A stretch of DNA of 64,000 bases, from NCBI RefSeq assembly GCF_025561425.1, contig NZ_CP094824.1:2294001-2358000 (forward strand). The letters run 5' to 3'. Under the pieces are notes generated by a model that saw only the letters and a list, made by a program, of their open reading frames with translations, ran no database searches and was not told the DNA's origin. This stretch comes from Mammaliicoccus sciuri (lineage in GTDB: Bacteria; Bacillota; Bacilli; Staphylococcales; Staphylococcaceae). Below are positions 1 to 64,000 of the stretch, piece after piece; position 1 is the stretch's first letter, and each line of letters begins with the position of its first letter. The position numbers were made by a program, and so were the translations under genes.

Positions 1-737
1 TAATTTTGATATAAAGCTAACTGTTCTTTAATATCTTTAACATGAATTTGACCTGGTGCTGCTTCTTTACCTACGAAACCATAAGTAAATTTAGATCCAA
101 ACATACCACCAGTTATTCTTGTCATCTTACCTAATTCACCCATAGATATACCAATTACATCAATATCTAACTTATGAAAAGCTCTATTCATAGCATTTAA
201 CATCGATAATAAATGGCGTTCGTTCTGTGGCATCACAGCTAGTTTACCAATATCTGCACCTAATTCTGCCATTTTCTCATATGTGACAAACATTTCTTCA
301 ACGTCTGGTGTTGATTTAAAGTCATGATGTGAAATAATAATTTTAACATCATTATGCTGAGCTTTCGTAATGCAATTCATAAGATTATCTTCATACGTAT
401 CGAGTTGAATATCGACGTATTCAGCTTTTTTGTTACATATAATATCTTGCATAATTTTGTAATATGTTTCATGATCAAAGTCGCCATGACCACCTTGTCC
501 TACTGAACGATAAGTGAACAGAATTGGCGCATCATGATATGCACTTTTAAATTTCTCTAATGTTTCATTAATATTTTCAATTGAAGTATTTTTTAAAGTA
601 TCTGCTCTAAATTCAACAATATCTATTGAATCCTTATGAGCATTGAGTTCTTGCACTGTTTTTTCAATATCATCTTGAGTTTCTAATGAAATCGTTGCAA
701 CGATATACGGAAACGCTTTCTTTTGTCCATCAGTCAT
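1..737 (-). CDS. aroD: 3-dehydroquinate dehydratase, type I (C-terminus cut by window edge)
   Basis: Type I DHQase dehydrates 3-dehydroquinate to 3-dehydroshikimate through a Schiff-base lysine, the third step of the shikimate pathway in the cytosol. The reading frame was translated directly from the sequence and stays open to base 1. It carries the conserved YRS segment, the catalytic-histidine stretch IISHHDFKSTP and the lysine segment IGKLAVMPQ. About 245 residues are visible, so only the last few codons are missing. Two in-frame ATGs lie near the start. The one at 737 is preferred because GGAGG sits 7 bases upstream of it, against 1 base for the ATG at 743. The next gene upstream is the broken usp gene. 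Confidence 0.9.
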   Translation of the reverse strand, partial: MTDGQKKAFPYIVATISLETQDDIEKTVQELNAHKDSIDIVEFRADTLKNTSIENINETLEKFKSAYHDAPILFTYRSVGQGGHGDFDHETYYKIMQDIICNKKAEYVDIQLDTYEDNLMNCITKAQHNDVKIIISHHDFKSTPDVEEMFVTYEKMAELGADIGKLAVMPQNERHLLSMLNAMNRAFHKLDIDVIGISMGELGKMTRITGGMFGSKFTYGFVGKEAAPGQIHVKDIKEQLALYQN

Positions 738-912
738 AGTCATTCCTCCAATATGCTTCTATTTTCATTTTACATGAGTCGAGGACTTTTTTCTATGAAA
801 CGATGCATGATGATTCAAGAAATCTATTACTTAAATCAATATGTGCTTACTACTTAACAATTAATACAGGAATTTTAGCTCTTTGTACTGAACCCAAAAA
901 TCTAAACCTTAA

Positions 913-1830
913 TTAGTATATTATTTCAAAGGTTTGTCTCCTGTAATTTTTGGGAGATAAGCCTTTTAATTTTGATTTGATTCTTTCGTTATTATAAAAA
1001 TCGATATATCGATGAATAGCTTGTTCAAGGTCCTGAAAATCTTTAAATTCTTGGCCATAATACATTTCTTGTTTAAGTAACCCAAAAAAGTTTTCCATAA
1101 CTGAATTATCTAGACAATTACCTTTTCTAGACATACTCTGAAATATTTTATGGTCTTTTAATAATCTAGTGTATTGTGAATGTTGATAATGCCAGCCTTG
1201 ATCTGAATGAATCGTTAAACGATGATCTAGGTTTGGACGACGCTTTATCATTTCTTTTAATGGATTGATGACTATATCTAATGTAGGACGACTTGAGATT
1301 TTAAAGCTGATAATCTCTGAACTATATAAGTCCATAAAAGGTGATAAATATAATTTCTGACCATTCATTAATTTGAACTCTGTAATATCTGTTACGACTT
1401 TTTGAAATGGGAGACTTGTTTTAAATCTACGATTTAATATATTTTGAGCTACTTTACCAACTTTACCTTTAAAGGAACGATACTTACGACCTCTATGTGT
1501 GAACTTTGTACAAGTTAGATTATGTTCTTTCATAATTCTTAGTACTTTTTTATGATTTACGATAAGACCTCTATTTCTTAGTGCTTGTGTAATACGACGA
1601 TAACCATAGGTATAGTTTGATTCTTCACATATTTCTTTTATTACTTGAATCAATGTTTCATCTTTATCAGCTTTACTAAATTTATTTATCCAATAATAGT
1701 ATACAGATTTAGCTATTTGAGCGACTTTAAATAAGATACTTAATCGTATATTATATGTTTCATTTAGTTCCTTAATGACCTTTACTATTTCTGATTTTTG
1801 CTTCCGTAAATGTCGGTCAAGGCTTGTAAC
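913..1830 (-). CDS. IS3-family transposase OrfB part (integrase core)
   Basis: This is the catalytic half of an IS3-family transposase, which cuts and joins the element ends using an rve DDE domain. The first acid lies in VVTDITEFK, the second in TIHSDQGWHY, and the glutamate in SVMENFFGLLKQEMYY. It ends with the family-typical YNNERIKSKLKGLSP motif. The frame is open upstream to the orfA shift site at 1830-1836. It is most likely made as an OrfAB fusion by -1 frameshifting rather than from the internal TTG at 1653. It differs from the second copy by a few residues (for example NYTYGYRRI against NHTYGYRRV). Confidence 0.9.
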   Translation of the reverse strand, partial: VTSLDRHLRKQKSEIVKVIKELNETYNIRLSILFKVAQIAKSVYYYWINKFSKADKDETLIQVIKEICEESNYTYGYRRITQALRNRGLIVNHKKVLRIMKEHNLTCTKFTHRGRKYRSFKGKVGKVAQNILNRRFKTSLPFQKVVTDITEFKLMNGQKLYLSPFMDLYSSEIISFKISSRPTLDIVINPLKEMIKRRPNLDHRLTIHSDQGWHYQHSQYTRLLKDHKIFQSMSRKGNCLDNSVMENFFGLLKQEMYYGQEFKDFQDLEQAIHRYIDFYNNERIKSKLKGLSPKNYRRQTFEIIY

Positions 1831-2336
1831 TTTTTTTGATAAGCTATACCTGCCTTTAACGTCTCATTTTCATTTCTAAGTCTTTCAAGTTCTTCACGTT
1901 CATTTTCATTTAAAGGTAAATTTTTATTATCTGATTTAGATCGTTTTTTAGTCATAGTGTGAGATTGTCCCTTTTGTTTATTATCTATATCAAGACGACA
2001 CTTTTCATCAAATTGATGTTGCCAATTGGCAATGATAATAGGATTAATAATTCTAAAGTGATTCGCAGTATCTTGATAAGACAACATATTTTCTTGTCTA
2101 AATTTTAAAACAGATAATTTAAATTCGCTAGTATAAACAGTATTTCTACTTTTTATTTCTAAACCTTCTTCTCCAAACTCTTTATATTGATTGACCCAAA
2201 TCCGAAGGACAGACCAACTTGAAATACCATATTTTAAAGCAATTGTTCTATAACTTTGATGTCCTTCTAAATATTCTTTTACAAGTTTTAGTTTGAATTT
2301 AAATTCATATTTTTTCCTCATTAGAATGCACCCCAA
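1785..2336 (-). CDS. IS3-family transposase OrfA
   Basis: A helix-turn-helix DNA-binding subunit of 183 residues that recognises the element ends. The N-terminal half has two HTH-like repeats (around YRTIALKYGISSWSVLRIW and YQDTANHFRI), followed by a basic linker and a leucine-zipper-like helix. The frame ends shortly after the run of seven As at 1831-1837. Read in frame as CAA AAA AAG, this gives the A-AAA-AAG slippery heptamer, and orfB lies in the -1 frame after it. This copy therefore keeps the arrangement known for productive IS3 frameshifting. Confidence 0.88.
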   Translation of the reverse strand: MGCILMRKKYEFKFKLKLVKEYLEGHQSYRTIALKYGISSWSVLRIWVNQYKEFGEEGLEIKSRNTVYTSEFKLSVLKFRQENMLSYQDTANHFRIINPIIIANWQHQFDEKCRLDIDNKQKGQSHTMTKKRSKSDNKNLPLNENEREELERLRNENETLKAGIAYQKKLQALTDIYGSKNQK

Positions 2337-2550
2337 TATTTTGATTTGTTTAGTTCAAATATTTGGGTTCACATCACTTTTAGCGACTTTATGGCTAACA
2401 CTTCCTAATACCATTTTATCTGTGTCTTCTGCTTTTCTATTACTCAACACAACGATATCAAAATCACCACTATTAGCTCTATGCACTAATTCCGTTTTAG
2501 GATTCCCTTTCGCAAATTCAATTTTATATTTAATGTTTTGCTCATGGAAA

Positions 2551-2834
2551 CATACTAAGATTAGTAGCGAAGTAATCTACGACGGTAGATGAGCTTCGCT
2601 ACTTTTTTATATTCTTTATCTTACCGTTGGTAGTTATTTTAAGAATATGAAATAGTAGAAGAGAGAAGTACTCCGAATAGATTTTAGGGTCAAAGAATCC
2701 GTAATAAAAACTGGAGAACTTCACTCTCCTTATGAATTCGATTTTAGTATGTTGGGTCCCTTGAGATCGTGTACAGGAAAATGAACTAAGTAAGGTTCAG
2801 TGAAGTTAAAACTTCTTAAATTAGAAGATTAGGA
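2551..2834 (+). ncRNA. candidate bridge RNA region in IS110 left end (copy A)
   Basis: The 284 non-coding bases before the transposase gene are rich in potential stem-loops. A 10-bp perfect stem, AGTAGCGAAG with CTTCGCTACT at about 2562-2602, holds an inner ATCTAC/GTAGAT stem and is followed by six Ts. A GGAGA/TCTCC stem and a CTTCT/AGAAG stem follow near the gene start. IS110-group elements are known to encode a guide (bridge) RNA in this position. Assigning this region as one is by position and structure only. The first hairpin plus T-run could instead act as a terminator that shields the transposase from outside transcription. Confidence 0.45.
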
Positions 2835-4046
2835 GTGGTTTTTATCGAATATTTTGGAATAGATGTTGGAAAAGGAAAGAGTTTTATTGCACATTATTCA
2901 AACAATGAATTTGTTAAAGAATTTGAAATTACCCATGATAATAATGGTTTTGATTCACTAAAGAAATATATAAAGAATTTCTCAGGAGTATATTTCTTGT
3001 TTGAAGCTACTGGTATATATTCAAAAGTATTGGAGAAATTTTGTACCGTTAATAAGATTTCGTTTTGTGTAATTAACCCTCTAGAGGCAAAATTACTAAC
3101 TAATTCTTTAAGAAACTGGAAAACAGATAAATCTGATGCACATAAACTTGCTGTTTTAGCTAAAAATATAAACAAAAAACCTTCTAGAAATTTATTGGAA
3201 GAAAAGTATGTAAAAATTAGAGAGCTGACAAGATACTATGAAGAAATTAACAATCAACAAAATTACTTAAAAAACCAATTGATTCAGTTACTAGATATGA
3301 CTTTTCCAGAATTACAAAACCTATTTAAGGACAGATATTCAAAATTGGCTTTACAAGTAGCTAGTAAGTTCCCACATCCGGACTTTGTTGATTCTAATGA
3401 TATAGAAGAACTAAAAAAGATAATTAATAGTTGTACAGAAAAAAATCTATCAGAGAAAAAGAAAGCACAATATGCAAATAAACTCGTAGAGTTCTCTATG
3501 GTCAGTTATCCTTCTGTTTCTAAAGATTCATTTTTAACAGATAAATTAGTTTATGTGATTGAAGATTTATTAAGCCTAATGAAACGGCATGCTTCTATAA
3601 AACAAAGATTATTAATGTTAGCTGAAGAATTTGAAGAATTTAAAATAATTAAATCTATTCCTGGCATTGGTGATTTAACTGCCATAATGATTATTGGCGA
3701 ATTAGGTGATATCAAATCCTTTGATTCTCATAAGCAATTGAATGCATATGTAGGTATTGATATAAAAAGATATCAGTCTGGTAAAACGCATTTTAAAGAT
3801 AAAATAAACAAACGTGGAAACAAACATGCTAGATCATTATTTTACTTAATCATTAAAAATTTTCTGTTGGGTCAAAGGTTATTTAAAAATCATATTATCG
3901 ACTATTATTACAAATTAAAAAAGCAGCCTAATGGCAAAGGCCACAAGACTGCATCAGTAGCTTGCATTAACAAACTACTTAAAACCATTCATTATCTCGT
4001 AATAAATAATAAAGAATATGATTATCACTTGTCTCCACACGGATAA
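2835..4046 (+). CDS. IS110-family DEDD transposase
   Basis: A recombinase of about 400 residues. The N-terminal DEDD/RuvC-like domain opens with YFGIDVGKGKSFIAHY and includes FLFEATGIYS and TDKSDAHKLAVLA. A coiled region follows, then the C-terminal transposase_20 domain with IKSIPGIGDLTAIMIIGELGD, NAYVGIDIKRYQSGK and KRGNKHARSLFY. The GTG taken as start abuts the AGGAG ribosome site at 2831-2835, which is too close. Initiation a few codons later at a non-standard codon is possible, and the arrangement is the same in both copies. The other copy differs by one residue, with leucine for the proline in SIPGIG. Confidence 0.9.
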   Translation: MVFIEYFGIDVGKGKSFIAHYSNNEFVKEFEITHDNNGFDSLKKYIKNFSGVYFLFEATGIYSKVLEKFCTVNKISFCVINPLEAKLLTNSLRNWKTDKSDAHKLAVLAKNINKKPSRNLLEEKYVKIRELTRYYEEINNQQNYLKNQLIQLLDMTFPELQNLFKDRYSKLALQVASKFPHPDFVDSNDIEELKKIINSCTEKNLSEKKKAQYANKLVEFSMVSYPSVSKDSFLTDKLVYVIEDLLSLMKRHASIKQRLLMLAEEFEEFKIIKSIPGIGDLTAIMIIGELGDIKSFDSHKQLNAYVGIDIKRYQSGKTHFKDKINKRGNKHARSLFYLIIKNFLLGQRLFKNHIIDYYYKLKKQPNGKGHKTASVACINKLLKTIHYLVINNKEYDYHLSPHG

Positions 4047-4639
4047 TCTATTCAAATAAATCATAACATATTGAAAAAATTATTAAATAATAAAGGCTTA
4101 TTTAGTGATGCCAATTTTAAATATTTTTTACTACGTAGTAGTTGACAAATCGTAGGAAATAATCTAAGACATGTTTCATAGCTTCTTGGCGTTTTTCTTG
4201 AATTTCATCTAAATGAACACCCATTCTAAATGAAGCTTGAAGGTCTTTATCAGCGACAACATTAAGTAATGTAACTTCAGATCCATCTCCTGCGAGGTGA
4301 TTAATTTGTTCTAAAACCTTTTGATTTTTCATTTCTGTATCAATGCCAAACAAAATATTTTTATACATATTTATCCCTCCTTTATTACTATATTACCCCC
4401 TTTTGCATAAAATTTACAAACATTCATATTCTACAAAATCATTAAATATTAAAGTAATATAAATTTTTTATAAATTTAATAATAAGTCTATATTTATTTC
4501 CCAGTTTACTATAAATTAAAAATAATTAATAAATAACACAATTGTTTATCATTAGTTGAAAACTTATACACAAGAATTTCGATTAAGTGTAAACAATAAT
4601 TTTTTATTAAAATAAAGTAATGAATAAGGGGGAAATATT

Positions 4640-5464
4640 ATGGCTAATTCTAATCAATCAGATCAGAATCCTTTTAATCAGAACACCTCAGAACAACAAA
4701 ATAATCCATTTAACGAAACAAATGGTAACAATCAGCAACAACAATCGGGAGACGGTAATGGCTCTAGTATGAAACCTTGGTTATTCGGCTGTGGTGGATG
4801 TTTAGTTATATTCATTATTTTAGCTGTTATTTTAGGTGCATGCGCTGCTGGTCCAATTAAAGACCAAATCGATGAGTTCACGAACAAAACAGAAGAAAAT
4901 TCAACTGAAGAAAACTCAACAGAAGAAGAAACAACTGAGGAGTCTACTGAGGAAGAAACGACTGAAGAGTCTACTACTGAAGAATCTACTACTGAAGAAT
5001 CTACTACTGAAGAATCTACTACTGAAGAAAAAACAGATGAAGACGATAACGATTCATCTACTATCGAAAGACAAACATCAGTTGGTAACGGGATTAGTGT
5101 AATCGGAACAAAGATTACAGTTGAAAGAGCTGAATTTGTTACTCCGCCATCTGACGGTACTAAACCATTAAAAGATAAAATATTAAAAGTTAACTACAAA
5201 CTTGAAAATATTAATAACTCTAGCTTAATCGTTGGAGATACTAACTTCGGTGTTACTGCTGATGGAAGCAGAGTTTCAAAATACTATGGTATGAATAACA
5301 AAAATGATGGATTCTCATTCAGTCTAAAACCTGGAGAATCTGATACTGGATATGTTTACTACGATGTTCCTGAAGTGGATCAATATGACGTACAATTACA
5401 ATTGCGTTCATCTGATAAACGTTACAAAATGAAATGGGAAATCGATAAAGACGATATAAAGTAA
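4640..5464 (+). CDS. DUF4352 membrane-anchored protein with acidic Thr/Ser-Glu repeat stalk
   Basis: A 274-residue protein of unknown function. A Gln/Asn-rich cytosolic N-terminus (residues 1-45) precedes one membrane segment (about 48-70, CGGCLVIFIILAVILGACAA). A repetitive stalk of TEEST-type units (about 82-135) follows, and then a C-terminal DUF4352 (telokin-like beta) domain (about 145-274) with VGNGISVIGTKITVERAEF and GYVYYDVPEVDQYDV. The stalk probably lifts the domain through the wall. Its DNA is a short tandem repeat and could vary in length. GGGGGA lies upstream of the ATG. Two other DUF4352 genes occur at 9956 and 35550. An inside-facing C-terminus cannot be excluded. Confidence 0.75.
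   Translation: MANSNQSDQNPFNQNTSEQQNNPFNETNGNNQQQQSGDGNGSSMKPWLFGCGGCLVIFIILAVILGACAAGPIKDQIDEFTNKTEENSTEENSTEEETTEESTEEETTEESTTEESTTEESTTEESTTEEKTDEDDNDSSTIERQTSVGNGISVIGTKITVERAEFVTPPSDGTKPLKDKILKVNYKLENINNSSLIVGDTNFGVTADGSRVSKYYGMNNKNDGFSFSLKPGESDTGYVYYDVPEVDQYDVQLQLRSSDKRYKMKWEIDKDDIK
4890..5035 (+). repeat. in-frame short tandem repeat coding for Thr/Ser-Glu-Glu stalk
   Basis: The sequence is built from units such as actgaagaatctact repeated with small changes. Near-perfect 15-base units occupy about 4970-5025. All are multiples of three, so copy-number changes would lengthen or shorten the stalk without breaking the frame. Confidence 0.7.
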
Positions 5465-5466
5465 AT

Positions 5467-5504
5467 AAAAAGCCATTAGACAGTCATCGTGTCTAATGGC
5501 TTTT
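5467..5504 (+). terminator. rho-independent terminator after the DUF4352 gene
   Basis: A stem aaagccattagac paired with gtctaatggcttt and a 9-base loop, 3 bases after the stop codon. It has T-runs on both sides, so it may also serve the csbD gene arriving from the other strand. Confidence 0.85.
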
Positions 5505-5533
5505 CTTATCTTATCTGAGAAGTTAAATATGTA

Positions 5534-5716
5534 TTATTTCTTAAATTTATCGATAACTTCGTTCGCTTTATCTTTAACATTTTCTACTGCTTCTTTAGCT
5601 TTACCTGAAGCTTTATCTTTTTTACCTTCAGTTTCTAAGTCTTTGTTATCTGTTGCATTACCAACTGTTTCTTTAATGTTACCTTTTGCTTGTTCGAATT
5701 TGCTTTCGTCTGCCAT
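5534..5716 (-). CDS. CsbD family general stress protein
   Basis: A 60-residue hydrophilic, helix-forming protein ([15 protein letters not shown], then [22 protein letters not shown]) typical of the CsbD family in length and composition. Members are sigma-B-controlled stress proteins of unknown biochemical role. A ribosome site (GAAGGGTG) precedes the ATG. A sigma-B-like promoter lies 53-78 bases upstream at 5770-5794, which fits general-stress control. Confidence 0.9.
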
Positions 5717-5769
5717 TTTATATCACCCTTCATTAAACTTTATTGAATGATTGACCATTCATGTATGTT

Positions 5770-5794
5770 TTACCCTGTGAAAGGATTTTTAAAC
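5770..5794 (-). promoter_or_regulatory. sigma-B-type promoter of csbD
   Basis: On the reverse strand GTTTAA, 13 bases, then GGGTAA. This is one base from the sigma-B consensus (GTTTAA, 12-15 bases, GGGTAT) and points into the CsbD gene, from the sequence between it and the transporter gene behind. Confidence 0.7.
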
Positions 5795-5802
5795 ATCTCA
5801 CT

Positions 5803-6765
5803 TCATGATTTTTTGAAAATTTTACCAAAAGAAATATGATCGATAAAACTATATATACACATTCCAATTATAATGAGTGCTACACCTATCATACTTAAAC
5901 CATTTGGTAACGGTAAACCTAGGAGAATCATTTCACCAATTATCGCAAATACAACTTCTAATGACTGTGTTGCTTCAACTGCTGCTAATTGTTCTTGGTT
6001 ATCCTTCACAATGTTTGTAGCATAGAAAAATAGAATTGTTGCGATGATGCCTGAAAATAGTGCGACGATAAATGCTTGTACAACTTGACTAGAAGAAGGT
6101 AATCCTTCTTTAAGTACCCCCACAATAAAAATGACTACCCAAATAGGCAATGTGACTAATGTCATACCAAACACACGTTCAATTGTTCCGAGCTCACCGT
6201 TCACAACTTGCATCATTTTTCTATTTCCTAAAGGATAACTAAAGGCTGCCATTAAAATCGGTAAGAAACCTAATAAAAATAAGTTCAGTTTAATTTGACT
6301 TGCTTGAGGAATTTGGATAATGATAATACCGATAAACATAATGCTTGAAATCAATAATGAACGCCATGGAATTTTATGTCTAACGATTGTTTCTTTACCA
6401 TTTATAACAACTGTTTCTACAAATAATGGCGCGAGTATCATGCCACTAATAATTGTTATTTGCCAAGTACCTGAAATTAACCACCCCAGACTATACTCTG
6501 CTGAAAAAGTTATCGGCACATAAAACAATACAAACCCAACTGCACTCCAAATGAACCAAGCCTTTTTCTCTTGTTGAATATGCTTTAAAACAAATTTTGT
6601 TCTTCCTTTAATGAGTACAAATAAATATAAAAATGGCAGCATAAAAATAAAACGTAAAGAGGAACTGAAATACCAACTTCCACCATCATTAGCCATCATA
6701 TGATTAACGACAAATGTAACTGCAAAAAATAAAGCTGCCAAGACACCTATTAAGATTGCTTTCAT
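5803..6765 (-). CDS. DMT-superfamily multidrug resistance efflux transporter (EmrE-type, PF13536-like)
   Basis: A 320-residue integral membrane protein with about ten hydrophobic helices. The first is AILIGVLAALFFAVTFVVNH and the last GLSMIGVALIIIGMCIYSF, and the whole is built as two EamA-like halves. The motif EQLAAVEATQSLEVVFA is typical of the second half in this family. The protein is expected to export small molecules across the cytoplasmic membrane; the substrate is unknown. It is preceded by GAGAGG and is the only gene in its transcription unit. Confidence 0.8.
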   Translation of the reverse strand: MKAILIGVLAALFFAVTFVVNHMMANDGGSWYFSSSLRFIFMLPFLYLFVLIKGRTKFVLKHIQQEKKAWFIWSAVGFVLFYVPITFSAEYSLGWLISGTWQITIISGMILAPLFVETVVINGKETIVRHKIPWRSLLISSIMFIGIIIIQIPQASQIKLNLFLLGFLPILMAAFSYPLGNRKMMQVVNGELGTIERVFGMTLVTLPIWVVIFIVGVLKEGLPSSSQVVQAFIVALFSGIIATILFFYATNIVKDNQEQLAAVEATQSLEVVFAIIGEMILLGLPLPNGLSMIGVALIIIGMCIYSFIDHISFGKIFKKS

Positions 6766-6847
6766 GTTGTGACCTCTCTTATTTTGATATTGTATATTAT
6801 TTCATATTTCCGACAATTTATATATGAAAATTTATAATTTATAGATG

Positions 6848-6871
6848 ATTTAAAAAATAATATACGGGTAA
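6848..6871 (+). promoter_or_regulatory. possible sigma-B-type promoter of ohr
   Basis: ATTTAA, 12 bases, GGGTAA, about 30 bases before the ohr start. It has one mismatch in each box relative to the sigma-B consensus. No clear OhrR operator was recognised. Confidence 0.45.
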
Positions 6872-6903
6872 ACAGATAATATACTTTAAAGGAGGTATTT
6901 TTT

Positions 6904-7320
6904 ATGGCAACTCACTATGAAACAAAAGCTACAAACACAGGTGGACGTAAAGGTCATGTTTACACTGACGATAAAGCAATCGATGTAGATGTATTACCAC
7001 CACAACAAGCAGATGGTAATGCCACTAATCCAGAACAACTTTTCGCAGCAGGTTATGCTTCATGCTTCAATGGTGCTTTTGATTTAATTTTAAAACAAAA
7101 CAAAGTACGTGATGCTGAACCTGAAGTTACGTTAACAGTTCGTTTAGTGGATGACGAAAATGCTGAAAGTCCTAAATTAGAAGTAGATATTGCCGCTAAA
7201 GTAAAAAACGTATCTCAAGAAGACGCAGAGAAATATTTAAAAGCAGCGCATGATTTCTGCCCATACTCTAAAGCAACACGTGGAAATATTGACGTGAATT
7301 TAGAAGTAGAAGCTGTTTAA
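6904..7320 (+). CDS. organic hydroperoxide resistance protein, Ohr/OsmC family
   Basis: A thiol peroxidase of 138 residues, the usual Ohr length, which reduces organic hydroperoxides with a reactive cysteine pair. The first cysteine is in [10 protein letters not shown] (about residue 54) and the second in [14 protein letters not shown] (about residue 119). The N-terminal beta hairpin [19 protein letters not shown] is conserved. A strong AAAGGAGGT ribosome site lies 8 bases from the ATG. A bidirectional terminator separates it from the convergent MFS gene. Confidence 0.92.
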
Positions 7321-7340
7321 TTGAATATTAGTCACATAAA

Positions 7341-7375
7341 TAAAGACTGAGACAAAATTTTGTCTCAGTCTTTAT
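7341..7375. terminator. bidirectional terminator between ohr and the MFS gene
   Basis: A perfect stem taaagactgagacaaaa paired with ttttgtctcagtcttta, with A- and T-rich flanks on both sides, between two convergent genes. Confidence 0.9.
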
Positions 7376-7379
7376 TCTT

Positions 7380-8780
7380 TTATGATTTATTTAGTTCTTC
7401 GTGATTCCACCATAATGCATCTTTCGGATTTTCATATACTTCTTGTAAGTCTTCTTTATTATCAACATTAGGATATGATCCTCTTAATGACTTATTAGAT
7501 GTTGTCTTAAACATAAATAAGAAAATGACAAGACCAACGACATTAATCAATGTTAAATAATAAGATGGTGCAATTTTTTGACCAGTTGTTTCGACTAAAG
7601 TTGTTAAAATAAATGGTGTTAAACCACCAAATATCGCTGCACCAATATTGTAAACAAGTGATAATGTTCTTAGTCTAACTTTTGTATAGAAAATACTTGG
7701 TAATACAGATGGCATAACACCTTCAAATGTAGACATAAACAGTGCAATGATAAACAGTCCTAAAATAACAATTGGTATTGAAGGAATGCTCATTAACCAG
7801 AAGGCTAATACTGAGAATAAACTAAATCCTATTAATCCAAATAAAATGGTATTTTTATTCCCAACTTTATCACTGTACCAACCAAAGAAGAATACTGCTG
7901 GAATCATTGCTGCCATCGTTAACGTACTTAATATACTACTCATCGTACCACCTAAATCTAAAGTGCCATTTAAGAATGACGGCATATATGATAATACCAT
8001 GTAATTAGCAACGTTTAAGAAAGCTACACCAGCGAAACAGACGATGATATCTCTCCAATATTTTCTGAAGATATCTTTATAAGAGTATTCAAGCTCTTCT
8101 TGCTCTTCAAGTGTTGTTTCATAAGCTGGACTTTCATCTAAACTATTTCTCAAATACACACCTATAATACCAAGTGGTGCAGCTACAATGAAAGGAATTC
8201 TCCAGCCCCAAGCTGCCATTTGATTATCACTCAATAGTGCATACATAATCCCTACTAATGCAGCAGCTAAAATACTACCTGATAAAGTACCAATTTCAAG
8301 TCCACTACCGAGTCTACCTCTCGTCTTATCTGGTGAAATTTCTGCAATATATGTCATCGCACCGGCATACTCACCACCAGTAGAGAATGATTGAATCATT
8401 CTAATAATTAATAATAATATTGGTGCCCAAATACCGATTTGTTGTTGTGTCGGTAATAGTCCTAAAGCAAGCGTAGATAATGCCATCATAATAATTGTAG
8501 TTGAAAGGACAACTTTACGACCATGTTTATCTCCTAAATGACTAAAGAATATACCACCAATCGGTCTTACTATAAATGCAAAAGCAAATACCGCAAATGT
8601 TGACGCAAGTTGAATTTCTTTTGGCATATTACCAAAGAAATTCATACTGATAATGACGGCTAGTTGAGCGTATAGACCGAAGTCAAACCACTCAATCGCA
8701 TTACCAATACCTGTTGCAACGACCGTTTTTTTCGTTTTACTGGCGTCGACAACATTAACGTTCTTTCTTTTAAATTTCAT
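7380..8780 (-). CDS. MFS transporter, metabolite:H+ symporter family (ProP-like)
   Basis: A 12-helix transporter of about 466 residues. It has the signature GNAIEWFDFGLYAQL at the N-terminus, the RPIGGIFFSHLGDKHGRK loop between helices 2 and 3, and IQSFSTGGEYAGAMTYIAE in helix 4. These are hallmarks of the metabolite/H+ symporter group that includes ProP, KgtP and ShiA, so a compatible solute or dicarboxylate-type substrate is expected but not defined. The ATG at 8780 with GGGGAG upstream is preferred to a GTG at 8792. Confidence 0.85.
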   Translation of the reverse strand: MKFKRKNVNVVDASKTKKTVVATGIGNAIEWFDFGLYAQLAVIISMNFFGNMPKEIQLASTFAVFAFAFIVRPIGGIFFSHLGDKHGRKVVLSTTIIMMALSTLALGLLPTQQQIGIWAPILLLIIRMIQSFSTGGEYAGAMTYIAEISPDKTRGRLGSGLEIGTLSGSILAAALVGIMYALLSDNQMAAWGWRIPFIVAAPLGIIGVYLRNSLDESPAYETTLEEQEELEYSYKDIFRKYWRDIIVCFAGVAFLNVANYMVLSYMPSFLNGTLDLGGTMSSILSTLTMAAMIPAVFFFGWYSDKVGNKNTILFGLIGFSLFSVLAFWLMSIPSIPIVILGLFIIALFMSTFEGVMPSVLPSIFYTKVRLRTLSLVYNIGAAIFGGLTPFILTTLVETTGQKIAPSYYLTLINVVGLVIFLFMFKTTSNKSLRGSYPNVDNKEDLQEVYENPKDALWWNHEELNKS

Positions 8781-8922
8781 TATTATAAACACTCCCCATT
8801 TTGTCTATATAATCATATAACCTAATAAAATGCTTTTAATCAGAAAAATCACTATTTTATGAGTTAAACAGTGTTGAGGCCTATCATTATGCAATTTAAA
8901 ATTTTAATTTTTTCATAAAAAA

Positions 8923-8967
8923 ACTTCATTCAGCTCGTTATTTTAACGTAACGACTCTGAATGAAGT
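8923..8967 (-). terminator. terminator of the nucleoside hydrolase gene
   Basis: A stem acttcattcag paired with ctgaatgaagt and an inner stem around cgttattttaacgtaacg, followed on the reverse strand by seven Ts. It begins 3 bases after the stop codon. Confidence 0.85.
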
Positions 8968-8969
8968 GC

Positions 8970-9908
8970 TTATTTGTTATATTTTTTAGCTAAATCTGTC
9001 ATGTAATCAAAGAAACCATCTCTATCAACATCATTAATAATATTAATCATTCTTCCTTCATCACTTTTGAATGTTCTACCTTGACTAGGTCCATCTGTAA
9101 TGACAGATACTTTATGTGATTCTTTCTTAACGAGTTCAGGTTTCCCAACATAAGCTGTTGTTAATACATCCCATAAGAAATAAGTTGAATTTGTTACAAA
9201 ATGCGTTAATGGAGGCACAAGCGCATAACATATACCTAAGAAATCAACACCTTCATATTGTCTTTCATTCGCCCATCGTTTACGTACATCAGGTGTTAAA
9301 GGTACTTTATTCGTGCTTTCTAATGCTACAGTATCAATCGGTAATTGCGTATCAAAAACAGTCTTCACTGCTTCTGGATCCCAAAAAGCATTCCATTCAG
9401 CTGTACCATCATGTTCAGGTTCTTCAACATTACCTTTATTCAGCAATGTGCCACCCATCCATACAACTCTTTCAATACGACTTTCAATTCTTGGTTCAAC
9501 TTTCAAACTTTTAGCTAAATCTGTTAACGGTCCCGTAAACAGCATTGTTATCTTTTCAGAACTATTCATTACCTTTTCAATGATATCTTCATATGCTTCT
9601 TTTTCAGAAATTGTAGAATTTACTTCAACATCTTCATTTAACATTGGCATGGCATCTACAAAGAAGGCATGCATTCTCCAATCTTTAGGAAATGGATTTT
9701 TCCCTCTTTCTTTCGAAGCTGCAACATTTAATTTTTGTGATGAAAATCGATTAATGATTTTACAAGAAGCATTTGTTGCCGGTTCTACATAGCTATCTGC
9801 ACCAATTGCACTTACACCTATCAAATTAACATCTTCCATTTGTAATAATAAAAATAATGAAATTAAATCATCTACGCCACCATCATGGTTGAAATATACT
9901 GTCGTCAT
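8970..9908 (-). CDS. inosine-uridine preferring nucleoside hydrolase family protein
   Basis: A 312-residue N-ribohydrolase that should split nucleosides to ribose and free base for salvage in the cytosol. The calcium-binding aspartate cluster is DGGVDDLISLFLLL at residues 9-22. Other landmarks are TGPLTDLAKSL, VVWMGGTLLNKGN and NAFWDPEAVKTVF, all typical of the family. Substrate choice cannot be read from the sequence. GAGGT precedes the ATG. It is followed by its own terminator and stands alone. Confidence 0.88.
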   Translation of the reverse strand: MTTVYFNHDGGVDDLISLFLLLQMEDVNLIGVSAIGADSYVEPATNASCKIINRFSSQKLNVAASKERGKNPFPKDWRMHAFFVDAMPMLNEDVEVNSTISEKEAYEDIIEKVMNSSEKITMLFTGPLTDLAKSLKVEPRIESRIERVVWMGGTLLNKGNVEEPEHDGTAEWNAFWDPEAVKTVFDTQLPIDTVALESTNKVPLTPDVRKRWANERQYEGVDFLGICYALVPPLTHFVTNSTYFLWDVLTTAYVGKPELVKKESHKVSVITDGPSQGRTFKSDEGRMINIINDVDRDGFFDYMTDLAKKYNK

Positions 9909-9955
9909 TTGGTTACCTCTTTCTTATGTTACGCATAAATTGTTCATTTGATTAA

Positions 9956-11140
9956 CTAACGTTCTTTTTGTTCATTTGAATTATTCTGAGATTGTCTTTG
10001 CTCTGTTGTTCTTTCTTTTGCTTTTTGTGCTGCATCTTGAGCTGCACGATCTTTCTCTCTTTGTGCCTCTTGATCTCTTTGTTGTTGCTGTTGTTTTTCA
10101 CGTTCAGCTGCTGCTTGTTCATCACGTTTTTTCTGCTCTGCTGCTTGTTGAGCTTTTTCTTTTTCAGCTGCTGCTTTTTCGTCAGCTTCTTGTTGTTTCT
10201 TTTCAGCTTCTTCAGCTTTTTTATCCGCTTCTTCTTGACGTTTTTCTTCTTCTTTAGCTGCCTTTTCTTCTTCAGCTTTCTTCTCTGCTGCTTCTTTATC
10301 TGCTTTTTCTTTGGCCGCTTTATCTGCTTCTTCTTGTTTACGTTTTTTCTCAGCTTCTGCTTTTTTCTTCTCTTCATCAGCGTTATTGTTAGGTTGTTGA
10401 ACCGTTCTTTGTTCATAAGTTGGCGCTTCTTGAGTCGAATTGATTTCTTCGGTTGGATTCTCTTTAGGCGTATTATCTTTAATATCCTTATCATTTATAC
10501 GCCAATTAGCATTATACGTTTTCTTAGAAGTTTCATAATTCATTTTAACATCATATTTATCAGCGTCCGCTACATCATAGTATAAATAACTTGATTTGCT
10601 GTCATCTTTATCAAGTTGATGTTGGAATCCACCTTTATTGTCTTTCATACCATTAAATTGTGGTTGTACCGCCCCACCAATAGTAAGTTGAAAATTAGAA
10701 TTATCGATTAATTTTTTATCTTTTTCTAAATTTTTGAACTTATAAGTGACTTTAAGAATTTTGTCATTTTGTGAATAAGAATAACCGTCATCAGGTTGAA
10801 CAACTTCTGCTTTCGTAACGGTCACTTCTAGACCATCAACAATAATTTTATCACCTAGTTTGATATTTTTTAAATCTTTTTTAGGTGTATCAGAAACATG
10901 TTTAACAGCTTTAGGATTATCTTCTTTAAATAATTGTTTATATGAATATTCTTTATCGAATGACAGACTGACAAATATACATACAAAACTAATCACACCG
11001 ATTACAAATAGTAAAATTGTGCTCACTAAATAGCTACTATACTGTTTTTCTTTAGCATATTTAACGACTGTAATAATCAAAGTCGTTATAAAGGCAATCG
11101 AAATAACAACCCATAATAACACAAAAAGTAGACTACTCAT
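9956..11140 (-). CDS. DUF4352 membrane protein with long charged coiled-coil tail
   Basis: A 394-residue protein of unknown function. Two N-terminal membrane helices (about 3-25 and 38-60) are followed by a DUF4352 domain (about 90-215, GDKIIVDGLEVTVTKAEVV and SSYLYYDVADADKYDVKMN). From residue 255 there is a long Lys/Glu/Ala/Gln-rich coiled coil (KKKAEAEKKRKQEEADKAA and similar). The tail is strongly repetitive in composition. It shares the DUF4352 core with the genes at 4640 and 35550 but has a different anchor and tail. Large open frames on other strands here are composition artefacts. Confidence 0.75.
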   Translation of the reverse strand: MSSLLFVLLWVVISIAFITTLIITVVKYAKEKQYSSYLVSTILLFVIGVISFVCIFVSLSFDKEYSYKQLFKEDNPKAVKHVSDTPKKDLKNIKLGDKIIVDGLEVTVTKAEVVQPDDGYSYSQNDKILKVTYKFKNLEKDKKLIDNSNFQLTIGGAVQPQFNGMKDNKGGFQHQLDKDDSKSSYLYYDVADADKYDVKMNYETSKKTYNANWRINDKDIKDNTPKENPTEEINSTQEAPTYEQRTVQQPNNNADEEKKKAEAEKKRKQEEADKAAKEKADKEAAEKKAEEEKAAKEEEKRQEEADKKAEEAEKKQQEADEKAAAEKEKAQQAAEQKKRDEQAAAEREKQQQQQRDQEAQREKDRAAQDAAQKAKERTTEQRQSQNNSNEQKER

Positions 11141-11260
11141 TTTTTCTCTCCTCTACAAATGATTAATAATTTCATCATAGCATGAATTATTCAAAATAAT
11201 AGTGCAAAATCAAATAATTATTAACTATAATTGACCTATTTCTATATGGCTTCACTTAAA

Positions 11261-11296
11261 AAAAACAGGTTAAAAAATAAATTCAAAACCTGTTTA
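11261..11296 (-). terminator. terminator after the 178-residue membrane protein gene
   Basis: Stem aaacaggtt with aacctgttt and a reverse-strand T-run, just beyond the stop codon at 11307. Confidence 0.8.
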
Positions 11297-11306
11297 TGTA
11301 ATACCT

Positions 11307-11843
11307 TTATTCTTCTAATTTTTCAAAAGTTATTTCATATAAATCTTTATCATCCATATTTACAAATTCATCGATTGATATTCTATATTCATTGGAAGAG
11401 CGTTTTTTAGAAACTTGACCATCATACTTCAACTCAATTGTCATATTCGTTTCAAAATAGTGATTGTCGATTGTCTTTTTAAATTCATTAAAGACTTTTT
11501 GGTTAAGAGGAATTAAATAGAATTGATTATTAGGTAAAATATTAATACGTTTACGTTGTATCACTTCATCGCCATTTAATTTTAACACGACTTCAATATT
11601 TTTAGCAGAACCGCCGCCTAAATTTAATAGCTTAAAAGCTGTATTTAAATATTCATGATCAGACGATGTTAAATTCATTACTTTAATACCACTTTGTTTC
11701 TTCTCCAATATAATCTGATCAAAAGATAAATAAGGAATAAATGATATTTTAATTTGGCGAATTTGAATCATGACGGATATAAAATATAGAATCGCCATAA
11801 TAAAGGTCCCTATAGAACCAATCGCTTGAATAATATTAATCAT
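11307..11843 (-). CDS. hypothetical protein with one N-terminal membrane helix
   Basis: A 178-residue protein of no recognised family. The first 25 residues form one membrane helix (IIQAIGSIGTFIMAILYFIS) with a basic stretch after it (IQIRQIKIS), so the rest probably faces the cytoplasm. The remainder is beta-rich with regular hydrophobic alternation, including NTAFKLLNLGGGSAKNIEVV, which resembles an immunoglobulin-like fold. GTGAG upstream of the ATG is a plausible ribosome site. It has its own terminator and no obvious partner. Confidence 0.6.
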   Translation of the reverse strand: MINIIQAIGSIGTFIMAILYFISVMIQIRQIKISFIPYLSFDQIILEKKQSGIKVMNLTSSDHEYLNTAFKLLNLGGGSAKNIEVVLKLNGDEVIQRKRINILPNNQFYLIPLNQKVFNEFKKTIDNHYFETNMTIELKYDGQVSKKRSSNEYRISIDEFVNMDDKDLYEITFEKLEE

Positions 11844-12062
11844 ATGCTCACCTCACAATATAACCTTGTCCTAAATTATACCCATTTGTATAGGTGTAAA
11901 TCATAGATTTATAATCTTCAAGCTTTCTCTAACAATCCCCCGTGGAAACAATAATATTATATACATTTAAAGTAATTATATGACAATTCAGACATTTAAT
12001 CATAAAATATTATTTGTACGACTTTTGATTAAATAGAATCTAATTTTCACAGGAGGTTACTT

Positions 12063-12464
12063 ATGGTTCCAAAACATATTGTTTCAGCTGCTTGTATTGT
12101 CTTAAATGACGAAGATAAAATATTACTCATTAAAGGTCCTAAACGTGGTTGGGAAATGCCTGGAGGTCAAGTTGAATTGGGCGAACCTTTATATGAAGCG
12201 GCAATTCGCGAAGTTAAAGAAGAATCTGGTGCTGATATCGAAATTATAAGATTTTGTGGTATTTTCCAAAATACGAAAAGTTCTATCGTCAACACATTAT
12301 TTTTAGCACGTTATACAGGTGGCACGCTTCAAACGAGTGATGAAAGTTTAGAGGTAGGCTTTTTTACTTATGATGAAGTTATGAATATGGTTACTCGACA
12401 AACATTTAAAGAAAGGTTCGAGTACTGTTTAAATCGTACTGAACCTTTTGTTGTTTCATTTTAA
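12063..12464 (+). CDS. NUDIX hydrolase
   Basis: A 133-residue hydrolase of nucleoside diphosphates linked to another moiety. The Nudix box is complete: GGQVELGEPLYEAAIREVKE then ESGAD (about residues 36-60), including the REVKEES core that binds metal. The specific substrate is not predictable. CAGGAGGT sits 6 bases from the ATG. The stop codon overlaps the convergent acetyltransferase gene by 4 bases. Confidence 0.88.
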   Translation: MVPKHIVSAACIVLNDEDKILLIKGPKRGWEMPGGQVELGEPLYEAAIREVKEESGADIEIIRFCGIFQNTKSSIVNTLFLARYTGGTLQTSDESLEVGFFTYDEVMNMVTRQTFKERFEYCLNRTEPFVVSF

Positions 12465-12961
12465 TATTCTTCTTTTAAAATGCTATAAATCAATGAATCT
12501 CTGTAGCCATCTTTAAGCTTAATATCTTGTCTTAAGATGGCTTCATGTTTCATACCTAGCTTTTGTAGAACAATTTCAGATGCTGTATTTCGAATATCTG
12601 TTGATGCCCAAATTCTATTAAGTTTCAATACTTTAAAACCATATTTAATAATCGTTCTACCAATATCCGTTGCGATACCGTTACCCCAATAATCAGGATG
12701 AATGACATAACCAAGCTCTCCGCTTTTATTCTTCGTATCACATACTAACTGCACTGCGCCAATGACTTTATCATGTTCTGCATCTACTATGACGTTGTAC
12801 ATCCAATTTTCATCTCGATTTAATAACATCTCAACAAATGGTTCTGTTTCTTCATAAGTTTGTGGCTCCCATGCTTGATACTGACTCACTTCAGGTAAAG
12901 CATTATATGCATGAATATCTTCTATATCTAATCGTTTCAAATCCCTAGTATAGTAATCCAT
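12461..12961 (-). CDS. GNAT family N-acetyltransferase (RimJ/RimL-like)
   Basis: A 166-residue acetyl-CoA-dependent acetyltransferase. Motif A, which binds the CoA pyrophosphate, is ELGYVIHPDYWGNGIATDIGR (about residues 95-115). It is followed by LNRIWASTDIRNTASEIVLQKLGM and a C-terminal EAILRQDIKLKDGYRDSLIYS, the pattern of the RimJ/RimL group acting on N-terminal or small-molecule amines. It ends tail-to-tail with the NUDIX gene, overlapping 4 bases. The acceptor substrate is unknown. Confidence 0.85.
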   Translation of the reverse strand: MDYYTRDLKRLDIEDIHAYNALPEVSQYQAWEPQTYEETEPFVEMLLNRDENWMYNVIVDAEHDKVIGAVQLVCDTKNKSGELGYVIHPDYWGNGIATDIGRTIIKYGFKVLKLNRIWASTDIRNTASEIVLQKLGMKHEAILRQDIKLKDGYRDSLIYSILKEEY

Positions 12962-13074
12962 TTAAAATCCTCCAATGATGATATGTAATTTAATGATTGG
13001 GAATATCTTATCATAATTTTTAAACTATACAGAACTATTCTTATAAGAATACTAAACTTTATAAAAAAATAAAG

Positions 13075-13102
13075 TGCTAGGACATTAAATCATGCCCTAG
13101 CA
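13075..13102 (-). terminator. terminator after the peptide-binding protein remnant
   Basis: Stem tgctagg paired with cctagca and a T-run on the reverse strand, beyond the stop at 13112. Confidence 0.75.
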
Positions 13103-13111
13103 ATAAACAAA

Positions 13112-13974
13112 TTATCTATCTAATTTTACATGTTTATACTCTTTCGTACCTACGTAATGAATGATACGCCCGTGTACTTCTTTTTTCGTTAATCTCGCTT
13201 TACCTTTTTGATAAAGTGGTATAACCATCGCATCATTCAATAACATTTCTTCTCCTCTAGCGAGTTCTTTCCATCTCTTGTCTGGATCTTGAAGTAATGA
13301 AGATTTACCTTCGTTGATAATTTTGTCGTATTCAGGGTTATTATATCCCGCTTCGCCTTTAGTTGTTTCACTATGGAATAAATCTAAAAATGTCATTGGA
13401 TCTGGATAGTCTGGTCCCCAACCTGTAATTGCTACATCATAATCACCTTTTTTAGTCAGTGCTATTTTCTGTTTGTTCGGTTGTTGTTTAATCGACATTG
13501 TTACACCAGGTAAATGTTTTTCAACTTGTTCTTTGAAATACTCTGCATCTTTTTTAGCATTATCTTGATCATATGTTAAAAATTCTATATCTATTTTATC
13601 TTTGCCTAATGCTTTTTTAGCTTTTTTCAATGAAGCCTGTGCTTTTTTAACATCATACGTATAAGGTGCATTGACTAACTTGTTATAATCTTCTTTTTTC
13701 TCATTTGTAAACACTTTTTCAGGTGTAAATGTATCTATCGGTTTAGAACCATCATTTAAATTATGTTCTACGTAAGCTTTTTTATCGATTGCTTGTGCTA
13801 GCGCAGCACGTAAATCTTTATTTTGTAAGTCTTTATTCGTTTGCGTATTAATTTGAATATAATAAGTAGTAGATTCTAACTTTGTCTCGAAGCCTTCTTT
13901 ATCTTTGTTAGATTCGACATTTTGCGAACTTAGTTCTGTTGTATCCACTTTATCATTATTATATAAGTTCAGTG
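13112..13974 (-). pseudogene. oligopeptide ABC transporter substrate-binding protein, 5' half lost
   Basis: This is the C-terminal half of an OppA/AppA-type (SBP family 5) lipoprotein that normally captures peptides for an ABC importer. The frame reads without a break into the IS256-like element: HIPLNLYNNDKVDTTELSSQ, then LRAALAQAIDKKAYVEHNLN and DVAITGWGPDYPDPMTFLDL, all typical SBP_bac_5 segments. About 285 of an expected 540 residues remain. The missing signal peptide and lobe I are not found on the far side of the IS. The GTG at 13948 is not a credible natural start. Confidence 0.85.
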
Positions 13975-15384
13975 GAATATGTCCATATAATTGTGTAATA
14001 AAAAAAGAGCCACATATAGCTCACTTTGGTACAATGTAATCGACTAAGAAAAAATTGTAGAGGTGACTATATATGACTCAATTAAATGTTAACTTAGATT
14101 ATGAAGAATTGGCAAGTGCTATTTTTGGAAGTGATATGAATGCGTCTATGAAAACAATAGCTATGACTGTCATAAATGCATACATGGAAATGGAAAGAGA
14201 CAAGTATGTTAATGCTGGATATAAACAAAAGAATTCAGGAAGAAACGCACAACTTAATGGCTATTATGAGCGTGATTTCCTGATGCCTATTGGCAATCTG
14301 ACATTAAAAGTTCCAAGAACACGTGACGGTGAATTTACAACTGAAGTATTTAATCAATATTCGCGTTCTGACCAATCGCTTATTTTAGCGATGACAGAAG
14401 CATACATTAATGGTGTTTCAACTAGAAATGTTAATAAAATTGTGGAATCCCTAACGGGAAAATCTGTGTCTAAATCAACTGTTTCAGGCGTAATAAAAAA
14501 CCTAGATCCTGAAATTAAAGAATGGGCTGGTAGACCTATTGTTAGTCATCAGTATAAGTATGTATTTGTTGATGCTATGCACATTAAGGTAAGAGAGAAT
14601 AATAAAATTTTTTCTAAAGGTGTTTATATCGCTATGGGTATCAACGAAAATAGAAAACGCGACATTATTGGCTTTAAAATTTCTAATCAAGAGTCAGAAT
14701 TAGCTTGGTCAGAGTTTTTTGAAGACTTAAGAATGCGTGGTTTAACAACACCTGAACTTATTATCTCTGATGCGCATTCTGGACTTATTAAATCTATTAA
14801 GTCACAGTTTATTGATTCATCTTGGCAACGTTGTACATTCCATTTTCTTAAAAATATTGTAGAGAGATTTCCTAAAAAGAACTCTAAAGAAGCTAGAATG
14901 TTACTTAAATCAATATTCCAAGCACCAACATATCGTCACGCTGTTCAGCTCAAAGATGAATTCATTGCACAATATGAAAGTAATCCTAAGTATGTGGAAG
15001 CTATTAAAATATTGGATGAAGGCTTCGAAGATGCCTCACAATTCTATAGATTTCCTGCTCAACATCATAAAAATCTAAGAACTACTAATTCAGTTGAAAA
15101 TATTAATATGCAACTCAGAAAACGAGAAAAAATAGTTAAAACATTCCCTAATCTAGATTCAGCTTTTAGATTAATTGGCGCAGTACTTATGGATATTCAA
15201 GAAAGATTTGATAAGTCTAACAGACCATTTATCGCTTAATTAAGCTACTTATTTTTTAAAAAATAAGTAGTGATCAAACAACTATATCTGTTTAAACTTC
15301 AAAACATATATAGTTGTTCGATTCATTAAAAAACCAAAGGTTGATTACATTCTAAAGATATTACACAAACATATGGACTTGACT
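13975..15384 (+). mobile_element. IS256-family element
   Basis: About 1410 bp. The imperfect terminal repeats share GTCCATAT, two variable bases, TTGTGTAATA at both ends (left 13981, right about 15379 on the opposite strand). An IS256-type leader hairpin and a mutator-family transposase lie within. The expected 8-base target duplication is absent (gttcagtg on the left, gatatttt on the right). This suggests that sequence next to the element was deleted or exchanged after insertion. Confidence 0.85.
14073..15239 (+). CDS. IS256-family (mutator-type) transposase
   Basis: A 388-residue DDE transposase, the usual IS256 length. The first aspartate is in YKYVFVDAMHIKV, the second in LIISDAHSGL and the glutamate in TTNSVENINMQLRKREK. 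The Cys/His segment WQRCTFHFLKN is also typical of the family. GAGGTGA lies 7 bases before the ATG. A strong stem-loop at 15244-15270 follows the stop and probably ends transcription. Confidence 0.93.
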   Translation: MTQLNVNLDYEELASAIFGSDMNASMKTIAMTVINAYMEMERDKYVNAGYKQKNSGRNAQLNGYYERDFLMPIGNLTLKVPRTRDGEFTTEVFNQYSRSDQSLILAMTEAYINGVSTRNVNKIVESLTGKSVSKSTVSGVIKNLDPEIKEWAGRPIVSHQYKYVFVDAMHIKVRENNKIFSKGVYIAMGINENRKRDIIGFKISNQESELAWSEFFEDLRMRGLTTPELIISDAHSGLIKSIKSQFIDSSWQRCTFHFLKNIVERFPKKNSKEARMLLKSIFQAPTYRHAVQLKDEFIAQYESNPKYVEAIKILDEGFEDASQFYRFPAQHHKNLRTTNSVENINMQLRKREKIVKTFPNLDSAFRLIGAVLMDIQERFDKSNRPFIA

Positions 15385-15575
15385 GATATTTTTATTTATC
15401 GGCCTGGAAATTGCGTTTTCGGGTCGATATTTTTATTTATCGACCTGGTAATCTCGTTTCTGGACCGGTAATTTTTTTATCGGTCCATATTTCTCATTTC
15501 TGGACCGGTAATTTATTTTTATCGATCCATATTTCCCATTTCTGGACCGGTAAATTTTTTTATCGGTCCATATTT
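15385..15575. repeat. tandem array of about 40-bp palindromic units
   Basis: Four to five units spaced 40-42 bases apart follow the IS256 right end. Each can fold into a hairpin: GGTCGATA/TATCGACC at 15422-15446, then GGACCGGTAA with TTATCGGTCC starting at 15462, 15502 and 15544. Each unit is joined to the next by atatttctcatttct. The stem bases vary between units while pairing is kept or becomes wobble. No protein-coding potential was found. The array lies directly behind the stop codon of the acetyltransferase gene at 15591. Confidence 0.85.
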
Positions 15576-15590
15576 CTCGCTCCATTCTCT

Positions 15591-16094
15591 TCACTCTATT
15601 TCATATCTCATCATGTCTTCATCATAATAACCTTTTCCATCTAATATTGCATTAGGTTCGGTAGCATATTTGTCAAAGCCGACTTTATTATAAAATTCTA
15701 CTGCGCGTTGATTATTAGAAAGGACACTTAAATCAATGTATTTTAAACCTGTTAACTTGGATGCTTCAATAATCAATTTATTGACTACTTTCTCAGCAAT
15801 ACCTGTACCTCGATATTCAGGATGACAATACATCGCCACTAAATTACCTTTATGATGCATCTTCTTAACCGCTTCTCTATAAAAATTAGCTACACAAATC
15901 AAGTTTTCATCTTCAAAGCCACCTATTGTAAATTTTGTATCACTACATTCTAATCGCTGTTCAAATTTACTAATCGGATAGTTTATTTCAATATCATATA
16001 AAGACGCAAACGCAGATGGATCTGTCTGCAAACTTAGTAACCTAAGACTCCAAAATGCATTTACATCATTTTTATTTAGTAACCTTACTTCCAT
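15591..16094 (-). CDS. GNAT family N-acetyltransferase
   Basis: A 167-residue acetyltransferase with the motif A stretch LVAMYCHPEYRGTGIAEKVV (about residues 85-104) and the C-terminal NNQRAVEFYNKVGFDKYATE. These are normal for the GNAT fold, and the acceptor is unknown. The start MEVRLLNKND is preceded by AAGGAG. It is the last gene of a three-gene reverse-strand run (GNAT, grpB-like, GNAT). The 27 bases around its start are identical to those around the grpB-like start at 18082. Confidence 0.85.
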   Translation of the reverse strand: MEVRLLNKNDVNAFWSLRLLSLQTDPSAFASLYDIEINYPISKFEQRLECSDTKFTIGGFEDENLICVANFYREAVKKMHHKGNLVAMYCHPEYRGTGIAEKVVNKLIIEASKLTGLKYIDLSVLSNNQRAVEFYNKVGFDKYATEPNAILDGKGYYDEDMMRYEIE

Positions 16095-16345
16095 CCCACC
16101 ACTCCTTTATTTTTCTTTATACCACCTGATTGCTTGTTGTTCTAAATTTTTAACATATGATTTTTTTGCTTTACTATAACCAGCTGTTTCATTATATTCT
16201 CCAGCTAATTTTTCTTTATAGTTACTATATTCTATAGCCATTTCTCTATGTTCTCTTAGATAATCTCGTAATATTAAATGTCTGTCTATTTGGTACTGCA
16301 CCCCTAAAGTTAGAGTAAAAAAATAACTTTAGGGGGTGTTTTAAT

Positions 16346-16897
16346 ATGACAAAATATAGTGATGAATTTAAGTTGAAAGTTGTAAGAGATTATCTAGATG
16401 GCCATTATGGTTATCGAAAATTAGCTAAAAAATATAATATACCTGATAAAATTATTATACGAACATGGGTAAAAGCCTTTCAATCATTCGGTGTAGATGG
16501 CATTAAAAAGAAACAGAAAAAGACAGTTTATTCTGTTACATTCAAAATAAATGTATTAAACTATATGAAAAGAACAGGCGATTCCTTCCAAGATACAGCG
16601 ATTAAATTTGGCCTAAATACCCCATCTATTATTGTGCGATGGAAAAAGATATATGACAAAGAAGGTGTGGAAGGACTCGAAAAGCCGAAAGGACGACCTC
16701 CCATGAAAAAGAAGAAACAGAAGAAATCTAATCAAAACCTATCACGAGAAAAAGAGTTAGAGCTAGAAAATGAAAATCTTCGATTAGAGAATGCTTATTT
16801 AAAAAAGTTGAACGCTTTTCGAGAGAATCCGAGTGCCTTTCTAGAAAAGCACAAGCAGCAGTGGCATTCGAACTCAAAGAAGAAGGATTCAAATTAA
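16346..16897 (+). CDS. IS3-family transposase OrfA (second type)
   Basis: A 183-residue DNA-binding subunit with two HTH segments (YRKLAKKYNIPDKIIIRTWV and FQDTAIKFGLNTPSIIVRW), a Pro/Lys-rich linker (GLEKPKGRPPMKKKKQKKS) and a leucine-zipper helix. The slippery heptamer A-AAA-AAG at 16801-16807 lies in the correct reading phase within LKKLNAF. Ribosomes can slip to orfB there or continue to the stop at 16897. GGGGGTG precedes the ATG. Confidence 0.9.
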   Translation: MTKYSDEFKLKVVRDYLDGHYGYRKLAKKYNIPDKIIIRTWVKAFQSFGVDGIKKKQKKTVYSVTFKINVLNYMKRTGDSFQDTAIKFGLNTPSIIVRWKKIYDKEGVEGLEKPKGRPPMKKKKQKKSNQNLSREKELELENENLRLENAYLKKLNAFRENPSAFLEKHKQQWHSNSKKKDSN

Positions 16898-17724
16898 AAG
16901 ATATCTTAGTAAAGGTTGGTATACCAGAAGCAACCTATCATTACCATGCCAAACAATTACAAAAGGAAGATTTAGATAAAGGTTGGAAGAAAAAGATCAT
17001 TGAACTTTTTCAAAAACACAACGGTAAATACGGCTATCGTCGTATATATTTAGCTTTGAGAAATCAAGGTTATCTCATTAACCATAAGAAAGTACAACGA
17101 ATTATGCGAGAACTAGGATTAAAATGTCAAAAATTCACACGTAAATCACGCTATCAATCATACAAAGGTACAGTTGGTAAAGTGGCTGAAAATCGCTTGA
17201 ATCGTAGATTCCATACATCTATTCGACTTCAAAAATTAGTGACAGATATCACTGAATTTAAATGTGCTGAAGAACAAAAATTATATCTCAGCCCTATTAT
17301 GGATTTATACAATGGGGAAATCATTTCTTATGGTATATCCAGAAGACCAACATTAGACTTAGTACTTCAATCATTGGATAAAGCAGTTACAATCATTAAG
17401 CATGAAGCACCATATCGTACGACGATACATTCTGATCAAGGTTGGCATTATCAGCATAATGCATGGATTAGAAGATTATCGGAACAAAGGATTTATCAAA
17501 GTATGTCACGTAAAGCGACGTGTGCGGATAATGCTTCTATGGAGAATTTCTTTGGCATCATGAAGCAGGAAATGTATCATGGAGAAGAACTTGTTAACTA
17601 TGAAACATTAAAAAGAAGAATTGAGGATTACATCTATTGGTATAACAATGAACGTTTGAAATTAAAATTGGCTGGACGAAGTCCAGTACAATACCGAACT
17701 CAATCCAGCCAATTAATAGCATAA
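16807..17724 (+). CDS. IS3-family transposase OrfB part (second type)
   Basis: The integrase-core half of the transposase, reached by -1 frameshifting at 16801-16807. The DDE residues are in KLVTDITEFK, TTIHSDQGWHY and ASMENFFGIMKQEMYH, and the tail is YNNERLKLKLAGRSPVQYR. The HTH_21 segment KYGYRRIYLALRNQGYLINH lies near its N-terminus. No ribosome site was seen for independent initiation, which supports the fusion mode. The frame is intact. Confidence 0.9.
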   Translation, partial: VERFSRESECLSRKAQAAVAFELKEEGFKLKDILVKVGIPEATYHYHAKQLQKEDLDKGWKKKIIELFQKHNGKYGYRRIYLALRNQGYLINHKKVQRIMRELGLKCQKFTRKSRYQSYKGTVGKVAENRLNRRFHTSIRLQKLVTDITEFKCAEEQKLYLSPIMDLYNGEIISYGISRRPTLDLVLQSLDKAVTIIKHEAPYRTTIHSDQGWHYQHNAWIRRLSEQRIYQSMSRKATCADNASMENFFGIMKQEMYHGEELVNYETLKRRIEDYIYWYNNERLKLKLAGRSPVQYRTQSSQLIA

Positions 17725-18093
17725 TGGAAACTCTAACTTTGGGGGGGCACTACCTTTCAGGGTTACTTTGTTCATAAATATGTATATGATGTGTTCGATT
17801 AATTCCTCCCTTTCGAATGAGTCTTCTTCCTTTTATTCCCCATTCTCCAGCCAAATCGTAACCTTTACTCAAAAACTCATCATTAAATAAATCAATTTTT
17901 TCTATATTTTTTACAATTACCATCATATCTATAACTGGTTTTGCTTTCATACCTTCAATTGATGTACTACCAAAGTGTTCAAAACTAATAACTTCATCTT
18001 CTAATATAGACTTAATTATTTTACATTCTTCTAAATACATATTTCTCCAATCTTTATCAAAATCACTCAACCTTACTTCCATCCCACCACTCC

Positions 18094-18601
18094 TTATTCA
18101 CTAAAGTAATACACGTTGCCTTCTCCGTCGTAATCATCTAGTTCTGGGTTATGTTTAAATCCTAATTTTTCTGCGGTCTTTATTGAAGGTGTGTTTTCTT
18201 TTTTAGTTAATGCTACGATTTTATATTGGTTATTTGTTAATTCTTTGACGTGCTCGATTATTTTTCTACTTGCTTCTGATACGAGTCCTTGTTGTGTTTC
18301 TGCAGCTTCTATTCGATAGTAAATATTCAAATATGTTTGTCCTAATATTTCTTTATACTGCAACCCACATACGCCAAACGGGAGATAATGGTCTTTTTTT
18401 AATCAAGACGTAATATCCAAATCTATGGTCTTCATAATGTTTAATCCATTGATCTAATGTTTCTCTAAAAGCTTCTATTGTTGTTACTGGACCTGCTGGA
18501 TTGTATTTTTGATTTGCTGGATCATGATGAACTTCAAATAATTTTTCAAGATATGTATATGCTGGGGGTACGAGCTTGATTCTTTCCGTTTCTAATATCA
18601 T
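18094..18601 (-). pseudogene. GNAT acetyltransferase gene with a single-base frameshift
   Basis: Two overlapping frames, 18601-18353 and 18363-18094, encode the two halves of one RimJ/RimL-type acetyltransferase. The first begins ILETERIKLVPPAYTYLEK and the second carries NIYYRIEAAETQQG and the C-terminal TAEKLGFKH. They join if one A is removed from the run of seven As (Ts at 18394-18400), giving KKDHYLPFGVCGLQYKE across the junction. The gene is therefore either recently inactivated, phase-variable at the A-run, or misread in the assembly. It heads the run that continues with the grpB-like gene. Confidence 0.8.
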
Positions 18602-18693
18602 TGTAATGACTCCTTTTTAGTTACAATTTAGTTATTTAATATTATAACATTAAGCATCTCATATTGGGAGGTCGTAGATATTTTTATGCATAC

Positions 18694-18729
18694 AAAAAAG
18701 CATGAGCAGTTACTTATGCTCATGCTTTT
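18694..18729 (-). terminator. terminator of the S14/CobW operon
   Basis: Stem aaaaagcatgagca paired with tgctcatgcttttt on the reverse strand, with a T-run, 4 bases after the stop codon of the CobW-type gene. Confidence 0.85.
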
Positions 18730-18732
18730 AAC

Positions 18733-19935
18733 TTATACTGTTGATAGTTGCCATTTGTAAGGCTCGTTTAGTTTTGTCCAATCTGCATCAATTTCTTCTG
18801 AATTCAATAAACATTGATCTAATGCTTTTGTAATTTCTTCTTTATTTAAGTCACTACCGATAACGACAAATTGTGTTTCTCTGTCTCCATATTCTGGATC
18901 CCAATCAGCTTTAATTTCTGGTCTAGAAGCAAAGATTTCTTGTTTCTCTTCTTCTTTCATTGCATCAACCCAGAATGTAATTGGATGAATATTTACAAAA
19001 GAACCTGCCTGAGAAAATAGACATGCCACGTGATTATATTGAGCTAACCAAACAATACCTTTAGCTCTTATAATATTCGTTGGCATATTTTCCATCCATT
19101 GATTAAATCTTTCTGCATGAAATGGTAGTCTTCTCTTGTAGACAAATGATGAAATACCATATTCTTCAGTTTCTGGCGTATGATTCGCATGACCACCTTC
19201 AGTTAGTTCTTTAATCCACCCAGCTGATTGACTTGCATCTTCAAAATTAAATAAACCTGTATTGAGCACTTCTTGAAGCGGTACATCTGCATAACTTGTC
19301 TTGATAAATTTCGCTTTAGGCTGTAACTTTTTCAAAACGATTTCCAATTGCTTTAAATCCTTTTCTTCTACTAAATCAGCTTTATTTAAAATAAGTACAT
19401 CACAAAATTCAATTTGGTCAATCAACAAGTCTGAAATAGAACGTTCATCTTCTTCACTGACGCCTTGGTCTCTATCTTTCAACAAATCTTCAGAATACAT
19501 ATCATGAATAAATCTATGTGCATCTACAACTGTAACCATCGTATCTAAACGACATATACTAGTTAAATCAATGCCTAATTCATCATCTATATATGAGAAT
19601 GTTTGGGCAACAGGTACTGGCTCTGAAATACCAGTTGATTCTATTACGATTTGATCGACATCTCCTCGTTTAGCTATCTTTTCGACTTCTATTAATAAAT
19701 CTTCTCTTAAAGTACAGCAAATACAGCCATTCGATAATTCTACTAATTTTTCGTCAGTTCGTGAAATACCTCCGCCTTGTATGACTAAATCTTTATCTAT
19801 ATTAATTTCACTCATATCATTTACAATGACTGCAATTTTTAATCCTTCTCTATTTTTCAAAATATTATTGAGCAGCGTTGTCTTTCCAGATCCTAAATAA
19901 CCACTCAATACTGTAACTGGTATTTTATTCAACAC
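18733..19935 (-). CDS. CobW/COG0523 family GTP-dependent metal chaperone (zinc-starvation type)
   Basis: A 400-residue G3E-family GTPase. Walker A is [15 protein letters not shown] (residues 12-26), the metal-binding motif is [12 protein letters not shown] (about 70-81, the CxCC signature), the switch/Walker B region is [13 protein letters not shown], and the G4 motif is LNKADL. A CobW_C domain occupies about 270-390. Such proteins hand zinc to client enzymes when zinc is scarce. It sits 45 bases after the S14 paralogue gene in one operon headed by a Zur box, which is what points to zinc rather than cobalt. AGGGG precedes the ATG. Confidence 0.87.
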
Positions 19936-19980
19936 TTTTCCCCTACCTTCTATCTATTTATCCCATATAAACCAAAAATC

Positions 19981-20250
19981 TTACCAACTTGATTTTTTCA
20001 ATCCAGGTATTTGACCTTTATGTGCGTATTCTCTTAAAGCGATTCTAGACATACCGAATTTTCTATATACACCTCTTGGTCTGCCAGTTACTTGGCATCT
20101 ACGCGTAATACGTGTAGGAGAAGCGTCTCTCGGTAATTTTTTCAAACCTTCGTAATCTTTATTAGCTTTTAATTCTTCACGTTTTTCACGGTATTTTTCA
20201 ACCATTTGAATTCTTTTTTGCTCTTTTGCAATTTTTGACTTCTTCGCCAT
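19981..20250 (-). CDS. rpsN: 30S ribosomal protein S14, zinc-free paralogue
   Basis: An 89-residue S14 of the form without the paired CxxC zinc ribbon. The segment [20 protein letters not shown] keeps only one of the four cysteines. In Firmicutes such paralogues replace the zinc-containing S14 during zinc limitation and free zinc from ribosomes. The start [11 protein letters not shown] at 20250 is chosen over a longer frame beginning at 20331 because AAAGGAG lies just upstream and the length matches the family. It is first in an operon with the CobW-type chaperone. Confidence 0.93.
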
Positions 20251-20302
20251 TTTACATACTCCTTTTACTATTAAAATTTTTTGAAATAAATCATTTAGAT
20301 AT

Positions 20303-20338
20303 AAAGAGTGAGACGGTAAATGATGTCTCACTCTTTTG
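20303..20338. other. 12-bp stem-loop in the rpsN leader
   Basis: aaagagtgagac pairs perfectly with gtctcactcttt across a 10-base loop. It lies between the Zur-controlled promoter and the S14 gene. On the reverse strand no strong U-run follows (tttatatc), so it is either a leftover terminator or a leader attenuator. Confidence 0.6.
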
Positions 20339-20384
20339 AAATCGTATATTAAGTAAGTAAAGTAGCCATCTCATTTTCGGAGGT

Positions 20385-20405
20385 AAATCGTAATGACTAC
20401 GTTTT
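20385..20405 (-). promoter_or_regulatory. Zur box of the zinc-starvation operon
   Basis: The near-palindrome AAATCGTAATG/ACTACGTTTT matches the Firmicute Zur operator, in which AAATCGTAAT is followed after one base by its inverted repeat, with a few mismatches in the right arm. It covers the region immediately downstream of the -10 box at 20407-20412, so bound Zur would block initiation. Confidence 0.8.
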
Positions 20406-20406
20406 A

Positions 20407-20435
20407 ACTATAATACATGAATTTTTATTTGGCAA
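20407..20435 (-). promoter_or_regulatory. sigma-A promoter of rpsN/cobW operon
   Basis: On the reverse strand TTGCCA (20435-20430), 17 bases, TATAGT (20412-20407). The Zur box begins 2 bases further downstream. Confidence 0.75.
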
Positions 20436-20474
20436 GAGCAAATTTTTATTTTTCACGAGGATTTCAAGTTTAAG

Positions 20475-21766
20475 TTAGCCACCTATAATGACTGAGGTGT
20501 ACACAAGGGTTAACCGTATTCGAACCTGTTGAGGATTGATTGGTTTTAATCAATTAATACTCAACAGGTAACCAAAGCTAAGACTTTAGCTTTGGAAAGA
20601 TTCATACAGATTGAGGTGCTTTAAACTTTCTGCCATATTATGATGAGCTGTGTTGTAATTTAAAGTCTTTCTAGGATAGTCATTCATATATTGTTGTATG
20701 GCTTTTATGAAGCGTTTTTGAACATTGGATAAATCATGTGCTTTTGGAATAAAACGACGAATCATTTTATGTTGGTTTTCACTTGTCCCACGTTCATATG
20801 ATGAGAATGGATGTGTGAAGTATATTTCTATCATATGGCCAAATTCTTCATACAGCGATGCAAATTCTGAACCATTGTCAGATGTGATAGATTTGAAGAT
20901 TTTTGGTGCTTTTTCGCCTAAGGAGTCAAATAAGTTTTTCAATGCGTGAGACACTGCATCAGCACTTTTACTCTCTATTATTTCTAGTATTTCAAAACGC
21001 GTTTGTCTCTCAACAAGTGTTAAGATAACTGGCTTTGACTTGTCTTTAGTTCCTATTACGGTATCTATTTCCCAGTGACCAAAAGACTGACGTGATTCAA
21101 TTTCACTAGAACGTGTCTCAATACTTGGACCGAGCACTCGACTGTGTGGATGATTATGGTAGCTATTCTGAGTAGAATGACGTCTTTTTAATTTTTCTAG
21201 TAGATCAATATTCTTAGTTTCCATGATTTGTTGATCTATCCAAGCATATACTGTCGTTGTTGAAGGGATTTTTTCTCTTTCAAAACATTGTTCCTTGTGA
21301 GCATATGCCACGACTGCTTCAGGTGACCAGCGTTTCTTTTTCATGAGGTGATCTGCCCATGGAATAAATAATGGGTTCTTCTTCCATAAGGGCTGAGCAC
21401 CACATTGTTGTCTGTTTTGTCGATAACGTTGTTGACCTAGTGAAGAAAAATAAATTTGCGTCTCATATTCATAGACTTTATGTTGCTGTTTTTGTCGTTT
21501 AATTTGACGTGTTGTTCCTCGATGAATTTCGTTATTGATTGTTTGAGGTGCACGTCCTAATTCACGCGCGATTGCACGATTTGAAAAACCTAAATTTTTA
21601 AGTGTTTCTATTTGAACACGTTCTTCATAACTTAAGTGTGTTCCTTTATGGTTTGTCATGTTAGAATAAGTATGTGTCATGTGAATTCATTCCTTTATTG
21701 ATTTGGTCTGGTAGCCTCAATAATAACATGAAATTCACGTGGCGTTTTTTTGTCTAAAGGTGGCTA
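20475..21766 (-). mobile_element. IS30-family element
   Basis: About 1292 bp with imperfect inverted ends TTAGCCACCTATAATG and, inverted, TTAGCCACCTTTAGAC. It encloses one IS30-type transposase. No convincing target duplication was seen. A hairpin near 20536-20571 (cctgttgag with ctcaacagg) and another around ccaaagct/agctttgg at 20573-20596 lie behind the gene and probably end its transcript. Confidence 0.85.
20586..21680 (-). CDS. IS30-family transposase
   Basis: A 364-residue transposase. An N-terminal HTH (HLSYEERVQIETLKNLG, FSNRAIARELGRAPQTINNE) is followed by the DDE core with FGHWEIDTVIG, KSITSDNGSEFASLYE and SSYERGTSENQHKMIRRF. The length and motifs are normal for the IS30 family. 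It shows no frameshift, so it is potentially active. Confidence 0.93.
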   Translation of the reverse strand: MTHTYSNMTNHKGTHLSYEERVQIETLKNLGFSNRAIARELGRAPQTINNEIHRGTTRQIKRQKQQHKVYEYETQIYFSSLGQQRYRQNRQQCGAQPLWKKNPLFIPWADHLMKKKRWSPEAVVAYAHKEQCFEREKIPSTTTVYAWIDQQIMETKNIDLLEKLKRRHSTQNSYHNHPHSRVLGPSIETRSSEIESRQSFGHWEIDTVIGTKDKSKPVILTLVERQTRFEILEIIESKSADAVSHALKNLFDSLGEKAPKIFKSITSDNGSEFASLYEEFGHMIEIYFTHPFSSYERGTSENQHKMIRRFIPKAHDLSNVQKRFIKAIQQYMNDYPRKTLNYNTAHHNMAESLKHLNLYESFQS

Positions 21767-21830
21767 AGTTGATTATAAAATCCACCATTTTTATTTTTCA
21801 TTTAGATTTGATAATTAGAATCGAAAAAAA

Positions 21831-21865
21831 CAGAGTCTAAGACACGTAATATGTCCCAGACTCTG
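21831..21865 (-). terminator. terminator of the 185-residue membrane protein gene
   Basis: Stem cagagtctaagaca with tgtcccagactctg (one mismatch) followed by seven Ts on the reverse strand. Confidence 0.8.
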
Positions 21866-21872
21866 CTTATCT

Positions 21873-22430
21873 CTATTCAACTTTCCATACATTAAATCCA
21901 TGTAATTGGCTGTTTGCATCATATTTCAAATCTTCTTTACCATAAAAAGTATAGCTTTCGCCTTCTTCAAGTTTTTTATGATCATAATCTATAATATAAT
22001 ATGACACTTTATCGTCGCCACTACCTTTTGTAACTTCGACGATTTTATCACCTGCTTCACTATAGCTAATTTTATCAACCTTAGCATTTGTGATTTTTAA
22101 CAATTCGTTATGGCTATATGTTTCATTATTATACTTGTCATAATTAATCTCTTTAGAATGGTTCATTTTTTTCTGAACATATTCATTCGCTTGTGCTTCT
22201 GCTACGTGATCATCGAATTTAATTTTTGAATGATTATCTTGGACAGGTTCAGTTGAAACAATTCCAACAGCACAACCTAAAGTTAAAAAGAATAATATAA
22301 TGGTACTTAGCAACGGAATCCTGAACCTAGTATCTCTAATCGCTTTAACAACCGTCGTGCCTAACATCACAATAAAAGCTATTAATACTACAACTCCAAT
22401 AACGCTAAATATAAAACTTTCCATTTTCAT
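21873..22430 (-). CDS. hypothetical membrane protein
   Basis: A 185-residue protein with two N-terminal helices (FIFSVIGVVVLIAFIVMLGT and LLSTIILFFLTLGCAVGIVS) and an extracytoplasmic beta-rich domain ending GFNVWKVE. The membrane part resembles the N-terminus of the DUF4352 protein at 9956 in layout, but the DUF4352 signature is absent. Function is unknown. It has a terminator at 21831 and no partner gene. Confidence 0.6.
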   Translation of the reverse strand: MKMESFIFSVIGVVVLIAFIVMLGTTVVKAIRDTRFRIPLLSTIILFFLTLGCAVGIVSTEPVQDNHSKIKFDDHVAEAQANEYVQKKMNHSKEINYDKYNNETYSHNELLKITNAKVDKISYSEAGDKIVEVTKGSGDDKVSYYIIDYDHKKLEEGESYTFYGKEDLKYDANSQLHGFNVWKVE

Positions 22431-22755
22431 TACTCCCTTGATTTATTCACTATCATATTTGTACATATTAGGACATCTCAGCTAATATTTCATCTATTTT
22501 GTTTCAGTTTTCGAAATAAATCAATATTATGTTAAAGTATGAAAGCGTTAACCCAGTTGCTATATCAAGGATAGGTAAGTATTAAATTTTTTTATTGAAA
22601 AGTCACTGTTATTCTTTAAAATTAATATCTTCTAACACTTTTTCTACCGCTTCTTCTTGTAATTATTAGTATGATTGGTCTCTTGCTACTATTGTTTGAT
22701 ATCCAAATCTAATCAATCCATATAATACTCCCTCATTCCCGAAATAGGTATTCAC
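22431..22755 (-). other. gap holding a probable gene remnant
   Basis: Between the two flanking genes, the reverse strand from about 22745 to 22610 has two short pieces in different frames. One is FGNEGVLYGLIRFGYQTIVA and the other LQEEAVEKVLEDINFKE before a stop. Together they look like the end of a decayed protein gene that was not recognised. Nothing else was seen in the gap. Confidence 0.35.
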
Positions 22756-23475
22756 TTAATTTTTGTTTTTTCCTTCTTCATTCCATTGTTGATATTGTTT
22801 GATCATCTTATGAATGTTGCCTTCATAGTAGTTTTCAACTAAATCAACTATTGCTAAAAAGCTTTTCCAGTAATGAAACATAACATATGCATTATCATTA
22901 CTTTTATAAATTTCATATGTGAATGATTCTAAATTATTTTCATCATATTGTGATTTGTAATAATTAAATAATTCTGTTTCATACTGTATAATTTCTTTAA
23001 ATTCTTTGTCATTATATAAATAATACCTTGGTAAGAAAGTAACTAATCCTTCTTCAAACCATAAGTCATCTGATGATATGTCAAGATCATCAAATTCTGT
23101 TAAAAAGAAATCGCAATGGTGCGTAATTTCATGACCTAATATGCACAATATTTCTTTTTCTAAATAGTTATTAAATATGTTTTGAGTCGTTTCAGACATG
23201 TCACTTTTGATTTGACCATTTAAAAAGGTCTTCCAGCTTTCTTTTTCAATATTCATAAATATGCCTTTTTCATTTGTAAACGCTGGTACATTCTTCTTAA
23301 ATACATGCGTCATTACATAATCACTAGTCCATATGACATGTTCTGGCATGTCATTTAATTCGTAATCTTTTTTCAGAATATCAATATAATTTTCAATTTC
23401 ATCTATAAAATATTTTGCTATATTTTGAGTTTCTTCCGTATCATTTATTTCATCCATCATAAAAATAGATTTCAT
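22756..23475 (-). CDS. putative gluzincin-type zinc metallopeptidase
   Basis: A 239-residue soluble protein with no signal peptide. The motif LCILGHEITHHCDFF (about residue 132) is an HExxH zinc site. WFEEGLVTFLPRY, about 25-30 residues later, supplies the glutamate ligand expected of gluzincins. The rest is helical and acidic (DIEELKKDYEL-like). This pattern occurs in M1/M48-like and collagenase-related peptidases; the exact family was not recognised. It has no obvious operon partner. The ATG is followed by a plausible frame, with AAGGGGATA upstream. Confidence 0.6.
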   Translation of the reverse strand: MKSIFMMDEINDTEETQNIAKYFIDEIENYIDILKKDYELNDMPEHVIWTSDYVMTHVFKKNVPAFTNEKGIFMNIEKESWKTFLNGQIKSDMSETTQNIFNNYLEKEILCILGHEITHHCDFFLTEFDDLDISSDDLWFEEGLVTFLPRYYLYNDKEFKEIIQYETELFNYYKSQYDENNLESFTYEIYKSNDNAYVMFHYWKSFLAIVDLVENYYEGNIHKMIKQYQQWNEEGKNKN

Positions 23476-23594
23476 GTGTCTATCCCCTTACAAATATCAA
23501 TAAATATAGCATTAGTATTCATATTATAACAATATTCATTATCTTTTTATTCAATTGAATTAATTTCTACTTCATACTACGATCAATGCGCCTT

Positions 23595-23786
23595 TTATTG
23601 GTTATCTTTCTGGTAAAATCTTTGCTTTACCTTAGCATCAGGAAGCTTTGTCTTTACATAAGCGTATTTCTTTTTCATAAATGGATTTAATTGATCTGAT
23701 ACACCTTTAATCTCACTTGAGCCAGATGTACTAAATATAACAATTAATACACAACAACATAAAATGACAAATATATTAAAAAACAA
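23595..23786 (-). CDS. small hypothetical protein with N-terminal membrane helix, possibly frameshifted
   Basis: A 63-residue frame beginning at a TTG: FFNIFVILCCCVLIVIFSTS forms one membrane helix, then a basic tail follows (KKKYAYVKTKLPDAKVKQRF). A better start lies upstream in another frame: GGAGAG, then TTG AAA GGT TTA (LKGLLKGIV). That frame hits a stop in the T-run near 23780. One base lost or gained in the T-run would join both into a single 73-residue protein. No family was recognised. Confidence 0.4.
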   Translation of the reverse strand: MFFNIFVILCCCVLIVIFSTSGSSEIKGVSDQLNPFMKKKYAYVKTKLPDAKVKQRFYQKDNQ

Positions 23787-23970
23787 TACCTTTTAATAAA
23801 CCTTTCAATGTTATCTCTCCTTTCAAGTAAAATGATAGCATCATCTCACTTGAAATAGTCCTAACATTGTTGTCACAACAGGCTTCTAAGCTTACAATTT
23901 TGTAAGATTAAGTCTCTCTTATTAAAATACTGATGTGAACCCAAATATTTGAACTAAACAAATCAAAATA

Positions 23971-24489
23971 TTGGGGTGCATTCTAATGAGGAAAAAATAT
24001 GAATTTAAATTCAAACTAAAACTTGTAAAAGAATATTTAGAAGGACATCAAAGTTATAGAACAATTGCTTTAAAATATGGTATTTCAAGTTGGTCTGTCC
24101 TTCGGATTTGGGTCAATCAATATAAAGAGTTTGGAGAAGAAGGTTTAGAAATAAAAAGTAGAAATACTGTTTATACTAGCGAATTTAAATTATCTGTTTT
24201 AAAATTTAGACAAGAAAATATGTTGTCTTATCAAGATACTGCGAATCACTTTAGAATTATTAATCCTATTATCATTGCCAATTGGCAACATCAATTTGAT
24301 GAAAAGTGTCGTCTTGATATAGATAATAAACAAAAGGGACGATCTCACACTATGACTAAAAAACGATCTAAATCAGATAATAAAAATTTACCTTTAAATG
24401 AAAATGAACGTGAAGAACTTGAAAGACTTAGAAATGAAAATGAGACGTTAAAGGCAGGTATAGCTTATCAAAAAAGTTACAAGCCTTGA
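23971..24489 (+). CDS. IS3-family transposase OrfA (copy 2, altered 3' end)
   Basis: The same HTH protein as copy 1 except for a few residues (QKGRSHT for QKGQSHT) and the C-terminus. The run of six As gives CAA AAA AGT, so the protein ends QKSYKP instead of continuing 14 residues more. The slip heptamer is no longer in phase. Production of the OrfAB fusion should fail or need +1 or transcriptional slippage. Confidence 0.85.
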   Translation: MGCILMRKKYEFKFKLKLVKEYLEGHQSYRTIALKYGISSWSVLRIWVNQYKEFGEEGLEIKSRNTVYTSEFKLSVLKFRQENMLSYQDTANHFRIINPIIIANWQHQFDEKCRLDIDNKQKGRSHTMTKKRSKSDNKNLPLNENEREELERLRNENETLKAGIAYQKSYKP

Positions 24490-25393
24490 CCGACATTTAC
24501 GGAAGCAAAAATCAGAAATAGTAAAGGTCATTAAGGAACTAAATGAAACATATAATATACGATTAAGTATCTTATTTAAAGTCGCTCAAATAGCTAAATC
24601 TGTATACTATTATTGGATAAATAAATTTAGTAAAGCTGATAAAGATGAAACATTGATTCAAGTAATAAAAGAAATATGTGAAGAATCAAACCATACCTAT
24701 GGTTATCGTCGTGTTACACAAGCACTAAGAAATAGAGGTCTTATCGTAAATCATAAAAAAGTACTAAGAATTATGAAAGAACATAATCTAACTTGTACAA
24801 AGTTCACACATAGAGGTCGTAAGTATCGTTCCTTTAAAGGTAAAGTTGGTAAAGTAGCTCAAAATATATTAAATCGTAGATTTAAAACAAGTCTCCCATT
24901 TCAAAAAGTCGTAACAGATATTACAGAGTTCAAATTAATGAATGGTCAGAAATTATATTTATCACCTTTTATGGACTTATATAGTTCAGAGATTATCAGC
25001 TTTAAAATCTCAAGTCGTCCTACATTAGATATAGTCATCAATCCATTAAAAGAAATGATAAAGCGTCGTCCAAACCTAGATCATCGTTTAACGATTCATT
25101 CAGATCAAGGCTGGCATTATCAACATTCACAATACACTAGATTATTAAAAGACCATAAAATATTTCAGAGTATGTCTAGAAAAGGTAATTGTCTAGATAA
25201 TTCAGTTATGGAAAACTTTTTTGGGTTACTTAAACAAGAAATGTATTATGGCCAAGAATTTAAAGATTTTCAGGACCTTGAACAAGCTATTCATCGATAT
25301 ATCGATTTTTATAATAACGAAAGAATCAAATCAAAATTAAAAGGCTTATCTCCCAAAAATTACAGGAGACAAACCTTTGAAATAATATACTAA
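24476..25393 (+). CDS. IS3-family transposase OrfB part (copy 2)
   Basis: The integrase-core frame is intact and carries the same DDE motifs as copy 1. It is out of -1 register with orfA because of the single-base loss at 24470-24475. A TTG at 24653 is the only available internal start and has no clear ribosome site. The copy is therefore probably silent, though copy 1 might act on its ends in trans. Confidence 0.8.
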   Translation, partial: VTSLDRHLRKQKSEIVKVIKELNETYNIRLSILFKVAQIAKSVYYYWINKFSKADKDETLIQVIKEICEESNHTYGYRRVTQALRNRGLIVNHKKVLRIMKEHNLTCTKFTHRGRKYRSFKGKVGKVAQNILNRRFKTSLPFQKVVTDITEFKLMNGQKLYLSPFMDLYSSEIISFKISSRPTLDIVINPLKEMIKRRPNLDHRLTIHSDQGWHYQHSQYTRLLKDHKIFQSMSRKGNCLDNSVMENFFGLLKQEMYYGQEFKDFQDLEQAIHRYIDFYNNERIKSKLKGLSPKNYRRQTFEIIY

Positions 25394-25422
25394 TTAAGGT
25401 TTAGATTTTTGGGTTCAGTACA

Positions 25423-25686
25423 TACACCTAATATATTTCCAATTAACCCTGCTAATGTTATTAATACACCTACACCCGATAGAACAGATGCAATAACCGC
25501 TTTTCTATTTTTCTTATTGGTTTCATTAATACTTCTTTCAAGGTTGTTCATTGAAATTGTTAATTTGTCTTGAATAATATTTGGTAAATGATCAATCTTA
25601 TTGTTCAAAGTATCAAAACGTTCATCAACACGTTTTTCATATTGTTCAAATTCATTTCTCGTAACATATTCTGACATAATGAGCAC
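25423..25686 (-). pseudogene. small coiled-coil/TM protein, C-terminus cut by IS3 copy 2
   Basis: The N-terminal part reads YVTRNEFEQYEKRVDERFDT, then LNNKIDHLPNIIQDKL and a terminal membrane helix AVIASVLSGVGVLITLAGLI. This matches the layout of the 123-residue phage-borne protein at 41434 (ISRKEFEQFEKRIDDKFDNL). The last natural codons are replaced by eleven residues read from the IS end. GAGGTG lies upstream of the ATG at 25677. The loss is only at the extreme C-terminus, so some activity may remain. Confidence 0.7.
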
Positions 25687-25814
25687 CTCTCTTTTTTTAT
25701 ATTTTATAATTCATAAATATTATTGTCAAAAACTGTAAAACTAAAATAAGTATAATTTTTCCAATTCACATGATAAAATAATTTTAATTATTTTATACAG
25801 AACTGAGGGATATC

Positions 25815-26354
25815 ATGGGTGAAAATTGTGAATTACATATTAGACCTATTAAATTTGAAGATTTAAATAGTATATGGCAGATGGCTTTTAAGGACTCAAA
25901 CCCTGAATGGAAGTTATGGGATGCGCCTTATTTTCCTCATCATGCTATGTCGTATGATGATTTTTTGCTACAAAAGGATGATTGGATTAATGTTCCGAAT
26001 AGATGGGCTGTGATATACAACAATGAAGTTATTGGTACGGTCTCTTATTACTGGGAACATGAACCTTCTAAGTGGCTAGAGATGGGTATTTCAATCTATC
26101 AATCTGATAATTGGGGGAAAGGCATTGGCACTAATGTCATGCGTATGTGGATTGATCATTTATTCAATACTTTAGATATTGTTCGCGTTGGTTATACAAC
26201 TTGGTCAGGAAATAAAGGCATGATTAAAATTGGAGAACGTCTTGGCATGACGATGGAAGCTAGAATTAGAAAAGTAAGATATTATAACGGGACTTATTAT
26301 GACTCTATTAGAATGGGGCTTTTACGAGAAGAATGGCAAGATTTAAAGTCTTAA
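25815..26354 (+). CDS. GNAT family acetyltransferase (RimL-like)
   Basis: A 179-residue acetyltransferase. Motif A is WLEMGISIYQSDNWGKGIGT (about 93-112), followed by WSGNKGMIKIGERLGMTMEA and YYNGTYYDSIRMGLLREEW at the end, the pattern of RimJ/RimL and SpeG-like enzymes. The acceptor is unknown. CTGAGGG lies 6-8 bases before the ATG. It is a single gene. Confidence 0.87.
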   Translation: MGENCELHIRPIKFEDLNSIWQMAFKDSNPEWKLWDAPYFPHHAMSYDDFLLQKDDWINVPNRWAVIYNNEVIGTVSYYWEHEPSKWLEMGISIYQSDNWGKGIGTNVMRMWIDHLFNTLDIVRVGYTTWSGNKGMIKIGERLGMTMEARIRKVRYYNGTYYDSIRMGLLREEWQDLKS

Positions 26355-26411
26355 TCTAATACGTCATAATCATCATATGATAATATATTGTGCTTTTACA
26401 CAAGTTTATAC

Positions 26412-26441
26412 TTTACAAAATAGAACGTATGTTCGTATAAT
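26412..26441 (+). promoter_or_regulatory. SOS promoter with LexA operator
   Basis: TTTACA at 26412, 18 bases, TATAAT at 26436. Between the boxes, GAAC-GTAT-GTTC at 26423-26434 is an exact match to the Gram-positive LexA site GAAC-N4-GTTC. It precedes the Y-family polymerase gene by about 30 bases. Confidence 0.85.
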
Positions 26442-26470
26442 AAAAGTACAATATGACTAGGGTGATTTTT

Positions 26471-27731
26471 ATGTATGACTACAGTTATTGTCTAAATCGG
26501 GATATTTTATGCGTGGATTTAAAGAGTTTCTTTGCGTCTGTTTCATGTATTGAGAAAGGTTTGAACCCACTAACGACTAAGCTAGCTGTTGTGGCTGATA
26601 CGAAGCGTAAAGGTTCTGTTGTCCTGGCAGCTACACCACCTTTAAAAGCAATTGGCATTAAAACAGGTTCTCGTTTATATGAAATACCTCAACGTAAAGA
26701 TATCTATGTTATTAATCCATCTATGAAGAAATATATGCAATTATCAACACAGATTAGCAAAATTGCTTTGGATTATGTTGCTCCTGAAGATTTTCATCAA
26801 TACAGTATTGATGAATTCTTTATGGATGTATCAGAGTCTTATCATTTATTTGCGCATTCTCCCTTTTCATTAGCGATGCAACTTCAAGAGCGTATATTTA
26901 ATTATACTCAGATTCGTAGCACGATTGGCATTGGCTCTAATTTATTACTCGCGAAGCTTTCAATGGATATTGATGCTAAGCATACAAGTCTTGGGATATC
27001 AGAATGGCGCTATGAAGATGTGCCGTCTAAAGTTTGGGCCATTCAACCTTTACGAGACATGTGGGGGAATCAATCGACGTACAGAAGCTAAGCTTAATAA
27101 GAAAGGGATATTTACAATTGGTCACTTAGCTAATTATCCTGTGGAATATTTGAAGCGGGACTTTGGCGTTATTGGTGTTGACCTTCATTTGCATGCTAAT
27201 GGTATTGATGAAAGCGTCATTAGAAATCCTCATCGTATATATGATAAATCTCTAGGTAAGTCGCAAATACTTATGCGTGATTACAGTATGAATGAACTTA
27301 AGACTGTATTAAATGAACAAGTAGATGAAGTTTACTTCCGTTCTAGAAAGCTCAATTTATACCCTACACGTATTAGCGTGAGTGTTGGTTATGCAGACGT
27401 TGGAGGTGTGCGGAAGCAATTTACAAATAAAACGGGATTTATGAATACTTATGTTATCACACAATTATTATGGGATTATTTATCTCAACGGTTAGAACCG
27501 GACAGACTTTATAGAACGATTGCTATATCATTTGGCAAATTTATTCCGAACCAAATTAAACAATTATCTTTATTCGACGATCCATATCAAATTAAGACAG
27601 AGACACTCGAAAATCATTTAGATTTTATACGTATGAAATATGGCAAAGATGTTGTGATGCGTGGTTCAAGCTTATTAAATAGTGGTACATTATTAGAAAG
27701 AAAAGACTTAATTGCAGGTCATAAAGCTTAA
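26471..27731 (+). pseudogene. Y-family DNA polymerase (UmuC/UvrX type), one-base frameshift
   Basis: Translesion polymerase gene of about 420 codons, under a LexA box. The catalytic parts are present: DILCVDLKSFFASVSCIEKG near the N-terminus and HQYSIDEFFMDVSE with the metal-binding Asp-Glu pair. The little-finger half is read in the next frame (INRRTEAKLNKKGI to LIAGHKA). The frames join if one G is removed from the five Gs at 27063-27067, giving DMWGINRRTEAK. As read, the protein stops at 27091 after the palm. The ATG at 26471 has AGGGTGA at the right distance and is preferred to the one at 26453. Confidence 0.85.
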
Positions 27732-27751
27732 TATTTATGGAGTGTATAATT

Positions 27752-27946
27752 ATGAAAGAACTTAATATAAACTGGGAAGCAGATTTTATTGAATACCAAA
27801 CTTTATTATATAGTGGTGTCGATCCAGAATGGTTCTATGCCTGTATTAGAAATGATGTTTTAGTACCAGCATATACAGGACAAGGCAAACAATATTTTTG
27901 GACTAAAGATATCCTGGAAGCTCATAAAATAATACCAATATTTTAA
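27752..27946 (+). CDS. hypothetical protein downstream of the SOS polymerase gene
   Basis: A 64-residue soluble protein (KELNINWEADFIEYQTLLYS, WFYACIRNDVLVPAYTGQG) with no recognised domain. The ATG at 27752 is chosen over 27737 because TGGAGTG lies 8 bases upstream. It starts 21 bases after the polymerase stop and is probably co-transcribed under LexA control. It has the size and position of the small YolD-like partners of Y-family polymerases in Firmicutes but does not show their motif. Confidence 0.6.
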   Translation: MKELNINWEADFIEYQTLLYSGVDPEWFYACIRNDVLVPAYTGQGKQYFWTKDILEAHKIIPIF

Positions 27947-28004
27947 AAAAACAACTATTTACTACAATTATTGTTTAATTTTACCAATTATTTTCTTTAT
28001 AAGT

Positions 28005-28030
28005 GTTTAACGAATCTTCGCTTTGGATAT
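28005..28030 (+). promoter_or_regulatory. sigma-B-type promoter of the GlsB-like gene
   Basis: GTTTAA at 28005, 14 bases, GGATAT at 28025. This has one mismatch to the sigma-B consensus and lies 36 bases before the start codon. Confidence 0.65.
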
Positions 28031-28065
28031 ATATAAAGAAGTGGAAAAATAGGAGGTAATTATAT

Positions 28066-28314
28066 ATGGGCTTTATATTAATGTTAATCGTCGGCGGTTT
28101 AATCGGCTGGCTAGCAGGTGTTATTTTAGGTAAAGATATTCCAGGCGGTATTATTGGTAATATTATCGCAGGTATTATCGGTTCAGCAATTGGTGGTAAA
28201 TTATTAGGAGATATGGGACCAGTAATAGGTGGAATTGCAATTATTCCAGCATTAATCGGTTCAATCATCTTAATCTTAGTACTTTCATTCATTTTAAAAG
28301 CAATTAAAAAATAG
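28066..28314 (+). CDS. GlsB/YeaQ/YmgE family stress-response membrane protein
   Basis: An 82-residue, almost wholly hydrophobic protein with three membrane helices and repeated glycine motifs (GGLIGWLAGVILGKDIPGGI, NIIAGIIGSAIGGKLLG). This is the classical transglycosylase-associated/GlsB small membrane protein family, which is linked to general stress and cell-surface homeostasis. A strong TAGGAGGT site lies 8 bases before the ATG. With csbD, it is the second small gene here with a sigma-B-like promoter. Confidence 0.9.
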   Translation: MGFILMLIVGGLIGWLAGVILGKDIPGGIIGNIIAGIIGSAIGGKLLGDMGPVIGGIAIIPALIGSIILILVLSFILKAIKK

Positions 28315-28332
28315 AAAGTACAATAAATATAA

Positions 28333-28375
28333 AGAAGCATATCACTTAATTAATTTTGTGATATGCTTCTTTTTT
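28333..28375 (+). terminator. terminator of the GlsB-like gene
   Basis: Perfect 13-bp stem agaagcatatcac with gtgatatgcttct and a following T-run. Confidence 0.92.
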
Positions 28376-28399
28376 GATGCAGATATATCTAACAAATAA

Positions 28400-28427
28400 A
28401 AGCACCACACAAATTTGTGCGGTGCTT
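28400..28427 (-). terminator. terminator for the reverse-strand small gene at 28551
   Basis: aagcacc pairs with ggtgctt, enclosing a cacaaatttgtg inner stem, and a TTTTATTTG tract follows on the reverse strand. Confidence 0.7.
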
Positions 28428-28550
28428 ATGTCATATACGAATAAATATCTTCAAAACCACTCTAGGTAAATAGCTTTGTAATAATAAAATACCCAACGTA
28501 TATAACTCTAAACATTATTTTAATAATAATCTAAAGAAATTCATGAATTT

Positions 28551-28649
28551 TTAACGTTTATTAGAACCTTTACTAAAAAGATTTCTTATAAGTCTCATAA
28601 TTAAAACTGTACCAACATATCTTAAAATACGTTTTACTATATTTCCCAT
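28551..28649 (-). CDS. 32-residue basic amphipathic peptide
   Basis: A short frame found by reading the gap. The peptide begins MGNIVKRILRYVGTVLIMRL and ends IRNLFSKGSNKR, with an amphipathic, strongly basic helix. A textbook GAGGAG ribosome site lies upstream of the ATG and a terminator-like hairpin at 28400 follows the stop. Function is unknown. It resembles membrane-active small peptides in composition but matches no family that could be named. Coding is supported by the ribosome site and punctuation only. Confidence 0.5.
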   Translation of the reverse strand: MGNIVKRILRYVGTVLIMRLIRNLFSKGSNKR

Positions 28650-28739
28650 CCTTATCAGCTCCTCTTACAATATTTCATTTACTATTACTACTTCACTACT
28701 TTACCCAATTAAGTCTTTCATTACACATATAAAAACAAC

Positions 28740-29500
28740 CTAAGGCAGTATAACTACCTTAGCTTTAATATAAATTATGATTTTGTATTTAAGTAAATAG
28801 TATATATGAAAAATAAATGACGATTGTGCAATAACGCCATCAATATGGAATAAATAAATTAAACTAAGTGCAATAAGTGGTCCAATTATCAACCTACCAA
28901 TCAACGATCCCATAATCGCTCTATGCAATCATTTCAATTTAATATGCGCTAATTGAGCACCTAATAAAATTAAAGCAATTGCGCAAAACTATCTGAAATT
29001 TGATGGATAGGAATAAGAAACACTTGAGATAATTTAATATGCCCTACTTGAAATATAATACCTAAAATCAGTGCGTGAAAAACAGGTAACTTCAAAAAAG
29101 AAATGACAATATCTTTTAAACTTTTAGTAGTGGAAAGTAAATTATACATACCATAAGAATACGTACGTAGATTTTGGAAAATAAGCACGAAGATTTGTAC
29201 AGCAACACCAATAGGATTTTGACTAAAGATTATTTGACTGACCGGCAAAACATAGTTCCCAGAATTCATCAAAGAGATATTATTCTTTAAAGCAGCACTC
29301 TCACCTTTTTGAAGATTCAATACTTTGTCAAATAAATTACCAATTAAAATCATAACTAAACTATAAGATACAATATAGTAAAGAACCTTTAACAACAAAT
29401 CCATCTGAATCGTAATATCATAAATATTCGCAAAAACCGCAACAGGCATTAAACAATAAGTAATAAGTGTAGAAAAATGTTTTAAATTAAATGCAAACTT
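28740..29500 (-). pseudogene. AEC (auxin efflux carrier) family transporter remnant
   Basis: Pieces of a ten-helix AEC permease occur in order but in different frames. HFSTLITYCLMPVAVF lies upstream of 29449, then the long central piece from 29449 to 28970 (NNISLMNSGNYVLPVSQIIF, SFLKLPVFHALILGIIFQVG). A frameshift follows near 28975 leading to IALILLGAQLAHIKLK, then a stop and the piece LIGRLIIGPLIALSLIYLF. No start with a ribosome site was seen, and both ends are missing. The gene is dead. Confidence 0.8.
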
Positions 29501-29643
29501 TCTCTATATCCTCTTTCTCTCTATATTTCTCTTATATTCAAGCTATCACAAATGAATCATAATAAATATGACAAATTTAGTATTTAGAATGAAAAGTTAA
29601 AGTTATGAATATAGAAATATAGATAACTAAAGCTTAGGTAGTT

Positions 29644-30411
29644 TTATTTAAATAAATCACTACCCACACATCTAATCTCATCCGAAACTTCAACTTTATC
29701 CTTTATTATGTTTTCTAATAAAACACTAACTTCTTCACAACTAGTTTCTATACTATTCAAGTCTATTTTAGGTGGAAAAGTGTTCATAAACGCTTCTTGA
29801 AAATCTTCTTGTAGATCACTATATGCTTTAAACTGATGCAGTTTTTTATTTTCAAATTTAACTTGAAATTCCAATACATAGTCTCTCATCATTTCAAGCA
29901 TTTGATTAGCATTTATTAAATCATTTCTTTTTAAAGCAATATATAATTTTCTTCTAGCGTACATGAACTCAAATATATCATTTTCATCTACTTTTTTATT
30001 ATCAGTATTTTTATTAAATTTTTCATTTTCTTCATTCACTTTATTATATAATGACCCATTATCATCATGAACTATTTTCCATAAGGGTGATTTAATGCTC
30101 ACAAGATTAATTGGTAATAACGAAGAATTAATTTCTAAACCATTTTCAAAAAACGGAGTTATTAAATATATATTTTCTCTAAGTTGCAATTCTTTAATAT
30201 AGAAAGCTCCCAATTCATAATATAGTTTTTTTATTTTTTCAATCATATGTATTAAGTCACCATTGTAAACAATCATCATATCTAAATCAGAATATTGATC
30301 ATTGTAGCCTTTTACACCTGATCCAATTTGAATAATTCCATTAACACCTATATTTATTAAATTACTTATTACCTGCTCTCTTATTAAATCTCTTTCCGTC
30401 TCTGAATACAT
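29644..30411 (-). CDS. nucleotidyltransferase-domain protein
   Basis: A 255-residue protein with the NTP-transferase signature IQIGSGVKGYNDQYSDLDMM (residues 26-45: Gly-Ser, then the metal-binding Asp-x-Asp). A helical C-terminal half (FMYARRKLYIALKRNDLINA) follows. This arrangement occurs in aminoglycoside and lincosamide nucleotidyltransferases and in MNT-type antitoxins. No HEPN partner lies next to it, so the substrate is open. AGGAGTG precedes the ATG. Confidence 0.7.
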   Translation of the reverse strand: MYSETERDLIREQVISNLINIGVNGIIQIGSGVKGYNDQYSDLDMMIVYNGDLIHMIEKIKKLYYELGAFYIKELQLRENIYLITPFFENGLEINSSLLPINLVSIKSPLWKIVHDDNGSLYNKVNEENEKFNKNTDNKKVDENDIFEFMYARRKLYIALKRNDLINANQMLEMMRDYVLEFQVKFENKKLHQFKAYSDLQEDFQEAFMNTFPPKIDLNSIETSCEEVSVLLENIIKDKVEVSDEIRCVGSDLFK

Positions 30412-30517
30412 TAAACCACTCCTATCTTAAGCATTTATATTTTATTTTTGTTTTAAGAACTAATTCGTTTATTATCAAAACCGACACTATTAAAAGATAA
30501 CTAAAGCTTAGGTAGTT

Positions 30518-30986
30518 TTATTTAAATTTTTCCATTCTATAAATACCTTCATCATCTTGAAATTTGATACCATTCTTGAAATCATAACCATACTTTCTAT
30601 AGAATTCTACTGCTGTAACAGAAGCTGGAATTTCTATACGTTGTGCGCGTTTAAAGTAATAGTCATTTTCAAGGGTTTCTATTATGAGGTTACCAATACC
30701 TCTTCCTTGATGATCTGGTGATACAAAAATGGTAAACAAGCTACTTTCAGTTTGGCTACCCCAATACGGGCCAATTGCACCTGTTGCTATTATTTGATTA
30801 TTTTCTTCAAATATATAAAAATTTGTAAAACTTGCTCTTTCAATTATTGCTTCAGGTGTCATGCTACTCACAACTTTTTTCTATCTCTTCAACTGGTTCG
30901 TCTTTTACATTGGTTGTTCTCAATGTGTGAATAATCATTTCACTAACTGCTTTTGCATCTTTTGGATCGAACATTCTAATTTTCAT
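30518..30986 (-). pseudogene. GNAT acetyltransferase gene with a one-base frameshift
   Basis: The N-terminal piece, MKIRMFDPKDAKAVSEMIIH at 30986, runs to a stop after IEKSCE. The rest is in the next frame from 30871 (MTPEAIIERASFTNFYIFEE, FVSPDHQGRGIGNLIIETLE with motif A, and TAVEFYRKYGYDF). Dropping one A from the run of six (Ts at 30875-30880) joins them as EIEKVVSSMTPEAI. Both halves look otherwise intact, so the lesion is recent, phase-variable or an assembly error. Confidence 0.8.
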
Positions 30987-30997
30987 ACAATCATCCT

Positions 30998-31594
30998 TTA
31001 TATCTCACCAATTTTCTTATATTGAGACAAGTGATTTACTTGATTACATTCTAATATTTCTACTTTAGCGTCTGATATTTTTAACGACGATATGCTACCG
31101 TTTGTAAGTTTAATTTTTCCTGTTCCTGTTTCTCCATTTGAATAATGATATAATATGGCATTAATAAAGGCACCATGAGATACGACTACTACATTTTGAT
31201 TTGGATATTTTTCATGTATTTCAGCCAATCCTTTTAAAATTCTACACTCAATGCTAGACCCATCTTCACTATTAGGGTAAATAAGATCTGGGAATCGTTC
31301 GAGTCTTTCAGCTAGCGTCAAACCTTCAGCATCACCAAACGATAATTCAATAAACGCTTCTCTTTCAATCAAATCTACTTTCAATAATTCTTGAACAATT
31401 TCAGCAGTTTTTTTAGCTCTTTTTAAAGGACTCGTAATAATCACATCAATCTCTTTATCCTTTAAAGCTACACCACTTTCCTTTGCTTGTAATTCGCCAT
31501 TACGATTCAAAGGAATATCCGTTCTACCTTGCGTTCTACCTTCCAAATTCCAATCCGTTTCACCATGTCTTAAAAAATATACATTTGTCATCAT
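30998..31594 (-). CDS. histidine phosphatase family protein (phosphoglycerate-mutase-like)
   Basis: A 198-residue phosphatase/mutase. The catalytic histidine is in YFLRHGETDWNLEGRTQG (residues 6-23). The partner arginine is in ITSPLKRAKKTAE, the acid is in FIELSFGDAEG and the second histidine is in VVVVSHGAFINAIL. The substrate (2-phosphoglycerate, alpha-ribazole phosphate or a general phosphoester) cannot be told. It reads as a single gene. Confidence 0.88.
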   Translation of the reverse strand: MMTNVYFLRHGETDWNLEGRTQGRTDIPLNRNGELQAKESGVALKDKEIDVIITSPLKRAKKTAEIVQELLKVDLIEREAFIELSFGDAEGLTLAERLERFPDLIYPNSEDGSSIECRILKGLAEIHEKYPNQNVVVVSHGAFINAILYHYSNGETGTGKIKLTNGSISSLKISDAKVEILECNQVNHLSQYKKIGEI

Positions 31595-31697
31595 TCAAAC
31601 CTCACATTAAATAATTTAAAATCTATTGTATCACTTATAACGGTACATAACACGCTAAATTTCAGTATATATACATTGAAAATTGTGAAGAAAATTT

Positions 31698-31808
31698 TTG
31701 AATTGAACTTAACAATATTGTATAATATTTCCATACAATACAACCATGATAGCTTCCATCATGGACAACACCAAACCCCCTTATTCTCGGAAAATAAGGG
31801 GGTTTTTA
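31698..31808 (+). ncRNA. probable type I antitoxin RNA (Fst/par RNAII-like)
   Basis: A promoter TTGAAT (31698), 17 bases, TATAAT (31721) faces a short transcript of about 75 bases. It would fold a 5' hairpin (ccatgat with atcatgg, 31744-31764) and end at a strong terminator (aaaccccctt with aagggggttt, 31773-31805). It runs convergent to an Fst-like toxin reading frame on the other strand that shares the terminator, the layout of the par/RNAI-RNAII family. Assignment rests on layout and the toxin homology. Confidence 0.6.
31773..31805. terminator. bidirectional terminator shared by antitoxin RNA and toxin/nuclease transcript
   Basis: Perfect stem aaacccccttatt with aataagggggttt and a hexanucleotide loop, with T-rich tails on both strands. 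Confidence 0.88.
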
Positions 31809-31828
31809 GTGTGGTTACTCACCTATTA

Positions 31829-31924
31829 TTTTTTGTTCTGCTTGCGTAACCAATTCGCAAATAAAGCAACAATACAACCAATTATAATGGTTGAAACTTT
31901 ACTGATTACTAATATAAACGCTGA
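31829..31924 (-). pseudogene. Fst-like type I toxin remnant lacking its start
   Basis: The reverse-strand frame ending at 31829 reads VSTIIIGCIVALFANWLRKQ and NKK, which closely resembles the staphylococcal Fst-family toxin core (membrane helix, then ALFAHWLR and a basic tail). No ATG, GTG or TTG start lies in the frame. It is preceded directly, in the same frame, by the TAA stop of the nuclease gene. Its promoter and leader appear to be gone. Confidence 0.6.
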
Positions 31925-32713
31925 TTAATTCGCTTCACACGCAAAGTTATCTTTGTCTCTATCTAGTTTACCATTGTATGCTGGATGTGTACTAGATACG
32001 CCATTTGGATATACTTTTCTAAGTGCAGTACAATTTGGATAATATTCTGATTCTGCATTTTGAGAAGTATTTTTTGATGTTTGTGTTGTAGTACTTCCTG
32101 TTCCGATTGAACTTTGTGTATTACTTGATGCTGATTGATTAGTTGTAGATTGTTGTGTGCTTGCTTGATTATCTTCAAATGCACTTCCTAAACTCCAAAT
32201 GCCTAATTTTTCTTCTTTGGCTTTTTCTTGTGCACTTTCTAATTGATCTAAATATCTTGTATTTGGTGGATATACATATGCTACTTTAGCTAATCCTTCT
32301 CTAACCAATATTTCATTAAGCATTTTACCGTCTACATATATGTATGCTAAATAACGTTGATATTTATCTGTTTGTCCCCCTACATCAAACTCTATTTCGA
32401 TTTTATTTGCATTCGTTAACAATTCTTTCATTCTATCTGATGCTTCTTGTCCAAATGGTTGCTTACCTAATCTTGGATGTTTCGTTTCAGGTGTATCAAT
32501 TAGTAAAAATCTAAATGATTGTTTGCTGCCATTATAAATAAATTTCGCAGTATCTCCATCAACTGTACCCGCTAACTCAACTGGAATTCTGTCAGTCGTA
32601 CCTGGTTTGTATGTTTTTTCTTTTTCACTATTATCAGTACTTCCATTACTACAACCACTTTCAATAGTTGCTAAGAATAAAATACTTACACATAACAATA
32701 TAATCTTTTTCAT
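31925..32713 (-). CDS. thermonuclease-family lipoprotein with Excalibur domain
   Basis: A secreted nuclease of 262 residues. The signal peptide KKIILLCVSILFLATIESGC ends in a lipobox-like cysteine. An SNase domain (about 45-165) follows with the catalytic segments FRFLLIDTPETKHP and DKYQRYLAYIYV. A Ser/Thr/Gln linker and a C-terminal Excalibur calcium-binding domain (YPNCTALRKVYPNGVSSTHP, DRDKDNFACEAN) complete it. The enzyme should degrade DNA or RNA at the cell surface. The ATG at 32713 has AGGAG 8 bases upstream and gives a proper signal peptide, unlike the ATG at 32740. Confidence 0.88.
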   Translation of the reverse strand: MKKIILLCVSILFLATIESGCSNGSTDNSEKEKTYKPGTTDRIPVELAGTVDGDTAKFIYNGSKQSFRFLLIDTPETKHPRLGKQPFGQEASDRMKELLTNANKIEIEFDVGGQTDKYQRYLAYIYVDGKMLNEILVREGLAKVAYVYPPNTRYLDQLESAQEKAKEEKLGIWSLGSAFEDNQASTQQSTTNQSASSNTQSSIGTGSTTTQTSKNTSQNAESEYYPNCTALRKVYPNGVSSTHPAYNGKLDRDKDNFACEAN

Positions 32714-32898
32714 AACACTTACTCCTAGTTGAATATTCACTTGTTAATTATACTAAATTCACAAAAATTTATCGTATGTTTTTATTATCTTGTTCGATTA
32801 AATTACCTTACCTTAAAAGATTACATTTATAGCATTTAGAAATAAAAAATGTTCAATGATCTCAAATCAAAAAAATAAAAACACCTTTACGATGGTTT

Positions 32899-33057
32899 TT
32901 AGTCAAATAATCGAAATATTATTCTAAATATCCAGCCTATAGCTCTTGGAACTGTAATAAATATTGCTCTGATAATATCTCCTATATAAAAGAACCCTTC
33001 TAAAAAATCTCCAAAAGATAATTTATCAGCTTTATGTTTTTTATTTTCTTTATCCAT
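32899..33057 (-). CDS. 52-residue membrane-associated small protein
   Basis: Found by reading the gap. It begins MDKENKKHKADKLSFGDFLE, followed by two hydrophobic/amphipathic helices (GFFYIGDIIRAIFITVPRAI and GWIFRIIFRLFD). The ribosome site AGGAGGC lies 6 bases before the ATG and is nearly perfect. There is a charged N-terminus and a membrane-binding C-terminus. No family was named with certainty. It is a stand-alone small gene between the nuclease and a membrane protein. Confidence 0.65.
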   Translation of the reverse strand: MDKENKKHKADKLSFGDFLEGFFYIGDIIRAIFITVPRAIGWIFRIIFRLFD

Positions 33058-33077
33058 ATGACGCCTCCTATCTTAAT

Positions 33078-33431
33078 TTATAAATGTACAGAAGCAAATT
33101 CAACTAGATAATTGATACCTTTTATAAATATATAAAATGCATAAGCCATAGTGCCTAAAATAAATAAAGCAGACATTATTTTAATTTTTTCTCCCTTTTG
33201 CCTATAAACGATATGGACGATAATAAACATTGTCATTAAAGAAAGATAAGCAAAAGCCACTGCAGTTAACATACCTACCGTATTCCGCTTCACATGAAAG
33301 TGACTCGTAATCCATGAATCATAAAATGCATCTCTAATACCAAGATGCCCAGTATAAAGATCAAAGCCTATTCCTAGTAATATCAGTAAACCTTCAACAA
33401 TAAATGCCATCAACAATAAGAATGCTTTCAT
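33078..33431 (-). CDS. hypothetical four-helix membrane protein
   Basis: A 117-residue protein with four predicted helices (AFLLLMAFIVEGLLILLGIG, VGMLTAVAFAYLSLMTMFII, IMSALFILGTMAYAFYIFIK among them). An extracellular loop contains HLGIRDAFYDSWITSHFHVK. No family was recognised. A putative start with GTGATT upstream is weak. It lies 20 bases before the small gene at 33057 and may be co-transcribed with it. Confidence 0.6.
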   Translation of the reverse strand: MKAFLLLMAFIVEGLLILLGIGFDLYTGHLGIRDAFYDSWITSHFHVKRNTVGMLTAVAFAYLSLMTMFIIVHIVYRQKGEKIKIMSALFILGTMAYAFYIFIKGINYLVEFASVHL

Positions 33432-33554
33432 TTAATCACCTTTAGTATTTTAATTAATTCCATAATTAATAAATAACATTTGTTATGAATAATAGTAATA
33501 TACTTATGAAATAAGGGCAACATGTCGTAACACATTGCCCTTCAAATATTTAAA

Positions 33555-34202
33555 TTAATTTTTAGATACGATTTGATATGTGTACCAAGAATAAAGGAAT
33601 GGTATTAATACAAGAATTACAATTAAAGTAATCGTTACAACAGTGTTAATCATGTGTAATAAACCTAGAACAAACATCATGAGTCCAACTATTATATAAA
33701 TTAAAGCTGTAAATCTATGCGTCTTCTTCCATACAAATTCACTAGCTTTCGTCCACTTATTTTTAATCCCCAATGTATTATTTTTCGGTACTTTAGGTAA
33801 ATAATTACCTATTATAATCAGAAGTACACCAACTAAAACTGGTATTATAAAATTGGCTGAGATTTCATACCCTAGTCCATTACTTATTACAATTAACGTA
33901 ATGACATATATAAATCCTTGAACTAAAGGATTGAGTAAATCATTTAAAGATCTTATATTAGAAAATTTGCGCTGATCTTTATCTTTAGCAATTTTTAAAT
34001 TTGTGATGATATAACTAAACAACATAATACCAATCATGACAATAGCTGCTACAAATTTATTAGCTGACCAATTAATTTCTCCATTTGCATTATATTGCAT
34101 AGGAACACCATGAGGTAGAAACGGAATTGCTATAATCCATTTGATAATAGCAATACAAATAATAAATATACTGAGTTTAGATTGTTTATATATTTCTTTC
34201 AC
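33555..34202 (-). CDS. SdpI-family immunity/DUF1648 membrane protein
   Basis: A 215-residue protein. The N-terminal DUF1648 domain includes LPHGVPMQYNANGEINWSAN. The SdpI domain carries GNYLPKVPKNNTLGIKNKWT and FVWKKTHRFTALIYIIVG, the family hallmark. About six membrane helices are predicted. In Bacillus, SdpI protects against the SDP toxin and works with the autorepressor SdpR. Here it follows an SdpR-like gene after a 17-base gap, so the pair is kept. No toxin gene (sdpC) is in the window. Confidence 0.85.
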   Translation of the reverse strand: MKEIYKQSKLSIFIICIAIIKWIIAIPFLPHGVPMQYNANGEINWSANKFVAAIVMIGIMLFSYIITNLKIAKDKDQRKFSNIRSLNDLLNPLVQGFIYVITLIVISNGLGYEISANFIIPVLVGVLLIIIGNYLPKVPKNNTLGIKNKWTKASEFVWKKTHRFTALIYIIVGLMMFVLGLLHMINTVVTITLIVILVLIPFLYSWYTYQIVSKN

Positions 34203-34219
34203 TTCAAAAACCCTCTCAT

Positions 34220-34474
34220 TTAGTTTTTAAACTGTATCACCCATTTAATGACTTCCTCAAAAACAGATAAGTTTAAGTGATAATATATATACTTTCCTTG
34301 TCTTTCAGAATAAATTAAGTCATTCAGTCTAAGTATTTTCAAATGTTGCGAAACACTAGCTTGGCTCATATCGAAATGACTTGCAATATCACTAGCAGTC
34401 ATCTTTTCATCCTTCAACATTTCTAAGATTTCTCTTCTTGTTTCATCTGATAAAGCTTTAAAAATATCTTTCAT
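34220..34474 (-). CDS. SdpR-like ArsR-family transcriptional repressor
   Basis: An 84-residue winged-helix protein beginning KDIFKALSDETRREILEMLK, with recognition helix region MTASDIASHFDMSQASVSQH and the wing RQGKYIYYHLN. It has no metal-binding cysteines. It heads an operon with the SdpI-like gene. A perfect 22-base palindrome at 34507-34528 lies between the promoter and the ATG and is the likely autoregulatory operator. Confidence 0.87.
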   Translation of the reverse strand: MKDIFKALSDETRREILEMLKDEKMTASDIASHFDMSQASVSQHLKILRLNDLIYSERQGKYIYYHLNLSVFEEVIKWVIQFKN

Positions 34475-34506
34475 AAATCACACCTTTTTCTTTATCATCA
34501 TTTAAT

Positions 34507-34528
34507 CATTTAAGTAAATACTTAAATG
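34507..34528. promoter_or_regulatory. SdpR-like operator palindrome and promoter
   Basis: CATTTAAGTA and TACTTAAATG are perfect 10-base arms around tt. On the reverse strand TTGACA at 34554-34549 and a TATAAC/TAACAT -10 region lie just upstream, so the palindrome sits at or after the start of transcription of the repressor operon. Confidence 0.75.
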
Positions 34529-34646
34529 TTATAATAAAAAAATATATATGTCAACTTCGTAAGTTTAAAGACTATTTAATTAAAAGTTTATGATAAAATA
34601 ATGATATTCAAAAAACATTCATTCTGTTGAATCAGACGGAGGTACT

Positions 34647-34796
34647 ATGTACTTAATATGTGGGATTACGCTAATACTTATAAGCATTATCATATTTATC
34701 TGGGAAGGCAAAAGTATCTTCAATATATTTATATTTGCTTTAGGAATTTTATTAACTTTAGGTTCTTTGTTAAACTTCCTTTTAAATTTAATATAA
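34647..34796 (+). CDS. 49-residue small membrane protein
   Basis: Read from the gap. MYLICGITLILISIIIFIWE is a first helix, the turn GKSIFNIF follows, and a second helix ends LLNFLLNLI. ACGGAGG lies 4 bases before the ATG. A two-helix hairpin protein of unknown function, possibly a small membrane-stress or toxin-like peptide; no family was assigned. Confidence 0.6.
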   Translation: MYLICGITLILISIIIFIWEGKSIFNIFIFALGILLTLGSLLNFLLNLI

Positions 34797-34899
34797 AAAA
34801 TATCAATCTTTTCAATAGCTTCACTTTTATAAGCTCTCCTAAAATACCCTTTAAATTCAATGAAAAATACCACTTAATTATAAAATAGTATAGTTATTG

Positions 34900-35216
34900 T
34901 AATATTTCTTTGTTATATTATTTAAAAGGAAATGCTAAAAAGACTTTTAACATTACAACTGAACCTACAATACAGGCGAATATTAGTCTGACATCATCAT
35001 ATAAACAAGGATTTTTAAGTACAATGTTTAATCCGAAAGCAATACTATTTTATGTGAGTATATTACCTCAATTTATTACAAAACAAGTCTGTAGCTTTCT
35101 ATTTAACTATATAAGATAATTATTTAATAATCACAAATTCAAATCCATCCTCGACTATGCAATCGGCACCGTCTTAATCAGCTTAGCCATCAGTATATTT
35201 AGATTGGAGAAATAAT
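34900..35216 (+). pseudogene. LysE/RhtB-type exporter remnant
   Basis: The frame at 34910 encodes SYKQGFLSTMFNPKAILFYV and SILPQFI, the conserved centre of LysE-family amino-acid exporters. It then ends prematurely after CSFLFNYIR. Further family-like sequence (YAIGTVLISLAISIF) follows in another frame to about 35216. The N-terminal helices and start are missing. A terminator at 35219 still marks the old gene end. Confidence 0.75.
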
Positions 35217-35218
35217 TA

Positions 35219-35250
35219 AAGTCCTGGCTAATTAAATGCTAGGACTTTTT
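35219..35250 (+). terminator. terminator of the LysE remnant
   Basis: Stem aagtcct with aggactt plus inner pairing of agcat/atgct-like bases and a five-base T-run. Confidence 0.8.
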
Positions 35251-35294
35251 AAGTAACTGTTTTTATTTATTCTTCTACACCTTCCACCTATTAA

Positions 35295-35454
35295 TTGAAA
35301 TAGACACCATAAATAAAATATAATAATATATAGAAAAAGGGCGACACACATATTGTGTATCACCCAGATGAGCCCGTTAAAAAGACGGTGGCTGATTTAA
35401 TAGTTGCTAAAATAACCATCAAACTCGTCCAAAGTTAGTGATGGTTATTTTTTT
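35295..35454 (+). ncRNA. antisense antitoxin RNA of holin-like toxin locus 1
   Basis: TTGAAA (35295), 18 bases, TATAAT (35319) is followed by a structured region. The hairpin gggcgacacaca/tgtgtatcaccc (35339-35365) has one mismatch, the hairpin around agcccgttaaaaagacggtg lies near 35371-35392, and a strong terminator is at 35411-35449 with seven Ts. It converges on the holin-like toxin frame and overlaps its 3' end, as in SprF/SprG-type systems. A second, cleaner copy is at 36895-37045. Confidence 0.6.
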
Positions 35455-35521
35455 GGTTTTCTTTAATCAAGACTAAAGCAATAACAGTAAAGACTATCAT
35501 TCAAATCTCATAGTCCGACAT
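35435..35521 (-). pseudogene. holin-like type I toxin, nonsense-mutated copy
   Basis: Homologous to the intact 28-residue toxin at 37023-37109. It starts MSDYEI and then meets TGA where the intact copy has TTA (leucine 7). After that the frame continues IVFTVIALVLIKENQ and KNNHH to the normal stop. The GGAAT ribosome site is kept. A single T-to-G change therefore silences this copy. Confidence 0.7.
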
Positions 35522-35549
35522 GTTATTCCTTTATAACCATAATCTTCTA

Positions 35550-36188
35550 CTATTGTTCATTATCAGAAGATTCTAAAGTATGTTTATTAGATGTGTTATT
35601 CACCGTAGAAATACTCGAACTATTAATTTCCCACTTTGCTTGAATCGTCTCAATGTTTGGGATAAAGTTCATTTCCAAAGTATATTTATCATTATCAGGT
35701 ACATCGTATACGATATACCCAGAGCCTGTATTGTCTTTATTTAGTTGATGTGAGAAACCAACTGCCATATCACTATTACCAAACCATTCTTGATAGTTTT
35801 CTCCATTAACTTTCATACTAAAAGCATCATTTTGAATTAATACTTGTTCCTCATTATTATTCTTAAATTTGAAATAAACTTTCAAAGCTTTACCATTATT
35901 CGGTGGAAAATCTAGATCATTATTAGGCTTTACAAATTCAGCTTTAACCAATGTTATTTCTACTCCATCATTCTTAACCGTATCACCTAATTCATAAATC
36001 TTGTTCGAAATTAGTTTACTCGCTTTATGCAATTCTTCTTTTTCATCAATCTCATCATCTATAGCAATGATTAAAAAAATTATAATCACACCAACAATTG
36101 TGAGTGCAGTGATAACTACACCTAAACAACCTAAAAGTGCGTATAGCCAACCATTTCCTCGCTCATTCTTTTGATTTCCCTTATCCAT
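35550..36188 (-). CDS. DUF4352 membrane-anchored protein
   Basis: A 212-residue protein with a short cytosolic N-terminus (DKGNQKNERGNGW), one membrane helix (LYALLGCLGVVITALTIVGV, then IIIFLIIAI) and an outer DUF4352 domain (about 65-195: LGDTVKNDGVEITLVKAEFV and GYIVYDVPDNDKYTLEMNF). It is the third paralogue in the window, with the genes at 4640 and 9956. It lacks their stalk or coiled-coil tail. Function is unknown. A GGAGCA ribosome site precedes the ATG. Confidence 0.75.
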   Translation of the reverse strand: MDKGNQKNERGNGWLYALLGCLGVVITALTIVGVIIIFLIIAIDDEIDEKEELHKASKLISNKIYELGDTVKNDGVEITLVKAEFVKPNNDLDFPPNNGKALKVYFKFKNNNEEQVLIQNDAFSMKVNGENYQEWFGNSDMAVGFSHQLNKDNTGSGYIVYDVPDNDKYTLEMNFIPNIETIQAKWEINSSSISTVNNTSNKHTLESSDNEQ

Positions 36189-36347
36189 TCCACATTGCTC
36201 CTTTAACCTATATCCAATCTATAATACCTATTTTTTACAATTTTAATAGCACTAAATTGTATTTTCAAGATTTACTATTCATTATTATTAAAAACATTAA
36301 AATTCATTTATAGTCAGTAAATCCCCTATTAAATTTTTTCATAAAAA

Positions 36348-36380
36348 AACAATCAATATCACACGATGATATTAGTTGTT
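36348..36380 (-). terminator. terminator of the zinc-ribbon membrane protein gene
   Basis: aacaatcaatatca pairs with tgatattagttgtt with a 2-base internal loop, followed on the reverse strand by seven Ts. The rest of 36189-36466 shows nothing else. Confidence 0.7.
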
Positions 36381-36466
36381 TCGAAACGACTTTCTTATTA
36401 CAGTTATTAGAATTTTAAAATTGCTCAAATAGAATATTGTAGATTATAAATATAAGTTTAGTATCA

Positions 36467-36745
36467 CTATTTTTTATCAGGTTTAAAATGTAGTTCACAT
36501 GATTTGCAATAGAGAGAATAGCCAAACTTGATATTTAAGAATAAAAAGAATATCGGTATAAGAATAATTAATACTGTAGGAATTATCATACCAATTGGAT
36601 TAGTTTTATACATACCAGATGTTATTCCACCAAAAATTAGTAGTATAGCTAACGCTACACCGATTCCTACTAAACAACCTAAGCAACTATTTGATTGTTC
36701 TACAACAGCTCCTGAATTACATCTTGGACAACGACGCCATACCAT
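36467..36745 (-). CDS. small protein with zinc ribbon split by a membrane hairpin
   Basis: A 92-residue protein. The N-terminal CPRC knuckle (VWRRCPRCNSG) and C-terminal CKSC knuckle (YSLYCKSCELHFKPDKK) together make one four-cysteine zinc ribbon. Between them lie two membrane helices (CLGCLVGIGVALAILLIFGG and IIPTVLIILIPIFFLFLNI). The topology places both knuckles on the same, probably cytosolic, side. No named family was recognised. AGGAGTG lies just before the start. Confidence 0.65.
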   Translation of the reverse strand: MVWRRCPRCNSGAVVEQSNSCLGCLVGIGVALAILLIFGGITSGMYKTNPIGMIIPTVLIILIPIFFLFLNIKFGYSLYCKSCELHFKPDKK

Positions 36746-36894
36746 ATTTCATCACTCCTAATTCATATAATAAAATTATTAGACTTTACTTTCATAATAC
36801 AACAAATTAATAAAATTTGGTACACTTCATTTTTGATAAAGGGTCAAATTCTATTTATTCTTCAACATCTTATCCTGTCATTTGAAATAGACAA

Positions 36895-37045
36895 CATAAA
36901 TGAAATATGTTAATTTATATATAGAAAAGGGTGACACACATATTGTGTATCACCCAAATGAGCCCGTTAAAAAGACGGTGACCTTGTATAATTGCTTAAA
37001 TAGCCATCAAACTCGACCAAAGTTAGTGATGGTTATTTTTTTGGT
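36895..37045 (+). ncRNA. antisense antitoxin RNA of holin-like toxin locus 2
   Basis: Homologous to the RNA at 35295-35454, sharing the order of all elements. A perfect hairpin gggtgacacaca/tgtgtatcaccc at 36929-36955 is followed by agcccgttaaaaagacggtg and a terminator at 36999-37037 with a T-run. The upstream TTGAAA and a TATGTT -10 are weaker than in locus 1. It overlaps the 3' end of the intact toxin frame. Confidence 0.6.
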
Positions 37046-37109
37046 TTTCTTTAATCATGACTAAAGCAATGACAGTAAAGACTATCATTAAAATCTCATA
37101 GTCCGACAT
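37023..37109 (-). CDS. holin-like type I toxin (28 residues, intact copy)
   Basis: The peptide MSDYEILMIVFTVIALVMIK, then ENQKNNHH, is a single membrane helix with a polar tail. It fits the putative holin-like toxin family (Hol_Tox, with SprG/TxpA-type peptides). AAAGGAAT lies 5 bases before the ATG. The 3' end is overlapped by the antisense RNA terminator. Such toxins insert in the membrane when the antisense RNA is lost. Family membership is by pattern and locus layout; a divergent member is likely. Confidence 0.6.
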   Translation of the reverse strand: MSDYEILMIVFTVIALVMIKENQKNNHH

Positions 37110-37322
37110 GTTATTCCTTTCTAGGAGTAACAACTATAACCATAGGCATCACCCCTTTATAAGAGATTAGCCACCATCTATCTAACTTGCTCACTTTTTT
37201 ATTTTATAAAATTAGCATAATATTGCCTATAAATAAATGCTGCATTTAGCTGTAATTTAAGCACCTAATCAACTTGATTTTCAAATACAGTTATTGCCTT
37301 TAAAGAGTTCCAACTAATCAAA

Positions 37323-37606
37323 CATACTAAGATTAGTAGCGAAGTAATCTACGACGGTAGATGAGCTTCGCTACTTTTTTATATTCTTTATCTTACCGTT
37401 GGTAGTTATTTTAAGAATATGAAATAGTAGAAGAGAGAAGTACTCCGAATAGATTTTAGGGTCAAAGAATCCGTAATAAAAACTGGAGAACTTCACTCTC
37501 CTTATGAATTCGATTTTAGTATGTTGGGTCCACTGAGATCGTGTACAGGAAAATGAACTAAGTAAGGTTCAGTGAAGTTAAAACTTCTTAAATTAGAAGA
37601 TTAGGA
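37323..37606 (+). ncRNA. candidate bridge RNA region in IS110 left end (copy B)
   Basis: Same stem-loops as in copy A (2551-2834). It differs only by a double substitution at about 37533-37534 within the segment gttgggtcc.ctgagatcg. Confidence 0.45.
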
Positions 37607-38818
37607 GTGGTTTTTATCGAATATTTTGGAATAGATGTTGGAAAAGGAAAGAGTTTTATTGCACATTATTCAAACAATGAATTTGTTAAAGAATTTGAAA
37701 TTACCCATGATAATAATGGTTTTGATTCACTAAAGAAATATATAAAGAATTTCTCAGGAGTATATTTCTTGTTTGAAGCTACTGGTATATATTCAAAAGT
37801 ATTGGAGAAATTTTGTACCGTTAATAAGATTTCGTTTTGTGTAATTAACCCTCTAGAGGCAAAATTACTAACTAATTCTTTAAGAAACTGGAAAACAGAT
37901 AAATCTGATGCACATAAACTTGCTGTTTTAGCTAAAAATATAAACAAAAAACCTTCTAGAAATTTATTGGAAGAAAAGTATGTAAAAATTAGAGAGCTGA
38001 CAAGATACTATGAAGAAATTAACAATCAACAAAATTACTTAAAAAACCAATTGATTCAGTTACTAGATATGACTTTTCCAGAATTACAAAACCTATTTAA
38101 GGACAGATATTCAAAATTGGCTTTACAAGTAGCTAGTAAGTTCCCACATCCGGACTTTGTTGATTCTAATGATATAGAAGAACTAAAAAAGATAATTAAT
38201 AGTTGTACAGAAAAAAATCTATCAGAGAAAAAGAAAGCACAATATGCAAATAAACTCGTAGAGTTCTCTATGGTCAGTTATCCTTCTGTTTCTAAAGATT
38301 CATTTTTAACAGATAAATTAGTTTATGTGATTGAAGATTTATTAAGCCTAATGAAACGGCATGCTTCTATAAAACAAAGATTATTAATGTTAGCTGAAGA
38401 ATTTGAAGAATTTAAAATAATTAAATCTATTCTTGGCATTGGTGATTTAACTGCCATAATGATTATTGGCGAATTAGGTGATATCAAATCCTTTGATTCT
38501 CATAAGCAATTGAATGCATATGTAGGTATTGATATAAAAAGATATCAGTCTGGTAAAACGCATTTTAAAGATAAAATAAACAAACGTGGAAACAAACATG
38601 CTAGATCATTATTTTACTTAATCATTAAAAATTTTCTGTTGGGTCAAAGGTTATTTAAAAATCATATTATCGACTATTATTACAAATTAAAAAAGCAGCC
38701 TAATGGCAAAGGCCACAAGACTGCATCAGTAGCTTGCATTAACAAACTACTTAAAACCATTCATTATCTCGTAATAAATAATAAAGAATATGATTATCAC
38801 TTGTCTCCACACGGATAA
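37607..38818 (+). CDS. IS110-family DEDD transposase (copy B)
   Basis: 403 codons, identical to the copy at 2835 except that leucine replaces proline in the helix-hairpin-helix-like segment IKSILGIGDLTAIM. That proline is part of the conserved PGIG motif of the C-terminal transposase_20 domain. This copy may therefore be weakened, leaving copy A as the better candidate source of activity. The start codon problem (GTG abutting AGGAG) is the same. Confidence 0.9.
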   Translation: MVFIEYFGIDVGKGKSFIAHYSNNEFVKEFEITHDNNGFDSLKKYIKNFSGVYFLFEATGIYSKVLEKFCTVNKISFCVINPLEAKLLTNSLRNWKTDKSDAHKLAVLAKNINKKPSRNLLEEKYVKIRELTRYYEEINNQQNYLKNQLIQLLDMTFPELQNLFKDRYSKLALQVASKFPHPDFVDSNDIEELKKIINSCTEKNLSEKKKAQYANKLVEFSMVSYPSVSKDSFLTDKLVYVIEDLLSLMKRHASIKQRLLMLAEEFEEFKIIKSILGIGDLTAIMIIGELGDIKSFDSHKQLNAYVGIDIKRYQSGKTHFKDKINKRGNKHARSLFYLIIKNFLLGQRLFKNHIIDYYYKLKKQPNGKGHKTASVACINKLLKTIHYLVINNKEYDYHLSPHG

Positions 38819-38967
38819 TATATTCATCTAAATCATAACATATTGAAAAAATTATTAAATAATAAAGGCTTATTTAGTGATGCCAATTTTAAATATTTTT
38901 TACTACGTAGTAGTTGACAAATCGTAGGAAATTAGCTAGGACTTTTTATTAAACGTACAAATTCAAT

Positions 38968-39393
38968 TTATTCTTCTACACCATCTTCATCATATTTAGT
39001 GACAATGCCATCTTCATCTACTATATATGAACCAGCTAGTTCACCGTCTTTAGTATAAAATGCAAATCCCCAACTTCCGTCATCTCTCTTTTCAGGTTCT
39101 CTATACGTATAAGTATCCGTATCTAATATACTTCCTTCATAGTCTTCTACTATGTCCATTACATTACTACGTGTGACAGTATCATATTCATCGTCAGTAT
39201 CTTCATCATCTGAATCTTCATCTGATATATGATTTTCAATATTATCTATCGCATATTGTGCTTCTTCTTGTGTATATTGATCACCCTCATCAGAAGTTAA
39301 TTGATCAAATAACTCTTTGTCAGACATAGGCATAAATTCTTGGTAATTTTCAGCACTTTTTGTGCACTCAAAAACAAAAAAGCCCACAACCAC
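38968..39393 (-). pseudogene. Ltp-family (host-cell surface-exposed) lipoprotein, C-terminal fragment
   Basis: The frame opens without a credible start and at once reads TKSAENYQEFMPMSDKELFD, QLTSDEGDQYTQEEAQYAID, the helical Ltp repeat found in superinfection-exclusion lipoproteins. An acidic linker and a C-terminal domain ending DGIVTKYDEDGVEE follow. The signal peptide and earlier repeats are missing. The loss point is next to the presumed att site at 39413, so integration or recombination there probably removed the 5' part. Its terminator is split by IS110 copy B. Confidence 0.65.
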
Positions 39394-39412
39394 AAGGGTT
39401 ATAGGCTATATA

Positions 39413-39424
39413 ATGGAGACGGCG
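39413..39424 (-). other. presumed prophage att core (3' end of tmRNA)
   Basis: On the reverse strand CGCCGTCTCCAT equals the last bases of the tmRNA acceptor/T-arm region, after which a GGGC hairpin with six Ts follows (about 39375-39408). The rest of tmRNA is absent here, as expected for the short att copy left on one side of an element integrated into ssrA. Phage genes begin to the right and host or older-element sequence lies to the left. Confidence 0.6.
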
Positions 39425-39629
39425 TCCTTTTATAGATTATGTAAATAGTAGTAAAACGTTGTAATTATAAGGTTTATAGACGTTTAACTTTATAACTATA
39501 TATCATTATTTATAACTAAATTGACACGTATTTGACACTTGCACAAATAAAAAAGAGGCAACCGTCGCAACAGTTAACCTCATATCTATATAACCTCTTC
39601 CGCCTAATTAAATTATATCATAAAAAAAG

Positions 39630-39655
39630 CCCACCAATTAAGGTGGGTTTAGTTG
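39630..39655 (-). terminator. cassette-end hairpin behind the Fic gene
   Basis: cccaccaattaaggtggg followed by tttagttg. The same string ends the cassettes at 41408-41433 and 42673-42697. The stop codon of the Fic gene lies inside it. Confidence 0.75.
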
Positions 39656-40770
39656 TTTATGATTCTTAATAATTCATAATTATTATAATTTTTGTTTCTT
39701 TGTTTACTCTTTTCTTCATATACTAAATCATTTTCGGCTAGTTTTTTCAATGCTTTTCTTACAGTAGGTTGAGTAAATCCAGTTATCTTACTAGCTTTAG
39801 CAACTGTGATTTTTGGTTCTTGGAATGTTATAAACCAAATCTTTTTTTCTGAATCTGTCTTTAGCATTCTAATACCTTTAAAATATAACTCTTCAGACTT
39901 AGATATTTTCATCAAAATACTATCTATCATTCTTTCTGAAGCATTTAAAAAGAACATAATCCAACCTTCCCAGTCAGGTGTCTTTGTTCTAACTCCATTT
40001 AATAAGTCGTAATACCTAGATTTTTCTTTTTCCAATTCTTCACTTACAAAAAATACTGGCTTATCAATAACATTAGCACTTACAAGTGTTAATATAATTA
40101 AAATCCTACCTAACCTTCCATTCCCATCTAAGAATGGGTGAATAGATTCAAATTGCGCATGAGTAATAGCTGTTCTAATTAAGGGATCAGTATAGTAATT
40201 AAAGTAATGTCCTCCTTCTTTTTCTTTTAAACTGCTATGTTCTATTCCATTTATAAAATATTCTAAATTAGTCATATATTCACCAATCATATTAGCATCA
40301 ATTGGTACATAAGTTGCATTTTCAATTTTATTATCAGGTCCTATAAAATTCTGGATTTTTCTGAAATTCCCTGGATTTTTTTCCTTTCCTCTAGTACCAC
40401 TTAACAGTATATTATGAAGTTCTTTAATCAACTTTTCAGATATAGGTGTATTATTAACTTTAATCTCATTATATCCATAGGATAAAGCATTCATATAATT
40501 CAATACTTCCGTAACTTCATTACTTTGCTTTTTATCCATTTTCTCTTCTAGAACTTCATCAAAAGTAACTTGAGTACCTTCTATTTTAGTTGATTCTAGT
40601 GATTCTCTCATACTCATAATATTTATAAAGTTATCGTTAATAATCGAATGTTGTAATTCACTATTTAATTTACCAACTTTTATGTTCACTTCTGCTAATT
40701 TTTTATATATTTTCAAAGCTATGTCACTTGTTATATTTACCGGTAATTTAGGTACACCTTTTAACGTCAA
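39649..40770 (-). CDS. Fic-family protein AMPylase with N-terminal inhibitory helix and C-terminal wHTH
   Basis: A cytosolic Fic enzyme of about 373 residues that transfers AMP (or another nucleotide part) to target proteins. The Fic_N segment holds the inhibitory motif ESTKIEGTQ (S-x3-E-G, class II). The catalytic loop is IHPFLDGNGRLGR (about residue 215). A winged-helix domain follows (ASKITGFTQPTVRKALKKLA). The TTG at 40770 is preferred to the GTG at 40779 because AAGGAG is 8 bases from the TTG and abuts the GTG. It is the leftmost cassette of the prophage accessory region. A defence or toxin role is inferred from its place. Confidence 0.85.
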   Translation of the reverse strand: MTLKGVPKLPVNITSDIALKIYKKLAEVNIKVGKLNSELQHSIINDNFINIMSMRESLESTKIEGTQVTFDEVLEEKMDKKQSNEVTEVLNYMNALSYGYNEIKVNNTPISEKLIKELHNILLSGTRGKEKNPGNFRKIQNFIGPDNKIENATYVPIDANMIGEYMTNLEYFINGIEHSSLKEKEGGHYFNYYTDPLIRTAITHAQFESIHPFLDGNGRLGRILIILTLVSANVIDKPVFFVSEELEKEKSRYYDLLNGVRTKTPDWEGWIMFFLNASERMIDSILMKISKSEELYFKGIRMLKTDSEKKIWFITFQEPKITVAKASKITGFTQPTVRKALKKLAENDLVYEEKSKQRNKNYNNYELLRIINN

Positions 40771-41037
40771 AATACTCACTCCTTTTTCTTTAATATAATT
40801 ATAACACTGATTAAAGAAAAATAAAGTCTTTTTGTTTCGTTAACCAAATTTATTTTGTACTTATTCATTTTAATCATATCTATACAAAAACCACTCTAGT
40901 CAAATGAAGGGTTCTTCTAGAGTGGTAAAACAAATTAGAGTTGATTGTACAAGGAAAGACAAAATGGGTGTTAAGCTATTCCTTGTATAATTAAATTACC
41001 AAATTATTCTAAATATGGCAATAAAAACTAAAAAATA
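40771..41037. other. Fic gene upstream region with a perfect hairpin
   Basis: A 10-bp perfect stem accactctag with ctagagtggt at 40890-40926. No protein-coding frame was seen. The promoter of the Fic gene must lie here, but no clear boxes were found. Confidence 0.5.
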
Positions 41038-41432
41038 CCCCATCACACAAAGTGACAGGGCAAGTTAATGGTTATTTATATATGAAAATCCAGCACAATA
41101 TAAGTGCTTAAATATGATAATACTACACTTTAGATATTAAATCAAATAATAACACCCCACTTATTAGTGAGGTGCAAAAAGGTTTTACCAAATATGAGTT
41201 TAAAACTAAAACGGAGGTAATAGGTTTAAACTGTTTTTAGTATATCATTTTGTGGAACCAATTCAAAATAATAACCTACTCAATTATATGAGTAGGCTCG
41301 CCGTCATATTGTGTTTAATATGTCTGTTTAAATGGTACCATATATGTTGGCATAAGTAAAAAAAAACCTACCTAGTTTCCGCTAGATAGGGTTTAATTCT
41401 GAAATAACCCACCAATTAAGGTGGGTTTAGTT
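41038..41432. repeat. 395-bp non-coding direct repeat R1, hairpin-rich
   Basis: Near-identical to R2 at 42303-42697, with about ten differences by eye, all in the first 120 bases. It contains hairpins ccccatcac/gtgacaggg (41038), caccccact/agtgaggtg, cctactc/gagtagg (41276), acctacctag/ctagataggt (41366) and cccacc/ggtggg (41408). A stem-loop agtttaaaac/gtttaaact at 41197-41232 has the loop segment cggaggta. No coding frame was found. It forms the 3' flank of the two-gene cassette at 41434-42211. Confidence 0.92.
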
Positions 41433-41433
41433 G

Positions 41434-41805
41434 TTAATATAAACCAAATACTTTGCCAGCCACGCCTAAAATAGCAATCAATGTTCCGATAAACCACTTC
41501 ATTTGCGTATTCTTCATTTCAGAAATTTGGAATTTTATTTTGTCTTCTATTCTTTCAGGTAGTTCATCTAATTTATTGTTTAAATTATCAAATTTGTCAT
41601 CAATTCTTTTTTCAAATTGTTCAAATTCTTTTCGACTAATAAATTCACTCACATCAATCACCTCGTTTGAACTTATATTACCTATACTATGTTTTTGGAA
41701 ATCTAATCCACTAGCTTTTGGTAATTTATCCAAATTTTTTGTAATTCTTTCATCCCTATTTTCAAGTTTAAATTTTTCAGGTCTACTAACTTTTTCATTC
41801 GTCAT
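41434..41805 (-). CDS. coiled-coil protein with C-terminal membrane helix, cassette gene 2
   Basis: A 123-residue protein. A basic N-terminal region (EKVSRPEKFKLENRDERITK) precedes a coiled coil (ISRKEFEQFEKRIDDKFDNL, NNKLDELPERIEDKI) and one C-terminal membrane helix (WFIGTLIAILGVAGKVFGLY). The coiled-coil/TM part resembles XhlA-type hemolysin-like phage proteins and the chromosomal remnant at 25423. It starts 1 base after the stop of the partner gene at 41807, so the two are translationally coupled. The role is unknown; a membrane effector of a two-gene system is an inference. Confidence 0.7.
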   Translation of the reverse strand: MTNEKVSRPEKFKLENRDERITKNLDKLPKASGLDFQKHSIGNISSNEVIDVSEFISRKEFEQFEKRIDDKFDNLNNKLDELPERIEDKIKFQISEMKNTQMKWFIGTLIAILGVAGKVFGLY

Positions 41806-41806
41806 A

Positions 41807-42211
41807 CTAATGTTTCCCTTTCATGACATTAAAGTATGCTTTAGACGTGTTGTTTTCGATAGTTAACTTAATTGAATGAATTCCTTCTTTTTCAAACCTT
41901 AAATTATTGAAACGTGCATTAGTTTCGAAGACATTTAAAAATTCTTTATCTCCATTTTCTTCATCCATCTTAACTCTATCAATATTCACATTTGTATTGA
42001 ACATTATTTTATCATCTGGATCAATTAATTCAAATTGTAAGGTGTATATTTTTAATTCTTCTATACCTATTATCCCAAAAGACACATCAAAAGAATAGTT
42101 ATTTGGTAAAACTTCTAAATTTAAATATGACATAGGACTATCAATTACTAAATTACCATTTGGATTATTAAACACTTCTAAAGATGGAACTACCCATGCT
42201 ACTTTTGCCAT
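41807..42211 (-). CDS. small beta-sandwich protein, cassette gene 1
   Basis: A 134-residue soluble protein without a signal peptide: AKVAWVVPSLEVFNNPNGNL, then YSFDVSFGIIGIEELKIYTL and a last strand region GIHSIKLTIENNTSKAYFNV. Alternating hydrophobics suggest an all-beta, immunoglobulin-like fold, somewhat like DUF6941-type proteins, though the family is not certain. GGGGTAT precedes the ATG. It is first in a two-gene unit with the coiled-coil/TM gene and flanked on both sides by the 395-bp repeats. Confidence 0.65.
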   Translation of the reverse strand: MAKVAWVVPSLEVFNNPNGNLVIDSPMSYLNLEVLPNNYSFDVSFGIIGIEELKIYTLQFELIDPDDKIMFNTNVNIDRVKMDEENGDKEFLNVFETNARFNNLRFEKEGIHSIKLTIENNTSKAYFNVMKGKH

Positions 42212-42302
42212 TTAAATACCCCTTTTTTAGTCTAATTAAATATATATTACACTAAAATTTAATTGGACTAAAGATAGAACATATAAGCGAACATAAAAAC
42301 AA

Positions 42303-42697
42303 CCCCATCACACAAAGTGACAGGGTAAGTTAATGGTTATTTATATATGAAAATCCAGCACAATGTAAGTGCTTGAATATGATAATATTACACTTTTAGG
42401 ATTAAATCAAATAATAACACCCCACTTATTAGTGAGGTGCAAAAAGGTTTTACCAAATATGAGTTTAAAACTAAAACGGAGGTAATAGGTTTAAACTGTT
42501 TTTAGTATATCATTTTGTGGAACCAATTCAAAATAATAACCTACTCAATTATATGAGTAGGCTCGCCGTCATATTGTGTTTAATATGTCTGTTTAAATGG
42601 TACCATATATGTTGGCATAAGTAAAAAAAAACCTACCTAGTTTCCGCTAGATAGGGTTTAATTCTGAAATAACCCACCAATTAAGGTGGGTTTAGTT
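42303..42697. repeat. 395-bp non-coding direct repeat R2, hairpin-rich
   Basis: Second copy of R1, 1265 bases further on. The last approximately 270 bases are identical. It has the same ordered hairpins and the stem-loop at 42462-42497. It separates the two-gene cassette from the Kiwa-like genes. The end of R2 (gtgggtttagtta) runs into the stop codon of the membrane protein gene at 42696. Confidence 0.92.
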
Positions 42698-43220
42698 ATT
42701 TGACTATAAAGTATCTAGAAGAAGCTATTTGTAATACTTCTTTATCATCATAATCTTCAATTAAATTACATTTACTAATAAATATCTTATTTTTATCATT
42801 TGAATATATATTATACCCCATCAAAACTAATAACAGATTATAGTGTAGCATATCACTTTTTGTATGAAATATACCTATGATAATAAAAATAAGGAAATTT
42901 ATAAAAATACTGTAAATATTTGAAAAATCCAAAGACAACAATGGTATTAAGTAAGTAACAAAATAATTTAATATATCTGTATTAATAATTTTTAGTTCCC
43001 CCGGATTCTCATCTGAAGCTTGTGCATTTTTGATCCATTTACATATAAGAAATATAACGCTAACCAAACTAACTAAAAATAATATAATCCAATAGATTTT
43101 AAATTCAAAAATTACATAAGTAATACTTTTTTGATTATCCTCAGCTTTTCTAATTTCATTTAAAAAAATTAATAAAAATAAAGGTATATAGTTACAAATA
43201 TAAATAAAGATATTCAGCAT
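42696..43220 (-). CDS. kwaA: KwaA-like membrane protein (Kiwa anti-phage system)
   Basis: A 174-residue protein with four membrane helices: IFIYICNYIPLFLLIFL, YWIILFLVSLVSVIFLI, the TYLIPLLSLDFSNIYSIF region, and FLIFIIIGIFHTKSDM/HYNLLLVLMG. A short cytosolic C-terminal domain follows (KNKIFISKCNLIEDYDDKEV). Size, the four-helix plan and the YLIPLLSL-type third helix fit KwaA, the membrane sensor of Kiwa. It begins 9 bases after the KwaB-like gene. The order (B then A) is the reverse of the original Escherichia locus. GTAGGTGTGAG precedes the ATG. Confidence 0.6.
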   Translation of the reverse strand: MLNIFIYICNYIPLFLLIFLNEIRKAEDNQKSITYVIFEFKIYWIILFLVSLVSVIFLICKWIKNAQASDENPGELKIINTDILNYFVTYLIPLLSLDFSNIYSIFINFLIFIIIGIFHTKSDMLHYNLLLVLMGYNIYSNDKNKIFISKCNLIEDYDDKEVLQIASSRYFIVK

Positions 43221-43229
43221 ATCTCACAC

Positions 43230-44150
43230 CTACCTATTCGGATCTTCTCCTATGTCATCTCCAATTATTGTTTTATAGTAAGAATCCTGCATTAAATTCA
43301 CTAAAACATTTAGTTGGCTAATATCTTCATAGTCTATCTCAAATTGTTCGATAGATTCATTATATATAATTGGTAAATTAAATTGTTCTATAGCTAATTT
43401 TGTTTTTTCGATACATTCAATAAATAAAGTTGCTCTATCATTATCTTCGCTTAGTTTAGCGATTCTTCTAACAAATCTACCGTTGTTTAGTAATTTATGT
43501 TTTACAGTATCAAAATTTTTTACTTTTCCTGTTTTATCTATTCTGCTTAAAATAGTATTAGCTTTTTCTTTAAATTCTTCGTTCAAATAAAAGATTCTTT
43601 CCAAAGCAATATGATTGTCAATATATATCAAACCATTATATATTAATAAATCAATTTCATAATCCATTTTCAAAAATTTATCAAGCTCTATTGTGTCATA
43701 AATACCTTCTGGGTCAAATTTTGCAAAAATACTTCTTTTTAAACTTTTATTATTAAAATTTCTTCTGAATATATAAAGCCTTTCGTCATTCAGTTTATAT
43801 TCAAACATATAAAACTTTATATTTTTAGATTGAATATTATTTGAAGTATCTATATCAGTTAATTTTGACAGTATTTCTTCATATCCAAAAGTATCATCTG
43901 TTTTAATTGTTTCAACCACATCGTTTTTACTAATTATAGGATTGTATTCCTGAATATCTTGTTCTAACATTTTCTCCGAATTTATTTGATGATTATACGT
44001 TAATTCTTCAATTAACTTTTTACCTTTATGATTATCTTTTATAGATAATTTCAAAAGGTAATATTTGTCATCACTTTTTTCTCTTTTTTCTCCACAATAA
44101 ACTTTTAATGTACCATTTTGAATAATATCAGAAATTTTATTCCCACTCAT
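43230..44150 (-). CDS. kwaB: KwaB-like DUF4868 protein (Kiwa anti-phage system)
   Basis: A 306-residue soluble protein. The core reads RLYIFRRNFNNKSLKRSIFA, then KMDYEIDLLIYNGLIYIDNH and ALERIFYLNEEFKEKANTIL. This is the DUF4868 pattern of a charged beta strand, a conserved 'iyI..n...fE+iF' segment and a helical C-terminus. KwaB binds DNA and, with membrane-embedded KwaA, blocks phage replication and late transcription. The ATG at 44150 is chosen over 44201 because AAAGAGGTAAGGGG precedes it and the length fits KwaB. A TATAAT at 44189-44184 may be its -10 box. Confidence 0.65.
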   Translation of the reverse strand: MSGNKISDIIQNGTLKVYCGEKREKSDDKYYLLKLSIKDNHKGKKLIEELTYNHQINSEKMLEQDIQEYNPIISKNDVVETIKTDDTFGYEEILSKLTDIDTSNNIQSKNIKFYMFEYKLNDERLYIFRRNFNNKSLKRSIFAKFDPEGIYDTIELDKFLKMDYEIDLLIYNGLIYIDNHIALERIFYLNEEFKEKANTILSRIDKTGKVKNFDTVKHKLLNNGRFVRRIAKLSEDNDRATLFIECIEKTKLAIEQFNLPIIYNESIEQFEIDYEDISQLNVLVNLMQDSYYKTIIGDDIGEDPNR

Positions 44151-44201
44151 TCCCCTTACCTCTTTCAGTGTGTATTTAACAATATTATACATTTTACACA
44201 A

Positions 44202-44943
44202 TAAAGTAGAAAGAGTTTATTTATAAAAAGCGCAACTAACATCGGGGAAGACATTAGTTGCTAATACACATTTGTATTATACCACATATTAAGAGTTCAT
44301 ACTATTAGTAGATACTAATTTTAGTCAAAAAATAACCCCATCACTAGTATGATAGGGCAAATAACAGAGTTATTTAATATGAGTTGTTAATCAACTACCG
44401 GAGATAGGTAACAATTAACAACTATATTCTAGCATATTTTTCACTTTATGTAAAACCATTAAATAAAAATACCCCCACTTAATAATGTGAGGGTGTACAC
44501 AATATAAATAAAATGAATTCTAGATATAAAATATATCTAGCCAAAATATATCAGATTTAACATTAATTTACAAATTTAAACCCTAGCCTTTTTCCGTAAG
44601 CTAGGGTGTAGTAATAGAACGATTTATTATGGGATATTTAGAATATCCACTTTTATTATATACAATAAATGTAAAAAAGCAACCCTACACAAAAAGTATA
44701 GGGCTAAAATACCAAAAATAGATAAATTTACTTTGGAAGAGTTTCACTAAAAATAATATATCACTAATTGTGTATTTTACCAATAAAAAATAACCCTACC
44801 TAGTTTCCGCTAGATAGGGTTTAATACAATTTGATTTGTAGCTAAATAAGCTACTGAATAAAATATATCATTTAAATAATGAGTCTACAACAAAAATCCC
44901 CTATATTAATACAAGGAATAATAATGATTGTGTGATTATAATA
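44202..44943. other. hairpin-rich non-coding spacer between Kiwa-like genes and amidase
   Basis: No coding frame is supported. It contains successive hairpins: gcaactaa/ttagttgc at 44232-44261, ccccatcac region at 44336-44357, agttgttaat/attaacaact at 44382-44423 with a loop including cggagata, cccccac/gtgaggg near 44472, tagatata/tatatcta near 44521, aaccctagc/gctagggt at 44579, ggatat/atatcc near 44632, accctac/gtatagggc at 44684, and accctacctag/ctagatagggt at 44794. It is a diverged relative of R1 and R2. Confidence 0.8.
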
Positions 44944-45813
44944 CTACTTTTTACTTGTAATCTTCAAGTCAAACCATAATTTTGTTTCTTTTTCTAACTT
45001 CTCATCTTTGTGTGTAATAGGTCCTAATGCACAATAGAAACGGCCGGCCTTAGGATTAGTCGGATATTCAAACTCTGCCCACCAGTAGCCATCCTTTTTA
45101 GTTACTGAGAAGAAGTTGATATATTGACCAGCCAAAATATTATTTGACGATGGTAATGCTGGTTCGTTTAAACCAGGTTTCTTCTTAGCTGCGATTGGTG
45201 ATACACCTTTCTTAGCTGTTGCTTTACCAGACCATTTCCAAGTTGTTTTAGGTGGTTTAGGCGTTGTGCCACCGTTGTAATAATGTTTAATACGAGAAAT
45301 AAAGTAATCTTTTAACTTATTACGATTGGCTAACGTATCTGGTGCGTTTTTTCCGACATGCATATCCCAAGAACGATGAGGACAAGATGTACCGAAATAC
45401 TGTCTGTGTAAGTTTACAGTCGCCCGGTTTGGATACAAACCATAAGACTTCATAACGGCTGCTGCCACTTTGAATGTTGCCTCTTCATTTAATTTGAACT
45501 GGGCATCTGTTAAACCTGCTGCTGGATGTGATTGACAAACTTCGAATCCGATCAGATTACTGTTAGCCCAGTTATTCCCACAATGCCATTCTACATAATC
45601 TGTTGGGTGATACCAAAGTGTTTCATCTTTGTTTACATACACTGAAGCCCACCCATTAACATGCGTTCCGTTTTGTTCTCTCGTGTATAACCATGGTAAA
45701 TACTGATTAGGTGTCATTGAACCATAATCATTGTGAATAACAATACCTGCTATACTTGCTTTTTTACCTGTTATTTTACTGCCTTGAATGTGTTTTGAAT
45801 AAATATCTTTCAT
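44944..45813 (-). CDS. phage N-acetylmuramoyl-L-alanine amidase (endolysin)
   Basis: A 289-residue lysin. The Amidase_2 domain (about 1-170) holds the zinc ligands in IVIHNDYG, NLHRQYFGTSCPHR and supporting residues in EWHCGNNWANSNLIGFEVCQ. A linker and a C-terminal SH3b wall-binding domain follow (PALPSSNNILAGQYINFFSV, GYWWAEFEYPTNPKAGRFYC). It cuts the amide between muramic acid and the peptide stem at the end of the lytic cycle. It lies 85 bases after the holin gene. GGAGAG precedes the ATG. Confidence 0.92.
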   Translation of the reverse strand: MKDIYSKHIQGSKITGKKASIAGIVIHNDYGSMTPNQYLPWLYTREQNGTHVNGWASVYVNKDETLWYHPTDYVEWHCGNNWANSNLIGFEVCQSHPAAGLTDAQFKLNEEATFKVAAAVMKSYGLYPNRATVNLHRQYFGTSCPHRSWDMHVGKNAPDTLANRNKLKDYFISRIKHYYNGGTTPKPPKTTWKWSGKATAKKGVSPIAAKKKPGLNEPALPSSNNILAGQYINFFSVTKKDGYWWAEFEYPTNPKAGRFYCALGPITHKDEKLEKETKLWFDLKITSKK

Positions 45814-45898
45814 TATAAATCTCTCCTTTAGTTTTTTCTTGGCTATAACTGCACTGTCATAACCAAGGCATCATAAAAAGCCGACTATTTAGCCGACT

Positions 45899-46147
45899 TT
45901 ACTTTGGTTCGTTATATTGTTGTGCTTGTTCACTGTCTTTTATTCCTTTAGTAGTTGGGTCTTGTACCACACCTAGTAATACCAACACACCTAACACACT
46001 GTTAACGATATTCGTTATTTGGTCTGTATACACTGTGATGTCGTAATCGAATGCACCCGACACTTGTTGCACAAATAAAAGGATAGCCGATAATATGGCT
46101 ACCCAAAATGATTTTTGTTTAATACGTACTTTCCAATTAATTTTCAT
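45899..46147 (-). CDS. phage holin, phi-LC3-type
   Basis: An 82-residue membrane protein: INWKVRIKQKSFWVAILSAI, LLFVQQVSGAFDY, then ITNIVNSVLGVLVLLGVVQD and PTTKGIKDSEQA. The phage_holin phi LC3 family has exactly this order (basic start, helix, loop, helix, DPTT motif). It opens the membrane so that the amidase can reach the wall. GGGGGAAG precedes the ATG. A hairpin aaagtcggc/gccgac after the stop (about 45875-45900) may end or attenuate transcription. Confidence 0.92.
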   Translation of the reverse strand: MKINWKVRIKQKSFWVAILSAILLFVQQVSGAFDYDITVYTDQITNIVNSVLGVLVLLGVVQDPTTKGIKDSEQAQQYNEPK

Positions 46148-46162
46148 GTTACTTCCCCCTTA

Positions 46163-46222
46163 TTATTTACATTTCCCAAACCAAAAGCACTCCCAAAAAC
46201 TTACGCCCAATAATTTAAGCAT
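46163..46222 (-). CDS. 19-residue phage peptide
   Basis: A very short frame between the holin and the XhlA-like gene: MLKLLGVSFWECFWFGKCK. It has an outstanding AAGGAGGTGAAAC ribosome site, and its position in tail/lysis regions of related phages suggests an XkdX-like mini-protein. Function is unknown. Confidence 0.5.
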   Translation of the reverse strand: MLKLLGVSFWECFWFGKCK

Positions 46223-46235
46223 CTGTTTCACCTCC

Positions 46236-46547
46236 TTATATACCAAATAACATTTTGATTGATGTAATGATGAGTGAGCCTGCTATTGTACCTACTAAGC
46301 CTAGAACCCACAATTTGATGTCTCTTATATTTTTATTATTTTCTTTTTTATTCTCTTTCTCTATTTCACGCTCTCTATTTAAGGCATCTAATGTGAAATC
46401 TAATTTTTGATTCACAAGTTCTTGCGCGTGTTGCCCCTTTTTGATTTCATCTAAAGAAGAAAATATTTTTTCATCATTGTCCTCGAGCCGTTTAATTCTT
46501 CTGTCATAATCAGCTCTTTGGAACTCATTACTCATGGGATCACTCAC
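46236..46547 (-). CDS. XhlA/DUF2951-like phage protein (coiled coil plus TM)
   Basis: A 103-residue protein. The N-terminal coiled coil (NEFQRADYDRRIKRLEDNDE, KLDFTLDALNREREIEKENK) is followed by a C-terminal membrane helix (IKLWVLGLVGTIAGSLIITS). Such proteins sit just upstream of holins in staphylococcal and Bacillus phages and help lysis or membrane association. Its plan is shared with the proteins at 41434 and 25423. Start MSNEF or MSDPM; AGTGAG precedes it. Confidence 0.8.
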   Translation of the reverse strand: MSDPMSNEFQRADYDRRIKRLEDNDEKIFSSLDEIKKGQHAQELVNQKLDFTLDALNREREIEKENKKENNKNIRDIKLWVLGLVGTIAGSLIITSIKMLFGI

Positions 46548-46584
46548 TTTCTGTTAATTTATCTGTAATAAAAAGGCATTGAAC

Positions 46585-46926
46585 CTAATCAATACCTTGG
46601 TTTTGTGCACTTAATTCTGAATTACTTTCTTGAATATCTTCTTCTGTACTTGTGGATGGTTCAACATAGTCTGTTCCATCAGGATTATGTTTAGAACGCT
46701 CAATTTGTTCAGCTACATAATACGTTTTAATGTTAGTGCCAAATAACTCAGCTAACATATTTTGTGCTTTACATGCAGTTTTGGCATCTTCTTCTGACTT
46801 AAACTTATGCGCTGATTGAGGTGTAGCACCACGATTAAATCCACTACCATAATTTTTCACTAAACATGTTTCCTTACCTGTTTCATCTCTTTCTACTAAA
46901 AAATACTGTGTAATTGTCATTTCCAT
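46585..46926 (-). CDS. phage hypothetical protein
   Basis: A 113-residue soluble protein. TITQYFLVERDETGKETCLV starts a beta-rich part with FKSEEDAKTACKAQNMLAEL. A disordered acidic tail ends SELSAQNQGID. Small proteins of this type lie between tail fibre and holin genes in staphylococcal phages; the role is unknown. AAAGGAGTG precedes the ATG. Confidence 0.7.
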   Translation of the reverse strand: MEMTITQYFLVERDETGKETCLVKNYGSGFNRGATPQSAHKFKSEEDAKTACKAQNMLAELFGTNIKTYYVAEQIERSKHNPDGTDYVEPSTSTEEDIQESNSELSAQNQGID

Positions 46927-46957
46927 TTAAAACACTCCTTTAAATTTTTTATATAAA

Positions 46958-46986
46958 AAACACCTTACTCGTTTTGAGTAGGTGCT
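46958..46986 (-). terminator. terminator behind the 57-residue phage gene
   Basis: gcacctactc pairs with gagtaaggtg (one mismatch), and six Ts follow on the reverse strand. The stem overlaps the last codons of the gene. Confidence 0.7.
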
Positions 46987-47138
46987 TTATTATCAGCTTG
47001 TTGTTGTTCATTTTGTTGTTCATTTTGTTCTTGCAATATTGCTTTTAAAATTGCATTCTCATGCGTAAGTCTTGAATTTTCCTGCACTAGATTGCTTATA
47101 ACAATTTGTGGGTTTGCTTGTATGCTTTGTTCATTCAT
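46965..47138 (-). CDS. 57-residue phage coiled-coil protein
   Basis: It starts with ATGA overlapping the stop of the tail protein gene and reads MNEQSIQANPQIVISNLVQE, NSRLTHENAILKAILQEQNE, then a Gln/Asn-rich tail. The heptad pattern suggests a coiled coil. Small proteins of this shape follow the tail-fibre gene in many staphylococcal siphoviruses. Coupled translation is implied by the 4-base overlap. Confidence 0.75.
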   Translation of the reverse strand: MNEQSIQANPQIVISNLVQENSRLTHENAILKAILQEQNEQQNEQQQADNKAPTQNE

Positions 47139-50100
47139 AATTTTGCCTCCAATTCCGTTTCTAATGCACGGACTTTTTTAGTTAATTCTTGTATAGCTTT
47201 AAGACACCATGCCGTCATTTCATAAGAATCGACACCGTCTCCGTTTTTCCATTCGTCTGGCGTTTCTCTTTCTAAGACAACACCATGCCTAACTCGTTGA
47301 CTGTCTTCTTCCATTTCTGAATATAGCTTATAACTATATAATTGCACTCGATCAACCAAATGTTCTAATACATCTATATCCCAATTCTCAATATCATATT
47401 TATAACGTTCAGAGGACGTCCACGTTGCACTTGCTGCTCTAATAGGTATATATGAATTAGTGGAATTCCGCTTTGTAATACGGACTTCGTTATTCGCTCT
47501 TAAATATAAATTAGAGGCGTTTGTATTCGGATTGATTTCCAAGAAATTTGCATATAGTCCATTGGCAGCTAAGTCGCGCCAAATAATATCCCCACCATTA
47601 TATAGAGAACGTCCAGTGATTCTAACGCCATTATCACTTCCGATATAAAAGCGAGCGTTTGAATCTCGATGAGATACTGATGCTAGCCAACCCGTACCAC
47701 CTCTTATATCAACATAGCTATCTGTCGTACCTCTAACAGTAAACCTCACCTCTGAGCCTCTGTCAGGTCGAATATAAATATTTTGGCCCGCTGTGACATA
47801 GTTTGAATCTAAATAATTACCATAAAAACCTAATGCTCTAACATCTCTATAAATCGTATCTGTACCATTATATCCACCACGAGATGTCACACGTACTTCT
47901 GCATCACTGCCCAAGTAAAGATTAGTACCTCCATTAGTCATAACCTTATTACCTATAAAACTATCTGCTCTAATGGGTACATAGCGATAACTATCCCATG
48001 CACCGTCACTTGGTATTTGTGTAATGTCAACTGCTCGAACTTCAAAGCCTTGTTGAGCTGCTAAATACACATTGGAATTAGATGTTCCTAATGCTGCACT
48101 TGTAACCAATAATCTATCCATACTAAAACGTTTAGACCCATCGGGGTTTAACATCTCAATACCATTGATACCCATATCAAGTTTATGACCATCTGCTCTA
48201 GTCATAGTTATAGTGCCATTTTCAATATTTACTGACGCTTTATTGTCTTTCGCCTCAATACGTTTTGCGGTAATATCAACACTGTTTAAATAATTGATAG
48301 TCGCTTGTTTAGAGAATAGTTTATCTATATAAGCGTCCTTAATTGTTGTGACACCATCTTTAACAATGACATCTCCATCATTAATTTCAAATACATTGGC
48401 ATTAATTTTAACGCCACCTGGTCCAACATTTAAATCATTCACATTCCCATTGTCATCATAAGATAATGTAACACCGGTAGTAGTATTGATTAATACTTCT
48501 GATAAAGTCTTTGATAAAGTTTGTTTAGTTTTATTAAATTCTTCTTCACTAGCTTTTAATTTAATGTCTATACCATTTTGTTCTATGCTCGTTTCCATTG
48601 TTTCAAGACGTTCTTCTTGTTCTTTTGGTGCCTGTGAATAATCGCCAATCTTATTCCCTTCAACTAGCATTGCGTCTGTAACTTTAATTTCAGTTGTGTC
48701 ATTCTCTGGTGTTGAACTAACCGCTGAATAAATCAATAAAAGTGTACTTGGAACATTTGCTACAAAAGTAAGTTTATTATGGGTGCTATTATCAATTGTT
48801 ATATATATTGATCCATTACTCGGTTCATATGGCAATACAGTTGTTTTCCCAAAATTATCTCCACTTGTAACTTCCATATCGAATGTTAATGTATACTCTT
48901 GCCCAACTTTTAAAGGCTCTGTTAAATGGTAAACAATTCTTCTATGCCTGGAACTTCCAAATAAATCCGAACGTTCTTTACTATTCAATAATAAGTTACG
49001 TGTACCTATTTTCATCTTGTTGTATTTGGTCAAAGTCACACGGTCTTTTATCAATTTATCTAATTGTTCTCTTGCGCTATCTGCACTATTTAAACGTTCA
49101 ACAATACCTTTCTTATCTGTTTCATAATCAACACTTTTCACTACTTGTTTAAATTGTTCTTCGGTATCTTCTCGTAATGCTTGAATAGCACCGCTGATTA
49201 AAGAACCCTCTCCAACAAGAAAACCATCTTCTGTATATTCAAACCCAAATTTATCAGCTACATTTTGCATGGCTTCATTGAATTTTTCTTCTGTGTATTG
49301 TGATTGTAAGTATTTCAAACGTTCTTGAATAGCTTTCTCTGCTTCGATTAGCGCCACGATTAGATAATAAAAGTCATTTCTCAAGTCTACTAATGCGCTT
49401 TGCCATTCCATTAGTCTACCAATAGTGGCAGTTTCTTCAGTCATGCTATCCATGTAATTTTTAACGATTTGTAATTTCGCCAGCATATCACTTAAAGCTT
49501 TTTGCAATTTACCTTTAACATCTAAATCAACGAGATACTCTGAGCTTAATGCAACATTAGTTCTTTCCATCTGATTAGCTATTTCAGCACTCATTGAATG
49601 TGTAGCTTCTAATAATTGTCTATAAATAATGACTTCTCTGCTTAAACCACCGATTTGCTCCACATCATGTGCCGAAGCATGTTTCCATTCGCCATTTACA
49701 AACTCTCTTAAAACAGCTACATTTGGATTTGATGTGTCAAACCAAAAATCACCTTCTTCAGGATTATCAGGTGGTGTTGGCCCACGATGTAGTTTCCTTT
49801 GTAGACGTTCAACTTCTTCATCAATACGATCTGTAATGATTGAGCTAACATTGTTTATATCGTCATTAAATTTCTTCTCTATATCTTTTAGACGACTTCT
49901 AAAATATTTAAGTAAATCATCTTCTTCATACTCAACGATATTGCCAAACGTCCAAGTTAACTCCCCTGATATCAATTCATGTGTGAAGCCAATCACTTCA
50001 CTTTCAGCATATAAACTAGGTGTGAAATCAGTATTCTTAATTCTGATAATATCTCCAAACCTTATAATTTCATGTGGATAGTCTTCTTCTAAATCAAACG

Positions 50101-50944
50101 CTTCTATTTCATAACTTAAAGCTGCACTGTTACGTTTATTTAGTTCTGTTTTTGTAAGTGTCGTCAATCTTTCAATTGTCATATCTTGGTCATCTGATTC
50201 AGGTTCATAGATACCCCATAAATAACGCTTTGGTAAATTGAATTGTTGTTGTGCTTCATCATCTACTACAACTGTACTGATACGTGTTCCGTCATCTTTT
50301 TCAGGCCCAAAAGCAAATAAGGCAGTTTTAACCTCTGTCATATCAACCGTACGTTTCATAGAAATTAAATCTTTACCATATACGATCTCCTTACCTTTAA
50401 ATAATGGCTTTGGTTCAAGCATATTTACTTTTCTTTTAACAACTTCATTACCATCAATCTCTATTTCATAATCTGGCTCTAATTTATAAGTTGTGGTTAA
50501 TTGGCTTATCATTTCATATGGTGTTCTTACTGACGTCCATGACATCGATTTAATTCCGCCATATTCACAAAGACCAACTTCCCAACCTGAATCTTTTAAC
50601 GTTTCTGAAAGGGCCTCGTTTACAGTCATTTTCGTAAACTTACCAGCGGGTATTGGCTTAGCTTTTCCGATATCTTCTACATAAGAAGGGTCACATTCAA
50701 CTTCTAATATATCGCCACTTTCTTCAATTCTGTTGATAATGAACTCTCGATACGCATTGGTTTTATCTTGTATGATGACACGATTACGCTTTTTAAAGTG
50801 TTCAGCTCTCTCACTTAAGATTTCTATATTTAAAAGTTCACTTTTGTCTTGTTTGTTTCTCGTGTATTCAGCTCTAGTCACAGCAATATCATCACTGCTA
50901 ATAAAATCAATTATTTTACTATTAAAATCTAATACATGGATCAA
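47135..50944 (-). CDS. phage tail endopeptidase/fibre protein with S74 chaperone C-terminus
   Basis: A 1269-residue tail-tip protein. The N-terminal prophage-tail (Tal, gp18/gp44-like) fold occupies about 1-350 (HVLDFNSKIIDFISSDDIAV, YDMISQLTTTYKLEPDYEIE-type region). A long helical part (about 350-650) and a carbohydrate-binding-like beta region follow. Repeated beta-strand units come next (about 900-1150: VYLAAQQGFEVRAVDIT, NLYLGSDAEVRVTSR, NLYLRANNEVRITKR). A peptidase S74 intramolecular chaperone ends it (SSERYKYDIENWDIDVLEHL, RHGVVLERETPDEW). The chaperone trimerises the fibre and cuts itself off. It probably binds the host surface. Confidence 0.85.
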   Translation of the reverse strand: MIHVLDFNSKIIDFISSDDIAVTRAEYTRNKQDKSELLNIEILSERAEHFKKRNRVIIQDKTNAYREFIINRIEESGDILEVECDPSYVEDIGKAKPIPAGKFTKMTVNEALSETLKDSGWEVGLCEYGGIKSMSWTSVRTPYEMISQLTTTYKLEPDYEIEIDGNEVVKRKVNMLEPKPLFKGKEIVYGKDLISMKRTVDMTEVKTALFAFGPEKDDGTRISTVVVDDEAQQQFNLPKRYLWGIYEPESDDQDMTIERLTTLTKTELNKRNSAALSYEIEAFDLEEDYPHEIIRFGDIIRIKNTDFTPSLYAESEVIGFTHELISGELTWTFGNIVEYEEDDLLKYFRSRLKDIEKKFNDDINNVSSIITDRIDEEVERLQRKLHRGPTPPDNPEEGDFWFDTSNPNVAVLREFVNGEWKHASAHDVEQIGGLSREVIIYRQLLEATHSMSAEIANQMERTNVALSSEYLVDLDVKGKLQKALSDMLAKLQIVKNYMDSMTEETATIGRLMEWQSALVDLRNDFYYLIVALIEAEKAIQERLKYLQSQYTEEKFNEAMQNVADKFGFEYTEDGFLVGEGSLISGAIQALREDTEEQFKQVVKSVDYETDKKGIVERLNSADSAREQLDKLIKDRVTLTKYNKMKIGTRNLLLNSKERSDLFGSSRHRRIVYHLTEPLKVGQEYTLTFDMEVTSGDNFGKTTVLPYEPSNGSIYITIDNSTHNKLTFVANVPSTLLLIYSAVSSTPENDTTEIKVTDAMLVEGNKIGDYSQAPKEQEERLETMETSIEQNGIDIKLKASEEEFNKTKQTLSKTLSEVLINTTTGVTLSYDDNGNVNDLNVGPGGVKINANVFEINDGDVIVKDGVTTIKDAYIDKLFSKQATINYLNSVDITAKRIEAKDNKASVNIENGTITMTRADGHKLDMGINGIEMLNPDGSKRFSMDRLLVTSAALGTSNSNVYLAAQQGFEVRAVDITQIPSDGAWDSYRYVPIRADSFIGNKVMTNGGTNLYLGSDAEVRVTSRGGYNGTDTIYRDVRALGFYGNYLDSNYVTAGQNIYIRPDRGSEVRFTVRGTTDSYVDIRGGTGWLASVSHRDSNARFYIGSDNGVRITGRSLYNGGDIIWRDLAANGLYANFLEINPNTNASNLYLRANNEVRITKRNSTNSYIPIRAASATWTSSERYKYDIENWDIDVLEHLVDRVQLYSYKLYSEMEEDSQRVRHGVVLERETPDEWKNGDGVDSYEMTAWCLKAIQELTKKVRALETELEAKL

Positions 50945-50962
50945 GTGGCTTTACCTCCTTTC

Positions 50963-52483
50963 TTAGTAATAACTATCACGCCATATCGCTTTTGTATCAA
51001 AAGTACCTTCAGGTTCTATTACTAATTCCGACATCCCACTATCTAACATGAAGTAATTTGAGCCAAAATCTTTCATCTCAAGTGCATTCTCATCATTTAA
51101 AGTCACAATATTTTGCCCCGTATCTACAACAATAAAGTCACCTTTCCTTATTACGATAGGTGTGACATCAGATTGCTTCGGCAGCAACTCTTGTACAGAG
51201 AACCCTAATAAATTTACATACATTCTTTTTTCATATTTAGCTGATTTACCAACATACATTTGAGCAATCCTTGCTTTACGCTGATAAAAATTGCCGCTAT
51301 CTTTAAAAATCTTAGAATCTTTATCAAGTGGTTTTCTTCTTCCTTTATCTTTACCATAATCATATTTACAAGTTTCAATGTATATCTCATTGCCTTTACG
51401 TTCTAATGTCATAAAGACATGCATGTTAGCTATTTTCAAATATTTAAATGGTGTTTCTCTTGTATAAATACGTTGTGCCTCGCCATGTTCATTGTAGGCA
51501 TATGCGATAATTTGACCGAAGTTACGACTAGTTGATGTATTGACATAACCGATACTGAATAACGTTCTATTATTCTCATCAACTATATAGGTAAAACCTT
51601 TACCAGGACCTGTATCTGCATGATGTCTCACAAGTACTTTGAACTTCACTCTAAAATCACCTAAACTTTTACCTAATGATTTATAAATTGCTGCACCATG
51701 CCAATTGGTTGATACAGTAGTACCGTAATTATTAGGATAGATACTATCCTTTAATTCAGATACACCAAATCGACCCCCATTTGCATCTCCACCGTCTAAT
51801 AAGTTACCAAACGTTGTGTTAGCCCCTACATACGCCCAGTTGCCAATTCCTGTGTGAAATTCATCATTGAATAAAAAAGGTTCTTCATCTTTATTAAATT
51901 TGTTAGCATCTTCTGATTTACCAATCATAAAATAGTCTTTAGCTACACCATCTTTACCTTTAGCAACCATGAAACTCGTTGCATCTTTCAGGGCTCTTGC
52001 TTCAATGATGACAGGTGTATCTGCAGTTCCATTGTTAACAACACCTATTTGGTCAGAAACAGCAGTATTAAATAGTTCATTTACTGAATACCTACGAGGG
52101 TCTAATATTGTTAATTTCAAATTAAATTTTGTTATTTGACCTTCAGTATTTAAAGGTATTTCGAAAGGACCATCTATGTGTACTTTCCAAAACCAATTTT
52201 GATTACTAAATCTAAAAGTAACAGGTTCATCATAATTCACAAACTTTACTAACTCATTAGTAATTTTATCATGATTTTTTGTACCCCCTTCTGATAGGTA
52301 ATCGTTATGAACTATCATGGGAATTTCAATTTCATATCCATCAATTTGTCTTGCTCTCTTAACACTTCCAGGTCTACCCTTTATTTTTTCAACTTCAGTA
52401 ACAAAATTAAAAGAGGGTATATTAAACCCTCTTTCAACAATTAGCCATGAAAGTCTTTCATTATTAATTATAATAGTCTCTAT
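50963..52483 (-). CDS. phage distal tail protein (Dit-like)
   Basis: About 506 residues, between the tape measure and the tail endopeptidase as in other siphoviruses. The first ATG at 52318 would skip a clear conserved N-terminus. Upstream in the same frame, NNERLSWLIVERGFNIPSFN and IKGRPGSVKRARQIDGYEIE are typical of Dit proteins. That segment begins at an ATA codon (52483-52481) placed 8 bases after AGGAGG, so initiation at ATA or a mutated ATG is implied. The C-terminal half carries a concanavalin-like insertion (FRVKFKVLVRHHADTGPGKG). It forms the baseplate hub. Confidence 0.8.
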   Translation of the reverse strand: METIIINNERLSWLIVERGFNIPSFNFVTEVEKIKGRPGSVKRARQIDGYEIEIPMIVHNDYLSEGGTKNHDKITNELVKFVNYDEPVTFRFSNQNWFWKVHIDGPFEIPLNTEGQITKFNLKLTILDPRRYSVNELFNTAVSDQIGVVNNGTADTPVIIEARALKDATSFMVAKGKDGVAKDYFMIGKSEDANKFNKDEEPFLFNDEFHTGIGNWAYVGANTTFGNLLDGGDANGGRFGVSELKDSIYPNNYGTTVSTNWHGAAIYKSLGKSLGDFRVKFKVLVRHHADTGPGKGFTYIVDENNRTLFSIGYVNTSTSRNFGQIIAYAYNEHGEAQRIYTRETPFKYLKIANMHVFMTLERKGNEIYIETCKYDYGKDKGRRKPLDKDSKIFKDSGNFYQRKARIAQMYVGKSAKYEKRMYVNLLGFSVQELLPKQSDVTPIVIRKGDFIVVDTGQNIVTLNDENALEMKDFGSNYFMLDSGMSELVIEPEGTFDTKAIWRDSYY

Positions 52484-52509
52484 TTTGAAGACCTCCTCTC
52501 ATATGCTGA

Positions 52510-55500
52510 TTAAAATTTACTTTTACGCTTTTTAGTTCTTTCATACTTATCTATTCCATTAAAAACTTGTCGCTCATGTTCATATTTATCAATTACAGGC
52601 CTAAAGTCTTTAGCAGCAATTTGAGCTAAGAATTCAACAGAGTCTTTCAACGCATTGATTGTTTCATCTTGCTTTTCAATCATTTTAAGTAATAATGAAG
52701 TTTCTGAATTACCGTCATTTGAGTTCTTTGGCTTAGGTAATTGGTTCGGACGTTTGTTATTGTTTGATTTAATATCATTAGCAGCTAAGGCTAATAACTT
52801 CATCGCATCATTTCTTCTTGATGGATCCCTTGGAATTATCCATTCACCATGACCTTGTTCTGCAATGTTATACCAACCGGGCGTGTTAATTAAACCACCT
52901 GTAGCGTAACCATGTCCATGACCGATGACACCTAGTAAACTTGAGCCATAACGCCTTTTTGCGTAATTCATACCAGCTACTAAGTTATGCAGTGGGTTCC
53001 AAATATTACCCATACCTTTACCTTGATTGGCTTTGAAAGTACCAGGTTTAACTTGTACAAGCCCCCTTGCATTTCCATCAGCTAATCCGTCATTTCCACC
53101 CATTGCTCTAGCATTACCGCTTGATTCTGTTTCTATTTGCTTAAGCCAAGCATTAATATACTTTTGTGTAACAGGCAGTTTGGCAATTTTTAAGGCAGTC
53201 CTAACTGTACCTAACCAACTACCACCAGACTTGCCACCTTTGCTTTTAAGGAATTTAACTGGGTCTTTTGTATTTCTATTAGTTAAGGCATTGGCTGCAG
53301 GTTCTTCTATTTGTGTGTGTAAATGAGGACCTGTTGTGTTAGCCCCACTATTACCCGTTTTAGCAAATGTTTGTCCCTTTTTAATACGACCTGTTTTTAG
53401 CACATCCGTTAAATGTAAGTAGTATTGAGCCAACTTACCATTTAGTATTTGCGCTACAGTACCTCCACCTGGATCATATTGTTTTCTTACAATACCTCCA
53501 GTTGGTGCTTGTATCTTTTCGTATTGATGTGGAGTATCAATACCATAATGTCGACCGCCATTGATTGATAAAGGATATCCGGCTAATGGTTTATTTGGAC
53601 TATATCCATAACTGATACCATGTTTTAAGATACTTGAACCATCAACATTTCCGTATCCACCAGCATCGTCAAACCAACTCATCACTTTTTTAACTAGTCC
53701 TTTTTTAAGACCAGTATATCCATGTTTAATAATACTTCCATAAACACCTTTGATTTTAGAAAAATCTACACCAAATTTTTCGAGTGCAATTTTCACTAAT
53801 TTACTAGGTTTTTCAATGTAGTCCCATACTTCAAATGCCTTTGATGTTGCTTTACCTACAACTTCGCCACTTTTTTTAGCAAGTGTATCTGTTCCGGCAT
53901 TCCAAGTAGCTTTTGCTACGTCCCAACCTTGAGTAAATGGGTCTTTTTTCTCTTTAGTCTGTTTCTTTGTGCCAGATCCCGCACTAAATCTAGGTATCAT
54001 GCCACTACTAATCATTGATTGAGTTTGCTTACCATTTATAACTTCCATACCTTTACTTAAAGGTACAATTACGTTACGACCTTGAGGTGCAAACATTGTT
54101 CCATCTTTATCTCTGATTAACTCCTGATGTCCATTAGGACCTTTACCATTGCCTCGACCTTTGTCATTAACCATGGCAAGAGTATTTTCTTGTAATTGAC
54201 CTTTAGAATTAGCTTTCACATCACCATTGCTGCCGGTACCAGTAGATAATTTAGGAACTTTACTACCAATTAACTTTTTATCCATAATTTTTTTAGATAA
54301 CCAGTTAACACCATCTATCATTTTGTTAAGTCCAGATATAGCACCATTTGCTATACCTTTACCAACTTTACTTGCAATATTCTTAAAGCCGCTTACTGAA
54401 TCAGATAAGAAACCTTTAAGTTTATTAATCCACGACTTACCTTTATCATACATGGCCTTGAAACCATTAATAACACCATTTTTAGCACCAGTAACTAATG
54501 TAGTAATTGTGTTTTTAATACGTGTCCATAAATTTTTTGTGAAATTAAATGTTTTTGTGAAAATAGATTTTACGGAGTTCCATAACTTTGTAAAAATATT
54601 TTTAACATTTGACCATGCAGAACTTGCAAGATTTTTAATAGTGTTTCTCAATTTCGTCCATAAATTTTTAGCAAAATTAAACGTTCTATTAAATAGATCT
54701 TTTACAGTATTGTATAATTTTGTGAATATATTTTTTACGTTTGACCATAAACTTTTTGCAAGTTTCACAACATTATTTTTTAATGAAGTCCACAATTTCT
54801 GAGTGAAATTTTTAACACTCGTAAAAATGGATTTGACTGATTTATACAATCCTGTAAATTTATTTCGAACATTAGTCCAAATACTTGTTGCCGTTTTAAC
54901 AATAAAGTTTTTAATAGAAGTCCAAATTTTCAATAAAAAGCTTTTAGTATTCGTGAAAATACCTTTTGTACTAGTGAACACTTTTCCGAATATTTTCTTG
55001 GTAATATTCCAAATAGCGCCTAGTGATTTACTGAAAATGCCTTTAATAGCACTCCAGATTCCACTCATTGTAGTTTTTAAGAAACCACCAAATAACTTCA
55101 CAACTTTAAGTATTTTCCCAACAAACCAAAGTTGTACTAAATTCAAAATTAATTGAACTACACCTTTTAGAACTTGAACTAATCCATTCAAAGCGCCTTT
55201 CCAATTTCCAGTTAACAAACTGCTGAATATCTTGATTGTTCCTAGTATGATATTTAAAGCGCCTTGAATGACACCTTTTATGCTATTCCATACACTAACA
55301 ATTAATGCCTTTATGGCAGGCCATAATAATTTCATGATATTCCAAATCAAAGTCATTATCGGTTTAATCACAAAATTCCAAATTGTACTAAATACAGTCC
55401 CTATTACCTGTCCAATATTTTTAACAGCTTGTGTAATTTCAGTACCATTCTTAGCCCAAAAAGCACTAATCTGTTTACCTATTTCCATACCAAAACTTTT

Positions 55501-58500
55501 TACTGCGTTTACAACTTGGAAGAAAATAGTTTTAACTTTTGTTGCAAAATTAGTTAATCCTACAACAACATTAGGAGGTAATATTTTTGATAATGTTATT
55601 ACTCCATCTTGTCCATTTCCTTTAAACAGTTGGAAAAAGCCCTTAATAATATTTCCTACGTTAATAAACGTTTGCTTAACTCCGTTTATGGCGTTATTCA
55701 CAATATTTCTGAATGTTTCAGACTTTTTATAAGCTATTGTGAACCCAATACCTAATGCAGTTAATCCTCCAACAATCCATAATAAAGGACCACCTGCGAA
55801 TGTTATTGCACTACCTAATAACGGAAACATTCTTGTGGCAGTAGCTAACTTACTAGATAGAAATGCCATTAAACCGCCTGCTTTACTAACACCTATTAGT
55901 AACGGACCTATAACACTCGCAATATTTACGATTGAGGTTGCCATAAACCCAAATAAAATTAATAATGGCGGTATAGTTGCAGCAATTCCTGTAAGTATAG
56001 TGCCTATTACAATGACAGACTTTGGTAATTTACTTATTTTATCAACAACAAATGTTACGGCATCTGCTAACTTTCTTAATGCCGGACCAAAAGCATTACC
56101 TATAATAATTGCTAGAGATTCAAAAGCGCCTCCTAATTGTTCTAGAGAACCTTTTAAATTGTCTTTCATTTTATCTGCGGCTGTTTTAGATGCACCACCA
56201 GAATTTTTTAAAGACGTAGAGTATTTCTCTAACTTTTTAGGACCGGCTTCAATCAATGCTAGAAAACCAGACGCAGCCTCAGTACCTACAATTGCAGATA
56301 CAGACGCTAGCTTTTCAGCTTTAGACATCCCAGAAAGTTCATCTTTGAACTGTCCTATTAAAGCAGGCATTCCTACGAATTTACCTTTACTATTTTCAAG
56401 ATGAATACCCATTTTTTCCATTTGTTTAGATGCTTTTTCTGAAGGTTTCGCTAATCGGATAAACGACGCACGTAATGCAGTACCGGCTTGAGAACCTTCA
56501 AGACCACTATTACTCATTATCTCAATTGCTGCTGAAGTATCTTCTAAAGAAACGCCTAAGGCATTAGCAGGGGTACCTGCATACTTAAGGGCATCCCCCA
56601 TATACTTAACGTCTGCTGCTGAATCATTAGCTGCAGTTGCTAAGATATCTGCAACTTTAGCTGATTCACTAGCTTTAAGTTTAAAGGAATTTAAGGTAGA
56701 CGCCATGATTGAGGCAGTAGTCGCTAAGTCTGCACCACTTGCTTCTGCAGCACTGATTGTTCCAGGCATAGCTGCCATAATCTGATTAGTATTCATACCA
56801 AGTGCTGCGAGTTCTTCCATTCCTTTTGCAACTTCATTTGCAGATAATGATGTTTTTGCACCCAAGTCTACAGCTTGATCACTCATTGCCTTAAGTTCTT
56901 TTTTACTTGCCCCTGCGATAGCACCTACTCTTGCCATCTGTCCTTCAAAATCTGCACCAACTTTAACTGCTGCACCAAATCCTGCAACTACTGGCATTGT
57001 CATGTAAAGTAATCCAGTTGTACCTGCAGACCGCATATTCATACCCGCTTGATTAATTGTATCGCTATACTTATTAACACTTTGGGTCATTCTTCCGAAA
57101 CCTGTAGAACCTAGAATTTGTGCATTCTTTTGTTGTGTATGGAATTCCTTATAAGCTTGTGCTGTTTGTTTTAATTCTGTTTCTAACTCATTCATTTGAA
57201 TCTTTTGATGATTTATAGATTCCGATAGTTCTCGCGCTTCTTGGCTATTTGCCCCTTGAGTTTGTTTAACAATTTTGTATTGAGTTTCAAGTTCTTTTAA
57301 AACTGTTTTTTGCTCTCTAAAAGATTGGTTTAAAGTTTTCAAATGCGATCTATAAGATTTAACACTTTCGCCTGCAGTACTGAAATTACTACGTGATAAA
57401 GATAAAGCACTATTCATACCTGAAATCTTACTACGTATTTCTGCCATTGTAGAAATACCTTCACGTTGTTCCATTTCCAATCTGTTATGTTGTTGAGTTG
57501 TGTCTTTTAATTGAACACCAAGTTCTTTAAGTTTAGTTTTTTCTTCAAGTAACGTTAAATTTAACTCTTGTGCTTCCTTACTAGTTTCTCCATATTGCTT
57601 TTTGGCATAGTCATATTGTCTTGATAAGTTTTGAACAATAAGCTTTTGGTCTTTCATACTATTATTTAACTCAGCAATATGCGCTTTATAAGCTTTTGCA
57701 GTCTGACCAGTTAATTTAAAATTACTAGAACTTATTTTTAAAGCATTAGATACTTGAGTTATTTTTTGTCTAATTTCAGACATAGATTGTGTTGCGGTTT
57801 TTTGTTCAAAAGCAAATTGTTTAGCTTGAACAGATGTTTGCTTGTATTGAGATTCTAAAGCATTCAGTGAGTTTTTTTCTTGAAGAATTTTTTGTTTTAA
57901 TTCTAGTGCTTCTTGACTAAGTTCACCTTTTTCTTTAGAAACTAATTTGTATCTAGTCTCAAGAGTTTGAATTGTTCTTTTATGCTTCTCAATTACAGTA
58001 TTTAAAGACTTTAAATAGTTTTCATAAGTTTTAGTTGACTTCCCGGCACGTTCAAACGCCATATTAGCTATATTCAATTGTTTACGCATAGTCCCCAAAA
58101 CTGTAGAAATCTTCTCCATTGAAAACACTGTTCGTTTTGTATTCTGTCCAAATTGATCCATTTCATTTTTTGTTTGATTCAATTGACGTTCATACATATT
58201 GAGTGCTTTATGTTGTTTACTATATTCTAGTCTTAATTTCTCAGCTTCTGCACTAGTTCTTTGTTCTTCTATAGTCATTTTACTCAGACGTTTTGTAATT
58301 TCTTCCATACTATTCTTTGTAATATCGATACCTTTTTTTAATTCTTTGGCACGTTTGTTAAAAGATTCCATACTTTTTTCGCTATGTTTAAAATTACTTG
58401 TTGATCTACTCATTTCACTAGATAAAATTTTGAATTGACCTTTTATCTGTTTAAGCGTTCTTTCAACATTTACATCTTTCATATTCATTAATACTGAAAA

Positions 58501-58521
58501 ACCTTTGATATTATTTGGCAC
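52510..58521 (-). CDS. phage tape measure protein with M23 peptidase and SLT domains
   Basis: At 2003 residues it sets tail length and escorts DNA entry. A long coiled-coil region (1-470) has internal repeats (NSLNALESQYKQTS, ELNNSMKDQKLIVQ). The TP901-type core (about 470-900) contains GMNMRSAGTTGLLYMTMPVV. A hydrophobic middle is followed by repeated FTKLWNSVKSIFTKTFNF-like units (about 1200-1400). The M23 endopeptidase has HYGIDTPHQYEKIQAPTGG and TGPHLHTQIE. A soluble transglycosylase domain follows (IETESSGNARAMGGNDGLAD, GLVQVKPGTF). Two muralytic domains would open the wall at infection. Start GTG with AAGGAG upstream. Confidence 0.93.
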   Translation of the reverse strand: MPNNIKGFSVLMNMKDVNVERTLKQIKGQFKILSSEMSRSTSNFKHSEKSMESFNKRAKELKKGIDITKNSMEEITKRLSKMTIEEQRTSAEAEKLRLEYSKQHKALNMYERQLNQTKNEMDQFGQNTKRTVFSMEKISTVLGTMRKQLNIANMAFERAGKSTKTYENYLKSLNTVIEKHKRTIQTLETRYKLVSKEKGELSQEALELKQKILQEKNSLNALESQYKQTSVQAKQFAFEQKTATQSMSEIRQKITQVSNALKISSSNFKLTGQTAKAYKAHIAELNNSMKDQKLIVQNLSRQYDYAKKQYGETSKEAQELNLTLLEEKTKLKELGVQLKDTTQQHNRLEMEQREGISTMAEIRSKISGMNSALSLSRSNFSTAGESVKSYRSHLKTLNQSFREQKTVLKELETQYKIVKQTQGANSQEARELSESINHQKIQMNELETELKQTAQAYKEFHTQQKNAQILGSTGFGRMTQSVNKYSDTINQAGMNMRSAGTTGLLYMTMPVVAGFGAAVKVGADFEGQMARVGAIAGASKKELKAMSDQAVDLGAKTSLSANEVAKGMEELAALGMNTNQIMAAMPGTISAAEASGADLATTASIMASTLNSFKLKASESAKVADILATAANDSAADVKYMGDALKYAGTPANALGVSLEDTSAAIEIMSNSGLEGSQAGTALRASFIRLAKPSEKASKQMEKMGIHLENSKGKFVGMPALIGQFKDELSGMSKAEKLASVSAIVGTEAASGFLALIEAGPKKLEKYSTSLKNSGGASKTAADKMKDNLKGSLEQLGGAFESLAIIIGNAFGPALRKLADAVTFVVDKISKLPKSVIVIGTILTGIAATIPPLLILFGFMATSIVNIASVIGPLLIGVSKAGGLMAFLSSKLATATRMFPLLGSAITFAGGPLLWIVGGLTALGIGFTIAYKKSETFRNIVNNAINGVKQTFINVGNIIKGFFQLFKGNGQDGVITLSKILPPNVVVGLTNFATKVKTIFFQVVNAVKSFGMEIGKQISAFWAKNGTEITQAVKNIGQVIGTVFSTIWNFVIKPIMTLIWNIMKLLWPAIKALIVSVWNSIKGVIQGALNIILGTIKIFSSLLTGNWKGALNGLVQVLKGVVQLILNLVQLWFVGKILKVVKLFGGFLKTTMSGIWSAIKGIFSKSLGAIWNITKKIFGKVFTSTKGIFTNTKSFLLKIWTSIKNFIVKTATSIWTNVRNKFTGLYKSVKSIFTSVKNFTQKLWTSLKNNVVKLAKSLWSNVKNIFTKLYNTVKDLFNRTFNFAKNLWTKLRNTIKNLASSAWSNVKNIFTKLWNSVKSIFTKTFNFTKNLWTRIKNTITTLVTGAKNGVINGFKAMYDKGKSWINKLKGFLSDSVSGFKNIASKVGKGIANGAISGLNKMIDGVNWLSKKIMDKKLIGSKVPKLSTGTGSNGDVKANSKGQLQENTLAMVNDKGRGNGKGPNGHQELIRDKDGTMFAPQGRNVIVPLSKGMEVINGKQTQSMISSGMIPRFSAGSGTKKQTKEKKDPFTQGWDVAKATWNAGTDTLAKKSGEVVGKATSKAFEVWDYIEKPSKLVKIALEKFGVDFSKIKGVYGSIIKHGYTGLKKGLVKKVMSWFDDAGGYGNVDGSSILKHGISYGYSPNKPLAGYPLSINGGRHYGIDTPHQYEKIQAPTGGIVRKQYDPGGGTVAQILNGKLAQYYLHLTDVLKTGRIKKGQTFAKTGNSGANTTGPHLHTQIEEPAANALTNRNTKDPVKFLKSKGGKSGGSWLGTVRTALKIAKLPVTQKYINAWLKQIETESSGNARAMGGNDGLADGNARGLVQVKPGTFKANQGKGMGNIWNPLHNLVAGMNYAKRRYGSSLLGVIGHGHGYATGGLINTPGWYNIAEQGHGEWIIPRDPSRRNDAMKLLALAANDIKSNNNKRPNQLPKPKNSNDGNSETSLLLKMIEKQDETINALKDSVEFLAQIAAKDFRPVIDKYEHERQVFNGIDKYERTKKRKSKF

Positions 58522-58548
58522 TTATCTCAACTCCTTTCTTAAAATATT

Positions 58549-58580
58549 CATAAAAAAAGACCCTTAGCTATCGGCTAAGG
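58549..58580 (-). terminator. terminator between gpGT and tape measure genes
   Basis: taacccttagc pairs with gctaagggt and seven Ts follow on the reverse strand. Confidence 0.8.
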
Positions 58581-58581
58581 G

Positions 58582-58806
58582 TTAGAATTTAGCAAATATA
58601 GCATCAGCTTTAGCATCAGAAACAACTTTATTAGTATGGCGCTCATCAAGAATTTGTATAATATAATGTAAAGGCATTTTTAGGACGTCATTTACATCTT
58701 TACCTTCTTTCATGAAATCGCGCACTATCACATCAAGGTTCTGAAGCATACCCTTATAAGTCAAATCACTTTCTTCTATTTGCTTTAGCTGAGACTCTGT
58801 ATAAAC
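58582..58806 (-). CDS. tail assembly chaperone gpGT extension (frameshift product)
   Basis: The T part of gpGT, read in the -1 frame after the slip at 58812-58806: VYTESQLKQIEESDLTYKGM, LQNLDVIVRDFMKEGKDVND and on to DAKADAIFAKF. It has no credible start of its own. The overlap with gpG and the in-phase A-AAA-AAG heptamer show that it is made as a fusion, as in lambda G/GT and most siphoviruses. The fusion binds the tape measure during tail assembly. Confidence 0.85.
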   Translation of the reverse strand, partial: VYTESQLKQIEESDLTYKGMLQNLDVIVRDFMKEGKDVNDVLKMPLHYIIQILDERHTNKVVSDAKADAIFAKF

Positions 58807-59147
58807 TTTTTTGTTTCATCGTCTTGTTGACCATTAGCAATAAATTCGATTTGCTTTTGTAATGCAGAGATTGCATCAGGTGCATGTAAACGAGTTTTAA
58901 CATCTTTTTTAGTAAATTGTTTACCATAGATTTTAACTACAGCATCAATTAACTTTTCAAGTTGCTCTTTAAATGACATTTCTCTTGTTCCATTTTCAAC
59001 TTCTTCTAATTCAGCCATAATGTCAGTTGCTTCATAAAGCACTTCTAACGGAATGAAATGTGGCGTTAAGAATGTTTCCATTTTAATTTCTTCAGCGTTT
59101 GGATTTTCTACTAATTGAATGTAATTTCTTTTTAACTTATTTGACAT
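58785..59147 (-). CDS. tail assembly chaperone gpG
   Basis: A 120-residue helical protein: LKRNYIQLVENPNAEEIKME, FLTPHFIPLEVLYEATDIMA, ending ETKKFIQSLS. It lies between the major tail protein and the tape measure genes. The slippery heptamer A-AAA-AAG at 58812-58806 is in the correct phase within DETKKF. Most ribosomes stop at 58785; some shift to make gpGT. It coats the tape measure before tail-tube polymerisation. Confidence 0.88.
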   Translation of the reverse strand: MSNKLKRNYIQLVENPNAEEIKMETFLTPHFIPLEVLYEATDIMAELEEVENGTREMSFKEQLEKLIDAVVKIYGKQFTKKDVKTRLHAPDAISALQKQIEFIANGQQDDETKKFIQSLS

Positions 59148-59328
59148 TTTTTACGTCTCCTTTAACTTTCATATTTCTTTTGAAAAATTTTTGATCATAT
59201 CCCGCTTCTTTTAAACGATTTTCAAAATCAGTAATGTATTTGACAGTTTTGTCGACAACTTTTCCTTTCTCAAATACTTCACCTGTTTCTTTATCACGAC
59301 ATTTATTTAATACTTTAAATTCAGCCAT
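59137..59328 (-). CDS. small phage protein between major tail and chaperone genes
   Basis: A 63-residue protein, AEFKVLNKCRDKETGEVFEK then YITDFENRLKEAGYDQKFFK. Proteins of this size and place are common in phi11/phi13-like staphylococcal phages; the role is unknown. The ATG at 59328 is preferred to 59337 because GAGGTG lies upstream at a proper distance. The stop overlaps the gpG start by 11 bases. Confidence 0.75.
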   Translation of the reverse strand: MAEFKVLNKCRDKETGEVFEKGKVVDKTVKYITDFENRLKEAGYDQKFFKRNMKVKGDVKNVK

Positions 59329-59399
59329 GTTTTTCACCTCATAATATTATTTTTGTATACAAAAATAGGCGACCTTTTACAGTCACCTTTAAATATTTA

Positions 59400-60020
59400 T
59401 TAACCTTCTGGTATTCCTTCAGCAACGTCCTCTGAAGTATAAGCACCTTTTAATAGACGTTTGAAGAATTCCGCTTCATCTTCATCTTTTGTCTTAGAAT
59501 CAAAGATAATCTTGCGTACATCATCACCAATTCTGTGCATTGCAGTACCTTCTGATTCTTCTTGAGAGAATTCCCAATTGTCTTCTGCAGATTTACCGTC
59601 TAGATTTGGTTCACTAAACATTACTTTCGTAAGACCGACACGTTGGAATGAACCATCACGTCTCTCACGCTTAAACCATACAGCTACATAGTTATTTTGC
59701 TTACCTTTTTTCTCTTCATAAATTCCTTTTTCATCATAGATCTCATTGAAGATAAGTGTTCGAATTTCTTGTGGAAAAGCATGCATCGTTAAGTTGATTG
59801 ATGATTCTCCATCTGTATTACCAGATTCAATAATCCCACCATCTGCATATGCATTCACAATTTCTCCACCAGTTTCAACACCGATTTCTTGTAAGCCTCT
59901 AGTTTGCGTTACTTTTTCATATTTAATTCCATTTTCACCTGGTTCGTCTGCTGTTAAAACAGCAAAACCTAAATCCTTTATATTAATATATGCTTTTGGT
60001 GTTTTAGCTTGTTTTACCAT
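59400..60020 (-). CDS. phage major tail protein (phi13-type)
   Basis: A 206-residue tail-tube subunit: QAKTPKAYINIKDLGFAVLT, then GGEIVNAYADGGIIESGNTD and VAVWFKRERRDGSFQRVGLT. The phi13 family major tail proteins show the same beta-sandwich pattern and place between the tail terminator and chaperone genes. GGAGGA precedes the ATG. A hairpin at about 59363-59388 (aggtgac with gtcgcct) may act as a terminator that raises expression of this abundant protein. Confidence 0.85.
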   Translation of the reverse strand: MVKQAKTPKAYINIKDLGFAVLTADEPGENGIKYEKVTQTRGLQEIGVETGGEIVNAYADGGIIESGNTDGESSINLTMHAFPQEIRTLIFNEIYDEKGIYEEKKGKQNNYVAVWFKRERRDGSFQRVGLTKVMFSEPNLDGKSAEDNWEFSQEESEGTAMHRIGDDVRKIIFDSKTKDEDEAEFFKRLLKGAYTSEDVAEGIPEG

Positions 60021-60022
60021 AA

Positions 60023-60430
60023 TTAAAATTCCTCCTCATAAAAAATAGCCTCATATCGTCTAGTTGAGCGATATAAAGCGAATTGTTTGTTAGTTTCATT
60101 TCCCATATTGCTTGAGAGACTTATCTTGTGTTTATTCCATAAAATCTTTTTAATCCGACTAGATATTTCATTTCTTCTTAATCTCGCATTAAAGCTTTTG
60201 TTTGCCTTTACATAAACATCAATTTGAAATGCATAATTTTGAGCCACCATATCACCATCATAATATTCTTCTGGGTAAGGGTCATCAAAGTCATCAAGAA
60301 TAACAGTTGGTCTTAGTATATTTTCTGCATCAGGTGTATCATTAAAATAAAAGTCTTCTTTTTTTACAAGCGTCATTAATTCATCGTCATTTACTAAAGT
60401 ATCATATACATAATTTAAAATATCTATCAT
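60023..60430 (-). CDS. tail terminator/tail component protein
   Basis: A 135-residue protein (DILNYVYDTLVNDDELMTLV, AQNYAFQIDVYVKANKSFNA) in the usual position between the HK97 gp10-like protein and the major tail protein, consistent with a DUF806/tail terminator family that caps the tail tube at the head end. It overlaps the preceding gene by 4 bases (ATGA-type coupling). Named by gene order and rough pattern. Confidence 0.75.
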   Translation of the reverse strand: MIDILNYVYDTLVNDDELMTLVKKEDFYFNDTPDAENILRPTVILDDFDDPYPEEYYDGDMVAQNYAFQIDVYVKANKSFNARLRRNEISSRIKKILWNKHKISLSSNMGNETNKQFALYRSTRRYEAIFYEEEF

Positions 60431-60852
60431 ATATATTTTTCTACTTCTGTTTGAACTGTTTTATAAAAGGTCTGACGTGCGCTTCTTAAGGCTTTTTCTA
60501 TAGCGCCATACCCTCTAGGTTTAATGAATTTACCGCTTGCCGTGTGAAAACCTTTTTCATTTAAATGTACAATACTATACCTGTTTTTTGGACCTTCCCA
60601 ATATATTCTCACGGATCTTATACCGTTTTCCCACATTGGTTTTGTCAATTTGATTTCCCCATACTCGGCACCAGTATCTCTGAAATATCTTAAGTTAGCT
60701 TTAACTGCGTTATACACTTCTTCTCCGGCTTTAGACAATGCTTCATCATATATCTTTAACATTCGTCTTTTACCTAAAGTTTGTTCCAAATAACTCATGA
60801 TAGCTTTTTCGTCAAAGAATACGCCTGATTTATTACCTGCTTTTATTCTCAT
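60427..60852 (-). CDS. HK97 gp10-family head-tail connector
   Basis: A 141-residue protein ending RGYGAIEKALRSARQTFYKT. The central SIVHLNEKGFHTASGKFIKP is characteristic of the HK97_gp10/tail-component family. It joins the neck to the tail. It overlaps its neighbours on both sides by 4 bases, showing a tightly coupled operon. Confidence 0.85.
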   Translation of the reverse strand: MRIKAGNKSGVFFDEKAIMSYLEQTLGKRRMLKIYDEALSKAGEEVYNAVKANLRYFRDTGAEYGEIKLTKPMWENGIRSVRIYWEGPKNRYSIVHLNEKGFHTASGKFIKPRGYGAIEKALRSARQTFYKTVQTEVEKYI

Positions 60853-61175
60853 GATGACTCACCTACAATCTTCATATAACTTTGATTAATAACACTTAAA
60901 TGTTTGATATTGAACACTTTTTCTTTATAAAAACCGGTTTTTACTATGAAGTAACTAGAGGTTTTTAAAGCCACTCGTTCTGGTACCCTTCTAATAATGA
61001 GAGTTACAGAAGTAGCGTTTAGGTTTAAATCACCTAGCTTAAAATCTTTTTCAGAGGGATCATATAAAGCACAACGACATTTATATATTTCTTCGTCTTC
61101 TGTATCGTAAGCTTCTGGACTGTGTTTTGTTTTACCAAAAAACGTAACAGAATCTTTAAACTCGTTAAACTTCAT
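60849..61175 (-). CDS. phage head closure (head-tail adaptor) protein
   Basis: A 108-residue small beta-barrel protein: KFNEFKDSVTFFGKTKHSPE, then NATSVTLIIRRVPERVALKT and YFIVKTGFYKEKVFNIKHLS. This fits the SPP1 gp16/HK97 head-tail adaptor family that plugs the portal after packaging. GAGGTAA precedes the ATG. Confidence 0.85.
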   Translation of the reverse strand: MKFNEFKDSVTFFGKTKHSPEAYDTEDEEIYKCRCALYDPSEKDFKLGDLNLNATSVTLIIRRVPERVALKTSSYFIVKTGFYKEKVFNIKHLSVINQSYMKIVGESS

Positions 61176-61187
61176 CTTATTTACCTC

Positions 61188-61466
61188 CTACCAAGATTTT
61201 AATTTCAATATCATATTTTCTAATGCCTTCTCGTTGAATTGTTTAGTATATGGGTTCTGTTCTGTATATCCTCTTGTTTCATAATCTCTTGCGACAATAT
61301 ATTTAATTGCTAAACAATAAAGTGGGTACTCGGGTTCTCCATCTGAATACTCGGACACGCCACTTAAATTCAATTCAGATTTAGCAGATGATATTAAATC
61401 TTTTATAACATCATCATCTGCTTCATGTTCAACAATCAACCAATTTTTAATACTTTCTATATCCAT
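61188..61466 (-). CDS. head-tail connector (gp6-like)
   Basis: A 92-residue helical protein: DIESIKNWLIVEHEADDDVI, KDLISSAKSELNLSGVSEYS, LYCLAIKYIVARDYETRG. Phage_connect_1/gp6-like adaptors have this length and lie directly after the capsid gene. It forms the ring below the portal. GGGGGAA is upstream. Confidence 0.87.
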   Translation of the reverse strand: MDIESIKNWLIVEHEADDDVIKDLISSAKSELNLSGVSEYSDGEPEYPLYCLAIKYIVARDYETRGYTEQNPYTKQFNEKALENMILKLKSW

Positions 61467-61528
61467 TTAGTATTCCCCCTATGCTGTAGGAAGTTCAGAT
61501 TCTTCATCATCAGAAGATTCCTCTGTAT

Positions 61529-61549
61529 CCCCCACTATATTTGGGGGAT
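61529..61549 (-). other. stem-loop after the capsid gene
   Basis: tccccca pairs with tggggga across a seven-base loop in the 85-base gap after the capsid stop. No T-run follows, so it is more likely an mRNA-stabilising or attenuating structure than a full terminator. An 18-codon acidic frame (61535-61479) overlaps it but is not supported. Confidence 0.55.
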
Positions 61550-61551
61550 TC

Positions 61552-62700
61552 TTAGGGCAATTCTACTACTTTTGCGATACGGAAAGCTGAATCAAGCGTA
61601 CGTTGTTGGTCATACCATGCAGTTAACACGAATAAGTATTCACCTTTTTTAACATCTTTGTCTGTGTCGTACGTTGTGTTGTCGTAGTTGATGCCGAAAT
61701 AGTTAAAGTCCCCTACAATTGGTTTAACTGCAGCGTCAGTGAATACTACTGGTTTACCGAATACTTTTTCAGCAGGTGTATCAAAGAAGTTAGTTGTTCC
61801 GTTAGATAATGTTGCAATAATAGATACATAATCAGAGTATCTCATGTAAATTACTGCATTTTCACGGTAATCTTCATGTAAATCTGCTAAAGCATTTACA
61901 ACTGCGTTATAGATGCCTGCGCCTTCAACTTCTTTAATTTTTCCATTATAGAATGACATATGTTCTAATCCAGATTTAGGTTCAACTGCTAAGGCATCTT
62001 TACGCTCTTTAGCTGCTAAACCTGAAGCAAGTGCATTTTCTACCCAATTGACTAAATCTACGTCTGAACCATGAATGACAGTATCAGAAATCGCAGCAAA
62101 TACTTTGAATTTATTTGTACCATATTTAACTGTATCGCCTTTTAATTCTAATTCTTTAGCAGTTTCTAAATCTGTAATAAAGTCGTCATCATCTAATGTG
62201 TAAGATACACGTGGAATTTCTAAACCTTTGATGTTTGTTAAGCGAGCTTTTTCACGTAATTGGTTTTTAGCAAATGGCTCTGAGACAATCTCTTTAGAGA
62301 GTGTTTTTGGTAAGAATTTATCCCCACCAGACTCATTTCCTGTTGGTAATGCATGTAATAAACGTTGTGCCTCTTGTGAAGGCTTGGCGAATTCATTAGG
62401 TAAAATTGCATGACGGTAGAATTCAGCTTTAGCTTTTACTAATTTTTCTGAGTCGTCTAATCCTGTATAACCCTCTGTATTATCTTTAACTTTTGATTTC
62501 TCTTTTTGTTCAATCTCTTTAACTTGAGACTCTACAATTTGAAATCTTCTTTCTAAATCTTCTTTTTCTGTTTTCAACTGGTTAATGTCGTCCATACTTA
62601 CGTTTGGATCAGTTGCTTTTTTACCTAAATCTTCATTTTTTTGTTTTAATTGTTGTCCAATCATACCTAATGATTGTTTTAATTCATAAAGTGTTGGCAT
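61552..62700 (-). CDS. phage major capsid protein (HK97 fold) with N-terminal scaffold
   Basis: At 382 residues, the first about 105 form a coiled-coil delta/scaffold domain (YELKQSLGMIGQQLKQKNED, LERRFQIVESQVKEIEQKEK) that the prohead protease removes. The HK97 capsid fold follows: LEIPRVSYTLDDDDFITDLE, KFKVFAAISDTVIHGSDVDL and FNYFGINYDNTTYDTDKDVK. It self-assembles into the icosahedral shell. GGAGG precedes the ATG. Confidence 0.93.
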   Translation of the reverse strand: MPTLYELKQSLGMIGQQLKQKNEDLGKKATDPNVSMDDINQLKTEKEDLERRFQIVESQVKEIEQKEKSKVKDNTEGYTGLDDSEKLVKAKAEFYRHAILPNEFAKPSQEAQRLLHALPTGNESGGDKFLPKTLSKEIVSEPFAKNQLREKARLTNIKGLEIPRVSYTLDDDDFITDLETAKELELKGDTVKYGTNKFKVFAAISDTVIHGSDVDLVNWVENALASGLAAKERKDALAVEPKSGLEHMSFYNGKIKEVEGAGIYNAVVNALADLHEDYRENAVIYMRYSDYVSIIATLSNGTTNFFDTPAEKVFGKPVVFTDAAVKPIVGDFNYFGINYDNTTYDTDKDVKKGEYLFVLTAWYDQQRTLDSAFRIAKVVELP

Positions 62701-62712
62701 GTTAGTTTCCTC

Positions 62713-63486
62713 CTATATTTGAAACATAATTTTTAAATTTTCACATTCTCTTGCTATTTTTTCTCTTTCATTCTTTTCTTCTTGAGACATAGTTTCTTTA
62801 GGTGTTTCAACCGCTGAATTATCATCTAAATCAGTAATATTTGTGATTTTATCCACGTCTTCTTGTACACTTTTTGGTGTTTTGCGGAAAAGTTCTAATT
62901 GTTTTTTAGAGATACTTGCAGCAATTTCATTCGTTCCTAGCACTTCGTCTACAAAACCTTTTTCTAATGCTTCCTCTGCAGTTAGCCATGTTTCGGCATC
63001 TAGCATTTGCTGTAGTTCTTCTTCTGAAACATTTTTCGCTTTATCCAAATACGCGTGATTGCTAGCTTTGTCAGTTTTATCTAACAAATCAGCTGTTTCA
63101 CGTAATTCTTTTGAGTTGCCCATAGTGATAATCCATGAATTGTGAATCATTAAAAGGCTATTTTTATGCATAAAAATAGTGTCACCGCTCATTGCGATAA
63201 CACTTGCGATAGATGCAGCTAATGCATCAATGTAGATATTAATTTTTGCGCTATGCATTTTAAGCATGTTGTAAATAGCGTGACCTGCAAAAACATTTCC
63301 ACCAGATGAGTTGATATGAACATCTATTTCAGACACATTTCCCAAATCATCTAATGATTTCTTAAAATCTGTAGCTGAGACTTCATCCTCTTCCCCCTTG
63401 CTACTCACTATGTCTCCGTAAATCAGCACTTCTCCTTTAACGTCACTTTTCTTTTTCACTTGAAAGTAAGTTGCTTTCTTCGTCAT
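62713..63486 (-). CDS. phage head maturation protease, ClpP-related
   Basis: A serine protease of about 257 residues with the ClpP/crotonase fold: VHINSSGGNVFAGHAIYNML (oxyanion loop), ALAASIASVIAMSGD with the nucleophile serine, and LLMIHNSWIITMG with the catalytic histidine. The C-terminal acidic tail probably links to scaffold function. It cleaves the capsid scaffold. The ATG at 63486 has AAAGGAGGT 8 bases upstream and is preferred to the GTG at 63495. It overlaps the portal gene by 44 bases. Confidence 0.92.
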   Translation of the reverse strand: MTKKATYFQVKKKSDVKGEVLIYGDIVSSKGEEDEVSATDFKKSLDDLGNVSEIDVHINSSGGNVFAGHAIYNMLKMHSAKINIYIDALAASIASVIAMSGDTIFMHKNSLLMIHNSWIITMGNSKELRETADLLDKTDKASNHAYLDKAKNVSEEELQQMLDAETWLTAEEALEKGFVDEVLGTNEIAASISKKQLELFRKTPKSVQEDVDKITNITDLDDNSAVETPKETMSQEEKNEREKIARECENLKIMFQI

Positions 63487-64000
63487 TTGTCCCACCTCCT
63501 TTCAAGTTTCTTTTTGTAGGATCCATCGTAATCGGATATAAATCTCCGCTTATAAATGGAACGTCTCCACCCTCAATTGGTGGTAAATCTTCAAGCGCTC
63601 TAATTTCATTAACAGAATAATAGCCACTTCGCGATGCTTTGAAGTATACTTCAGCCTGAGTTTGACTATCTGCTCGAAGGTAAGATTTAACATTAAACTT
63701 AAAATACATACCTTGTTTTCTATCATCACTCGTTAATAATTTACGATTAAACTCGCTTTCATATTGTCTAATAATGGGTAATAAAGTATGTTGTAAATAA
63801 TATCTATTAATTTCTTCGTTTTTTGAGAAGTTAATACTTTCTTTTGCATTTAAAAATACCGCCGGAATCTGGAAAACATTCGCAACACGTTCACGTGTTA
63901 AGTTTTCAGATGCGACGATATCTTCTGATACATATTTTCGATCTAAAGGTTGCACTTCAACACCGGGTTCTTGAAAAAGTACCCCGCCGTTTTCTTCATA
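63443..64000 (-). CDS. phage portal protein, HK97-type (N-terminus beyond window)
   Basis: The frame is open to the window edge, so only the last 185 codons are seen. LTRERVANVFQIPAVFLNAK, NFSKNEEINRYYLQHTLLPI and YYSVNEIRALEDLPPIEGGD are typical C-terminal segments of PF04860 portals (HK97 gp3). The dodecameric portal is the DNA gate and packaging motor dock. An internal GTG at 63955 is not the start. Confidence 0.92.
   Translation of the reverse strand, partial: YEENGGVLFQEPGVEVQPLDRKYVSEDIVASENLTRERVANVFQIPAVFLNAKESINFSKNEEINRYYLQHTLLPIIRQYESEFNRKLLTSDDRKQGMYFKFNVKSYLRADSQTQAEVYFKASRSGYYSVNEIRALEDLPPIEGGDVPFISGDLYPITMDPTKRNLKGGGTNDEESNLLSSEKEK

Follow-up and report, generated by a model that had tools for sequence, protein, structure and literature searches.

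In the Kiwa anti-phage system, as a review describes it (PMC12904381), inner-membrane KwaA tetramers bound by KwaB dimers move to the site of injection, and KwaB binds DNA and halts replication and late transcription without cutting. Another study, unlike that review, gives DNA degradation as the action of Kiwa in its listing and places it under narrow activity (PMC12322248). For Streptococcus thermophilus, the published account reports that Kiwa lowers plaquing of the lactococcal phages sk1 and c2 by 5 and 4 logs, respectively, and that of streptococcal phages by about 1 log only (PMC11514479). In S. aureus prophages, the anti-phage gene pdpSau is described as invariably located downstream of the gene for the amidase (PMC10127798).

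The stretch analysed here, which we call the window, comprises 64,000 nucleotides of Mammaliicoccus sciuri (contig NZ_CP094824.1, positions 2,294,001 to 2,358,000). An earlier note on this DNA had picked out a DUF4868-pattern protein followed, after 9 bases, by a four-helix membrane protein, and both open reading frames are confirmed on the minus strand:

43230..44150, minus strand: kwaB, encoding 306 aa; by homology the DNA-binding effector subunit (PADLOC, Pfam, fold)
42696..43220, minus strand: kwaA, encoding 174 aa; by homology the membrane sensor subunit, with four helices (PADLOC, profile, fold)

By sequence and predicted fold the pair is Kiwa, an example of the known system and not a new one. 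What had been flagged as a candidate is settled as genuine Kiwa, and its gene order is no longer an oddity.

Identity of the pair and order of its genes

The kwaB frame begins with an ATG at 44150 and its stop ends at 43230; kwaA follows on the same strand after the 9-base gap. The outer coordinate of 44201 in the earlier note belongs to a TTG form of the kwaB frame that begins within the leader. Judged by sequence comparison, the ATG is the better start, because the leader of phage phi879, which precedes a different KwaB, is 89.5% identical to that of the window over 239 nt, with the last 126 bases, including the kwaB ATG, being identical, and the two sequences diverge immediately beyond.

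Both proteins are matched near full length by PADLOC models, KwaB by PDLC00224 (1e-59, residues 6–306) and KwaA by PDLC00214 (1.1e-34, residues 2–171), with E-values well past chance. KwaB also passes the cut-off of the Pfam family PF16162 (KwaB/DUF4868; 69.6 bits, cut-off 26.3), which bears out the DUF4868 assignment, and KwaA has no significant model in the Pfam scan. The NCBIfam equivalogs NF041622 and NF041623 are not reached (63.3 of 100 bits for KwaA and 19.8 of 200 bits for KwaB); by sequence score, the pair is outside these narrow equivalog sets. The description of the proteins as highly diverged holds with respect to the NCBIfam equivalog set and the solved structures, but other PADLOC Kiwa models match near full length.

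When single sequences were compared with the PDB using phmmer, KwaB retrieved no KwaB with an E-value of 1 or below, and KwaA retrieved solved KwaA at E 0.081 only. Family profiles from alignments of 21 sequences, for KwaB and for KwaA, reached solved KwaB at 3.1e-8 (profile positions 6–291) and solved KwaA at 6.6e-17 (profile positions 5–141). The same families are recovered with AlphaFold models made from these alignments (mean pLDDT 79.5 and pTM 0.76 for KwaB; 84.3 and 0.72 for KwaA). In Foldseek searches of the PDB, all six matches of the KwaB model with E up to 0.001 are KwaB, with TM-scores of 0.56–0.60, and for the KwaA model the top six matches are all chains of KwaA, E being no higher than 0.001 in four. 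The KwaA model shows four long helices, with a small beta part at the C terminus, in keeping with the four-helix membrane protein of KwaA plan read earlier from the letters. PADLOC, Pfam, profiles and folds agree on the Kiwa assignment. The HMM and structure searches that the earlier note had proposed for KwaB and KwaA gave matches, and the outcome it had named as speaking against Kiwa, no match, did not appear.

The earlier note had further taken the order kwaB-kwaA as exceptional, the reverse of the described locus. PF16162 was searched in 1, 8, 108, 398 and 398 genomes (own genome, genus, family, class and phylum, respectively, in overlapping sets), and in every one of these searches the 14 control genomes were without a match. 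This gave 21 distinct KwaB loci that pass the Pfam cut-off, with that of the window counted, and at all 21 a KwaA-family gene adjoins KwaB, as judged with a KwaA profile that was itself grown from KwaB neighbours; the failure of the two genes to co-occur in other genomes, named beforehand as an outcome against Kiwa, is not what we see. Round one of this profile, grown from two seeds, found 18 of the final 19 proteins; two of these 18 (L001, L002) are the seeds themselves or proteins identical to them. At locus L030 the KwaB match corresponds to a short open frame, and the profiles found its KwaA only. Four sub-cut-off KwaB matches (L003, L007, L033, L034) are excluded from the 21; the neighbour profile search found no KwaA beside L003, L033 and L034, and L007 has no adjoining same-strand ORF of at least 90 aa.

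The order is kwaB-kwaA in 17 of the 21 loci (16 of 20 if that of the window is set aside) and kwaA-kwaB in four (L016, L029, L031, L032); for Emticicia, the annotation gives the kwaA-kwaB order. A second set of 29 loci (10 genome loci and 19 viral-contig loci), collected via alignment A3, has KwaA downstream of kwaB in 26 and upstream in none, with no KwaA seen at the other three (L047, L060, L068). These 29 loci are not independent, as KwaB exceeds 250 aa in 26, corresponding to 21 distinct proteins; the others are L040 and L067, with a short KwaB, and L068, for which no KwaB was called. In addition, the experimentally active S. thermophilus Kiwa is listed as (kwaB, kwaA) in the table of PMC11514479, a listing that we interpret as gene order. 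Because the two locus sets and the listed S. thermophilus system agree, the kwaB-kwaA order of the window is ordinary for its relatives, and reversed order as a novelty is ruled out.

Other searches added nothing to these sets. Query P0001 found no relative among 18 candidate stretches of genome contigs and, in viral contigs, three stretches with one weak locus (L009), the ORF of which we judged not to be KwaB. Query P0002 found a relative in none of 35 stretches of viral contigs.

The prophage and other carriers of the pair

The genome is a single contig of 2.92 Mb, and the pair lies at one end of a prophage of ~44 kb that has a tail gene, integrase, repressor, Erf and terminase. Its position beside endolysin and holin fits the claim that it is carried in the accessory end of a prophage. 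On the minus strand the order is tail genes, holin, endolysin, Kiwa, a pair of DUF6941 and phrog_7090 genes, a SoFic-like Fic gene and the attachment site. The features that frame the pair are as follows:

45899..46147, minus strand: holin (phrog_962, 1e-29)
44944..45813, minus strand: endolysin beside the slot (phrog_833, 1.8e-67)
44786..44825, minus strand: repeat D2, 40 nt, a terminator-like element that separates the endolysin gene from Kiwa
44151..44359, minus strand: leader of the Kiwa unit, with two terminator-like stems and, by eye, a TATAAT box and GAGGTAAGGGG, a ribosome-site-like stretch
39413..39424, no strand assigned: probable left attachment core, a perfect 12-base match to the 3' end of ssrA, which lies at the right end

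At the right end of the prophage, beyond the window, the integrase adjoins ssrA (L011:264-1313). Beside the left core, at 39412, this prophage begins to be homologous to a second one carried by the genome. The core at 39413–39424 and ssrA are therefore the probable ends of the prophage, ~44 kb apart, the left end being placed by the 12-base match. The record of phage phi6228 includes ssrA (L008:1-2260), and a further stretch of it (L008:45498-47862) matches DUF-free chromosome-side sequence past ssrA in the M. sciuri genome; the record therefore probably includes host DNA.

Several observations concern the surroundings. Just outside the probable attachment site, 38968–39393 encodes an Ltp lipoprotein domain protein that matches superinfection-exclusion families (phrog_4980, 1.4e-14). 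Two ORFs, 2835–4046 and 37607–38818, are of equal length (403 aa), and the latter is an IS110-family transposase. The sole Rfam match at gathering score in 36000–47000 is rli28, a Listeria sRNA (37039–37218, 111.8 bits), left of the probable prophage end and outside the pair; at E up to 1, eight sub-threshold Rfam matches fall within 40800–44950, none of which we accept as real. Eight ORFs from the early region of the prophage were without a PADLOC match (E up to 0.001).

Outside this genome, tblastn with KwaB found four phage records, namely phi6228, phi6223, phi6229 and Clostridioides phage CD1801 (29%), and two plasmid records, from Lacticaseibacillus paracasei and Paenibacillus crassostreae. 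In CD1801 and both plasmids the next downstream gene aligns with KwaA, and relatives of the pair are also present on genome contigs. The closest phage records are those of the M. sciuri phages phi6228, phi6223 and phi6229, each of which matches a query of 25 kb over 87% of its length at 98.6%. They share the kwaB-kwaA order of the window, with KwaB 97.6–99.7% identical over the aligned part and KwaA 100%, and their pair genes are annotated as hypothetical. The source of the phi6223 record is the induction of a prophage, and the source field of phi6228 is empty.

A different Kiwa allele or branch is found in Staphylococcus phage phi879 (KY389064), where gp51-gp52 match PADLOC Kiwa models at 1.3e-115 and 3.1e-57. 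These genes occupy the same slot in the same order behind the same leader, but KwaB and KwaA are only 19% and 26% identical to those of the window. They are annotated as DUF4868 and hypothetical transmembrane proteins, and neither "DUF4868" nor "gp51" occurs in the main text of the phi879 paper (PMC5390265), which reports a temperate phage with virions and transduction. The Kiwa pair of phi879 is open. With our identification, phi6228, phi6223, phi6229 and phi879 join the phages known to carry Kiwa genes, under annotations of hypothetical, DUF4868 or predicted transmembrane protein. A literature search for Mammaliicoccus together with Kiwa, of partial coverage, matched work on urinary infections only.

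Probable role of the pair in the lysogen

Very likely, the pair is a Kiwa that a temperate siphophage integrated at ssrA carries among its accessory (moron) genes, and that would protect the lysogen. A probable promoter directly upstream of kwaB, read by eye, together with terminator-like stems flanking the unit, would allow transcription in the lysogen. By homology, KwaA would form a membrane tetramer that senses phage attachment or injection and holds KwaB dimers, and the dimers would bind incoming DNA and block replication and late expression, so that the lysogen and its prophage might survive a competing phage. The promoter scan of 44299–44150 listed no promoter-like pair, and across 39300–45000 such pairs are not enriched (35 found versus 42.7 expected). 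Terminator-like sites in the same region number 22, against a shuffle mean of 1.3.

Could the pair instead be Kiwa by descent that no longer protects, a decaying module in a prophage? This is improbable, even though related copies are damaged. In the second prophage of the same genome (G000:C1 2519626-2520244; L069:5626-6244), kwaA is intact and its protein identical to that of the window, while only the last 27 of 306 KwaB residues are retained; the KwaB model accordingly matches the genome once, at the window copy. Compared with the window, this prophage is short of 1,236 bases here, and the junction shows a one-base match. In the phi6223 record a frameshift lies near the start of kwaB and kwaA is intact, and the KwaB tblastn match in phi6229 spans the same residues as that in phi6223. 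The window KwaB itself deviates at three near-invariant columns, carrying Ile73, Asn133 and Ser140 in place of the Gly, Lys and Gly, respectively, that are seen in 19 of 21 aligned sequences. Against decay, both window ORFs are open, as is the kwaB of phi6228, which is only four substitutions away across leader and pair. The 126 bases shared with the leader of phi879 also argue against decay. The frameshift in phi6223, moreover, could be a homopolymer sequencing error. One genome with an intact and a kwaB-less copy provides a natural comparison.

Slightly less probable still is that the pair acts on the life cycle of the carrier phage, through superinfection exclusion of close relatives or the timing of induction, and not in broad defence. 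The pair adjoins the lysis module on the late-gene strand, and the second prophage, 98.8% identical to the window over 7,035 aligned columns in the tail-lysis stretch, is the type of competitor that exclusion would concern. However, the pair has its own leader and terminator-like stems, and its relatives also occur on two plasmids and on genome contigs. As for a DUF4868 protein and an unrelated membrane protein paired by chance, the sole point in favour is the missing Pfam model of the second protein, and this idea is refuted by the PADLOC matches of both proteins, together with the profile, fold and conserved adjacency of KwaA. Protection of the lysogen by a phage-encoded Kiwa is the preferred reading of the pair.

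Cassettes behind the endolysin and comparison with described systems

Between the pair and the attachment site lie two more cassettes, and repeats are found at the ends of all three:

42667..42703, minus strand: repeat D3 at the end of kwaA, stop codon and terminator-like stem
41402..41438, minus strand: repeat D3 at the end of the second cassette, a sequence repeat
39624..39660, minus strand: repeat D3 at the end of the fic gene, a sequence repeat
42294..42710, minus strand: 417-nt direct repeat, copy after kwaA, 96.6% identical to 41029–41443
41029..41443, minus strand: other copy of the 417-nt direct repeat, following the second cassette, 96.6% identical to 42294–42710
41807..42211, minus strand: first gene of the second cassette, DUF6941/phrog_5881 (PF22091 32.2 bits, cut-off 27; phrog_5881 1.5e-33)
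41434..41805, minus strand: second gene of the second cassette (phrog_7090, 2.2e-19)
39649..40779, minus strand: third cassette, SoFic-like Fic protein (PADLOC SoFic 5e-99; phrog_5978 7.5e-134)

By eye, the phrog_7090 protein has a coiled coil and a C-terminal hydrophobic stretch. PADLOC gave no match for the second cassette (41434–42211); with DUF6941 followed by phrog_7090 in a defence-type slot, we note it as a candidate. The Fic protein misses the cut-off of the NCBIfam SoFic model by far (137 of 550 bits).

D3 is a 37-nt repeat that overlaps the stop codon and terminates each of the three cassettes. In related genomes its copies also stand beside other genes, or beside none; since D3 occurs beyond defence cassettes, the idea that it marks cassette boundaries is weakened. 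The 417-nt direct repeat flanks the DUF6941 and phrog_7090 cassette, and phi6228 has a single copy. The cassette, present in the window, is missing from phi6228 (whole record) and from phi6223 (the stretch compared). The second prophage is without the Fic cassette, and its single D3 is a hybrid of two window copies, as a crossover between two D3 copies would leave. In this second prophage, the ORF at the endolysin position encodes a different protein of 459 aa.

The contents of the slot differ between phages. In phi575, staphylokinase occupies the slot equivalent to that of the window Kiwa, and in S. aureus prophages the equivalent position is taken by PdpSau (PMC10127798). In phi31 the same slot (L013:2313-2915) holds an annotated metallo-protease that matches the PADLOC capP (4e-21) and RmrA models. 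Within 39300–45000 several terminator-like stems have promoter-like boxes in between, and this stretch may include small RNA genes.

It is possible, and we propose it tentatively, that Mammaliicoccus siphophages exchange defence cassettes at the slot that follows the endolysin. Short homologies in the shared leader and the terminator repeats would then let recombination swap, stack and lose cassettes; Kiwa alleles would alternate behind a fixed leader, and KwaB would be lost first while KwaA is kept, this last step being based on a single deletion and a single record in which kwaB has a frameshift at a homopolymer. The row of cassettes with a common terminator repeat and leader provides a concrete, testable case of phages trading defence genes.

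Among described systems, the solved Kiwa structures (PDB 9mrg, 9mrr, 9mrx, 9mtn and 9nyu) are matched by both folds and both profiles of the window proteins, with identities in structural alignments of 14–16% for KwaB and 19–21% for KwaA. The Kiwa of S. thermophilus 90730, likened here by its published description (PMC11514479), resembles the window pair in having two genes in the same listed order in a Gram-positive host, but it is chromosomal and belongs to a CRISPR3-linked defence island. PdpSau, also compared by description (PMC10127798), is like the window Kiwa in being a prophage accessory anti-phage gene downstream of an amidase gene, but differs in being a single membrane-anchored protein that acts through abortive infection.
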